From Bacteroidales bacterium (GTDB lineage Bacteria > Bacteroidota > Bacteroidia > Bacteroidales > JAADJA01), in assembly GCA_016783885.1 (NCBI GenBank), contig JADHVR010000029.1, positions 1 through 43,001 on the forward strand: DNA of 43,001 nt, written 5' to 3'. Position numbers and translations under genes: made by a program. Position 1 is the stretch's first letter; every line of letters begins with the position of its first letter. Below are positions 1 through 43,001 of the stretch, piece after piece. The notes under the pieces are model-generated. The model was not told the DNA's origin and did no database searches. It saw only the letters and a list, made by a program, of their open reading frames with translations.

Positions 1-174
1 AGTCTTTTTAGGCATTTCTTAGCACGATTAAGAAGAAAAACAAAATGCTATACAAAAGCAAAATATATGTTGGTTCATTCAGTTAAACTGTTAATGTTTA
101 AATGGAATAATAATTTAGCTATACTAATATAACAATGCCAGAAATTTTTATCAAATTTCTTTAAACATTAATAA

Positions 175-1494
175 ATGATGAAAATTATAAATATTATACC
201 TGGCTTTGGTGGAGCATTTTATTGTGGAAATTGCCAGCGTGATAGTGATTTTACTAAGGCTTTGAAAGAAACCGGCCATCAAGCTCATACCCTTCCAATT
301 TATTTGCCTTTGTTTGCAGATGATAGCCAAAATGAGAAAGAGGTACCGGTGTTTTATGGTGCAGTTAACATTTACCTGAAACAAAAATTCAAAATTTTCC
401 GAAAAATGCCGAAATGGCTTTACAGGTTTTTCGACTCATCACCCATTTTAAAGTTCGCAGCAAAAAAATCCGGGTCAACCCGTGCAAAAGGATTGGAGGA
501 AATGACACTATCCATGCTGATGGGGCATGAGGGTTACCAGAAAGAAGAGTTACAAATGCTCATTGATTATCTACGGGATCATGAGAAGCCCGACGTAGTC
601 CATTTATCAAATGCCCTTTTGCTGGGTCTGGCCCACAAAATCAAAACGGAACTGAATATCCCGGTAGTGTGTTCCTTGCAGGATGAAGATGTATGGATTG
701 ATGCAATGGAAAAATCATGGCAGGAAAGGCTGTGGAAACTTATGGGAGAAAAGGCGGAGGATGTTTCTGCCTTTATTACGGTAAGTGATTATTTCGCTAA
801 CCTAATGAAAAAAAACATGAACATTCCGGATGAAAAAATACATGTTTTTCACATTGGCGTTGATCCTGAGAAATATTACTATAATATGCCCAAATTAGAT
901 CCTCCGGTAATTGGATATCTTTCGCGAATGAACAAAGGAAATGGTTTTGAGGTTTTGATCGATGCCTTTATTAATTTGAAAGATAAAACTGAATTTAAGA
1001 ATGCCAGGCTGCGGGTCACAGGTGGTAAAACCAGCGACGATGACCGTTTTATCAAGAAACAAATTGCCAAACTGAAAAAAAGAGGTTACCACCACGACAT
1101 TGAATTTTATTCGGGTTTTAGCTCAACTGTTTCACCGGACTTTTTTACAACTCTGACCGTACTATCCGTTCCTGCCTTAAAAGGAGAGGCATTTGGTTTG
1201 TATCAATTAGAGGCAATGGCTTCGGGTATTCCTACGGTTCAACCTGCTTTGGCTGCCTTTCCTGAAATTGCTAAAGTTTTGGGCGGTGGAGTTGTTTATG
1301 AGCCAAACAGTCCGGAAGCTCTGTCAGCAAAATGGGCAGAAGTGTTTTCTGATCCTGATATATTAAAACAAATGAGTTTTAACGGCAGGCAATCAATTCG
1401 GGATAAATTTAATTTAAAAGTATATACGGGTAGAATTATTGATGTGTATAATGAGGTAACTTCATCAGGAATAAGAAAAGCTGTAAACGAATAA
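175..1494 (+). CDS. Family 4-type glycosyltransferase (GT-B fold)
   Basis: The 439-residue protein is a probable cytoplasmic glycosyltransferase that moves a sugar from an activated donor to an envelope glycan or other acceptor; the acceptor cannot be read from the sequence. The N-terminus has the glycine-rich first loop of a GT-B fold (IIPGFGGAFYCGN, about residues 7-19). The C-terminal half carries the donor-binding EAFGLYQLEAM motif near residues 339-349, which is the E-x7-E signature of GT4 enzymes, followed by GIPTVQPALAAFPEI. The length is normal for the family. Two ATG codons are adjacent (175 and 178) and either could be used. The stop is 10 bases before the ABC ATPase, so the two are probably co-transcribed. 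Pairing a glycosyltransferase with an ABC exporter suggests an envelope role, but that is inference. Confidence 0.85.
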   Translation: MMKIINIIPGFGGAFYCGNCQRDSDFTKALKETGHQAHTLPIYLPLFADDSQNEKEVPVFYGAVNIYLKQKFKIFRKMPKWLYRFFDSSPILKFAAKKSGSTRAKGLEEMTLSMLMGHEGYQKEELQMLIDYLRDHEKPDVVHLSNALLLGLAHKIKTELNIPVVCSLQDEDVWIDAMEKSWQERLWKLMGEKAEDVSAFITVSDYFANLMKKNMNIPDEKIHVFHIGVDPEKYYYNMPKLDPPVIGYLSRMNKGNGFEVLIDAFINLKDKTEFKNARLRVTGGKTSDDDRFIKKQIAKLKKRGYHHDIEFYSGFSSTVSPDFFTTLTVLSVPALKGEAFGLYQLEAMASGIPTVQPALAAFPEIAKVLGGGVVYEPNSPEALSAKWAEVFSDPDILKQMSFNGRQSIRDKFNLKVYTGRIIDVYNEVTSSGIRKAVNE

Positions 1495-1504
1495 TTTCAA
1501 AAGA

Positions 1505-2185
1505 ATGAAGATTGTTTTAAATAATATCACAAAAATATATGAAATTCCAGGGTCACAGAACCAACGGGAAGTATTGAAAAATATTTCATTAACGGTTAAT
1601 CCGGCAGATTCCATAGCAATTGTTGGCCCGTCAGGTTCAGGGAAAAGCACATTGCTTAATATACTCGGAACGCTCGACCGACCCTCATCAGGTAACGTTT
1701 TGTTTGATGACAAAGAATTGTATTCGATGAATGAAAACCAGTTGGCTCATATCCGAAACAACAACATCGGATTTGTTTTTCAGGTACATCACCTTTTGCC
1801 TCAATTAACGCTTCTTGAAAATGTGCTTGTTCCGGTTATTCCCCAAAAGGATAAAATGAAACGGAAATTAGCAAAAGCCAAAGCAATGGAACTAATTGAA
1901 TTTGTGGGGTTGACAGATAAAATTACACAGAGGCCAGGACAAATGTCGGTTGGTGAGTGTCAACGGACTGCTGTTGTACGAGCATTGATAAACGAACCTG
2001 AAATCCTTTTAGCCGATGAACCTACAGGTTCATTAGACCAGGAAACAGCAGAACAGTTAGGCGAATTATTGCAGGAAATAAATAGCAAGCAAAATATTGC
2101 CACCGTTGTGGTTACACATTCGGAAAAGCTGGCAAAAAAAATGAGTAGAATTTACAAACTAATTAATGGAGAACTTAGGGAATAA
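1505..2185 (+). CDS. ABC transporter ATP-binding protein, LolD/MacB-type
   Basis: This is the 226-residue ATPase subunit of an FtsX/LolCDE/MacB-class ABC system. Walker A is GPSGSGKST at residues 41-49, the Q-loop glutamine is near 93, Walker B ends ILLADEPTG with Asp171/Glu172, and the switch histidine is in VVTHS near 205. The usual LSGGQ signature reads MSVGE (about 147-151), a clear departure; the rest of the fold looks intact. Its natural partner is the 1097-residue permease starting at 2554, which is separated from it by a 368-base repeat-containing gap. Proteins of this class generally power mechanotransmission or lipoprotein extraction rather than classic substrate channels. The substrate is unknown. 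Confidence 0.92.
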   Translation: MKIVLNNITKIYEIPGSQNQREVLKNISLTVNPADSIAIVGPSGSGKSTLLNILGTLDRPSSGNVLFDDKELYSMNENQLAHIRNNNIGFVFQVHHLLPQLTLLENVLVPVIPQKDKMKRKLAKAKAMELIEFVGLTDKITQRPGQMSVGECQRTAVVRALINEPEILLADEPTGSLDQETAEQLGELLQEINSKQNIATVVVTHSEKLAKKMSRIYKLINGELRE

Positions 2186-2283
2186 TTTTTTGAGATTGAA
2201 GATCAATGATTATTATCTAATCTCTGATCAATCATACATCAAACGGGGTAAATTTTTACATTTTGGTCTTTTTCTTTTTCCCG

Positions 2284-2299
2284 TCCCGAAGTTTCGGGA
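2284..2299. repeat. Short palindrome TCCCGAA-GT-TTCGGGA
   Basis: Seven-base perfect arms (2284-2290 and 2293-2299) flank a GT loop. A close relative with nine-base arms lies at 22975-22994. It sits at the left edge of the inverted-repeat element that follows and belongs to the 2186-2553 non-coding gap. Confidence 0.7.
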
Positions 2300-2301
2300 T
2301 T

Positions 2302-2515
2302 GTCCCGTAGGGACATAATATTTATAGAGAATGAAATACACCCATAACAAAGTCCCGTAGGGACGTAATATAAAAAGAACATGGCCAATATATATTTTTA
2401 ATGTTGATTGTGATAAGCAAAATATTTTAAAATACATTCAATAATATATCGTCCCTAACGGGACTTGAACTCTATTGTGATTATTTTTTCTATAAATATT
2501 AAGTCCCTACGGGGC
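2302..2515. repeat. Nested inverted-repeat element (MITE/REPIN-like)
   Basis: The gap between the ATPase and its permease (2186-2553) has no plausible gene but holds four copies of a 13-14 base palindromic core, GTCCCGTAGGGAC. Two are in forward orientation (2302-2314 and 2352-2364, each followed by an ATAATAT/GTAATAT tail). Two are inverted (2451-2464 and 2503-2515, each preceded by the complementary AT tail). The outer pair matches over about 27 bases with three differences, including the TTTATAGA tail, so the stretch can fold as a nested hairpin of roughly 210 bases. The organisation resembles a REPIN or miniature inverted-repeat element mobilised in trans. No terminal duplication was identified. 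Confidence 0.7.
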
Positions 2516-2553
2516 TAAAAAATGCAATAATTTATCGCGTTTTTAGTATAAAA

Positions 2554-5500
2554 ATGTCTTTACTCAGGTTAATATATAAAAGCATTTGGTTCTTTCGCAA
2601 GCAGCATTTGGCTGTTTTGCTTGGAACTGTGATCAGTACGGCTGTGCTAACCGGTGCACTGATTATAGGCGATTCGGTAAAATTAAGTTTGCAAAGGCTT
2701 GTGGATATTCGGCTGGGTGAAGTAAAATATGCGATGCAGACAGGTGATAGATTTGTTCGTTCATATTTGGCTAATGACATTTCAAACCAATTGAATACCA
2801 GGTGTACTCCTTTGTTAAATCTTACCGGTGTTGCTATAAATCCTGAAACAAACAACCGGATTAATTCCATCAATGTACTCGGGGTCCAACCTGGCTTTTG
2901 GTCTTTTTCGAAAAATTTGTTACCTGATATCAGTGAGGATTGTGCGATAATTAGTGAGAATGTCGCTGAAAGATTAAACCTGAAAGCGGGAGATGAATTT
3001 ATTATTCGGGTTGAAAATGCTGATGTTATTCCAATCAATGCACCTTTTGCCCGGGATAGTAAGCCCTCAATTGTTCTCGGACTGAGAGTCAAAACTATCG
3101 CCGGTGATGATCAACTGGGAAGATTCAGTTTGAAAAGTAACCAGGCTGCACCTTACAATGTATTTGTTAATTTAGAATATCTTGCCGAAAAGCTTGATAT
3201 AACAGGCAAAATTAATACACTGCTGGTAGCCGGCAATGACAGGCGAACCTTAAATATAGAAGAGCTAAACAAATGTTTGGAAAGATCCTGGAATATTTCG
3301 GATGCAGGTATTATAATTCAGGAATTGCCAGGGAAAGAGAAAATAGAAATTTTATCCGATCGTATTTTTATCGATGCACCGGTTGCCAATGTTTTAAACT
3401 ATATTAGTGCTCAAAAAGCAACTATTCTTACCTACCTGGTGAATTCAATTCGCTTTAATGGAAATGAAACGCCGTATTCCTTTGTTACGGCTGCTTCTGA
3501 ACCATACTTTCCTGCTGATTTTGGTGAAAATGAAATAATAATTAACAAGTGGTTAGCCGATGACCTTAGGGCGAAAAAAGGTGATACTCTGTTGTTGGAT
3601 TATTATGTAATTGGTCCGATGCGTACTTTGAAAGAAAAGAGCAAGTCATTCGTGGTCAGGGATGTGATTAAAACTGAAACTGCTGAGATTGACAATACCC
3701 TCATGCCAAACTATCCCGGGCTTATGGATGCAGGAAATTGCAGGGATTGGGACACAGGTATTCCCATTGACCTGGAACGAATTCGGGACAAAGATGAAAA
3801 ATACTGGAATGATTTTAGGGGGTCGCCAAAAGCAGTTATCAGCATTGAAACCGGGAAAGATATCTGGAGTAATGATTTTGGAAGTTATACGGCTTTTCGT
3901 TTTAGCAACAAGGAGTGGGAAATTAGTGAACTGGAAAGACACATTCTTGATAATTTAAATCCCCCTGACCTAAATCTTGCCTTTCGCCCGGTTTATCAGG
4001 AAGGAAAGGATGCAGCCACAAATTCTGTTGATTTTGGGGAACTGTTTTTAAGCCTAAGTTTTTTTGTGATTGCAGCCGGGGTTTTACTAACCCTTTTGCT
4101 TTATGGTTTAAGTACTGAATCGAGAAAAGAAGAAACAGGTATCTTATCTGCTCTTGGGTTTTCAAAAAAACAGATAATCTGTTTTCGATTTGCAGAATAC
4201 TTGTTGGTTATTTTTTTTGGAAGTTTTGCAGGCGCTGCCCTGGGGATTATATATAACTATGGAATTATAGCCGGTTTAAATTCAGTATGGAACGATGTGG
4301 TCAGAACGCAGGCTCTTGAGGTTTTCATCTTTCCAAAAACGCTTGTTACCGGAGCATTAAGTGGTGCCGTGATCGGAATGATAATGATCGTTTTTGTTAC
4401 AAGTCGAAAATTAAAACAAACCCTTTCAAGTCTTTTAAAAGCAGATATTTCCTTTTCTAAAAACAAACAAAAGAAGAATCATGTATTAACAAAAATTTTG
4501 ATAATTCTCGGGATTTTTGGGGCAATTGTTCTAAGTGTTTATGCTGTTATAAATTCGGCAGATCAAAATGCCATGATGTTTATGACGGCAGGCGCATTGT
4601 TCTTACTGGGAAGTGTCTCTGTTGTGAGTTTACTTATGAGCCTCAACCGAAAATCAAAAACTGTTCAAAGCCTTTTTATGCTTTCGCTAACCAATGCCGG
4701 ACGCAATAAGGCACGGAGCATTACAACGGTTACTTTGCTTGCACTCGGAGTTTTTACTATTATCATTACCGGAGCCAATCGAAAAACGTTTTATGGTGTT
4801 GAAAACAACAGGCAATCCGGAACCGGAGGGTTTTTGTTTTGGGCTGAAACATCATTACCTGTCATCTATGACTTGAATTCAGAAACCGGCAAAACCAAAC
4901 TGGGCCTCGACAATGAAGAAAGTTTAAACAGAGTGGAATTTGAACAACTTTTTACCCTGGATGGTGATGATGCCAGTTGTTTAAACCTGAACCAGGTGCA
5001 ACAGCCCAGGATATTGGGCATTGATCCTCAACGATTCGATGTAAAGCAGGTTTTTTCATTTGCAAGACTTTTAAATGAGATTGACAAAAGTAATCCATGG
5101 CTGGGGCTGGAGGCGGCATATCAAAACAATGTAATTCCGGCTTATGCCGATCAAACAGTGATTACCTGGGGCCTTATGAAAAAAGTAGGTGATACGTTGC
5201 TTTACTTTAACGAACATGGTGAAGAAATAAAATTGCTGCTAACAGGCGGGTTGAATAATTCCATCTTTCAAGGGAATATTTTGATTTCAAAAGATAATTT
5301 CAAAAAACATTTTCCTTCGGTGGCCGGATCAAAAGTAATGTTAATCGATGCTCCGAAGTCAGATGAAGCAGAGGTGTCAGAACTTATTCAAAATCAGCTA
5401 CAGGACCTTGGAATTGATATGTCGCTTACATCAGAACGGTTAGCCGAATTCAATTCAGTTACCAATACTTATCTCTCCGTCTTTATGGCACTCGGTGGAT

Positions 5501-5847
5501 TAGGTGTCATTATCGGAACCGTGGGATTGGGAATCGTATTGCTAAGAAATATGTTGGACCGTAAACAGGAACTGGCAATTTTATTAGCCATTGGTTATGA
5601 AAAAAAGCAAGTATTTTGGTTGGTATTTTATGAAAACCTGGTGTTGCTTTCCGCAGGAATGTTAATCGGAATTCTGTCTGCTATCATAGGAATTTTACCT
5701 TCGATTTTATCTCCTGCATTTACAATACCCGGCTTATTTTTGCTCTTATTGACCGCTCTTGTTTTTTGTAGCGGATTACTATGGATTTATATGCCTGTTA
5801 AACAAATCATGAAAGGAAATCTAATTGTGGGGTTGAGGAATGAGTGA
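2554..5847 (+). CDS. Large FtsX-family ABC transporter permease (1097 aa)
   Basis: This inner-membrane permease has two FtsX cores and large extracytoplasmic segments. A first membrane span lies near residues 19-38. A long periplasmic region (about 40-490) follows, then an FtsX core with its membrane spans near 500-640 that includes ESRKEETGILSALGFSKKQI, the cytoplasmic coupling helix that contacts the ATPase. Further spans lie near 645-750, then a second periplasmic domain, and a second FtsX core near 970-1095 with KQELAILLAIGYEKKQVF. It is longer than the roughly 800-residue MacB-like permeases elsewhere in this window and lacks their NPxxALKYE tail, so it is a different subfamily. Together with the ATPase at 1505-2185 it probably forms a full transporter; the substrate is unknown. 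It converges with the minus-strand permease ending at 5984, with 136 bases between them. Confidence 0.88.
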   Translation: MSLLRLIYKSIWFFRKQHLAVLLGTVISTAVLTGALIIGDSVKLSLQRLVDIRLGEVKYAMQTGDRFVRSYLANDISNQLNTRCTPLLNLTGVAINPETNNRINSINVLGVQPGFWSFSKNLLPDISEDCAIISENVAERLNLKAGDEFIIRVENADVIPINAPFARDSKPSIVLGLRVKTIAGDDQLGRFSLKSNQAAPYNVFVNLEYLAEKLDITGKINTLLVAGNDRRTLNIEELNKCLERSWNISDAGIIIQELPGKEKIEILSDRIFIDAPVANVLNYISAQKATILTYLVNSIRFNGNETPYSFVTAASEPYFPADFGENEIIINKWLADDLRAKKGDTLLLDYYVIGPMRTLKEKSKSFVVRDVIKTETAEIDNTLMPNYPGLMDAGNCRDWDTGIPIDLERIRDKDEKYWNDFRGSPKAVISIETGKDIWSNDFGSYTAFRFSNKEWEISELERHILDNLNPPDLNLAFRPVYQEGKDAATNSVDFGELFLSLSFFVIAAGVLLTLLLYGLSTESRKEETGILSALGFSKKQIICFRFAEYLLVIFFGSFAGAALGIIYNYGIIAGLNSVWNDVVRTQALEVFIFPKTLVTGALSGAVIGMIMIVFVTSRKLKQTLSSLLKADISFSKNKQKKNHVLTKILIILGIFGAIVLSVYAVINSADQNAMMFMTAGALFLLGSVSVVSLLMSLNRKSKTVQSLFMLSLTNAGRNKARSITTVTLLALGVFTIIITGANRKTFYGVENNRQSGTGGFLFWAETSLPVIYDLNSETGKTKLGLDNEESLNRVEFEQLFTLDGDDASCLNLNQVQQPRILGIDPQRFDVKQVFSFARLLNEIDKSNPWLGLEAAYQNNVIPAYADQTVITWGLMKKVGDTLLYFNEHGEEIKLLLTGGLNNSIFQGNILISKDNFKKHFPSVAGSKVMLIDAPKSDEAEVSELIQNQLQDLGIDMSLTSERLAEFNSVTNTYLSVFMALGGLGVIIGTVGLGIVLLRNMLDRKQELAILLAIGYEKKQVFWLVFYENLVLLSAGMLIGILSAIIGILPSILSPAFTIPGLFLLLLTALVFCSGLLWIYMPVKQIMKGNLIVGLRNE

Positions 5848-5983
5848 TTTTAAGTCTTCTCGGGTGTACGACAATAATAATTGATTCGCTGATAAATTGC
5901 CGGAACGACTTGCCTTTATTTGCTCCTTAATTGGAATTCCTGAACAAAAACAGAGAATATCTTTGAGAATTTAAAATTGTAAG

Positions 5984-8386
5984 TTATTCATATTTCAAAG
6001 CATCCACCGGATTGGTCAGTGCGGTTTTTATTGCCTGATACGTAACTGTTAAAATAGCAATGAATATCGAGAGTAACGCAGAAACAACAAAGATCCACCA
6101 GTAATCCAAAATTTCGATGTTATAGGCAAAATTGCCCAACCAGTTACTTATGAAATACCAAGCCACCGGCCAGGCGATTATATTTGCTATGAAAATCCAT
6201 TTAGTAAACTGTTTGGAGAGCATAAAAACAATTCTTTGAACAGATGAGCCCAAAGCTTTGCGTATGCCGATCTCCTTGGTTTTTTGTTCTGCATTGTACG
6301 AAGCCAGACCAAATAATCCAAGACAGGCAATAAATATTGCAATAACTGTAAAGTAGATAAATATTTCACCAATCCTTTGTTCGGCTTTGTATTGACTGTT
6401 AAAATCTTCATGCAAAAAATAATAATCAAATGGTATTGATTTTTCAATCTCCTCCCATTTTTCCCTTATTATCGATATTTGTTGCTGAACATTGCCGGCA
6501 TGTAACCGGATATTTAAATTTCTGGCGTGATCAGGAGAAATGAAAATAAGGCTGGGTTCAACTACATCATGTAATGAGCGAAAATGAAAATCCTGAACAA
6601 CACCAACTACATGAAGATCGAAAATATCTAAATTATTAAAACCAGATATTTTTTTACCGACCGGTTCATCCCATCCCAATTTTTTTACCAGGGTTTCATT
6701 TATTATGACCGCTGAACTGTCTGTAGTATATTCTCGTGAAAACTCACGACCCTCAATAATTTGCATTTCCATAGTACTGATGTAATCATGATCCACTATA
6801 TTGGTAAAAATGATAATTGGATTGTTTTCATCATATCCTTCAGGAACATAACCAGTACCATCCATATCCCGGCCGGGGACAAAACGGGATGTAGAAACTG
6901 CAGAGACACAAGAGAGATTTAAAAATTCAGATTTAAAAACTTCAGATTTATCTCTTAATCGGTCTCCCCTTAAAGGGATAATGATCATATTCTCTTTGTT
7001 AAATCCCAGTTTTTTCTGCCTTAAGAAACTCAATTGATTATAAACAAACCCGGTACTAATTATTAAGAAAACCGAAATAGTAAACTGAATAATTACCAAA
7101 ACATTTCGTACCGGAGATCTTTTTGCACTTTTTGTAAATGTTCCTTTTAGTACTTTAATTGGCTGGAATGCTGACAAATAAAATGCCGGATAGCTTCCTG
7201 CAATAAATCCTACAATTATTGCAAGACCAATCAATAGTGCAAATACATTTGCATTTCGAAATAAATCCAGCTTCAATTCTTGCTCGAGCAATTGATTAAA
7301 TACAGGCAAAACAATTTCAACGAGAATCAGGGCAAAAATCAACCCGATAAAACTTAAAATCAGAGATTCGCCTATAAACTGGAAAATAAGTTGTTTACGG
7401 TAAGCTCCAACAACTTTTCTTAGTCCGACCTCCCGTGCCCGTTTCATGGAGCGGGCTGTGGACAGGTTCATGAAATTAATGCAGGCAATTAATAGAATAA
7501 AAATAGCTACTGCCAAAAAGGTGTAAATGTAGCTGATATCACTATTAGTCTCTATTTCAGCCATCAGGTTTGAGTGCAGGTGAATTTTTGTTATTGGCTG
7601 TAAATAAGGTTCGAATTTTATATTTTCAAGCTTAGTCAGATCTTCCATGTATTGTAAATACATTTCAGGAAATCTTTTTTCTACCTCATCCGGATTGGCT
7701 CCTTTAGCTAATAATACATACGTATACAAACCGAGTGAACCCCAGTTTTCATAGGCTTCTTTACCATTTGTTTTTATCTGCGAGGTAAAAGAAGCCAGAA
7801 CCCGAAAACCAAAATGTGAATTTTCAGGCGGATCGGCAACGATAGCTGTTACGGTGTAGTTTCTTTTATCATTTACTCTTATCGTCTTACCAATCGGATC
7901 TTCATGTCCGAAATATTTCTCGGCAGTACTTTTCGTTAAAACAAGGCTATACGGCTTAACCAGGGCTGTTTTTGGATTTCCCCTTATTAAATCAAATGAA
8001 AAAATATCAAAAAACGTTGAATCAACATAAAGCAATCCATCCTGAAAAAATTTCCGGTCTTCATAAACAAAATGAACTGTTTGAGAAAATTCATCAATCC
8101 GGGTTGCATTTAAAATTTCAGGAATATCCCTGACCATTGCTTCAGCTGTAGGAGCAGCTGATACGGCTACATTCAGGACATCGCCAGCGACCATTCCATT
8201 CACACAAACACGGTAAATCCTGTCTGCTTTTTCATGAAATTTATCATAATTTAACTCATTGACAACATGCAAAACAATTAGTATAAATGCAGCTAAACCT
8301 ATGGCAAGGCCTGAAATGTTTATAATTGAGTATCCCTTTTGCCGCAGCAGATTTCTAAAAGCAATTATGATATAATTTTTAAGCAT
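5984..8386 (-). CDS. MacB/FtsX-family ABC transporter permease
   Basis: This 800-residue inner-membrane permease has the tandem MacB_PCD-FtsX layout. It begins with an amphipathic segment and a membrane span near 20-42. A periplasmic domain follows, then an FtsX core near 285-400 containing RSMKRAREVGLRKVVGAYRKQL, a second periplasmic domain, and a final FtsX core near 680-800 with EQKTKEIGIRKALGSSVQRIV and the terminal LTNPVDALKYE. It is the last gene of the minus-strand unit that begins with the adaptor at 11416, and its ATPase is probably the 9363-10061 product. Just upstream (8417-8509) lies the tail of another permease of the same kind, so the operon probably once held two. Such systems export peptides, lipoproteins or toxic compounds, or act in mechanotransmission; no specific substrate can be assigned. 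Confidence 0.9.
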   Translation of the reverse strand: MLKNYIIIAFRNLLRQKGYSIINISGLAIGLAAFILIVLHVVNELNYDKFHEKADRIYRVCVNGMVAGDVLNVAVSAAPTAEAMVRDIPEILNATRIDEFSQTVHFVYEDRKFFQDGLLYVDSTFFDIFSFDLIRGNPKTALVKPYSLVLTKSTAEKYFGHEDPIGKTIRVNDKRNYTVTAIVADPPENSHFGFRVLASFTSQIKTNGKEAYENWGSLGLYTYVLLAKGANPDEVEKRFPEMYLQYMEDLTKLENIKFEPYLQPITKIHLHSNLMAEIETNSDISYIYTFLAVAIFILLIACINFMNLSTARSMKRAREVGLRKVVGAYRKQLIFQFIGESLILSFIGLIFALILVEIVLPVFNQLLEQELKLDLFRNANVFALLIGLAIIVGFIAGSYPAFYLSAFQPIKVLKGTFTKSAKRSPVRNVLVIIQFTISVFLIISTGFVYNQLSFLRQKKLGFNKENMIIIPLRGDRLRDKSEVFKSEFLNLSCVSAVSTSRFVPGRDMDGTGYVPEGYDENNPIIIFTNIVDHDYISTMEMQIIEGREFSREYTTDSSAVIINETLVKKLGWDEPVGKKISGFNNLDIFDLHVVGVVQDFHFRSLHDVVEPSLIFISPDHARNLNIRLHAGNVQQQISIIREKWEEIEKSIPFDYYFLHEDFNSQYKAEQRIGEIFIYFTVIAIFIACLGLFGLASYNAEQKTKEIGIRKALGSSVQRIVFMLSKQFTKWIFIANIIAWPVAWYFISNWLGNFAYNIEILDYWWIFVVSALLSIFIAILTVTYQAIKTALTNPVDALKYE

Positions 8387-8416
8387 TTAATTAATATTCG
8401 TTACAAAACCATTTGT

Positions 8417-8509
8417 TTATTCATATTTTAAAGCTTCTACAGGATTTGTTCTCGGATGAACTTTGATATAATTGAGGGTAGAATATGCAAAAAGAGATTG
8501 TATAAAAAT
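8417..8509 (-). pseudogene. C-terminal remnant of a MacB/FtsX permease
   Basis: Reading the minus strand, the last 30 or so codons before a TAA at 8417-8419 encode a segment ending PRTNPVEALKYE, preceded by a hydrophobic stretch (FIQSLFAYSTLNYIKVH). This is the exact tail type of the three full permeases in this window (LTNPVDALKYE, SANPVDAMKYE, RTNPAETLKYE). An in-frame TGA interrupts the reading frame just upstream (8510-8512) and no start is available. The rest of the gene is missing. The remnant lies directly before the intact permease at 8386 and after the small gene at 8540, as expected if one of two tandem permeases was lost by recombination. Confidence 0.8.
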
Positions 8510-8539
8510 TCACTTGGTGATAATTGATTTCAAACTATC

Positions 8540-8800
8540 TTAAAACATCTTCTTTCTGAAGACCAATGGAATGTTTCCATCGTCAGGTGCTCCGATTTCC
8601 ACAAGTTCCCAGTCTTTTTCCTTTTCCTTTATGAAATGCTTTAAAACAGTTACTTTATCATTAGGAGGAACATCGTGACTTTCCCAGTTTAGCAATTCAA
8701 CCTTGTAACGTATAGTTCTCTTTCTCCCGTTAATGTTTACTTCAATTTCAACATTTTGTTCGGGTTCGATTTCGGGAATTAATATTACTACTTCTCTCAT
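8540..8800 (-). CDS. Small hypothetical protein (86 aa)
   Basis: This short protein of 86 residues has no signal peptide or membrane span. It is rich in beta-type alternating residues (VVILIPEIEP, VEIEVNINGRKRTIRYKVELL) and charged near the C-terminus. I do not recognise the family. It lies inside the ABC transporter unit, between the NTF2-like gene upstream and a permease remnant downstream, all on the minus strand. The reading frame has plausible composition and a good ATG. A function in the transporter unit is possible but unsupported. Confidence 0.6.
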   Translation of the reverse strand: MREVVILIPEIEPEQNVEIEVNINGRKRTIRYKVELLNWESHDVPPNDKVTVLKHFIKEKEKDWELVEIGAPDDGNIPLVFRKKMF

Positions 8801-8808
8801 GGTTTTTA

Positions 8809-8834
8809 AGTTATATGTTAAGAGTTATATGTTA
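8809..8834. repeat. Direct repeat AGTTATATGTTA (two copies)
   Basis: Two identical 12-base units start at 8809 and 8823, followed by degenerate TTAATTGTTATTAGTTAATGG-like variants up to about 8865. It is an AT-rich spacer between two genes of the minus-strand unit, with no evident function. Confidence 0.55.
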
Positions 8835-8893
8835 ACGGTTAATTGTTATTAGTTAATGGTTATAGGATAAACAAAGCAACCGGCATCCATGGT

Positions 8894-9349
8894 CTATTTC
8901 TTCTCCTCGTGTCTGAAATAAATCTTACTGACGATTTTCCATCCATCCTCAAATTTGTATAATGATAAGTAATCCGTAAAAATTTTCTTTCCTCCTTTGA
9001 ATAATTCAATTTTAGCGATAGCTGCTGTCCCGGTTATATCAATCATTGGATATTTACATGTAACTACTTCATCTTCTTTTGGTGGTGTCGGGTCTTCATT
9101 AAGTTCTTTTTCATGATACTTAACCCAACTATAGATTGGCCATTTGGTAAGGTCATCATTTCTTAATCCCAGTAAATTAAATCCGGGATGGAAACCCTTG
9201 TCAATGTCAGATACAGGCCCTTTGTTCTGTAATCCGTCAACATAAGATGTTTGAATAACTTTTTTAATGGCTTCTTTGTCTTTCTCCTGTGCAATTATGC
9301 AGAACGGTAGCACTGCCATCATGGTGGCGATAATAATAATTTTTTTCAT
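8894..9349 (-). CDS. Secreted NTF2-like / putative lumazine-binding-family protein
   Basis: The 151-residue protein starts with a signal peptide (hydrophobic core IIIIATMMAVLPFCII, cleavage probably after IAQ near residue 21). The mature part looks like a single NTF2-like cone fold of the Lumazine_bd_2/DUF4440 type: an opening helix with KEAIKKVIQTSYVDGLQ, a central GFHPGFNLLG segment, and closing strands AIAKIELFKGGKKIFTDYLSLYKFEDGWKIVSKIYF-like in pattern, the latter typical of the family C-terminus. Proteins of this kind often bind small ligands or have lost catalysis. The gene begins 13 bases after the ATPase gene ends, so it belongs to the same transcription unit and its product probably acts in the periplasm beside the transporter. 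The ligand is unknown. Confidence 0.75.
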   Translation of the reverse strand: MKKIIIIATMMAVLPFCIIAQEKDKEAIKKVIQTSYVDGLQNKGPVSDIDKGFHPGFNLLGLRNDDLTKWPIYSWVKYHEKELNEDPTPPKEDEVVTCKYPMIDITGTAAIAKIELFKGGKKIFTDYLSLYKFEDGWKIVSKIYFRHEEKK

Positions 9350-9362
9350 AGTTGTTGTGTTT

Positions 9363-10061
9363 TTAGATTTTTACAGTATTAGTTTTACTTTTAATATTTT
9401 CATTAATAATTTGACCATCGAACAAACGCACAATTCTCTGACCATAATCGGCATCTCGCTGTGAGTGTGTAACAATTATCAGGGTAGTTCCCTTCTGGTT
9501 TAATTCTTCCAATAGATTCATAACCTCTTCACCGTGGGCTGAATCAAGATTTCCAGTAGGCTCATCGGCAAGTATAAGTTTCGGGTTGGCTACCACAGCC
9601 CTGGCAACGGCAACCCTCTGTTGCTGCCCGCCCGATAATTGTAATGGGAAGTGCTTTTTACGGTGAATGATTTTCATTTGCTCAAGCACCTCTTCCACCT
9701 GTTTTTTCCTTTCGGATGATTTCATCCCGAGATAAATAAGCGGCAACTCGACATTTTCGAAAACAGTTAACTCATCAATGAGGTTAAAGTTCTGAAAAAC
9801 AAAGCCGATATTCCCTTTTCTGAATTTTGCTCTTTGTTTTTCGGAAAGCTTCGATACTTCATTGTCGAAAAAATAGTATGTACCGTCAGAAGGATTATCA
9901 AGCAATCCTAAAATGTTTAACAAGGTTGATTTGCCACATCCCGAAGGACCCATTATCGCAACAAATTCGCCCTGTTTAACTTCAAAAGTTACTTTGTTTA
10001 ATGCAGTGGTTTCCACTTCATCTGTTCTGAAAATTTTTGTTAGGTTTTCTGTTTTAATCAT
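9363..10061 (-). CDS. ABC transporter ATP-binding protein, MacB/LolD-type
   Basis: The 232-residue ATPase has all core motifs: Walker A GPSGCGKST (38-46), Q-loop in FVFQNFNL (Q near 90), canonical signature LSGGQ (142-146), Walker B LILADEPTG (Asp166/Glu167) and switch His in IIVTHS (199). It lies downstream of the membrane-fusion adaptor and upstream of the NTF2-like gene and permease on the same strand, as in a MacAB-like tripartite efflux operon without a linked outer-membrane channel. It is the only ATPase near the minus-strand MacB-like permeases, so it may also serve the permeases at 23041-25464 and 28518-30929. That sharing is inference, supported by their shared promoter layout. Confidence 0.93.
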   Translation of the reverse strand: MIKTENLTKIFRTDEVETTALNKVTFEVKQGEFVAIMGPSGCGKSTLLNILGLLDNPSDGTYYFFDNEVSKLSEKQRAKFRKGNIGFVFQNFNLIDELTVFENVELPLIYLGMKSSERKKQVEEVLEQMKIIHRKKHFPLQLSGGQQQRVAVARAVVANPKLILADEPTGNLDSAHGEEVMNLLEELNQKGTTLIIVTHSQRDADYGQRIVRLFDGQIINENIKSKTNTVKI

Positions 10062-10095
10062 GATTATATATTTAAGATTATGTTATTATTTGCTT

Positions 10096-10160
10096 GGAGC
10101 AGGGAGCGTGGTGCTTGGAGCGTTGTGCATTCGCCCTGCTCCATGCTCCACGCACCACGC
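10096..10160. repeat. GC-rich inverted-repeat spacer with interleaved arms
   Basis: The 98-base gap between adaptor and ATPase contains GGAGCAGGG (10096-10104) complementary to CCCTGCTCC (10134-10142), and GCGTGGTGC (10106-10114) complementary to GCACCACGC (10152-10160). The pairs are interleaved (A B A' B'), so the hairpins cannot nest: they are either alternatives or a pseudoknot. The last arm touches the adaptor stop codon. Its G+C content is much higher than the surroundings. Confidence 0.6.
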
Positions 10161-11416
10161 TATTTAAAAACCAGCTTATCTTTCCCGCCAAAAGCATCAT
10201 AAGATGATATTACTACTTTTTCGCCCGGTTCCAATCCTTCCATGACTTCATAGAAATTTGTATTCTGTCTGCCAATCCTGATTTTACGTTTTGTAGCAAA
10301 ATCTTCTGTTGCATCAACTATGTAAATCCAGTTACCGCCGGTTTCCTGAAAAAAGCCTCCGCGCTTAACAATAATTGCATCCTGCGCACTGCTGAACTTG
10401 AGTCTGAGCTGAAGTGTCTGACCCCGTTTGATCTGACCGGGTTCCTCCCCGTCAAAAAACAGATCCACCTGGAATGAACCGTTAGTAACGTCAGTATAAA
10501 TTTTACCGATATTCAGGAAATACGTTTTCCCGGCAAAATCAAATTCCGCATCCTGTCCGATAAACACTCTTGAGATATATCGTTCATCAATGTTTGCCCT
10601 TAATTTAAATCCATCCTTCATGTCGATCTGTCCCAGATGTTCCCCGGCAGATTTTGTTTCACCTATCTCTGCACTGAATGATGATAACTGTCCATCAGTG
10701 GGTGACTTAATATAAAGATTTTCAAGATTGGTTCGCAATAGTTTAAGATTATTTCCCATCCTGTCCATCGTGGTATTGAGCTGGCGAGTACGATTAACGG
10801 CTGAGACCGAATCGAGCTTCTTTAACTGAAGAGAAATGTGCAGTTGTTTAACTGTAAAATCATACTCCCGTTTCGCATCTTCGAACTCTTTAATGGAAAT
10901 CACGTTTTCGTTGTATAATTTTTTCTTCCTCTCAAAATCGCGGTTTGTCATGTCTATTTCATACTCAAGCTGAACAATTTCTTTCTGCCTGATAAATTTG
11001 TTTTGCTCCAGACCAATCTTAGTGTTTTGCAGATTATTAATGGCTTCATAAATCCTTGTTTCCTGCTCCATAAAACTAAGTTCCATATTAGCATTGGAAA
11101 GTTTTAGGATGGTATCACCTTTTTTCAACAAGGCTCCGTCTTCAACATAAACCTTTTCTACAATACCGCCCTGAACCGCGTCAATATAAATGGTATTCCT
11201 CGGAAAAACCACGCCGTCAACCGGGATGAATTCCTGGAATTTATCAGCGAGAACAGTTGCTACGGTGATCTGTGATTTATCGACATACAGTTTACTTCTC
11301 TTATCTCTGATGAAAAGGAGGTATAGAATAAATATCACAAAAATGCTGATCCCCGCGATATTTAATATTTTCTTCGTGGTCCATTTTTTCTTTTCTATTA
11401 CTTTATCCATTCCCAT
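10160..11416 (-). CDS. HlyD/MacA-family membrane-fusion (periplasmic adaptor) protein
   Basis: The 418-residue adaptor links an inner-membrane ABC exporter to the outer envelope. It has one N-terminal membrane anchor (IAGISIFVIFILYLLFI, about 20-36). Next come a beta-barrel/lipoyl half motif (VFPRNTIYIDAVQGGIVEKVYVEDG, near 75-98), a long alpha-helical coiled-coil hairpin (about 110-225), the second lipoyl half (LYIKSPTDGQLSSFSAEIGE) and a C-terminal barrel plus membrane-proximal domain ending in LEPGEKVVISSYDAFGGKDKLVF. The chosen start gives MGMDKV; the second ATG two codons later is equally possible. It is first in the minus-strand unit, behind a sigma-54-like promoter and two activator-type dyads, with ATPase and permease following. 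No outer-membrane channel gene is nearby. Confidence 0.9.
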   Translation of the reverse strand: MGMDKVIEKKKWTTKKILNIAGISIFVIFILYLLFIRDKRSKLYVDKSQITVATVLADKFQEFIPVDGVVFPRNTIYIDAVQGGIVEKVYVEDGALLKKGDTILKLSNANMELSFMEQETRIYEAINNLQNTKIGLEQNKFIRQKEIVQLEYEIDMTNRDFERKKKLYNENVISIKEFEDAKREYDFTVKQLHISLQLKKLDSVSAVNRTRQLNTTMDRMGNNLKLLRTNLENLYIKSPTDGQLSSFSAEIGETKSAGEHLGQIDMKDGFKLRANIDERYISRVFIGQDAEFDFAGKTYFLNIGKIYTDVTNGSFQVDLFFDGEEPGQIKRGQTLQLRLKFSSAQDAIIVKRGGFFQETGGNWIYIVDATEDFATKRKIRIGRQNTNFYEVMEGLEPGEKVVISSYDAFGGKDKLVFK

Positions 11417-11503
11417 AATCTGTCAATTGATTATTCCCGAAACTTAGTTTTTTTAGAGTGCACTTATTATTAAATCACCATAATCCTGCGTATTATCCTG
11501 ATT

Positions 11504-11519
11504 CTCCAAATTTATGCCA
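11504..11519 (-). promoter_or_regulatory. Candidate sigma-54 promoter of the adaptor-ABC unit
   Basis: On the minus strand the site reads TGGCATAAATTTGGAG. It has the TGGCA of a -24 box and a conserved G at the correct 11-base offset for the -12 box, although the -12 is not a canonical TTGC. It lies about 90 bases before the adaptor start. Equivalent elements occur at 25543-25558 and 30959-30974, in each case about 65 bases downstream of paired dyads. The shared geometry is stronger evidence than any single match. Confidence 0.55.
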
Positions 11520-11583
11520 TTAATTTTAAAAATCAGATTAACAGAAGGTTAAAAGAGGTGAATGTTTTAACATTTATTAACAA

Positions 11584-11620
11584 TGTTCGACAGCGTTCAA
11601 TTTTTGTACAAATACGAACA
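11584..11620 (-). promoter_or_regulatory. Paired activator-type dyads upstream of the adaptor
   Basis: There are two 16-base sites. In plus-strand notation they are TGTACAAATACGAACA at 11605-11620 and TGTTCGACAGCGTTCA at 11584-11599, 21 bases apart start to start. Both fit a TGTnC-N6-GnACA-like dyad. The proximal site ends 65 bases from the candidate sigma-54 promoter. The layout recurs before the permeases at 25464 and 30929. They are probably upstream activating sequences for an NtrC-family regulator; no such regulator gene is in the window. Confidence 0.6.
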
Positions 11621-11932
11621 ATAATGGATTATTAACTTTTCCGGTTGGAGAAAGATGATGTTTACACATAATTATATAAATTTTTCTAACTGATTATAAG
11701 CGACTTAACAATTTTGTTAATAAAAAGTCAAAAAATGAGGGTAACCTTTTTACATTTTATAGAATTAACTACTGAAGATAAATTTTCTTTACCGGAAACT
11801 GATTTTTTACTGCCGTAAACTGATTTGATATTGATAATATGAATTTGTTACTTACATTTATAAATAGAATTTTTAGCTTAAATGTAATTAACCATTCCGT
11901 TATGCCGTACATAGTTTATTATCAACATATTA

Positions 11933-11942
11933 CCCCCCCCCC
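11933..11942. repeat. Homopolymeric tract of ten C
   Basis: Ten consecutive cytosines stand in a strongly AT-rich intergenic region (11417-12148), about 33 bases upstream of a TATATTTG promoter element for the T9SS protein at 12149. Such tracts are prone to slipped-strand length change. Apart from the sigma-54-type sites serving the opposite strand, this tract and the promoter element, I see nothing else in this 732-base region. Confidence 0.75.
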
Positions 11943-11974
11943 TCAAACACAACCGAATTTCATTGACGCTAAGT

Positions 11975-11982
11975 TATATTTG
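11975..11982 (+). promoter_or_regulatory. Bacteroidota-type -7 element (TATATTTG)
   Basis: TATATTTG matches the TAnnTTTG -7 consensus of the Bacteroidota primary sigma factor. No clear TTTG -33 box is seen at the right spacing. It would start a transcript with a leader of roughly 160 bases to the T9SS protein at 12149. Confidence 0.4.
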
Positions 11983-12148
11983 CCAATATACGAAAAGCAT
12001 ACTTTTCGTTTTAAAACTTTATCTTTTTCATTTTTTTAAGTTTTTTAATTAAACAAAAACAAGCCAGAATTAACCAAAGAAAAACCAAAATGTTAAACCG
12101 GCTGAAACCTTTGAATTTATTTATTTTATTAATTAAAACCTATTAAAT

Positions 12149-15100
12149 ATGAAAACTTTATTTTTTAAAATAGTAATACTTTTATTATTTATATCTGTGA
12201 ATTTTAGTGCAAAAGCACAACCAGAAACAGATCCTTTTATATTTGATCCTGATTATCAGCATTTAGGAGATGTATGGGATGGTGATCAAATTGAATTCTC
12301 TTTTGATGCGATATATGTTTTAAGTACAACTAATACATATTTTATTGATACTGATTATTTATTTTGGTGTGAGCCATGGATTACCTCTGTTGAACCTGAG
12401 GACGAATTTACATTAACTTATTACGGAGATGGTCGTACAGTAACAATTTCAGGCACTATAGGTGGAGTTATAAATTTAGGATTGAATCGAATAGATATTG
12501 TTTTTCGGCTAGCAGATTGGTCAAATACATATGTACAAGAGCATTGGGTTTATTATAATTATAAGGGTACACCTGGAATTGAAGATTATATTGAAATTAC
12601 TTCAGGGGTTAATTCTTTTTCCGAAGGAGATTTGCTAGATTACGAGGCTCACTTTTATGATATGGACCCTTTAGGTGATGAAATTGAGGAATGGAATTTA
12701 GAGATAAAACTTACTAGCTCTGAAGGGGAATATACTTATGTTGATTTTACAAATACCACTGGACCTATGTGGACATATTGGACTTTTATTGCACCTAATC
12801 TTCCGGAAGATATGACATTCACAAGAAATGAACAGGGTCAAATATATGGTATTTTAAAGGTAACTGGACATGATACTGATGGTTATGATCACACCGATGT
12901 TTTATATATTGGAATAAATAAAGAACCTGATCCACCTGTATTACATACTTTTCCTCAAGAAAATAATACGGTAAAAGTTGTAATAAATAATTCAGGAGGA
13001 ACAAATAACTTGTTATATTATGATACTGATTCCGGGGAACCATATACCGGGACTGGTTTAATGCAGGGTAATTCTCCAATCAGTATGGGTAGTTCAACAA
13101 ACATGGAACTTGAAGGATTTCAGGATTGCTCAAAATACTATTTTGCTGCGAAATCATCAAATCAATATGGTACAAGTGATTATTCAAACGAACGTGAACT
13201 TATGATTTTCTCATCTTCAAATGGAATGCCTATTCATTACCATTTTTCGGATTGTTATTTGCAAGATGGATATGAGTTGGAGGATAATCATTATTTCATA
13301 GGAAATCTGATTATTGAATCGGGTACGACGATTACATTTGAAGGCGGCACTCTTTATTTCGAAGAAGACTCAAAAATCATCATCGAACCCGGTGGAAAAT
13401 TAATCCTTGACGGAGCAACCTGTACAGCACCATGTGGCCAAATGTGGGCAGGGGTTGAAGTGTGGGGGGATTTTACTAAAAGTCAATACGAATGCCAGGG
13501 AGAAATGTACCAGGGAAAAATAATATTACAAAACGGCGCGACAATTGAACACGCCGAAATTGGCGTGCTGCTTGGAGCAAGAGATTTAAACGCAGAAGGA
13601 GATTTTGATGATGCCAAAGCAGGCGGTATTATTCAGGTTCCTTATGGAGGCGACCCTCAAGTACAAGACGCTTACTTCAAGAACAACAAATGGGCGATAC
13701 GGTTCTGGAAATATCAGAATTTTACTGTTAATCCTGTTACTTGCGAACATTTGAGGCCTGCAGAAAACCTAAGTTTCCTTAAAAACTGTACTTTTGATAT
13801 TAACACAGATTACCTTGGCGAGCCATGGTGGTTTTCACATGTACATCTTTTTGATGTAAACGGTATTGATTTTTACGGGTGTACTTTCGTAAATAATAAA
13901 ACCGCCGATCCGTCAGGTCATGGCATTAATGCCTATGGCGCAGGATTTACTGTTAAAGCGATTTGCAATTCGCAGCAAGCACCCTGCCCGGAGGAAGACC
14001 TTGACAAATGCACCTTTACATATTTTAAGAAGGCAATTAATAACCATTCTTCCGGGACACGTACAATTTATGTCTCTGATGCTAACTTCTTGAATAACAG
14101 CTATGGAATTCAGTTAAATAATGTTGACAACGCCACCGTACTGTTCAGTAATTTCTATATTGAAGAAAATCCCGCTGAGGAGGAAGAATGCGAGGGCGAA
14201 GGCAAACAATCCGCCGGTTACGGAATTGACTTAAACCAATGTACCGGTTTTGCCATTGAGGAAAACTACTTTACCAAAGCTACCGGTGCACCTTTGGGCA
14301 ACTATATAGGTATAAGGGTTACCGATTGCCCCTCTGAAAGTGATGTTATTTACCGTAACGAATTTACTGGTGTAAGTGTGGGTAACCAGGCGGAAGGATA
14401 TAATAGACCTGAGAGTGGACAAGCCGAAACTGGAATTACATATTATTGTAATCAAAATACCAACAACAACTACGATTTTTATGTGGCTGATAATTCAATA
14501 GTTGGTGGTTATATGGGATGGTATGATAATCCTTCTGGTAATACCTTAAGTTCAAATGCACAAGTACAATTCCAAAACGATTATACTGAACCTATCATCT
14601 ATTTTTATAATGAAAATGAACCGGATGAAATTTTAAGTAATCATTCACAATGTGTATATACTGAGGCTCTTAATGATGAAAACACCTGTCCTTCTCATTA
14701 TGGCGGGGGAGGTGGAACAGAAGGGAGGATTGCATTAACAGAACCTGAAAAACAAGCAAAAGAAGCTGATTACCTTCAAAGTTTTAATGACTATAACGGT
14801 GTACAGGCATTATATACAAGCTTATTAGACGGTGGAAATACCGAGGCGCTTAAATCAGATGTGGCAACCAGCTGGCCCGATGATATGTGGGAATTGAGAG
14901 CTGAACTTTTGGGTAAATCGCCTCATTTATCAAAAGAGGTTTTGATGATTGCAGCCGACAAAACTGAGGTGTTGCCGGAATCTGTTCTGTTTGAGATTTT
15001 ATCAGCCAATCCCGATGAATTGCGTAAAGAGGAATTAATAAGTTACCTAGAAAATAAGCAACAACCTTTACCGCAATATATGATAGATATTTTAAAGCAA

Positions 15101-15883
15101 TTGGCAAATGGAATTTCTTATAAAACAATATTGTTATCGGAAATGGCAACGCATCATGCAAAAATGATAGGCGCTGCACAGGATATAATCCGCAGCATAT
15201 TAAATGAGGAAGAAACTGATATTGAAGAGTTGCGAAACTGGCTTGATAATATCAGCGGTATTGAAATGGATAAGCAAATAATCGAAACCTATATTACGGA
15301 AGGTGATTATAGTTCTGCTCAAAGTTTACTGGATATGTTGCCGGCTTTATATGAATTATCAGGTGATGAATTATTGGAGTATAATGATTATAAATCATTT
15401 ATGCAGTTAGTGATGAACCTTGATCAGCAAGGTAGGACAATATTCGAATTAAATGAAACAGAGTTGGCAAGCATTGTGAACCTCGCTGAATATGGTTACG
15501 GCAGCGCTAAAACTTCGGCACAGGGGATTTTGGAATTCGCTTACGATTATGATTATTGCAATTGTCCCAATCTACCCGAAAACATACAGTTGAAAAGCAG
15601 TACGATTGATATGGGTGATCTGGCAAAAGCAAAAGGTTTGGATATTATTGCCGAGCCTAATCCTGTAAGTGCGTGGGCAGCCTTTGATTATACCTTACCT
15701 TTAACAGAAACAGAAGGAAAAATTGAAATAACCGATAATTCAGGTAAGATTGTTCAACAAATTGATGTTGTCCAACAAAAAGGGCAATATATATTAGATA
15801 CACGGAGCTACAAAGCCGGTATTTATTACTATACATTAATATGTGGAAATTTACAGCGTACCGGTAAATTGATAGTTAAATAA
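12149..15883 (+). CDS. Secreted T9SS cargo protein with parallel beta-helix
   Basis: This 1244-residue protein starts with a Sec signal peptide (hydrophobic core IVILLLFISVNF, cleavage near AKAQ, residue 24). Residues about 25-265 form an unassigned N-terminal region. A fibronectin-III-like segment lies near 265-355. From about 365 to 830 it has the typical start of a right-handed beta-helix (IESGTTITFEGGTLYF, then a DSKIIIEPGGKLILDGATC segment) and many short NNxxGI-type coils. A low-complexity GGGGG linker near 858 leads to a mostly helical region (about 870-1150). The last 75 residues are a T9SS type A sorting domain: IIAEPNPVSAWAAFDYTLP, GKIVQQIDV and the closing GKLIVK. It is exported by Sec and then through the outer membrane by T9SS to the surface or medium. 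The ligand or glycan target is unknown. A strong terminator follows at 15898. Confidence 0.88.
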   Translation: MKTLFFKIVILLLFISVNFSAKAQPETDPFIFDPDYQHLGDVWDGDQIEFSFDAIYVLSTTNTYFIDTDYLFWCEPWITSVEPEDEFTLTYYGDGRTVTISGTIGGVINLGLNRIDIVFRLADWSNTYVQEHWVYYNYKGTPGIEDYIEITSGVNSFSEGDLLDYEAHFYDMDPLGDEIEEWNLEIKLTSSEGEYTYVDFTNTTGPMWTYWTFIAPNLPEDMTFTRNEQGQIYGILKVTGHDTDGYDHTDVLYIGINKEPDPPVLHTFPQENNTVKVVINNSGGTNNLLYYDTDSGEPYTGTGLMQGNSPISMGSSTNMELEGFQDCSKYYFAAKSSNQYGTSDYSNERELMIFSSSNGMPIHYHFSDCYLQDGYELEDNHYFIGNLIIESGTTITFEGGTLYFEEDSKIIIEPGGKLILDGATCTAPCGQMWAGVEVWGDFTKSQYECQGEMYQGKIILQNGATIEHAEIGVLLGARDLNAEGDFDDAKAGGIIQVPYGGDPQVQDAYFKNNKWAIRFWKYQNFTVNPVTCEHLRPAENLSFLKNCTFDINTDYLGEPWWFSHVHLFDVNGIDFYGCTFVNNKTADPSGHGINAYGAGFTVKAICNSQQAPCPEEDLDKCTFTYFKKAINNHSSGTRTIYVSDANFLNNSYGIQLNNVDNATVLFSNFYIEENPAEEEECEGEGKQSAGYGIDLNQCTGFAIEENYFTKATGAPLGNYIGIRVTDCPSESDVIYRNEFTGVSVGNQAEGYNRPESGQAETGITYYCNQNTNNNYDFYVADNSIVGGYMGWYDNPSGNTLSSNAQVQFQNDYTEPIIYFYNENEPDEILSNHSQCVYTEALNDENTCPSHYGGGGGTEGRIALTEPEKQAKEADYLQSFNDYNGVQALYTSLLDGGNTEALKSDVATSWPDDMWELRAELLGKSPHLSKEVLMIAADKTEVLPESVLFEILSANPDELRKEELISYLENKQQPLPQYMIDILKQLANGISYKTILLSEMATHHAKMIGAAQDIIRSILNEEETDIEELRNWLDNISGIEMDKQIIETYITEGDYSSAQSLLDMLPALYELSGDELLEYNDYKSFMQLVMNLDQQGRTIFELNETELASIVNLAEYGYGSAKTSAQGILEFAYDYDYCNCPNLPENIQLKSSTIDMGDLAKAKGLDIIAEPNPVSAWAAFDYTLPLTETEGKIEITDNSGKIVQQIDVVQQKGQYILDTRSYKAGIYYYTLICGNLQRTGKLIVK

Positions 15884-15897
15884 ATTTTTTTTATTAG

Positions 15898-15930
15898 CAG
15901 GTGAGCGGTGAAAGCCGCCACCTGTTTTTT
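15898..15930 (+). terminator. Rho-independent terminator
   Basis: Arms CAGGTG-A-GCGG (15898-15908) and CCGC-CACCTG (15915-15924) enclose a TGAAAG loop, and six T residues follow (15925-15930). It sits 14 bases after the beta-helix protein stop. It overlaps the GTG at 15901 that would extend the next gene, which argues against that start. Confidence 0.9.
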
Positions 15931-15951
15931 CTTATCAAAAAAGTATTAACG

Positions 15952-17604
15952 ATGAAAACAATAACATTTAAATATCTTCATTTGATCTGTACTTTTATCT
16001 TTATTCTCTTTATCTTTCACCTTTCATTTTCTCAAAGCAATATGTCTATACAGTGGCAAGGATGTTATGGAGGAAGTGAAAAAGATGTTGCCTACGATAT
16101 TTGTGAATATCAGGCAAATGGATATTTAATTTCAGGTAAAACCGGTTCTCAGGACGGAGATGTATCATTTTTGCATGGTAATAAAGATATTTGGTTAGCG
16201 AGAATTGATAGTATAGGTAATATTTTGTGGGAAAGAAGTTATGGAGGAAGTTCTTATGATATGGAAGGCAAGATAATACAGGCAACTGATGGGAACTTTT
16301 ATATATGTGGAGCAGTAAGTTCATATGATGGTGATGTTCAGTCAGGTAATCATGGAGATTACGATGTTTGGGTAGTAAAAATTGATCAGGATGGAGAAAT
16401 TATCTGGGAAAAATGTTACGGTGGAAGTGGAAGAGAAGATTTTACAAATATTAAATTACTAAACAATGGTAATCTATTGATTTCATGCAGTTCAACCTCA
16501 GATGATGGAGATTTACCTGCTCATTATCATGCTTATGATGCATGGCTTTTTGTGATCTCTCCCTACGGAGAAATACTAAAAAGTGCTGTTTTCGGCAACG
16601 AATTGCATAACAATGTTTACGATGCAATAGAAACACAGGATGGTGGATTTTTTTTCACCTGTGGAGCATCATCAACAGAAGGAATGGTAGAAGGTACATA
16701 TCACGGTGGAATGCTTGATATATGGGTAGTTAAGTTAGACAATAATATGAATATTGAGTGGCAAAAACTCTATGGAGGAAGTGATTTTGATTCTGGTTCA
16801 AGAGGAATTATTGAACTTTTAGATGGGTATATTTTTTTAGGAGTAACAAACTCAAACGACCAGGATGTATCTGGATTTCATGGTGGTGAAGGTGAAGATA
16901 TCTGGGCAGTAAGGATTGATACAGAAGGAAACATTATCTGGCAAAGGTGTCTTGGAGGTGGTGACTGGGAATTTACAGGTGATTTACACCAAACAGATGA
17001 TGGTGGTTTTATTATATTTGGATCAACACTTTCTCATGGTGGTGACGTATCCGGTAATAACTCCTGGAGCGGAAATTCTGACATTTGGATTGTTAAACTA
17101 AGTACAGAAGGAGAACTTCTGTGGCAGGAATGTTTTGGAGGATATGGCAATGAAGGAATTATTTGGGGTACTATAAAAAAAAGTGATAATAACTGGGTGG
17201 TAGCCGGTTGGGCAGATAATAATTCTTATGATGTTTCGTGTAACCTGCATGGGTATAAAGAGGATTATTGGGTTTTTGAGATAGAAGATACGAGTACTAA
17301 TATAATTAACACACAAACAACAGACAATGCTATAAAAGTTTACCCCAACCCTGCAACGGATTATGTGGTGTTTGAGTTTTCGTCCTCTGTCATTTCGAAC
17401 TGTTGGGCAGGCCAAAGCGTAAGCGTGAGAAATCCCCCGGCTATACAAATAACAAACATTTTCGGTCAGATGATGGCAGAATTGCCAATAAAAAACGAAA
17501 AGACAGTATGGGATATTAGAGAGGTGTCAGGCGGCACGTATTTTTATTGCCTGCAAAGCGGTTTAAACGCAATTGAAAGAGGTAAAATAATAATATTGAA
17601 GTAA
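15952..17604 (+). CDS. Secreted T9SS cargo protein with beta-propeller-like repeats
   Basis: I place the start at the ATG at 15952 rather than the in-frame GTG at 15901. It begins a proper signal peptide (MKTITFKYLHLICTFIFILF, cleavage near SFSQ, residue 28), while the GTG lies inside a terminator hairpin. The 550-residue product has about seven repeats of 55-60 residues of the form W-x-K-C-Y-GGS, then DGxxIxxGxTxS, DGDVSGxHG, DxWVVKID, typical of secreted beta-propeller proteins of Bacteroidota. The C-terminal T9SS sorting domain begins at IKVYPNPATDYVVFEF and ends GKIIILK. About 17 extra residues (SSVISNCWAGQSVSVRNPP) sit between the first two strands of that domain and coincide with an interspersed DNA repeat. 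It is separated from the previous gene by a terminator and is probably its own transcript. Confidence 0.87.
   Translation: MKTITFKYLHLICTFIFILFIFHLSFSQSNMSIQWQGCYGGSEKDVAYDICEYQANGYLISGKTGSQDGDVSFLHGNKDIWLARIDSIGNILWERSYGGSSYDMEGKIIQATDGNFYICGAVSSYDGDVQSGNHGDYDVWVVKIDQDGEIIWEKCYGGSGREDFTNIKLLNNGNLLISCSSTSDDGDLPAHYHAYDAWLFVISPYGEILKSAVFGNELHNNVYDAIETQDGGFFFTCGASSTEGMVEGTYHGGMLDIWVVKLDNNMNIEWQKLYGGSDFDSGSRGIIELLDGYIFLGVTNSNDQDVSGFHGGEGEDIWAVRIDTEGNIIWQRCLGGGDWEFTGDLHQTDDGGFIIFGSTLSHGGDVSGNNSWSGNSDIWIVKLSTEGELLWQECFGGYGNEGIIWGTIKKSDNNWVVAGWADNNSYDVSCNLHGYKEDYWVFEIEDTSTNIINTQTTDNAIKVYPNPATDYVVFEFSSSVISNCWAGQSVSVRNPPAIQITNIFGQMMAELPIKNEKTVWDIREVSGGTYFYCLQSGLNAIERGKIIILK
17386..17438 (+). repeat. 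Interspersed repeat inserted in frame in the T9SS sorting domain
   Basis: The DNA here reads CTGTCATTTCGAAC ... GTGAGAAATCCCCC, an imperfect palindrome of the kind usually found between genes in Bacteroidota. Its complement (GGGATTTCTCACGC) matches the intergenic segment GGGAATTTCTCACTGCGC at 17629-17646. In the protein it creates a Cys/Trp/Ser-rich insertion not present in the sorting domains of the neighbouring cargo proteins. Confidence 0.6.
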
Positions 17605-17621
17605 AAGAACCCGTGTACGCA

Positions 17622-17740
17622 AAAGACAGGGAATTTCTCACTGCGCTTCCTAAACGGATACAGACGTACTAATGATACAAAGTGAATCCGTATGGACTTC
17701 GTGTCGTTTCCTTCGGTCATCGGAATGTCCCGGAATCTAA
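17622..17740. repeat. Intergenic interspersed repeat copy
   Basis: The 177-base gap between two cargo genes holds GGGAATTTCTCACTGCGCTTCC (as GGGAATTTCTCAC then TGCGCTTCC), ACGGAT/ATCCGT inverted words (17655-17660 and 17686-17691) and a CGGTCATCGGAATGTCCCGG end. These resemble the in-frame element at 17386-17438 in reverse orientation. The boundaries are approximate. Confidence 0.45.
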
Positions 17741-17781
17741 ATTATTATTACTTTTACAATATTATAATAAAATTTTAAACT

Positions 17782-19362
17782 ATGAAAATAATAAAATTAG
17801 CTATAGCTTTTTTCTTCACACTTAACTTTGTTAATGCTCAAAATTCCCGTATCGAATGGATAAAACAGGAAGGAGGAAACAGCGAAGAAATAGGTTGTTC
17901 CATTACAAGTGATGATGATTATATTTACAATACGGGTGTATTTGCCGATACTTGTTTTATTGGCGATACAGTATTAATCTCAAATGGTTTATCCAATATG
18001 TATATTTCAAAATATGATAAAGAGAGCAATTTTATTTGGGTAAAACAATTTGGAGGAAATGATTATGTCAGGAGTATGTTTATTACACACAATAACGCCC
18101 ATATATATACAACCGGCTTTTTTAGTGATACTGCTTATTTTGAGGACACAACTTTAATATCTAAAGGTTATTATGATCTTTTTATCACAGATCAAAGCAC
18201 AGACGGTAACCTTAACTGGGTAAAACAAATCGGAGGTATCGAAAGCGACCAGGGATATACAATAGCGACTGACAGCTATAACAATATTTATCTTTCAGGT
18301 GCTTTCCAGGATACGGTAAATTTTGGCGATACGACACTTATCTCTTATGGTGATTATGATATTTTTTTAGCAAAACTTGATAACACGGGAAATGTGAAAT
18401 GGGTACAACATTCAGGTGGGAAAGGTACTGATTTAGGTCTCTCCATTATTTCTGACAACAGCGATAATATTTGTCTTACAGGATACTTTGAAGATACTGC
18501 TGTTTTTAACGACACATTATTATTTTCTCTCGGGTTTCAGGATATTTTCATTGCCAAATACAATAATTCCGGTAATTTAGTATGGATACAGCAAGCCGGC
18601 GGTGATTGGGGAGCTTACGGTTCTTCAATTACAACAGACGATTCTGATAATATATATATTACAGGTATATTTGGAGGTACTGCCTTCTTTGGTAATGATA
18701 CGGTTGTTTCAAACGGGGAATTTGACATATACGTCGCAAAATATGACAGTTCAGGAAAATTATTATTGATAAAAACTTATGGTAGTGCCGGATTTGATCA
18801 TTGCAAGAGCATTGTTACTGATAATGATTTTATATATGTTTCATGTAATTTCCAGGATGAAGCATTAATAGAAGATACTTTATTATTGGAACAAACATCT
18901 CATATTTTCCAATTTTCAAACACAGGCCAGTTGTTAGATATTATACAAACCGGAAATTATTATCGTAATGAATGTATAATTGATAAAAGACGTGATGTAT
19001 ATGTAACAGGGGCTTTCTATCAAACACAAATTTTTGGTGACACAATATTAACCACAACCGGTTTTCACTATGATATTTTTATTGCTAAAATCATTTATAA
19101 CAATACCGGTATTGAAAAAATTGAAATTGATCCTAAAATAAAAATATATCCTAATCCTGCTACAAGCTATATCAATATTGAAAGTGATGAGGACGCCATA
19201 ATATCAATAGTAAATATTAATGGACAACTTCTAAAGCAATATTTATTTGTTAAGGATAAGAGCGAAAAAACATTTGATATTTCAAGTTTTGCGCCGGGAT
19301 TATATATAATTAAAATACAAACAGAAAGTAAAATCCTTTCGGGAAAAATAATCAAATATTGA
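17782..19362 (+). CDS. Secreted T9SS cargo protein with SBBP-type beta-propeller repeats
   Basis: The 526-residue protein has a signal peptide (MKIIKLAIAFFFTLNFVNAQ, cleavage after residue 20). About eight repeats of 47-50 residues follow with the pattern NIYxTGxFxDTxxFGDTxLxSxGxxDxFxAKYDxxGNxxWVKQxGG, which is the SBBP bacterial beta-propeller repeat. The last 75 residues are a T9SS type A sorting domain beginning IKIYPNPATSYINIES and ending GKIIKY. Compared with the previous gene, this sorting domain lacks any insertion between its first strands. It is probably displayed on the surface or released. No catalytic motif is visible, so an adhesion or binding role is more likely than an enzymatic one. 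It is flanked on both sides by repeat-bearing spacers. Confidence 0.87.
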   Translation: MKIIKLAIAFFFTLNFVNAQNSRIEWIKQEGGNSEEIGCSITSDDDYIYNTGVFADTCFIGDTVLISNGLSNMYISKYDKESNFIWVKQFGGNDYVRSMFITHNNAHIYTTGFFSDTAYFEDTTLISKGYYDLFITDQSTDGNLNWVKQIGGIESDQGYTIATDSYNNIYLSGAFQDTVNFGDTTLISYGDYDIFLAKLDNTGNVKWVQHSGGKGTDLGLSIISDNSDNICLTGYFEDTAVFNDTLLFSLGFQDIFIAKYNNSGNLVWIQQAGGDWGAYGSSITTDDSDNIYITGIFGGTAFFGNDTVVSNGEFDIYVAKYDSSGKLLLIKTYGSAGFDHCKSIVTDNDFIYVSCNFQDEALIEDTLLLEQTSHIFQFSNTGQLLDIIQTGNYYRNECIIDKRRDVYVTGAFYQTQIFGDTILTTTGFHYDIFIAKIIYNNTGIEKIEIDPKIKIYPNPATSYINIESDEDAIISIVNINGQLLKQYLFVKDKSEKTFDISSFAPGLYIIKIQTESKILSGKIIKY

Positions 19363-19383
19363 AGAGTTGGAAATAAAAAAAAG

Positions 19384-19560
19384 CGCCCTCTTGTCATTCC
19401 GAAACTCCCCCCTGTCATTGGTGCCCTTGTGGAAAGCAAGTGCGTACCGAAACCTCGGTATAAGGAATCCTTTGTCGAAAAACCACTATCAACAGTAAAA
19501 CGGCAGCACTCAATAACCAGCGGATTCCTAGCTCCCCCGCACAAGGAAAACGCAGTCAAG
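19384..19560. repeat. Intergenic interspersed repeat with hairpins
   Basis: This occupies most of the 300-base gap 19363-19662. It contains TTGTCATTCCGA near its left end, a hairpin TACCGA-AACC-TCGGTA (19445-19460), and AGGAATCC (19463-19470) complementary to GGATTCCT (19522-19529). The words match the common Bacteroidota dispersed repeat type (TGTCATTCCGA...GGAATCC). The open frames crossing it look like by-products of the repeat rather than genes. Confidence 0.5.
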
Positions 19561-19662
19561 AAGCTTCAGGATCAAATAAAAAATAACAAAATTCAAAACG
19601 AAAGCGTTGAGTTCATAATCTTTTTATTTTTTAAATTTGTCGTTCAATAATCTGCATATAAT

Positions 19663-22600
19663 ATGTTCAAAATAGAAAAACACCCAATACTTGAAATCCA
19701 AAAAACGGACGAGGTTACTTTTATTTTCAAGGGCAAAACCATAAAAGGGCAAAAAGGATTTACCATAGCTGCAGCATTGCACCAATCGGGCTTTCCTGTT
19801 CACAGCCATAGTTTACAGAATCGGAACCGCAGCCTGGAGTGTGGAATTGGCAAATGTGGTGCATGTGAAATGTTAGTTGACGGCGAAGTGAAAAGGATCT
19901 GCATTACAAAAGTTGATGACATTAAAGAAGTTCGGGAAATACCCGTGGATTATACTCCGGCGCCTGTTAAAATGGAAAAGGAAAAACCAATAAATGTCTT
20001 TAAAACTACGGTAGCTATTATTGGTGCAGGACCATCCGGGTTAGCTGCACGCGAAGAGCTTAATAAACACAACATCAACAATATTGTCATCGACAATAAT
20101 GACAAGATCGGCGGACAGTTTACTATGCAGACACACCAGTTCTTCTTTTTCGAGAAAGAAAAGAAATTTGGAGGTATGAGAGGTTTTGATATTGCAAAAA
20201 CACTTGCCGGCGATGATCATACCGGCATTTTCCTTGATTCGACCGTGTGGGATATTCTTGAGGGAAACCGGCTGGCAGTAAAAAATATAACAACAAATGA
20301 AATATACTATGTTGATACCGAATACTTAGTTGTTGCCACCGGAGCCGTACCTTTTGTGCCAGCCTTTGAAAACGATGACCTTCCGGGTGTTTACACGGCT
20401 GCGGTTGTTCAGAAAATGATGAACAACGAATTTACATTACTTGGAAAAAATGTTTTAACAGTTGGTGCGGGAAACATCGGCTATCTGACTTCTTACCAAT
20501 TGATGCAGGCGGGCGCCAATGTGAAAGCAATTATAGAGGCTCAGTCTGTTGAGGGGGGATTCCCTGTACAGGCTAACAGGGTAAGAAGATTAGGCATTCC
20601 GGTTATTTTATCGCATATCCTTTTAAAAGCCATCCCAAATGAAGATAATACAGGAATTAAAGGTGCGGTTGTGGCAGAATGTGAAAACTTTCAGCCTATC
20701 CCGGGTACAGAAAAGGTAATTGACGGAATTGACGCTATTAATATTTGTACAGGGCTTGTTGCGGATGACCAGTTATTGATCAAGGGCAATGATATCTTTG
20801 GGAGGAAGTGCTATGGCGCAGGTGACTCTATCCGTATCGGTGAAGGGACAAGCGCTGTATTAAGAGGAAAGCAGGTGGCTTTCGAAATCCTTCAGGAGAT
20901 GGACAAGCCTTATGACTACAACCAGTTTCTTTCGACATCAAAAGAATATATCGACTCTCAGCAACACCCGGTCAGAGTTATTGAAGAGCCTTTTAAACCT
21001 TCGGCAGAAAGGGCACTTAAAAAGCCTTTTGTCCTGATCGATTGTTTGCATGGATTTGCCTGCAATCCGTGCGAATTTGACTGTCCACACGGCGCTATTA
21101 CCAAGACTTCAACCAGTACGGCACCGCATTTAGATTTTGAAAAATGTGTGGGATGTATGGAATGTGTATATCAATGCCCGGGTTTGGCAATCTTTGGCTA
21201 TAACCTCAAAAAAGAATGGCTTTTCCTACCTATTGAATATGAGGCTAATGAAGGTGAAAGAGTTTATCTTGTGGATAATAACGGTAAAATTCTTGGAGAA
21301 GGCATTATTAGTAAAATTTTAAAGAAAAAAAACAAAACCAATATTGCCAGAGTTCAGTCAGTTGATTTGAAAGGTGAAGATTTAATGACTGTCAGAGGAT
21401 TTATTATTAAGGATAATTATCCGGAAAAAATAGAATACAAAAAGGCAGGGGAGATAGAATCGGAAACTTATATTTGCCATTGCGATGATGTAAAATTAGA
21501 TGAAATCCTCGATGTAATCGGCGACAGAAAATTTATTTCGGTGGATGAGATAAAGCACACCACACGGCTTGGAATGGGAGCTTGCCGCGGGAAGAGATGT
21601 ATCCCGAGATTGAAGCAAACCATCAGGGCTAATGGTATTTCTATCGTTGGCGAAGCTACACCACGCGGTCCCTTGTCAAACCAGATCAGCATGGGTGATC
21701 TCTATCCGAAAGATGTTCATGAAAATATTATTGTTTCAACCAATGGAGATCAGGTTCAAAGGATAAAAGTTAAAGCCCTGGTTGCCGGTGGTGGTATTGG
21801 CGGGTCGGCATTGTTCAGGTATCTGGCAGAAGCCGGATTAAAATCGGTCTTATTCAATTATGGTCGTGGTGCTTCATGGAGAAATATCGCCGGTGGCAGG
21901 CCCAACTTCAGCTTGCCCGAGCTTTCGGATATTGCAACGCAGAACCTCGAAATATTCAAAGAGCTTCAGGAAATAAAAAATATCGACTTCAGGCTGATCA
22001 ACTATGTAACATTTGCGCATGATGAAGCGATGTATCAGGCATTGGAAGAGTCAATGGCATGGTCGGATGCCTATATGATAGAACCAAAGGATTTCAGAAA
22101 TAAAATCTCTTCGCATATCAATCCTAAGCTCGATACTTATCTTTCTGCATTGATAACAAAAAACTGCTGGCAGGCTACTCCGGGAAAAGTTATTGACCTT
22201 GTCAGAAGGATTGGTATAAAAAATGGCGGAAAGGTGCTTGAAGATTGCAAAATGATAGACATCAGGAAGAATGGGAATAAATACTTTGTCCTTGTTATAA
22301 ACCACGAAAAGAAATACATTGAATTTGAAACGGAAGTATTTATTAATGCATTAGGACCTGAGGGCGATAAGTTTGCCAGAATGCTTGGTTTGGAAACAGG
22401 TATCTATCCGGTAAAACACCAGGCATTCATTACCCGCAGACTGCCGATGATGGGTCATAACGGAGTCCCATTGCCTATGATTATCGACAGGAGGAGATAT
22501 AAAGGATTTACAGCCGTTTATGGACAGCAATTGGCAGAAACCGGACAAATCATCGGTTGTGCTTCGCCTGCCGTTGAGCCTTATGAAACAGATAAGAATT

Positions 22601-22893
22601 TAAAAATAAACTCTAAGGAATTCAATGAAATTGTTTCCGAGGTTTTTATTAACTGGATCCCTGAGCTTTCTTCAGTCGGTTTCCAGGCGGTATGGGCAGG
22701 TTATTATGTTGAACCAAGGATGGTTATAGATACTGATTTGGGATTGTTTATAGGTTTAAGGGGGCAAGGGTTCATGTTAGGCCAATACCTTGCAAAGTTG
22801 TATGTAGATAAATTGACAGGTAAGGATATTCCTGATTATTTCGAGCGGCTTTCATTAAAAGGGGACGGATTACTTGAGAAGGCATTTAAGTAG
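19663..22893 (+). CDS. Single-chain fused iron-sulfur flavoprotein amine/amino-acid dehydrogenase-like enzyme
   Basis: This 1076-residue protein joins what are usually the separate subunits of HcnABC/opine-oxidase/D-hydroxyproline-dehydrogenase-type enzymes. The domain order is as follows. A 2Fe-2S domain (about 15-95) has Cys60, 65, 68 and 80. An HcnB-like FAD/NAD(P)-type reductase module (about 113-430) has GAGPSG at 121-126 and a second GAGNIG at 268-273. A two-cluster 4Fe-4S ferredoxin insert (about 460-510) has Cys461/467/470/474 and Cys495/498/501/505. A BFD-type 2Fe-2S domain (about 603-655) has Cys605, 607, 641 and 646. A C-terminal DAO-type FAD module (about 700-1070) has GGGIGG at 709-714. 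It probably oxidises a secondary amine or amino acid and passes electrons through the clusters. The substrate cannot be read, and the GcvT-like domain of sarcosine oxidase alpha is absent. It is likely cytoplasmic or membrane-peripheral and is flanked by repeats, with no operon partner. Confidence 0.85.
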   Translation: MFKIEKHPILEIQKTDEVTFIFKGKTIKGQKGFTIAAALHQSGFPVHSHSLQNRNRSLECGIGKCGACEMLVDGEVKRICITKVDDIKEVREIPVDYTPAPVKMEKEKPINVFKTTVAIIGAGPSGLAAREELNKHNINNIVIDNNDKIGGQFTMQTHQFFFFEKEKKFGGMRGFDIAKTLAGDDHTGIFLDSTVWDILEGNRLAVKNITTNEIYYVDTEYLVVATGAVPFVPAFENDDLPGVYTAAVVQKMMNNEFTLLGKNVLTVGAGNIGYLTSYQLMQAGANVKAIIEAQSVEGGFPVQANRVRRLGIPVILSHILLKAIPNEDNTGIKGAVVAECENFQPIPGTEKVIDGIDAINICTGLVADDQLLIKGNDIFGRKCYGAGDSIRIGEGTSAVLRGKQVAFEILQEMDKPYDYNQFLSTSKEYIDSQQHPVRVIEEPFKPSAERALKKPFVLIDCLHGFACNPCEFDCPHGAITKTSTSTAPHLDFEKCVGCMECVYQCPGLAIFGYNLKKEWLFLPIEYEANEGERVYLVDNNGKILGEGIISKILKKKNKTNIARVQSVDLKGEDLMTVRGFIIKDNYPEKIEYKKAGEIESETYICHCDDVKLDEILDVIGDRKFISVDEIKHTTRLGMGACRGKRCIPRLKQTIRANGISIVGEATPRGPLSNQISMGDLYPKDVHENIIVSTNGDQVQRIKVKALVAGGGIGGSALFRYLAEAGLKSVLFNYGRGASWRNIAGGRPNFSLPELSDIATQNLEIFKELQEIKNIDFRLINYVTFAHDEAMYQALEESMAWSDAYMIEPKDFRNKISSHINPKLDTYLSALITKNCWQATPGKVIDLVRRIGIKNGGKVLEDCKMIDIRKNGNKYFVLVINHEKKYIEFETEVFINALGPEGDKFARMLGLETGIYPVKHQAFITRRLPMMGHNGVPLPMIIDRRRYKGFTAVYGQQLAETGQIIGCASPAVEPYETDKNLKINSKEFNEIVSEVFINWIPELSSVGFQAVWAGYYVEPRMVIDTDLGLFIGLRGQGFMLGQYLAKLYVDKLTGKDIPDYFERLSLKGDGLLEKAFK

Positions 22894-22908
22894 ATGGTAC
22901 ATTCGTCA

Positions 22909-22944
22909 GACCACTGAGCGAAGGCATAAGCACTGGCAGTGGTC
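22909..22944. repeat. Hairpin-forming dispersed repeat
   Basis: GACCACTG (22909-22916) and CAGTGGTC (22937-22944) form an eight-base stem. The loop includes AGCGAAGGCATAAGC, which resembles the complement of 40594-40616 (CACTGCGAGCAAGGCATTCG). It follows the flavoprotein stop by 15 bases and may also help end transcription, although no T-run follows. Confidence 0.55.
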
Positions 22945-22974
22945 AGGAGAATGTGCCTTCCTTCAGACTCTTCC

Positions 22975-22994
22975 ATCCCGAAAACTTTCGGGAT
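22975..22994. repeat. Palindrome ATCCCGAAA-AC-TTTCGGGAT
   Basis: Perfect nine-base arms flank a two-base loop. It lies between the convergent flavoprotein and permease genes and is related to the palindrome at 2284-2299. It could act as a two-way terminator or be part of a dispersed repeat. Confidence 0.65.
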
Positions 22995-23040
22995 TCCGCC
23001 CTGAAATTCCCTTGCTTTAAACGCTGGAAGGTCTTTGGTA

Positions 23041-25464
23041 TTACTCATACTTCATCGCATCCACCGGATTCGCGGAAGCCGCTCTGATGATATAATAGCT
23101 AATGGTTGCTATCCCGATAATAATAGCTATTAATCCTGCAAAGAGGAAATAGGTCCATTGTAATGTCTGATGGTATATAAAACTTGTGTTTAACCAGATA
23201 TCTAACCTCCACCATGCAACAGGAATGGCAAGTATAAAAGCAATAAATACTAAAACCACAAATTCTTTGTACAGTAGTTTAAGAATATTGCCAAGCGAAG
23301 CGCCTACTACCTTTCTGATACCTATTTCCTTTGTTTTTTGTTCAGCAATAAATGATGATAAACCAAGCGTGCCCAGCAAGGCGATGAAGATGGTTAAAAT
23401 AGCAGCTATTCTGATAATAACCCCTATTTTTTCTTCCGCATTATACATTTCATCCATATTGTTATCAAGGTATTCATAATCGAAAGGACGTTTTGCATTA
23501 AAGTCATTCCATTTTGCCTCAATAAAATTTAAGGCTTCTTTTCTTTTTTCTTTATTAACCCGGCAGGTAAGGAAATAACGGGGTCGTTCACTGATAAAGA
23601 AAATTACAGGTTCTATTTTGTTATGCAGAGATTTGAAGTGGAAATCTTTAACAATACCAACAACTTTAAGCATCCTTCCTCCTGAGCCGTCCAGTTCGAA
23701 GCCGTAATGAATCTTCTTACCCAACGGATCTTCCCATCCGAATTCCTTTGCTGCTGTTTCGTTTATTATCACAGCTTCTTGTGCATCGGTTCCCATTTTT
23801 TTATCAAAATTTCTTCCTTTTACTATTTCAAGGTTCAATACTTTGGTAAAGTCATAATCAGTTTGTGCAAGGATTACTGCGTGGTCTTCCATATTACTTT
23901 CCCGCTCTATCTTCATTACTTGTATCCACTCTATCCTTCCGGGCACACCGGTTGAGTTAGTGGCAGAAATAATATTCGGATTTAACAAAAGCTCTTCTTT
24001 AAAGGTTTGTACTTTACTCCTGAAAGCGGTATCCTGGATTTCCATTACAATGAGGTTTTCTTTGTCAAATCCAAGGTCTTTGTTTTTCATGAAGTTCAAT
24101 TGACTGGAAACCACTATGGTTCCGGTTATCATCACAATTGCAATAAAAAACTGAACCACAACAAGTATCTTTCGCAACCAACCGGTCCCCCTTCCATTAT
24201 GTCCTATACTACCCTTTAATACCTTCACAGGTAAAAATGATGAAAGATAGAATGCAGGAAAACTTCCGGAAACCAAACCGACAAATATTGCAATTATTAA
24301 TGCTTGCAGGAAAATCACCGGATTTGAAGCAAGGCTGAAACTTAAGGTTTTATCAGCAATATTATTAAAGTCGGGAAGGAGCATGGAAACAATCAGGATT
24401 GCAATTAATAAAGCTGTAATAGATAAGACAACGGACTCGCTGATAAACTGCCGAATCAATTGATTTCTGTATGCGCCGACTACTTTCCTTATACCAACTT
24501 CCTTTGCCCTGTTTGCCGACCGTGCAGTAGCCATATTCATATAATTAATTGCCGCTATAAGCAGGATGAAAATAGCAACTGCCGAAAAAATATAAATGTA
24601 AGCCATATTACCACTTGGTTGTTCGGCACTTAGTCCCTGGCGAAAATGTGTTTCAGCAAGAAGAGTAGATAAAAGGTTAAAGCTTGCATTGAAACTATCG
24701 CCAATAGATTTCATGTATTTATCATAAAAAGCAGGGAATTTTTCATGGATGCTTTCCATGCCGGCATTCTCTTTCAGGAGAAGGTATGTGTAAACGCCAA
24801 TATTCCAAAACCTGACTGGCTCCATACTGTTAAAATCATCTGCTCCTACTTCTTCGGCAATAGTGGCTGTTGATATCAGCGCATCAAATTTCAAATGTGA
24901 ATTTCCGGGTAAATTTTTAATAACCCCTGTAACTTTATAATTGCTGCCCCTGCCCGAAGTTATTATTTCGCCCATTGGATTGTCTTTGCCAAAATATTTT
25001 TTAGCAATTTTTTCGGTGATAACAATTGTATTAGGTTCGGTTAAACCGGTTTTCGGATCGCCAATTAAAAATTCATAAGTAAATACATCAAAAATGGTAG
25101 AATCTGCCAGGTAAAAATCTTCTTCGTAATATTCTTTTTCGTTATACCTGAAAAGAGTGTTTCCGATATTAGTTAATCTAACAAATTCTTCTACTTCCGG
25201 AAACTCAATTTTTAATGCAGGCCCCATTGGAATAGGAACGATGGCAAACATGTCATGCTTGTTGCTGATGGTAAAATCAGATTCAATACGATAAATACGT
25301 TCGTGTTTAGTATTGTATTTATCATACGAAAGCTCATCCTGTACATATAGTGAAATAAATATTACAGCAGCAATACCAACGGATAAACCAATGATATTTA
25401 AAGTTGTATAGAACCTATTTCTTGTAATATTCCGGTAAAGGCTGAGGAGATAATTTTTAAACAT
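23041..25464 (-). CDS. MacB/FtsX-family ABC transporter permease
   Basis: This 807-residue inner-membrane permease has the same MacB_PCD-FtsX-MacB_PCD-FtsX layout as 5984-8386. A first span lies near 20-42, the first coupling region is ARSANRAKEVGIRKVVGAYRNQL near 310-332, the second is EQKTKEIGIRKVVGASLGNIL near 695-715, and the tail is SANPVDAMKYE. No ATPase, adaptor or outer-membrane gene is beside it, so it would need to borrow an ATPase; the 9363-10061 product is the nearest candidate. Upstream it has two dyads and a sigma-54-like promoter, like the adaptor operon. It is probably a single-gene transcript, ending convergently with the flavoprotein gene across a repeat-bearing spacer. Confidence 0.9.
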   Translation of the reverse strand: MFKNYLLSLYRNITRNRFYTTLNIIGLSVGIAAVIFISLYVQDELSYDKYNTKHERIYRIESDFTISNKHDMFAIVPIPMGPALKIEFPEVEEFVRLTNIGNTLFRYNEKEYYEEDFYLADSTIFDVFTYEFLIGDPKTGLTEPNTIVITEKIAKKYFGKDNPMGEIITSGRGSNYKVTGVIKNLPGNSHLKFDALISTATIAEEVGADDFNSMEPVRFWNIGVYTYLLLKENAGMESIHEKFPAFYDKYMKSIGDSFNASFNLLSTLLAETHFRQGLSAEQPSGNMAYIYIFSAVAIFILLIAAINYMNMATARSANRAKEVGIRKVVGAYRNQLIRQFISESVVLSITALLIAILIVSMLLPDFNNIADKTLSFSLASNPVIFLQALIIAIFVGLVSGSFPAFYLSSFLPVKVLKGSIGHNGRGTGWLRKILVVVQFFIAIVMITGTIVVSSQLNFMKNKDLGFDKENLIVMEIQDTAFRSKVQTFKEELLLNPNIISATNSTGVPGRIEWIQVMKIERESNMEDHAVILAQTDYDFTKVLNLEIVKGRNFDKKMGTDAQEAVIINETAAKEFGWEDPLGKKIHYGFELDGSGGRMLKVVGIVKDFHFKSLHNKIEPVIFFISERPRYFLTCRVNKEKRKEALNFIEAKWNDFNAKRPFDYEYLDNNMDEMYNAEEKIGVIIRIAAILTIFIALLGTLGLSSFIAEQKTKEIGIRKVVGASLGNILKLLYKEFVVLVFIAFILAIPVAWWRLDIWLNTSFIYHQTLQWTYFLFAGLIAIIIGIATISYYIIRAASANPVDAMKYE

Positions 25465-25542
25465 AATCCTTTTGTATTGACTATTGATTATTGACTATTA
25501 CATTTAAACTTTAAGTATTTTAGGCACTTTTTAATTACAGAA

Positions 25543-25558
25543 ATCATAATGTGTGCCA
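25543..25558 (-). promoter_or_regulatory. Candidate sigma-54 promoter of the permease at 25464
   Basis: The minus-strand sequence is TGGCACACATTATGAT. The -24 box is a perfect TGGCAC, and the -12 region (ATGAT) keeps the central TG at the right distance. It is about 80 bases from the start codon and 67 bases from the proximal dyad. Confidence 0.6.
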
Positions 25559-25624
25559 ACGGAAATAATGTATTGTAATTCTGACAGTTGAGGATTAAAT
25601 AAAAGATAGCCAATAAAAATATAT

Positions 25625-25662
25625 TGTTCAGTAATGACCAAAAGAATGTTCGGATTTGTACA
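25625..25662 (-). promoter_or_regulatory. Paired activator-type dyads upstream of the permease at 25464
   Basis: In plus-strand notation the sites are TGTTCAGTAATGACCA at 25625-25640 and TGTTCGGATTTGTACA at 25647-25662, 22 bases apart. The second differs from the complement-oriented site at 11605-11620 by one base. They belong to the 396-base gap 25465-25860, which otherwise holds the sigma-54-like site and a toxin-gene remnant. Confidence 0.6.
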
Positions 25663-25671
25663 GAAAGGTAT

Positions 25672-25797
25672 TTATCTCACATAGTGTCCTTTGCATGAAT
25701 AGATTATAATAACATCGCTTCTGACTTCGTAAACCAAACGATGTTCTTTGGTTATCCGGCGGGACCAATAACCGCTCTTTTTTAATTTCAGAATATA
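25672..25797 (-). pseudogene. C-terminal remnant of a Txe/YoeB-family toxin gene
   Basis: The minus-strand frame of 41 codons before a TAA (25672-25674) encodes SGYWSRRITKEHRLVYEV followed by RSDVIIIYSCKGHY and VR. This matches the conserved C-terminal half of YoeB/Txe RNase toxins (consensus GYWSRRI-x-EHRLVY-x-V, ending SCR-x-HY), including the Glu-His-Arg catalytic-region residues and the terminal His-Tyr. An in-frame TGA at 25798-25800 removes the N-terminal half, there is no start codon, and no antitoxin gene is adjacent. It is a decayed toxin-antitoxin locus left next to the permease promoter. Confidence 0.8.
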
Positions 25798-25860
25798 TCA
25801 ACACAAAATTACAATCTAATTCTGAAGGCTTTTATGGCTATTCTGCTTTTATGAAATTAG

Positions 25861-28503
25861 CTACATACTTATCCTGTACGAAACCTTAATCAAAAAAATA
25901 TTGTGAGGAACAATTGAATAAAGTTCGTCTAAATCTCTTCTAAAGTTAAATTCTCCAATAGAATTATCACCTGTTCTTCCCTGCGACCAAACTAAATATA
26001 TTGTTGAGCCGGGAATATATTCCCACCTTGCTACAAGGTTCGACCTGAATTCAAAAAAGTTAAAATTAGGATTGTCAAAACTGTAATCAATAATTCCATC
26101 ACGGTTTTCATCAATTTCATAAATCTCATCATTACTGTTATAAAATATTTCGTTTCCATTAAAGATATGAAATCGGTCATTATAGTTTTCAGCCATTGGA
26201 TCGGTAATTCGTTTGAATGTAGAATAATCACCGGCAAAAATGAAAGGCTGCCCCCAGTATTGGATGGAAAGGTCGGGTGTTAAACTCAGGTTTATCCTGA
26301 AATCGGCGCTAAGAATATCTGAGTTGAGTGTAGAAATAATGTACCTGTCTTCTCCCTTAAAATCGAGGGTTTCAACATATTGCAAATCCCTTCTTCCTTT
26401 GTTGTATGATGGTTCAAAGGATAAGGATAATGCAGTAAATGGCCTGTACCTTATTTCAAGCCCGATACTAAAAAATCTTGAGTGATTAATATCACCCCAG
26501 TTGCTAAATGTAAAAACTTCAAATACAAGTTTTTTTCTTTCGTCAGTAGAAATAAAGGCCCAGTTATTCCAGTCGCCCGGAAATCTTAATGCCGGCCCGC
26601 CTCTCAATTCCGAGCGCGAAATATTACTTGTTTCCCTGTTTATGCCCGATTCGATGGACCAATAATTTTTAAATTGAGTATTAAAGTTGATATTCCCGCC
26701 AAGATAAAGCTGTGTTCCCGAAAAATCCCATCCTGTCCACTGGTTAAAATTAATGTTAAACCTTCGAAAAATACTGAAAGGTTCCCAAATCCTGTATCCT
26801 ACCCAGGCAACTTGCTGGATAATGTCAGCCTGTCGCATGTATCCCATGTCATTGAGTTCTAACCCGGGTGAACGCCATGTAACCCATCCTACGTACCGCC
26901 AACGTCCCTTACCGATTTTTCCACCTGCAATCGTACCACCGCTCCCTGTTAAAGATGTACGCGTTGTGTCTAATTTAAGATGAGCTGCATCCGGACGCTG
27001 ATAATACCTTTGGGGCGATTCCTGAAGCTCAGTAATTGCTTTACTGTTTCCGATCAAATGACTAAAAACCGCTTTTACGCTCAGGTAATAAGCCTTGTCT
27101 TTCCAATAGTTTGTAAAATCAAGCCCACCGGTATATGCAGAATTGTGCAGGGAATCAACTGTTTCATTATATTTTTTCCGGTTAGTTGCAGTAAACATTC
27201 CGCCAACAATGGTTTTCCCTTTTTTAAAATCCTTTTGCAGGCGGGTATTAAAGAAATTGGTCATAGGTTCAACAACTTCCTTCCGTCTGTCACCTTCCTT
27301 ATCAATAGTTATGTATTCATTATTCGTTATGCTCTCCAATACACCGATGGACCATCCGTTGCGGGTTTTGCCGGAAAGTTTAAATGCACCGAGAATGGTC
27401 GTATAATCGGGCTGATCAGAGTATTCATTATCCTCTGTTTCGGGATAATAATGCGGGCGTCTTCCGATTCGCCTTGAATAAAACAAATTGTCGCTCGACA
27501 AAGGCCCGTCACCTTCAGTTAGCTTGAAATTATAAATATTATTTCCCTCTATAAAGAAAGGCCGTTTCTCCGGGAAAAATGTTTCAAAAGCCGTTAGGTT
27601 AACTTCTGACGGGTCAACTTCCACCTGGCCGAAATCGGGGTTAACGGTAAAATTCAAAGTGAGGTCGTTAGTAACTGCTATTTTCCCGTCCACACCGGCG
27701 GAGTATCCGTATTTTTTTCCTGTGGCAAAAGGATTTCCTTCTTCTTTTTCAAACCTTTCGATATCACCCATAATATACGGAATTAGTTCCACTTCATGTT
27801 TAGGCTTTATTCCTTTGACCCCATGTAATTTACCGAACATACTCACCCATCCGGCTGATTCAACAGGAATATGCTGCCACGTAGAAAATTCCTCTTTTCT
27901 GAAAAGCCAGCGCATGACCTGAAGTCCCCAAACATGTTCCTCTTTTTCTGCAAACCTGAGCTGAGTAAAAGGAATCTGCATTTCAGCAAGCCAGCCAAGC
28001 GAGTCGGTTGAAGTCTTGACATACCATACCGGGTTCCATGTGTCGTCCATATAGCTATCGTTGGTAATGGTAATATCAATTTTTACCCCGGCAGCATTAA
28101 CGGCAAACGAAAAACAGGTAAGTTTATCATAATAGCTATCAATTCCTATAGCCACCCAGTCACCTTCAAATCCGTCGCGACGTGTAAGCCTTTTTTCAAT
28201 TTTATCGGGTTCGGTATCCCAGGCCCTTATGGCTACATAAAGATTATTGTCGTCGTACAGGATTTTAAATGAAGTTTCCTGTGAAGGCTTTTCGTCATCA
28301 TAAGGTTCTCTTTGAATAAAATCACCGCTCCATTCAACGGTTTCCCATATTTTCTCATCAATAATTCCGTCAATTAATGGAGGCTCACCTGTAATTTTGG
28401 AGGTATTATATTCTCGTTGTTGAGCGTGTAAAATGCTTACGGTTGGTAAAAAAAATATCCCCGCAAACAAGACAAATACAACAGTATGTGTTAGTTTGTT
28501 CAA
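25861..28503 (-). CDS. DUF5916 protein: CBM9-like domain plus predicted outer-membrane barrel
   Basis: The 880-residue protein has a signal peptide (VVFVLFAGIFFLPTVSILHAQ, cleavage near residue 29). A carbohydrate-binding-module-9-like domain follows, about 38-215 (PLIDGIIDEKIWETVEW, FKILYDDNNLYVAIRAWD, WLAEMQIPFTQLRF). The rest has the DUF5916 pattern, with GVDGKIAVTNDLTLNFTVNPDFGQVEVDPSEVNL-like spacing, FFPEKRPFFIEG, and many alternating aromatic strands ending in an aromatic/hydrophobic KVSYRISM tail suited to outer-membrane insertion. It begins 14 bases after the permease gene at 28518 ends, so the two share a transcript and very likely the same sigma-54-type control. The function of DUF5916 proteins is not established; the barrel could be the outer-membrane partner of the permease, which is inference. 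Confidence 0.85.
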   Translation of the reverse strand: MNKLTHTVVFVLFAGIFFLPTVSILHAQQREYNTSKITGEPPLIDGIIDEKIWETVEWSGDFIQREPYDDEKPSQETSFKILYDDNNLYVAIRAWDTEPDKIEKRLTRRDGFEGDWVAIGIDSYYDKLTCFSFAVNAAGVKIDITITNDSYMDDTWNPVWYVKTSTDSLGWLAEMQIPFTQLRFAEKEEHVWGLQVMRWLFRKEEFSTWQHIPVESAGWVSMFGKLHGVKGIKPKHEVELIPYIMGDIERFEKEEGNPFATGKKYGYSAGVDGKIAVTNDLTLNFTVNPDFGQVEVDPSEVNLTAFETFFPEKRPFFIEGNNIYNFKLTEGDGPLSSDNLFYSRRIGRRPHYYPETEDNEYSDQPDYTTILGAFKLSGKTRNGWSIGVLESITNNEYITIDKEGDRRKEVVEPMTNFFNTRLQKDFKKGKTIVGGMFTATNRKKYNETVDSLHNSAYTGGLDFTNYWKDKAYYLSVKAVFSHLIGNSKAITELQESPQRYYQRPDAAHLKLDTTRTSLTGSGGTIAGGKIGKGRWRYVGWVTWRSPGLELNDMGYMRQADIIQQVAWVGYRIWEPFSIFRRFNINFNQWTGWDFSGTQLYLGGNINFNTQFKNYWSIESGINRETSNISRSELRGGPALRFPGDWNNWAFISTDERKKLVFEVFTFSNWGDINHSRFFSIGLEIRYRPFTALSLSFEPSYNKGRRDLQYVETLDFKGEDRYIISTLNSDILSADFRINLSLTPDLSIQYWGQPFIFAGDYSTFKRITDPMAENYNDRFHIFNGNEIFYNSNDEIYEIDENRDGIIDYSFDNPNFNFFEFRSNLVARWEYIPGSTIYLVWSQGRTGDNSIGEFNFRRDLDELYSIVPHNIFLIKVSYRISM

Positions 28504-28517
28504 ATAAAATTTGTTAT

Positions 28518-30929
28518 TTATTCGTATTTCAATGTTTCCGCCGGATTTGTCCTTGAAGCAATAAATGCCCTGAACCCGGTAATCAGGATGGCTAATCCCA
28601 TAGCTATAAAAGTTGCTGCAATAAATAACATCCAGTTAATAGTTGTTTGATATGCAAAATGACTTAGCCAATCTTTCATTACCAAATAAGCCAATATCCA
28701 TGCAATAATGCTGGATAGCAAAATCAACCAAAAAAATTCTTTTGAAATAGTTTGAATTATCATCATAGATGTGGCACCAAGCACTTTCCTTATCCCAATT
28801 TCTTTTGTTCTCTGTTCCGCCATGAATGACGATAAACCCAGTAAACCTAATGCTGCTATGAAGATAATAATTATTGTGAAGATCAACGAAAGCTTGCTAA
28901 GGATTTCTTCATTTTTATAAAGGACATCCAGCTCCCTGTCAAGAAAGAAATATTCAAAAGGTCTGTCAGGTGCTATTTTGTTCCATTTTTTTTCAATAAA
29001 CATCAGGGTGTTCTTTTCATTTCCGGGCACAATTCGAATAGCCACATATTTTAAGAACCAAAGAACTTCATGCGGTGTTTCTTTCATATTCAGAACAAAC
29101 GGACTTGCAGCTTCATGTAACGAAGTGGCATGAAAGTCTTTAAAAACGCCTATTACCCGCTCATCGCCCTGTAATGATTTAAGTTTCTTACCAAGTGCAC
29201 CTTCGGGGTTGTACCAGCCAAGATGATTAACCATGGCTTCATTAATGAGAATCCCTTTTGCCGGATCTGTTTTGTTTTCTTCACAGTAATCTCTTCCGGC
29301 AATAATTTCGATGTTAAATGTTTTAATAAAGTCGTACTTCACAACTAATGCCGGATAAAACTGCCATTGGTCTTCAGGAAAACCTTCGGGACGGAATTCA
29401 TGGGTATTGTGTGAAGCTCCGAAAATATCGTCCATAGCAGTTACACTAATGATACTGGAATTCTGAAGCAATTCTTTTTTGAAAGAAGGATAAATATTTG
29501 CAGCTGGAGTATTATTTATCGGCAGAATCACAACATGTTCTTTATTAAAACCCAGATCAGCATTACGCATGTACATTAATTGTTTGTGTATAGTTAAAGT
29601 GCCGATGATCAAAGCAATAGAAATTGAAAATTGAATAACGACCAGAATTTTTCTTGGTAATCCGGTTTTGGCTCCAGGCAAAAAAGTACTTTTTAAAATA
29701 TTAACCGGCTTAAATGCCGAAAGGTAAAAGGCAGGATAAAGACCGGATAATATCCCTGTTAATAGTCCGATAGAAATTAACAGGAAAATATTTTGAGTTT
29801 CAAACAGATTGGCAATCAGGATTTCTTTTCCTGTTAAATCATTAAAAACCGGAACGACAAATTCAACTATAATTAATCCCACAATAAGAGCAATAAAACT
29901 TATTATTACAGACTCGGCAATAAATTGTATGATTATTTGTAAACGGTATGCTCCGGTAACTTTTTTAATACCAATTTCTTTTGCCCTGATAGTGGATGTT
30001 GCAGTAGCAAGGTTCATAAAATTAATAATGGCAATTATCAGTAAAAAGATAGCTATTGCCGATAGAATATAAATGGAGGTTATGTTGTTATTCGGTTCTA
30101 TTTCGTAATCTAATTTTGATTTAAGATGGATGTCGGTTAAAGGCTGTAGATATAGTGCAATATTATCCTTTTCAGCATCATAAAAATATTTTTGAATAAA
30201 ATCAGGGAACGTAGCTTCCAGCATAGCAGGGTCAACATTGTGGTTCAAAAGCAGGTATGTCCAGCACGGATTCCAAACCCATGTTTTCGGTAACCTGCCG
30301 CCATAAGCTGCACTCACGGATGACATGGAACCGATAAAATCGAAATGAAAGTGTGATTGCGAGGGGACATCCTTAATTACTCCGGTTACCTTCAAATTAA
30401 AATTAGTTTCAAAACGTATTGTCTTTCCTAATGGCTCCTTTTCTCTGAAGTAACGTTTTGCCGTAGATTCGGTAATGACTACTGAGTATTGCTCGTCAAG
30501 AGCTGTTTCCGGGTTTCCTTTAACAAATTCGTAATCAAAAATGTCGAAAAAAGTTGAGTCGGCAAAAAAGAATCTTTTTTCGTTGAACTTATTTTCACCA
30601 TATTCAACAAAACTGCGAGGCGCCTGGAAATTGAATACTCTGACCACATTTTTGATCATGTCAGGATTTTGGTGCAGCATGGTAAAAGCTACCGGGAAGG
30701 GTGAACTGGCTGAGTTCTCGCCCACACCCTCAAAATCATACACATTAATTAGACGGTATATATTGTCTGCGTTTTTATGATAGCGGTCATAACTCAATTC
30801 ATCCGATATATAAAGATAAATGATTAAAAAGCTGGCAAGACCGATAGAAAGACCGGAAATATTTATCAGCGAATAGGTTTTGCGCTTCGTTAAATTTCTT
30901 AATGTAATTTTAATATAACTCTTTATCAT
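28518..30929 (-). CDS. MacB/FtsX-family ABC transporter permease
   Basis: This is an 803-residue inner-membrane permease with a first span near 20-42, a coupling region TIRAKEIGIKKVTGAYRLQI near 308-330, a second coupling region EQRTKEIGIRKVLGATSMMII near 690-712, and the tail SRTNPAETLKYE. It is a paralogue of the permeases at 5984-8386 and 23041-25464. It has no local ATPase. The next gene on the same strand, 14 bases on, is the DUF5916 protein. Upstream it has paired dyads and a sigma-54-like element with the same spacing as the other permease units. Confidence 0.9.
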   Translation of the reverse strand: MIKSYIKITLRNLTKRKTYSLINISGLSIGLASFLIIYLYISDELSYDRYHKNADNIYRLINVYDFEGVGENSASSPFPVAFTMLHQNPDMIKNVVRVFNFQAPRSFVEYGENKFNEKRFFFADSTFFDIFDYEFVKGNPETALDEQYSVVITESTAKRYFREKEPLGKTIRFETNFNLKVTGVIKDVPSQSHFHFDFIGSMSSVSAAYGGRLPKTWVWNPCWTYLLLNHNVDPAMLEATFPDFIQKYFYDAEKDNIALYLQPLTDIHLKSKLDYEIEPNNNITSIYILSAIAIFLLIIAIINFMNLATATSTIRAKEIGIKKVTGAYRLQIIIQFIAESVIISFIALIVGLIIVEFVVPVFNDLTGKEILIANLFETQNIFLLISIGLLTGILSGLYPAFYLSAFKPVNILKSTFLPGAKTGLPRKILVVIQFSISIALIIGTLTIHKQLMYMRNADLGFNKEHVVILPINNTPAANIYPSFKKELLQNSSIISVTAMDDIFGASHNTHEFRPEGFPEDQWQFYPALVVKYDFIKTFNIEIIAGRDYCEENKTDPAKGILINEAMVNHLGWYNPEGALGKKLKSLQGDERVIGVFKDFHATSLHEAASPFVLNMKETPHEVLWFLKYVAIRIVPGNEKNTLMFIEKKWNKIAPDRPFEYFFLDRELDVLYKNEEILSKLSLIFTIIIIFIAALGLLGLSSFMAEQRTKEIGIRKVLGATSMMIIQTISKEFFWLILLSSIIAWILAYLVMKDWLSHFAYQTTINWMLFIAATFIAMGLAILITGFRAFIASRTNPAETLKYE

Positions 30930-30958
30930 TCGTAAATTTTAAATTAACCGTTACAAAT

Positions 30959-30974
30959 TTCATGTATTATGCCA
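30959..30974 (-). promoter_or_regulatory. Candidate sigma-54 promoter of the permease-DUF5916 unit
   Basis: The minus-strand sequence is TGGCATAATACATGAA. The -24 box is TGGCAT and the -12 region ATGAA has the same central TG as the site at 25543-25558. It is about 30-45 bases before the start codon and 65 bases from the proximal dyad. Confidence 0.6.
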
Positions 30975-31038
30975 AAGAAAGTAAATTGTTGTTTTGCACA
31001 AATTTATGAATAATAAATTAAGACACCCGCTATAAAAG

Positions 31039-31075
31039 TGTTCGGGAATCAACAGGGGTTGTACAGATTTGAACA
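31039..31075 (-). promoter_or_regulatory. Paired activator-type dyads upstream of the permease at 30929
   Basis: In plus-strand notation the sites are TGTTCGGGAATCAACA at 31039-31054 and TGTACAGATTTGAACA at 31060-31075, 21 bases apart start to start. They share the TGTnC/GnACA ends with the pairs at 11584-11620 and 25625-25662. Confidence 0.6.
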
Positions 31076-31082
31076 GTAAACA

Positions 31083-31174
31083 TTTGCCTTATCTCGATAG
31101 TTAAATTATATTTGTAAAATAGTTAAAAAAAAATTATGTTTGACGAATTAAAAATTTATATCAGAAAATATTGA
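31083..31174 (+). promoter_or_regulatory. Strong Bacteroidota promoter match with a 12-codon ORF
   Basis: TTTG at 31083-31086 and TATATTTG at 31107-31114, 20 bases apart, fit the -33/-7 consensus of the phylum's primary sigma factor. The first ATG downstream (31136) opens only 12 codons (MFDELKIYIRKY, then TGA). A second frame then stays open from about 31153 to a TAA near 31303 with a plausible hydrophobic/aromatic product. This may be a frameshifted small gene or a chance frame. The rest of the 478-base gap 30930-31407 is AT-rich and otherwise holds the permease and toxin control sites. Confidence 0.4.
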
Positions 31175-31365
31175 TGCATTGAATATTTACTGGTTTATTA
31201 TCTATAATTCTGAAATAAGATATCTTCTGGTTTATGTAGAGGCTTTAATTATTCAACGGTTTTTTGAAATATTTGCTTGCCTCCCTGAATGGAATAAAAA
31301 GTTTTAAAGATATAGATGTAAATAGAAATAAATGATATTACGATAAAAAAAGTATAAAAAATTTC

Positions 31366-31392
31366 ACTTATAAGTAAATTTTAGTATTTTTG
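31366..31392 (+). promoter_or_regulatory. Promoter and palindromic operator of the TAC module
   Basis: A perfect ten-base palindrome ACTTATAAGT (31366-31375) lies ten bases before TATTTTTG (31385-31392), which fits the TAnnTTTG -7 consensus. The toxin ATG follows 15 bases later. A palindrome just before the -7 box is where an Xre-type antitoxin would bind to repress its own operon; that role is inference. Confidence 0.5.
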
Positions 31393-31407
31393 CCAACTCT
31401 ACATTAG

Positions 31408-31902
31408 ATGAAATACAAAATTGTAAAACTAACCAAATTTAGCGGGAATGAGGCAACCATCTATTCTATTTACATCTTTGACAAGAAGAAAACACTTTTC
31501 GAACTATTTCTCGAAGAAAACAAAATTTCATATAAAAGTGAACTAATTAGCATTTTTAATCGTTTAAAAGTAATAGGACACGAAACTGGGGCAAGAGAAA
31601 ACTTTTTCAAAATACATGAAGGAGAACTTGGTGACGGTCTTTCTGCCCTATTTGATAGACCTGATAAAAAATTACGACTTTATTGCATCAAATATGGTTC
31701 TTTGATATTAATTGCAGGAGGTGGTGGACCTAAAAAATCCCAAACATTTCAGGAAGATGAAAAACTTAAACGGGAAAATTTTTTCCTACGTAAAGTAGTA
31801 AAAGATATTAAAAATAAAATGGAGTTCGGTGATATTGAAATTTCTAAGGATGGAACCGAATTTTTAGGAAACTTAGAATTTACAGACGATGAAAAAAATT
31901 AA
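31408..31902 (+). CDS. Putative RelE/HigB-like toxin of a toxin-antitoxin-chaperone module
   Basis: The 164-residue protein is the first gene of a three-gene overlapping operon. The core at about 74-131 reads like a RelE/HigB-fold toxin: GDGLSALFDRPDKKLRLYC, then KYGSLILIAGGGGPKKSQTF, then a charged helix EDEKLKRENFFLRKVVKDI. In this family the LRLY strand, the glycine turn and the KK-x-T strand form the mRNA-cleaving face; here the GGGGPKKSQ loop would hold the basic residues. The N-terminal 70 residues and the C-terminal tail are longer than in classic HigB. I cannot place it in a named subfamily, so ribosome-dependent RNase activity is inference. It overlaps the antitoxin gene by 14 bases. 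Confidence 0.7.
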   Translation: MKYKIVKLTKFSGNEATIYSIYIFDKKKTLFELFLEENKISYKSELISIFNRLKVIGHETGARENFFKIHEGELGDGLSALFDRPDKKLRLYCIKYGSLILIAGGGGPKKSQTFQEDEKLKRENFFLRKVVKDIKNKMEFGDIEISKDGTEFLGNLEFTDDEKN

Positions 31903-32311
31903 GAGAAAAGCAGAATTATATTCAAGCGATTTGATTGACCAATTTATCAATGAAATAGCGCCTGAAGAATATGAAAGAACAAAAAACAAAATGCTTTTGG
32001 CATCCAAAATAGATGATGCCTTAAAAGCCAAAGGCTGGAAAAAGAAAGACCTGGCAGAAGCATTAAACAAACGCTCTTCAGAAATTACTAAATGGGTGAG
32101 TGGCACACATAATTTCACAGCAAACACACTTTGGACCATTGAAAAAGTCCTCGGTATTGAATTAATCAGTTTATCAGAAAAAAAGACTGAAAAAGTGGTT
32201 AATTATTACTTTTCTGCCACCCAAAAAATTGACAAAGAATATTCAAGCACTAAAGTAATGCATGACTATGATGAGCTAATACCATTATTATCAAATAAAT
32301 TTGAAGTATGA
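31889..32311 (+). CDS. HigA-like Xre-family antitoxin with C-terminal extension
   Basis: The 140-residue protein has a helix-turn-helix of the Xre/HTH_3 type at about 40-92: IDDALKAKGWKKKDLAEALN, KRSSEITKWVSGTHNFTANT, LWTIEKVLGIELI. It would neutralise the upstream toxin and bind the operon operator. The N-terminal helical arm (1-38) is typical of HigA proteins in which the toxin gene comes first. After the HTH there are about 45 further residues (VVNYYFSATQKIDKEYSSTK, then VMHDYDELIPLLSNKFEV), a hydrophobic, aromatic-rich tail. In the Mycobacterium tuberculosis HigB1-HigA1-Rv1957 system such a tail is the chaperone-addiction segment, and the position here is the same. The stop overlaps the chaperone start (ATGA). 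Confidence 0.85.
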   Translation: MKKIKRKAELYSSDLIDQFINEIAPEEYERTKNKMLLASKIDDALKAKGWKKKDLAEALNKRSSEITKWVSGTHNFTANTLWTIEKVLGIELISLSEKKTEKVVNYYFSATQKIDKEYSSTKVMHDYDELIPLLSNKFEV

Positions 32312-32772
32312 ATAAAGTTAGTAATAAAAAACAGATTCCTTTCCAAATAAAGAATATCGAAATTCTCGACATCAATTTGAATTTTCCCGGACAGATTGTT
32401 AAGGAAATTAAAACATATCACTATAATCTAAATATTCAGCATCGAATTAATGAAAATAACCGCCTCATTTTCGTCGATACCTCAATTGAAGTTCTTCATC
32501 AGGATAAAAAAACGAAGATGGGTTTTTTAAAGGTAACATGTGTTTATTTCGTAGAAAATCTACTGGACTTTAAATCTTCTGGCGATAATAAATTATTTGA
32601 TCTACCTGATAATTTTGTAAACACAATTAATACCATTTCCATTTCAACAACACGAGGAATAATGTTTTCCCAATTCAGGGGAACCTATCTCCATAACGCA
32701 ATTCTACCCATTATTGATCCTAAAGGATTTAAAGCAGATAACCAACCACTGCCCTCAAGCTTCCCGGAATAA
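32308..32772 (+). CDS. SecB-like chaperone of the toxin-antitoxin-chaperone module
   Basis: The 154-residue protein has a SecB-type fold pattern: beta strands NIEILDINLNFP and HYNLNIQHRI, a strand with KMGFLKVTCVYFVENLLDF, and the C-terminal hallmark ISISTTRGIMFSQFRGTYLH followed by NAILPIIDPKGF (about 110-141), which parallels the RG-x-L/F...GT-x(2)-N...LP-x-D segment of SecB and SecB-like chaperones. Bacteroidota generally lack a canonical SecB beside export genes, and the position as third gene in a TA operon with ATGA coupling points to a TA-dedicated chaperone that binds the antitoxin tail and protects it from aggregation and proteolysis. The 3' end overlaps the remnant of a diacylglycerol-kinase-like gene on the other strand. 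Confidence 0.82.
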   Translation: MNKVSNKKQIPFQIKNIEILDINLNFPGQIVKEIKTYHYNLNIQHRINENNRLIFVDTSIEVLHQDKKTKMGFLKVTCVYFVENLLDFKSSGDNKLFDLPDNFVNTINTISISTTRGIMFSQFRGTYLHNAILPIIDPKGFKADNQPLPSSFPE

Positions 32773-32898
32773 TTTCAAACCGGATTTATGAAGCAAATCG
32801 TAAATTTTACCCCAATCCTTTTCGCCTTTCCTTACTCCGGCATTCGGATTAACAATAACAATCCATTCATCTGTTTGTTTGTGGGCTTTTTTTGCCAT
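32755..32898 (-). pseudogene. N-terminal remnant of a diacylglycerol-kinase-family gene
   Basis: The minus strand from ATG at 32896-32898 reads MAKKAHKQTDEWIVIVNPNA, GVRKGEKDWGKIYDLLHKSG, LKLF, then REA and a stop at 32755-32757. WIVIVNPNAG-x(3)-G-x(3)-W-x-I-x(2)-LL is the conserved start of bacterial lipid/diacylglycerol kinases (the nucleotide-binding NPxAG loop). About 44 residues survive of an expected 290-310. The similarity ends at the stop codon of the SecB-like gene (32772), so the break coincides with the edge of the TAC module. Confidence 0.8.
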
Positions 32899-32927
32899 TT
32901 AATAATTTTATACATGCTAAAAATAAC

Positions 32928-32935
32928 TAATTTTG
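32928..32935 (+). promoter_or_regulatory. Candidate -7 element (TAATTTTG)
   Basis: TAATTTTG fits TAnnTTTG and lies 19 bases before the ATG of the glycosyltransferase at 32955, giving a very short leader. No clear -33 TTTG is seen. Confidence 0.4.
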
Positions 32936-32954
32936 ACACACAATAAAAACCATT

Positions 32955-33860
32955 ATGGATATTAGAAAGATAGATTTCCATCGAAAATCAGTTAGCCGGT
33001 TACAAAAAGAAACATATAAATTTTCGATTCTTATTCCGAGCTGGAACAATATGGCTTACCTCAAAACCTGCATTTCAAGTATCAGGAAAAACAGCCGGTA
33101 TGAGCACCAGATAATTGTGCATATTAATGATGGTTCGGATGGTACAAAAGACTGGGTTAAGGAAAACATTCCGGATTATACTTTATCTGAAAGCAATACG
33201 GGGGTTTGTTTTGCATTTAATGCAGCAGCTTCATTAGCTGTTTCGGACTATCTTGTTTTGATTGATGATGATAATTATTTATTGCCCGATTGGGACTATT
33301 GGCTATGGGAGGAAATTCAAAAAATCGGGCATCCCTATTTTGCGGTTTCTGCCACTAAAATTGAACATAAAAAAACATTTAACCAATGTGTGATCGCACC
33401 TTTTGATTATGGGTTAACATTGGATAGTTTTAAGGAAGCTAAATTGCTAAAAACTTATAAAGAACTTCAAATAAATGATTGGAACGGCAGCAGTTGGTAC
33501 CCTATGGCAATACATAAACATATCTGGAATTTGGTAGGGGGCATGAGTGTTGAATATACCCCCGGCATGTATTCCGATCCTGATTTTATGATGAAACTTT
33601 GGAAAGCAGGTGTCAGGTATTATAAGGGGGTTAGTAAAAGTAGATGTTACCACTTTATGTCTCAAAGCGTAAGACGGATAAAGAAAAATAATGGACGAAA
33701 ACAATTCCTGTTAAAGTGGGGAATGAGCAATTCCACTTTCAGAGATTATTATTTAAAGATGGGAGGGGATTTTAAAGGATATCTGACTGAACCGGAAATG
33801 AACATTAAACTTAAAGCGCGCCTGTTTCGCGATAAATTAAAAATTCTTTTTTCGTTCTGA
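32955..33860 (+). CDS. Family 2 glycosyltransferase
   Basis: This 301-residue GT-A enzyme transfers a sugar from a nucleotide donor during envelope polysaccharide or LPS synthesis; the acceptor is unknown. The family opening FSILIPSWNNMAYLKTCISS is at about 23-42, the HINDGSDGT donor-site loop at 56-64, and the metal-binding acidic cluster LIDDDNYLLPDW (Asp104-106) follows. A later GGMSVEYTPGMYSDPDFMMK segment resembles the acceptor-side ED/DPD motif. No membrane span is present, so it is a cytoplasmic enzyme. Its 3' end overlaps the opposite-strand GT2 gene by 24 bases. Confidence 0.88.
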   Translation: MDIRKIDFHRKSVSRLQKETYKFSILIPSWNNMAYLKTCISSIRKNSRYEHQIIVHINDGSDGTKDWVKENIPDYTLSESNTGVCFAFNAAASLAVSDYLVLIDDDNYLLPDWDYWLWEEIQKIGHPYFAVSATKIEHKKTFNQCVIAPFDYGLTLDSFKEAKLLKTYKELQINDWNGSSWYPMAIHKHIWNLVGGMSVEYTPGMYSDPDFMMKLWKAGVRYYKGVSKSRCYHFMSQSVRRIKKNNGRKQFLLKWGMSNSTFRDYYLKMGGDFKGYLTEPEMNIKLKARLFRDKLKILFSF

Positions 33861-34607
33861 CAGTTGATGGTTATATGCTTTCAAATACTTAAGGAATGTT
33901 TCATTTGCCGTGATCTGACAAATAATAAAACCATAAAACCCATCTAAAAACCCTAATTTTAGAAAATAATTTCTGATGAACTTAACAACCGGGTTTATTA
34001 TTAATTTGTAAAAATGAACCCTTTTGTTTTTCTCCAATAAAGCCTTTGCCCCAAGCGTACTGAATTTATTTGCCTGCAAAATGTGTTCGTCAATAGTGTA
34101 ATAAGAATAATGAAATATATTCCCTTTTAACTTTCCTACGGTTGCACCTGCATTTAATTGAAATTTCTCATGAACAAACTTGCCGGTCCATTTGCCCTTT
34201 CTTTTATTATACAACCGTAATTTCCGATCGGGATACCAGCCCGAATGCCTGATCCATTTACCACAGTAATTTGTAATGCGGTTCATTATATAACCGTCGT
34301 TTTCCAAATTGCTTTTAAGGCTTAAAACAGATTGCAGAAGTTCTTCTGACAAGGATTCATCGGCATCCAATGTAAGGATGTGGTCATATTTAGCAATTTC
34401 GTCAGCATATACGTGTTGGCTTAAGTAATCTTTAAATGGGTGCCGAACAAACCTCGCCCCTTTGGTTTTGCAAATTTCTTCGGTTCTGTCAGTAGAGTAT
34501 GAATCAATCACAAGAATTTCGTCAGCGATATCCTTTACCGAATCAATACACCTCCCAATGTTTTTCTCCTCATTGAGGGTTATAATAACTACGGTTATTT
34601 TAGACAT
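33837..34607 (-). CDS. Family 2 glycosyltransferase, WaaE/KdtX-like
   Basis: The 256-residue GT-A enzyme resembles the LPS-core beta-1,4-glucosyltransferases of the WaaE/KdtX group. It opens with ITVVIITLNEEKNIGRCIDS, has the donor loop VIDSYSTDRTEEI (about 33-45) and the metal-binding LTLDADE (Asp81/Asp83), and the group-typical WIRHSGWYPDRKLRLYNKRK segment near 119-138 with a following VHEKF. A C-terminal helix with aromatic residues (KFIRNYFLKLGFLDGFYGFI) probably associates with the membrane. It converges with the other GT2 gene with a short overlap, so the pair may be related in pathway but not in transcript. Confidence 0.88.
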   Translation of the reverse strand: MSKITVVIITLNEEKNIGRCIDSVKDIADEILVIDSYSTDRTEEICKTKGARFVRHPFKDYLSQHVYADEIAKYDHILTLDADESLSEELLQSVLSLKSNLENDGYIMNRITNYCGKWIRHSGWYPDRKLRLYNKRKGKWTGKFVHEKFQLNAGATVGKLKGNIFHYSYYTIDEHILQANKFSTLGAKALLEKNKRVHFYKLIINPVVKFIRNYFLKLGFLDGFYGFIICQITANETFLKYLKAYNHQLSERKKNF

Positions 34608-34644
34608 TTCAAAAAATATTATGCAAAATAAAATGCAAAGATAA

Positions 34645-34780
34645 TTAAACCCGTAGAAATTAGGCTTACCCCATAATGGCGTATTTCAGGGACTACAAAA
34701 CAATTTACCGGTAAAACCACGAGTATCAATATACTCACAGCTAATATCATTTGCAAAACTTGTTTTTAACGGGTTCAAAT
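34645..34780. repeat. Short inverted-repeat spacer (TTAAACCCG family)
   Basis: TTAAACCCGTAGAAAT at 34645-34660 and a degenerate inverted partner TTTTTAACGGGTTCAAAT around 34763-34780 bracket about 135 bases between the GT2 and MATE genes. The same words occur at 39170-39185 and, inverted, at 39260-39274. It is a probable small dispersed element, slightly overlapping the 3' end of the MATE gene. Confidence 0.5.
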
Positions 34781-36106
34781 CACTTTTTTCATCCACTTCC
34801 CTTTTAAAAGGTACCAATAAGACAGTAACCCTAATATAATAAAATAAACATATTCGGAACACCAGATAACTTCAGTTGAACTATTGAGTTTTATAGCAAG
34901 AACATAAGCTGTAAAAATATAAACAACGATAGAAATTATTTCTATCCCCAATGAAATCTGAGTGTTTGCCGTTCCTGCCACTCCATTAAAAACAATAATT
35001 GTTAAGGAAAATATCACCAATACTCCGAGAATTACATATAAAGACCCGAGAGTATCTTCAATAAGAGACTGATCATTTGTATAAAATGAAATTATTTCTC
35101 TTGCAAAAATAAAAGTTACTATAATAACTCCAAGAATACTCAGGAAGCTTAATTTGGTAATTCTTTTAATAACAGGCAAAACCAAATCTATCCTGTTTTG
35201 TCCAATAATATTACTTACTATTGTATTTGTTGCCGAACCCAAACCCCATATTGGAATTGTAAGGATCATATACATTGTTCGGATTATATTAGAAGCTGCA
35301 AGCGGACGCTCGCCTGTTTGCTCAATGATCATAAAAAAAACAAACCACCCTGCAATAGAGAAAAAATGCTGCATCATAATAAATATGGCAACACTTAGAA
35401 TATTTTTAATTACTTGAACCTGTAACTTAGGAAAACGAAACAGATTGTATTTTTTTAAATCTATTTTAATGATCGTTACTAAAATAAAGTAAATAACAGA
35501 AGCGCCTTCGGCAATAACTGAGGCAAGGGCTGCTCCGCGAATACCCATCTGCGGGAAATTATAATTACCAAATATCAGCAGATAATCGAGACTGATGTTG
35601 ACAATAGCCATAATTACCGCACTATGAATTAAATATCTGGTTTTTGTAATGCCAATATAAAATGCCCTGAAAGCCGTGTTGGAAAAAGCAAAGATCAATC
35701 CCCAGATGCGGACATCAAGATATTGCTGACTGAAAAAATAAATATCAGGCGAAGAAATAATTGTCTTTAAAACTGTTGACGATATAAAATTTGTCAGAAA
35801 AAACAAGCCGATACTCAAAACAATAAGAAAGTAAATACTATGATCGACAATATTGCCTATTTGCTTATAATTTTTTTCTCCGTTTCTTCTGCCGACAAGG
35901 ATTTGGGTGCCTGTGCCAAACCCGAAACCTAAAATGAACAGGCATACATAAAATAAACCTCCGATAGCGCCGGCGCCAAGCTCAATTTCGCCTACACGCC
36001 CAAGAAATGCCGTATCAATAACGATAATTATATTTTGCGCCAGAAGACTTAAAAATATTGGGTAGCTTATTTTCCAGATACTTTTATATGATGGAACAAA
36101 ATTCAT
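34775..36106 (-). CDS. MATE-family efflux transporter
   Basis: The 443-residue inner-membrane protein has about 12 hydrophobic segments arranged as two bundles of six. The N-terminus has the family pattern ISYPIFLSLLAQNIIIVIDTAFLGRVGEIELGAGAIGG in spacing, with the Asp in the first helix, and the second half repeats it with GLGSATNTIVSNIIGQNRID. MATE proteins expel cationic drugs or metabolites in exchange for Na+ or H+. The length is normal. It is divergent from folE with 93 bases between them and appears monocistronic. Confidence 0.92.
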   Translation of the reverse strand: MNFVPSYKSIWKISYPIFLSLLAQNIIIVIDTAFLGRVGEIELGAGAIGGLFYVCLFILGFGFGTGTQILVGRRNGEKNYKQIGNIVDHSIYFLIVLSIGLFFLTNFISSTVLKTIISSPDIYFFSQQYLDVRIWGLIFAFSNTAFRAFYIGITKTRYLIHSAVIMAIVNISLDYLLIFGNYNFPQMGIRGAALASVIAEGASVIYFILVTIIKIDLKKYNLFRFPKLQVQVIKNILSVAIFIMMQHFFSIAGWFVFFMIIEQTGERPLAASNIIRTMYMILTIPIWGLGSATNTIVSNIIGQNRIDLVLPVIKRITKLSFLSILGVIIVTFIFAREIISFYTNDQSLIEDTLGSLYVILGVLVIFSLTIIVFNGVAGTANTQISLGIEIISIVVYIFTAYVLAIKLNSSTEVIWCSEYVYFIILGLLSYWYLLKGKWMKKVI

Positions 36107-36199
36107 TTTAATATTTTGGCTAAAAATAAGTTTATTTTTTTATTACTTTGCGAAGCAATTTTTCTATGATACATTAAAAGGTAATTAAACGATAATAAA

Positions 36200-36841
36200 A
36201 TGACAAACGACCGATTAAAAGAAATGGCAGAGATCAATAAGCTGGACGGGTATGAAAAAATTGATCTTTATAATTATAAAAATGTTGATAAACTTGCATA
36301 CCATTATAAAGAAATCCTGAAGCTTATTGGTGAAGACCCTGAACGGGGGGGATTAGCCAAAACGCCTGAAAGAGTTGCAAAATCAATCCAGTTCTTAACT
36401 CACGGATATCTTCTCGACCCTGTCGAGATATTGAATTCGGCAAAGTTCAAGGAAGATTACAGGGAAATGGTGATTGTAAAAGACATTGAAATATACTCTT
36501 TGTGCGAACACCACATGATCCCTTTTATAGGAAAAGCCCATGTAGGATATATCCCAAACGGATATATTACCGGGCTGAGTAAAATTGCAAGAGTAGTTGA
36601 GGCGTTTTCACGCAGGCTTCAGGTTCAGGAAAGACTTACATTCCAAATAAAAGAATGTATCCAGAAAACACTTAATCCGTTGGGTGTGGCAGTTGTTATT
36701 GAAGCCCAGCATCTGTGTATGATGATGCGGGGAGTTCAGAAACAAAACTCTGTTAGTACAACCTCAGATTTTACAGGTGCGTTTAAGAGAGTCCAAACAA
36801 GAGCGGAATTTATTAATTTGATAGGAACGAAGCTACACTAA
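36200..36841 (+). CDS. folE: GTP cyclohydrolase I
   Basis: The 213-residue enzyme converts GTP to 7,8-dihydroneopterin triphosphate, the first step of folate/pterin synthesis. Diagnostic motifs are [18 protein letters not shown] (about 44-61), the zinc-site [10 protein letters not shown] (Cys102, His104/105), the [20 protein letters not shown] helix (125-144) and the final zinc Cys173 in [10 protein letters not shown]. The length and fold match the homodecameric bacterial type I enzyme. It stands alone in this window, followed 70 bases later by an unrelated membrane protein. Confidence 0.97.
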
Positions 36842-36911
36842 CAGGCTAAAAAAATCCAGGCACTAAAATTGTAAACCATTCGTTTCGATTTTTAAACTAA
36901 TTTTTACTGAC

Positions 36912-37637
36912 ATGATTACACGGAATAATTTTTATCAAACAGCACAAACAGGTTTTGAAACCAAAGCGCTCGCAAAGAACTTCGTTGCTAATGTTTTTTC
37001 ATGGATGGGAATAGCATTAGCCATTACAGCCTTTACTGCGTATTATTTTGCAAGCTCCCCCGCACTGATTAACTCACTTTTCAATCCTGAAACAGGAATG
37101 ACAATCCTGGGATGGGTTGTCATGTTGTCACCCCTCGGATTTGTATTGGCAATGTCGGCGGGTTATCAAAGATTTTCAGTAAGCACATTAACAATTCTTT
37201 TTGGTTTGTTTTCCATCTTAATGGGCATGAGCTTAAGTTTTATTTTACTCGTATATACGTCGGCATCAATATTTAAAACCTTTGCCGTAACTGCCGGAAT
37301 GTTCGGGATAATGGCATTCGTGGGATATACCACCAAAACCGACCTGACAAAATTCGGTTCATTAATGATGATGGGGCTGATAGGTATTATAATAGCGAGC
37401 CTAATTAATATGTTTTTAAGAAGTGAGGCTTTTGATTACATTATCAGTTTTATCGGGGTATTGGTGTTTACCGGTCTCACGGCTTATGACGTTCAAACCT
37501 TAAAAAAAATCGGAAGCGGTGTGGAATATGGCGCTGAATCCACTAAAAAACTAACTATTCTCGGAGCATTAAGGTTATACCTCGATTTTATCAACCTGTT
37601 CTTATTCCTGCTTCGATTTTTAGGCAACAGAAGATAG
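36912..37637 (+). CDS. Bax inhibitor-1/YccA-family membrane protein
   Basis: The 241-residue protein has seven hydrophobic segments and the family C-terminus TGLTAYDVQTLKKI followed by ALRLYLDFINLFLFLLRFLG, in which conserved Asp residues form the pH-sensing pair of bacterial BI-1 (YetJ-like) Ca2+ leak channels. E. coli YccA of this family modulates FtsH. Which role applies here is unknown. The gene ends two bases before the convergent histidine kinase gene. Confidence 0.92.
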   Translation: MITRNNFYQTAQTGFETKALAKNFVANVFSWMGIALAITAFTAYYFASSPALINSLFNPETGMTILGWVVMLSPLGFVLAMSAGYQRFSVSTLTILFGLFSILMGMSLSFILLVYTSASIFKTFAVTAGMFGIMAFVGYTTKTDLTKFGSLMMMGLIGIIIASLINMFLRSEAFDYIISFIGVLVFTGLTAYDVQTLKKIGSGVEYGAESTKKLTILGALRLYLDFINLFLFLLRFLGNRR

Positions 37638-37639
37638 CA

Positions 37640-39145
37640 CTACTTCCTCAAAATAATCCTGAAGGTAGTCCCTTTATTTATTGCAGAAGATTTAACAAAT
37701 ATCTTTCCTCTGTGGTAATCCTTAATAATTCTTTTCGACAGCGAAAGTCCCAACCCCCAGCCACGCTTCTTGCTGGTATATCCCGGATTAAAAATAGTTT
37801 TGAATTTTGATTTGGGAACGCCTTTACCGTTATCAGAAATATCAATTAAAACAAGATTTTCTTCCTCAACGATGTCAATATCTATTTGTCCAATTCCACC
37901 AATAGCATCAATGGCGTTTTTGCAAAGATTTTCAATTACCCATTCAAACAAATAAAGATTTATCGGGGCATAAATTTTTTGGTCTTGAGGCTGGTGTATC
38001 CGATATATTACTTTTTGGGATGACCTTGATTTTATATAAGCCACTCCATTATAAATTACTTCAACAATATTCTCGTTTTTTAATTTTGGGCCGGAACCGA
38101 TTTTTGAAAATCTATCGGTTATTTTTCGGAGCCGTTCCACATCTTTATTTAACTCTTCTATGGTTTCACCTTTAATACCTTCCATTCGTAACAGCTCTAT
38201 CCAGGCTATCATAGATGAAAGCGGGGTGCCAAGCTGGTGAGCTGTTTCTTTTGCCAGTCCTGCCCATACCTGGTTTTGTTCCGATTTACGGGCAGAACTG
38301 AAAAGAACATAAGATATAAATAAAAATAACCCGATTACACCAAGCTGGAAGTAAGGGAAAAATATAAGCCGGGTAAGCAAAGCAGAATTTTTATAAAAAA
38401 TATATCTTTTCCCCTGATCAGCCAGCTCAATTTCAATGGGGTCGTTATCAAAAGCCATCTTTTCCAGGGTTTTTATTATATATAGAGAATCCTGAGCTTT
38501 TTCCGCATCTAACAAACCATATTCAATCACCTTTGTTTTGGTGCTGTCGGTAATTATTACAGGCACTGAAGCAGCATTAATAACAACTTCCGAGAAAAAT
38601 GATTCGACTAAATCGTCGATAACAACACGTAATTCGGTGAAGAGTTTTGAGTCTTTATAAAATAAATAATCATGCTGATCTTCCTCATAAAATATTTTTA
38701 CAGGTGTATATACCATAAACTCTGCTCTTAATACGCCTTTGAGGTAAATCACCGTATCTGTATCGAAATCTACGTTTTTCGTTAATTTAATTTTACCCCT
38801 GTTATCAGTCAGAATTACCGGTATAGTTGTGTTTTCGGAAATAAATTTCAGGAAAAAATTCAATATTTCCGATTCATCCATAACATTAAGAATCCGGTAA
38901 GCATCTGCTAACAATTCCACCCTTTTTCGTTCTTCATTCTTGATTTGTTTAAAAAACTTATCCGTATAATTAACAAGCTCAGCCTTTTGATGAATGGCAT
39001 CAGCCCAAATACGAATGTTGTTTCTTTCATCCCTGGCTATTTCCCTCACAAGGATATTGGTGTACCAAAGCGAAGCAGCTACTATTAACACAGCCGTACC
39101 AAACAAAAGCCATTTCCACCGTTTTTTCTTTGTATATATATTCAA
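37640..39145 (-). CDS. Membrane sensor histidine kinase
   Basis: The 501-residue kinase has a first membrane span at about 13-31, a roughly 230-residue extracytoplasmic sensor region (32-257) with no recognised ligand motif, and a second span at 263-284. The dimerisation/phosphoacceptor helix follows with KETAHQLGTPLSSM (His303). The ATPase domain has the N box LCKNAIDAI (Asn407 region), G1 box DNGKG (438-442) and G2 box GWGLGLS (462-468). The QLGTPLSS variant is typical of Bacteroidota kinases. No response regulator is adjacent, so its partner lies elsewhere. It could in principle signal to an NtrC-type activator, but nothing here links it to the sigma-54-like sites. Confidence 0.92.
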   Translation of the reverse strand: MNIYTKKKRWKWLLFGTAVLIVAASLWYTNILVREIARDERNNIRIWADAIHQKAELVNYTDKFFKQIKNEERKRVELLADAYRILNVMDESEILNFFLKFISENTTIPVILTDNRGKIKLTKNVDFDTDTVIYLKGVLRAEFMVYTPVKIFYEEDQHDYLFYKDSKLFTELRVVIDDLVESFFSEVVINAASVPVIITDSTKTKVIEYGLLDAEKAQDSLYIIKTLEKMAFDNDPIEIELADQGKRYIFYKNSALLTRLIFFPYFQLGVIGLFLFISYVLFSSARKSEQNQVWAGLAKETAHQLGTPLSSMIAWIELLRMEGIKGETIEELNKDVERLRKITDRFSKIGSGPKLKNENIVEVIYNGVAYIKSRSSQKVIYRIHQPQDQKIYAPINLYLFEWVIENLCKNAIDAIGGIGQIDIDIVEEENLVLIDISDNGKGVPKSKFKTIFNPGYTSKKRGWGLGLSLSKRIIKDYHRGKIFVKSSAINKGTTFRIILRK

Positions 39146-39169
39146 TGGTATCAGATTTTAAACTTTTTA

Positions 39170-39274
39170 TTAAACCCGTTGAAATCAGGTTCGCAAATAT
39201 TCACAAAGTTAATTTACTGATTATAACGAAAATAATAAGCAAAATCTTTGCAAACTACTTTTCTACGGGTTTAA
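39170..39274. repeat. Inverted-repeat spacer (TTAAACCCG family)
   Basis: TTAAACCCGTTGAAAT (39170-39185) and TTTCTACGGGTTTAA (39260-39274) are inverted relative to each other across about 105 bases in the gap between the kinase and mscL starts. The first arm is a near match to 34645-34660. Confidence 0.6.
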
Positions 39275-39349
39275 CGTTATCCACGTATTTTTATTCCTTG
39301 TTTTAAGATGAATTATTTACAAAAATAAGAGATTATAATTTACCTGGCA

Positions 39350-39357
39350 TATCTTTG
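39350..39357 (+). promoter_or_regulatory. Candidate -7 element (TATCTTTG) of mscL
   Basis: TATCTTTG is a perfect TAnnTTTG match and lies 34 bases before the mscL ATG. No convincing -33 TTTG is present at the expected distance. Confidence 0.45.
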
Positions 39358-39391
39358 TATTTCATTTTAATCATTATAAAAATATAATACT

Positions 39392-39820
39392 ATGAAAATC
39401 ATCAAAGAATTTAAGGAATTTGCTGTAAAAGGAAATATGTTCGATATGGCAATCGGTATCATTATCGGCACAGCATTTAATAAAATTGTTTCGTCAATTG
39501 TAAAGGATATTATTATGCCGCCATTCGGGTATATGTTAGGAAAGGTCAGTTTCAACGATTTAAAATATATACTTCAGCCAGAACAAAAAGACGCAGCCGG
39601 AAACGTTGTGAAAGAAGTAGTATCGATAAATTACGGTAATTTTATTCAAATATCGATTGATTTTCTTTTAATAGCTATTACTATTTTCTTTGTAATTAAA
39701 TTTTTTAATCTGTTAAGAAGAAAGGCTGAAGACGCCGAAGAACAAACAATTCCAACACCTAAATATATTTTATTACTGACAGAAATCAGAGATATTCTTA
39801 AAAATAATACTAAAAAATAA
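39392..39820 (+). CDS. mscL: Large-conductance mechanosensitive channel
   Basis: The 142-residue inner-membrane channel opens under hypo-osmotic stress to release solutes. The N-terminal amphipathic helix and first span KEFAVKGNMFDMAIGIIIGTAFNKIVSSIVKDIIMPP carry the family signature (written here with its spacing; residues 7-43). A periplasmic loop follows (44-75), then a second span FIQISIDFLLIAITIFFVIKF (about 84-104) and a charged C-terminal helix (105-142). The family forms homopentamers and the length is typical. It is followed after seven bases by the DUF2179 gene and is probably co-transcribed with it. Confidence 0.96.
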   Translation: MKIIKEFKEFAVKGNMFDMAIGIIIGTAFNKIVSSIVKDIIMPPFGYMLGKVSFNDLKYILQPEQKDAAGNVVKEVVSINYGNFIQISIDFLLIAITIFFVIKFFNLLRRKAEDAEEQTIPTPKYILLLTEIRDILKNNTKK

Positions 39821-39827
39821 TACTAAA

Positions 39828-40421
39828 ATGGATGCTGAATTTTTTAACTCCGATATTTTTGTGTGGGTTATTTTACCCTTACTCATCTTTGTATCGAGAA
39901 TACTTGATGTTTCAATCGGCACAATGCGATTGATATTTGTATCGAAAGGATTCAAATACCTTGCACCAGTATTGGGTTTTTTTGAGGTAATCATCTGGCT
40001 TCTTGCTATCAGTCAGATAATGCAACACTTAGATAACTTCTTATGCTACATAGCTTATGGATTGGGATTTGCAATGGGGAATTATGCAGGCATTATTCTC
40101 GAAGAGAAAATTTCAATCGGGACAGCCCTTCTTAGAGTGATGCCGAAAAAAGACACCACTGAACTTATTAAATACTTAAGAGAACAGGGATATGGAGTTA
40201 CCGCTGTTGAGGTTGAAGGAATGAAAGGTAAAATTAAAATGTTACTTTCCATTATCAACCGCAAAGATGCAAAGGAATATATCAATATGGTCCATAGGTT
40301 TAATCCAAATGCTTTTTATACCGTTGAAGACATAAAATCTGTAAAAGAGGGATATTTCAAATCGCACAGAACATTCTCTGCCTTTGATCATTTGCACTTT
40401 TTGCGAAGAAAAGGAAAGTAG
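39828..40421 (+). CDS. DUF2179/UPF0316-type membrane protein
   Basis: The 197-residue protein has three hydrophobic segments (about 12-30, 40-62 and 68-88), with RILDVSIGTMRLIFVSKG between the first two, typical of the DUF5698/UPF0316 N-terminal domain. A soluble DUF2179 domain follows at about 105-170 (TTELIKYLREQGYGVTAVEV, GMKGKIKMLLSIINRKDAKE, YTVEDIKSV). DUF2179 is a ligand-sensing domain also found in YitT proteins; the ligand and function are not established. Its tight spacing behind mscL suggests a shared transcript and perhaps a shared role in osmotic or membrane stress, which is inference. Confidence 0.88.
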   Translation: MDAEFFNSDIFVWVILPLLIFVSRILDVSIGTMRLIFVSKGFKYLAPVLGFFEVIIWLLAISQIMQHLDNFLCYIAYGLGFAMGNYAGIILEEKISIGTALLRVMPKKDTTELIKYLREQGYGVTAVEVEGMKGKIKMLLSIINRKDAKEYINMVHRFNPNAFYTVEDIKSVKEGYFKSHRTFSAFDHLHFLRRKGK

Positions 40422-40593
40422 GTAATATAGCAGTCCTTAGCAATATTAAGAGCATCTCTAAAAGCTCAATTAACATATAGATTGGGAGATGTTTAGTCCG
40501 GTATTAGAGACGATTTTCAAAAAGAGACCAAAGGCTTGATAGCAAATAAAGAGACTATGGTAGGTGCTCACCTCATTCTCTATCCTCTGATCT

Positions 40594-40616
40594 CAGCGAA
40601 TGCCTTGCTCGCAGTG
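40594..40616. repeat. Dispersed repeat word in the 40422-40836 gap
   Basis: The complement of this stretch reads CACTGCGAGCAAGGCATTCG plus CTG and resembles 22912-22935 (CACTGAGCGAAGGCATAAGC), sharing CACTG, AGC and AAGGCAT. Flanking CCTC/GAGG words could form a stem. The remainder of the 415-base gap before the peptidase gene is AT-rich and I see no gene, and only weak promoter-like words, in it. Confidence 0.45.
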
Positions 40617-40836
40617 AACTGAGGAATACACACATTTACATTTCTACATTTCACCAATTAACAATGCAACTTTTTGAAGTGTTTACATGTCATAATCAAT
40701 AAATAATTGTCTTATTTTTTTTGAATTGTAGCGTTTTTTAAATATTTGTACTACTTTAATTTAAAACGCTGGGGATCAATTATAAAATTACTCACAAACA
40801 AAATAATCATATTATATAATTTAAAAACTAAAACAA

Positions 40837-43001
40837 ATGAAAAAGATGGTACAATTTTTAGCTATGGTTAATTTCAGGTTACTCACAACAATGCTTGGAT
40901 TAACCGTGTTTACTTACACAAATGCCTTTGCTGATGAATTCAAATATTCGGATAGCTGGGGAAAAGCGGGTTATACATTGGAAACCCAAAGTGCGACAAA
41001 AGTCGTTATTAATTTTTCTATTGAAGAATTTGCCTTAACACCTATTGATGTTAATGGTGAATCAATGCAACATGTGGAATTACAGGGACACTTATTGCCA
41101 AATGATGAAGGTGCACCTGACTTACCCGGCGCAGGCAGGTATATTGCAGTTCCACAAGGGGCAAGCGCCTCGTATAAAGTAGTTTCGTACCGTACCGAAA
41201 CACTGACAAATGTTGATATTTCTCCTGCTCCGCGTATTCCGTGGGAAACAGAAAAAGGCCCGCTGGAATATAATAAGGACGAATCAATTTATTCGGCAAA
41301 TAAATTCTATCCGGAGAAGCCTGTTCAGATTTCAGAGCTTTATGATATCAGAAAAGTGGATGTTGTAATGCTCGGTATTACTCCGTTCCAGTACAACCCG
41401 GTTACAAAAGAATTAATTATTTATCGTGATCTGAAGATTGAAGTTACATTTACCGGAGGTAGTAGTCATTTTGGAGAAAACCGTTATAGGAGCCGCTGGT
41501 GGGACCCGATGCTGTCGGATATGTTGCTTAACTACAAATCAATTCCTGAAATTGATTATAACAAATCATCACAGGGATTAAAGGATACCGGATGTGAATA
41601 TCTTATCATTACTCCAAACGGTGCTGAATTCCAGCAATGGGCTGATTCAATAAGAGTATTCAGGACACAACAGGGAATTTTAACTGATGTAGTTACTTTG
41701 AATAATATCGGAGGTAATACTGCTTCTATTATTGAAAATTACATTGACAATGCTTATAATACCTGGGACATAGTTCCGGCAGCATGTTTACTAATTGCCG
41801 ATTATGGAACAAATGCTGAAAACAGTATTATATCTCCTATATACAATAGCTATTGTGCATCCGATAATATTTATGCTGATGTGGCAGGAACCGGAATCCC
41901 CCAAATGCCCGATATAGTTTTTGCACGGATGACAGCTCAAAATGCGACTCATCTTGAAATAATGGTAACTAAGTTTTTGGACCACGAAAGAACTCCACCG
42001 ACTAATCCTGATTATTATCAAAATCCTATTACTGCATTGGGATATCAGACGGAACGCTGGTTTCAAATCTGCTCCGAGTCTGTTGCCGGATTCTGGGAAG
42101 TAGTTCAGGGAAAAACCGTAAACAGAATAAATGCAATTTACAGCGGTAATCCACAAACAGGCCCCTGGTCAACAAATCAAAATACTCCTTTAGTAATGGC
42201 AGTATTCGGTCCTGATGGTTTGGGATATATTCCGGCAACGCCCGGTCAGGTTAACTGTACATGGAATGGCAGTACCAATGATGTTATAAATGGTATTAAC
42301 AATGGTGCATTTATGTTACAACACCGCGATCACGGCGGTACAACAGGCTGGGGTGAGCCCGATTTCCAGAGCAGTGATATAAACAGCCTGAATAATACTG
42401 ACCTGACTTTTGTATGGTCGATAAACTGTCTGACAGGAAAGTTCAACATGTCCGGTGAGTGCTTTGCCGAGAAGTTCCACAGGCATACCTCCGGCGGTAA
42501 TAATTCAGGAGCACTTGGTATTAATGCTGCTTCCGAAGTATCTTACTCTTTTGTAAACGATACTTATGTGTGGGGAGCTTATGATAATATGTGGCCCGAT
42601 TTCTTGCCGGATATTTATGCTCCGCAGGTCGATCCTGAACCGAGAGGTGTATTACCCGCTTTTGGTAATTCTGCCGGTAAGTATTTCCTTCAGCAGTCGA
42701 ACTGGCCGTATAACACCAGTAATAAAGAAGTAACTTATAACTTGTTCCATCATCACGGCGACGCTTTTATGACCGTGTATTCGGAAATCCCACAAAATCT
42801 GACAGTTACTCATAACCCGATTCTTTATGCAGGGGTGACCAGTTTTGATGTTTCTGCAAATGAGGGCGCACTGATCGCCTTAACAGTGAACGGTGAAATC
42901 ATCGGAACGGCTGAAGGAACAGGAGCGCCGGTTACAATTACAATTCCCGGACAGTTACCACCCGACCAGATGCTTGTTACTATTACATTGCAAAATTATT
43001 A
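40837..43001 (+). CDS. Gingipain-type C25 cysteine peptidase (3' end outside the window)
   Basis: The frame starts at ATG 40837 and is still open at the window edge (721 complete codons). Residues 1-32 look like a long signal peptide (hydrophobic LLTTMLGLTVFTYTNAFA). A C25 propeptide region follows (about 35-230), including GAPDLPGAGRYIAVPQGASA and ITPFQYNPVTKELIIYRDLK. The catalytic domain begins near CEYLIITPNGAEFQQWADSI (about 252). It contains the presumed catalytic His in FMLQHRDHGGTTGWGEPDF (near 490-508) and Cys in FVWSINCLTGKFNMSGECF (near 526-544). A beta-sandwich region begins near 648 (NLTVTHNPILYAGVTSFDVS). Family members are secreted by T9SS and self-process. Whether this one ends in a T9SS sorting domain, and its Arg/Lys preference, cannot be seen here. 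Confidence 0.92.
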   Translation, partial: MKKMVQFLAMVNFRLLTTMLGLTVFTYTNAFADEFKYSDSWGKAGYTLETQSATKVVINFSIEEFALTPIDVNGESMQHVELQGHLLPNDEGAPDLPGAGRYIAVPQGASASYKVVSYRTETLTNVDISPAPRIPWETEKGPLEYNKDESIYSANKFYPEKPVQISELYDIRKVDVVMLGITPFQYNPVTKELIIYRDLKIEVTFTGGSSHFGENRYRSRWWDPMLSDMLLNYKSIPEIDYNKSSQGLKDTGCEYLIITPNGAEFQQWADSIRVFRTQQGILTDVVTLNNIGGNTASIIENYIDNAYNTWDIVPAACLLIADYGTNAENSIISPIYNSYCASDNIYADVAGTGIPQMPDIVFARMTAQNATHLEIMVTKFLDHERTPPTNPDYYQNPITALGYQTERWFQICSESVAGFWEVVQGKTVNRINAIYSGNPQTGPWSTNQNTPLVMAVFGPDGLGYIPATPGQVNCTWNGSTNDVINGINNGAFMLQHRDHGGTTGWGEPDFQSSDINSLNNTDLTFVWSINCLTGKFNMSGECFAEKFHRHTSGGNNSGALGINAASEVSYSFVNDTYVWGAYDNMWPDFLPDIYAPQVDPEPRGVLPAFGNSAGKYFLQQSNWPYNTSNKEVTYNLFHHHGDAFMTVYSEIPQNLTVTHNPILYAGVTSFDVSANEGALIALTVNGEIIGTAEGTGAPVTITIPGQLPPDQMLVTITLQNY

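Follow-up and report, generated by a model that had tools for sequence, protein, structure and literature searches.

Three overlapping genes in the window (the whole 43,001-nucleotide stretch of Bacteroidales DNA that was analysed) raise the question of whether they form a toxin-antitoxin-chaperone (TAC) operon and, if so, what sets it off. The sequence-only reading had taken 31366-32772 for a TAC module, and this is supported by the gene order, by the SecB fold and homology of the third protein and by the remote HigB homology of the first. The trio is very probably a chaperone-dependent TAC operon of a divergent Bacteroidota branch, most likely triggered by phage. The features are collected in Table 1.

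Table 1. Features of the trio and its upstream region (window coordinates).
Feature	Position	Strand	Remarks
Operator palindrome TTTCACTTATAAGTGAAA	31362-31379	.	2 mismatches in the window; positions -46 to -29 relative to the toxin start codon
Palindrome core ACTTATAAGT	31366-31375		within the operator; first base is the start of the earlier interval (31366)
Possible Bacteroidota -7 box TATTTTTG	31385-31392	+	weakly indicated
Toxin ORF	31408-31902	+	164 aa; remote Gp49/HigB (RelE superfamily) relative; PADLOC PDC-M64B
Gp49/HigB-like core of the toxin	31468-31815	+	residues 21-136; invariant R90 and K109
Xre-type antitoxin ORF	31889-32311	+	140 aa; PF01381 (HTH_3) and PDC-M64C matches
Antitoxin C-terminal tail, putative chaperone-addiction (ChAD) segment	32165-32308	+	residues 93-140
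SecB-like chaperone ORF	32308-32772	+	154 aa; third gene of the trio

The ORF coordinates agree with the earlier description of three plus-strand genes overlapping by 14 and 4 bases. The order toxin, antitoxin, chaperone, likewise proposed before, was found again in relatives with less than 20% identity, and all three proteins matched PADLOC models of the candidate system PDC-M64 (toxin E 2.3e-41, antitoxin E 7e-28, chaperone E 1.5e-15); thus, the trio is beyond a chance arrangement. With the window counted in, 60 of 73 non-redundant pairs have adjacent genes for a toxin, an antitoxin and a SecB-like chaperone in one operon: 56 with a chaperone of the window type, 3 with one of the Pfam SecB type and 1 with an antitoxin-chaperone fusion, while the remaining 13 have no chaperone. 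L119-L122, L124 and L125-L149, which had been fetched for SecB or Gp49, are left out of this count. Among the first 80 loci, 7 yielded no toxin ORF (L003, L006, L009, L012, L015, L016 and L055). L003:1282-1911 (209 aa) and L075:1036-1911 (291 aa) each encode an antitoxin-chaperone fusion as a single ORF.

The SecB fold by which the third component of TAC modules is recognised was found in the third protein, which aligns with M. tuberculosis Rv1957 over 118 residues at 8% identity (VIA-align). Profile comparison of the chaperone family with SecB gave E 1.3e-8, against E 0.33 and 0.68 for unrelated-profile controls, and fold and profile homology together bear out the former assignment of this protein as SecB-like; with the three operon-borne SecB proteins alone the match was weak (E 0.0028, probability 11). 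In three relatives, the same gene slot is filled by a protein above the Pfam SecB cut-off. Searched as a single sequence, the window chaperone had no trustworthy match in Pfam or NCBIfam, and the PDB sequence search was too weak to classify it. The family profile reached SecB in the PDB at E 0.6 only, and Pfam reported SecB for 3 of 53 family members (best 0.02). A profile match to an ADP-ribosyltransferase fragment (PDB, E 0.016) was regarded as chance.

For the first protein, the toxin family was compared by profile with 22 Gp49-type toxins (20 from a PF05973 search plus those of L121 and L124), resulting in an alignment of 104 columns with E 2.3e-6 and probability 89; the 12 closest toxins alone matched Gp49 weakly (E 0.016). 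The protein had been called RelE/HigB-like, and by the family-wide comparison it is a remote relative of HigB. It was also fairly described as carrying long N- and C-terminal additions, since the aligned core leaves out residues 1-20 and 137-164. R90 and K109 coincide in the profile alignment with the invariant Arg and Lys of Gp49 and are kept in 72 of the 72 collected toxins having a letter at those positions. In M. tuberculosis HigB, R77 and K95 are the proposed catalytic residues, and replacing them inhibits toxicity (PMC9098466). R90 and K109 would correspond to these two positions, and the most likely activity of the toxin is a HigB-like, ribosome-dependent cleavage of mRNA. Single-sequence searches were less informative: the window toxin has no match above the Pfam Gp49 (PF05973) cut-off, 46 family members put to Pfam matched no toxin family (Gp49 is absent from the 14 families listed), and no trustworthy match was obtained in NCBIfam by single sequence or in PDB sequences by single sequence or profile. 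Its PADLOC matches are confined to PDC-M64. A weak NCBIfam match to EreB (E 0.0059) was regarded as chance. The window genome also contains a match to a Gp49-type toxin gene with an internal TGA (L144; G000:C22:42582-42779).

The second gene, formerly read as an Xre antitoxin, is confirmed as such by its PDC-M64C match and by an HTH_3 domain at residues 43-92 (PF01381, E 8.9e-9); its NCBIfam matches (such as Wmk) were regarded as reflecting a common HTH. The HTH is followed by a tail of 48 residues. The antitoxins of described TACs carry a C-terminal extension to which the chaperone binds and which chaperone-independent antitoxins lack (PMC5105189, PMC6377645). The same distinction was found here at the level of sequence: the tail measures 31-85 aa in all 56 loci with a window-type chaperone and 31-52 aa in 3 of 3 loci with Pfam-type SecB, compared to 24 aa or less in 9 of the 13 chaperone-less antitoxins (one of them, L070, interrupted). 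The other 4 of these 13 have long tails, of which those of L032 and L035 look low-complexity. Tail length is associated with chaperone presence (Mann-Whitney p 4.8e-6, kinship not corrected for). On a toxin tree of 71 of the 73 rows, drawn without L070, whose antitoxin is interrupted, and L075, a fusion whose toxin is partial, 10 changes are needed to account for chaperone absence, and well-supported branches force 6 of these. Of the 6 independent pairs on this tree, 3-4 show the tail tracking the chaperone and none shows the opposite (sign test p 0.125), which is short of significance because such pairs are too few. By analogy with the described modules, the tail probably confers dependence on the SecB-like chaperone.

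A promoter-operator had been noted in front of the trio, and a conserved 18-bp palindrome is located there, which is perfect in L020 and L021. Of the 27 loci with a S[EV]IxKW recognition helix in the antitoxin, 23 have TTTCACTTATAAGTGAAA ahead of the toxin when up to 5 mismatches are allowed (shuffles predict 0.9), compared with 4 of the 45 loci lacking this helix; the helix class was widened after the first result, a stricter one having given 18 of 23. L061 was left out for its short upstream region, so that 72 of the 73 loci were counted. In a second antitoxin group, the palindrome GTTTAGTTATAACTAAAC is found 21-23 bases before the toxin start in 6 of 7 loci (0.2 expected), and it also occurs in other groups (7 of 27, 1.2 expected; 4 of 38, 0.8 expected). 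Both palindromes, which have a core in common, and the helix classes were derived from the same loci on which they were counted. Because operator and recognition helix co-vary, the antitoxin may well repress its own operon via the palindrome at 31362-31379. The Bacteroidota -7 promoter consensus is TAnnTTTG. On its plus strand, the window has 32 occurrences of this pattern; at the place of the possible box, L079, the nearest relative, reads TATTTTTA.

With the window's own genome included in every count, 17 genomes out of 149 related ones have a match to the window chaperone. Among 295 genomes of the class, 29 match the PADLOC chaperone model and 31 the toxin alignment, and across the phylum 39 of 296 genomes match the PADLOC toxin model, some of them weakly. 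The chaperone is missing from all 16 listed genomes of the same genus, and this patchy presence suggests that the operon moves horizontally. L079, a Bacteroidales MAG, is closest (toxin 71%, chaperone 75% identical). Among phage records none matched the toxin, among plasmid records one did so weakly, and viral contigs returned nothing for the single window toxin, the chaperone profiles or two further toxin groups. Six near-identical, prophage-like IMG/VR contigs (L081:5959-6788 and L082-L086) contain a chaperone-free toxin relative with a short-tailed antitoxin of 98 aa and, as seen in L081, a DUF2442 ORF. They adjoin ORFs which by eye resemble phage tail genes. The toxin frame of L082 contains a stop, and those of L085 and L086 seem shortened. 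SecB-like genes were also seen in other company. In two genomes (L119:888-1887 and L120:888-1872), a Pfam-positive one stands directly 5' of a gene whose product, 188-189 aa long, has no Pfam match; the two may form a further SecB-linked system, the partner being of an undescribed kind. L122:1462-2706 encodes a HEPN protein (PF05168, E 3.4e-8), a 128-aa ORF without matches and then a SecB-like protein, a possible HEPN-toxin TAC.

The surroundings of the operon were surveyed in 20 relatives, picked for long contigs and not at random. ORFs with DNA methyltransferase motifs were found within 8 kb in 8 of 20 (one doubtful; 217 ORFs), and in none of the 20 control stretches taken from these contigs (249 ORFs; Fisher one-sided p 0.0016; 0.0042 if 7 of 20). 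Five of five such ORFs put to Pfam are N6 or Eco57I-type DNA methylases. PADLOC was run on 216 case and 216 control proteins, whereby 1 of 217 case and 33 of 249 control ORFs remained unscanned (L189 and parts of L180, L181 and L188 on the control side). At E ≤ 1e-15, 277 and 156 models were matched in two case batches versus 55 and 5 in the control batches, these being counts of models, not genes. Type I methylase and specificity subunits lead among the case families; among the control families it is mad3 (4 and 3 proteins), and HEC-01, HEC-06 and others also matched in controls. Since models of one family overlap and the controls are not empty, the motif count was relied on. A survey of the trio in defence islands had been suggested before. 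Relatives cluster with DNA methyltransferase genes, and around the window copy a defence island was looked for and not found: 0 of 10 scanned flanking proteins match PADLOC at E 1e-5, and the neighbours are an FtsX/MacB-type permease, two glycosyltransferases, a MatE transporter and a GTP cyclohydrolase.

In the proposed mechanism, the Xre antitoxin would bind the toxin and repress the operon through the palindrome, and the SecB-like chaperone would shield the antitoxin from aggregation and proteolysis, as in the M. tuberculosis TAC. Something, most likely a phage structural protein, would then occupy the chaperone so that the antitoxin is lost; the freed toxin would stop translation, and infection and growth would end together. 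Given the analogy with described TACs and the neighbourhoods of the relatives, a role in phage defence is the probable one, held with some reserve. Alternatively, overloaded export could occupy the chaperone and free the toxin, in which case the same TAC would serve general or export stress. Pfam finds no SecB in the window genome (89.65% complete), so that export might be helped by the TAC chaperone as well; on overexpression, such chaperones from several bacteria can stand in for E. coli SecB (PMC5105189); and the window copy lies outside a defence island, judged by the ten scanned proteins. The clustering of relatives with DNA methyltransferase genes, the patchy occurrence with no chaperone match among the 16 same-genus genomes, and the action of CmdTAC, HigBAC and MqsRAC against phage (PMC11618068, PMC11980606, PMC9519451) argue against such a stress role, which is considered rather unlikely.

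Two further explanations concern the parts of the operon. The pair could be an ordinary self-maintaining HigBA-type system whose chaperone only helps folding and senses nothing, as chaperone-less pairs of the same family do exist (13 of 73), one kind of them in prophage-like contigs; but a SecB-like chaperone is kept in the same slot in 60 of 73 pairs, once as a fusion, and antitoxin tail length tracks it, which makes this improbable. It is much less probable still that the first protein is a regulator or enzyme which merely shares an operon with a SecB-like protein. The toxin family's want of a credible Pfam, NCBIfam or PDB sequence match would suit that idea, whereas the Gp49/HigB alignment with its invariant Arg and Lys, an adjoining Xre gene in 112 of 112 toxin-bearing loci (several being the same place fetched twice) and the Gp49-HigBA-SecB operons L121 and L124 in the same phylum speak for a toxin. 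Going beyond a phage-triggered TAC, the module could rank among the chief phage-sensing TACs in Bacteroidota, with the SecB-like chaperone as an exchangeable sensor, and the chaperone-free prophage-like copy might be a phage-borne antidote against host TACs or serve superinfection exclusion. This is a speculative proposal, unlikely as a whole, and is put forward because the same pair occurs with two SecB types, fused and without chaperone, this last state requiring up to ten changes on the toxin tree.

The TAC kind as such and the candidate label PDC-M64 were already known. In the articles consulted, TAC modules were worked out with HigBA, MqsRA, HicAB and CmdTA pairs, and PMC5105189 covers tests of HigBA, HicAB and MqsRA TACs. 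This branch differs in its toxin and chaperone families, both below Pfam thresholds, and in a natural series of operons whose chaperone is swapped, fused or missing; no description of this Bacteroidota branch was found in the openly accessible literature searched. The branch is matched in roughly a tenth of the sampled Bacteroidota genomes, and some TAC members of the same kind defend bacteria against phages. With chaperone-bearing, chaperone-swapped, fused and chaperone-free operons at hand, it can be asked how a pair gains or loses chaperone addiction and whether the chaperone is a phage sensor.

Among known systems, PDC-M64 is matched by all three proteins, the toxin best by sub-type B and antitoxin and chaperone by C, so the trio spans sub-types; the PADLOC output gives no description of PDC-M64, and the name was not found in the literature searched. 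HigB1-HigA1-Rv1957 of M. tuberculosis is distant: the window chaperone shares just the 8% identity given above, and the window toxin falls below the Pfam Gp49 cut-off. MqsRAC, which protects E. coli against T2 (PMC9519451), has the TAC architecture in common with the trio but differs in its toxin family, MqsR, which was matched by 0 of 46 window-family toxins in Pfam. CmdTAC is likewise tripartite with a SecB-like third component, CmdC, through which a capsid protein is sensed; CmdT is an mRNA ADP-ribosyltransferase and CmdA has been described as two helices and an unstructured C-terminal domain (PMC11618068), whereas the window toxin aligns with HigB and the window antitoxin carries an HTH. 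A yardstick within the phylum is given by L121:694-1926 and L124:751-1979, operons of a Gp49-HigB, an Xre antitoxin and a Pfam SecB. Their chaperones exceed the Pfam SecB cut-off and their toxins belong to the Gp49 profile, while the window proteins match neither Pfam family. These two operons and E. coli HigBAC have the order toxin-antitoxin-SecB as in the window, with remotely homologous toxins, and in HigBAC the lambda major tail protein disrupts the contact between antitoxin and chaperone, by which HigB is activated (PMC11980606).
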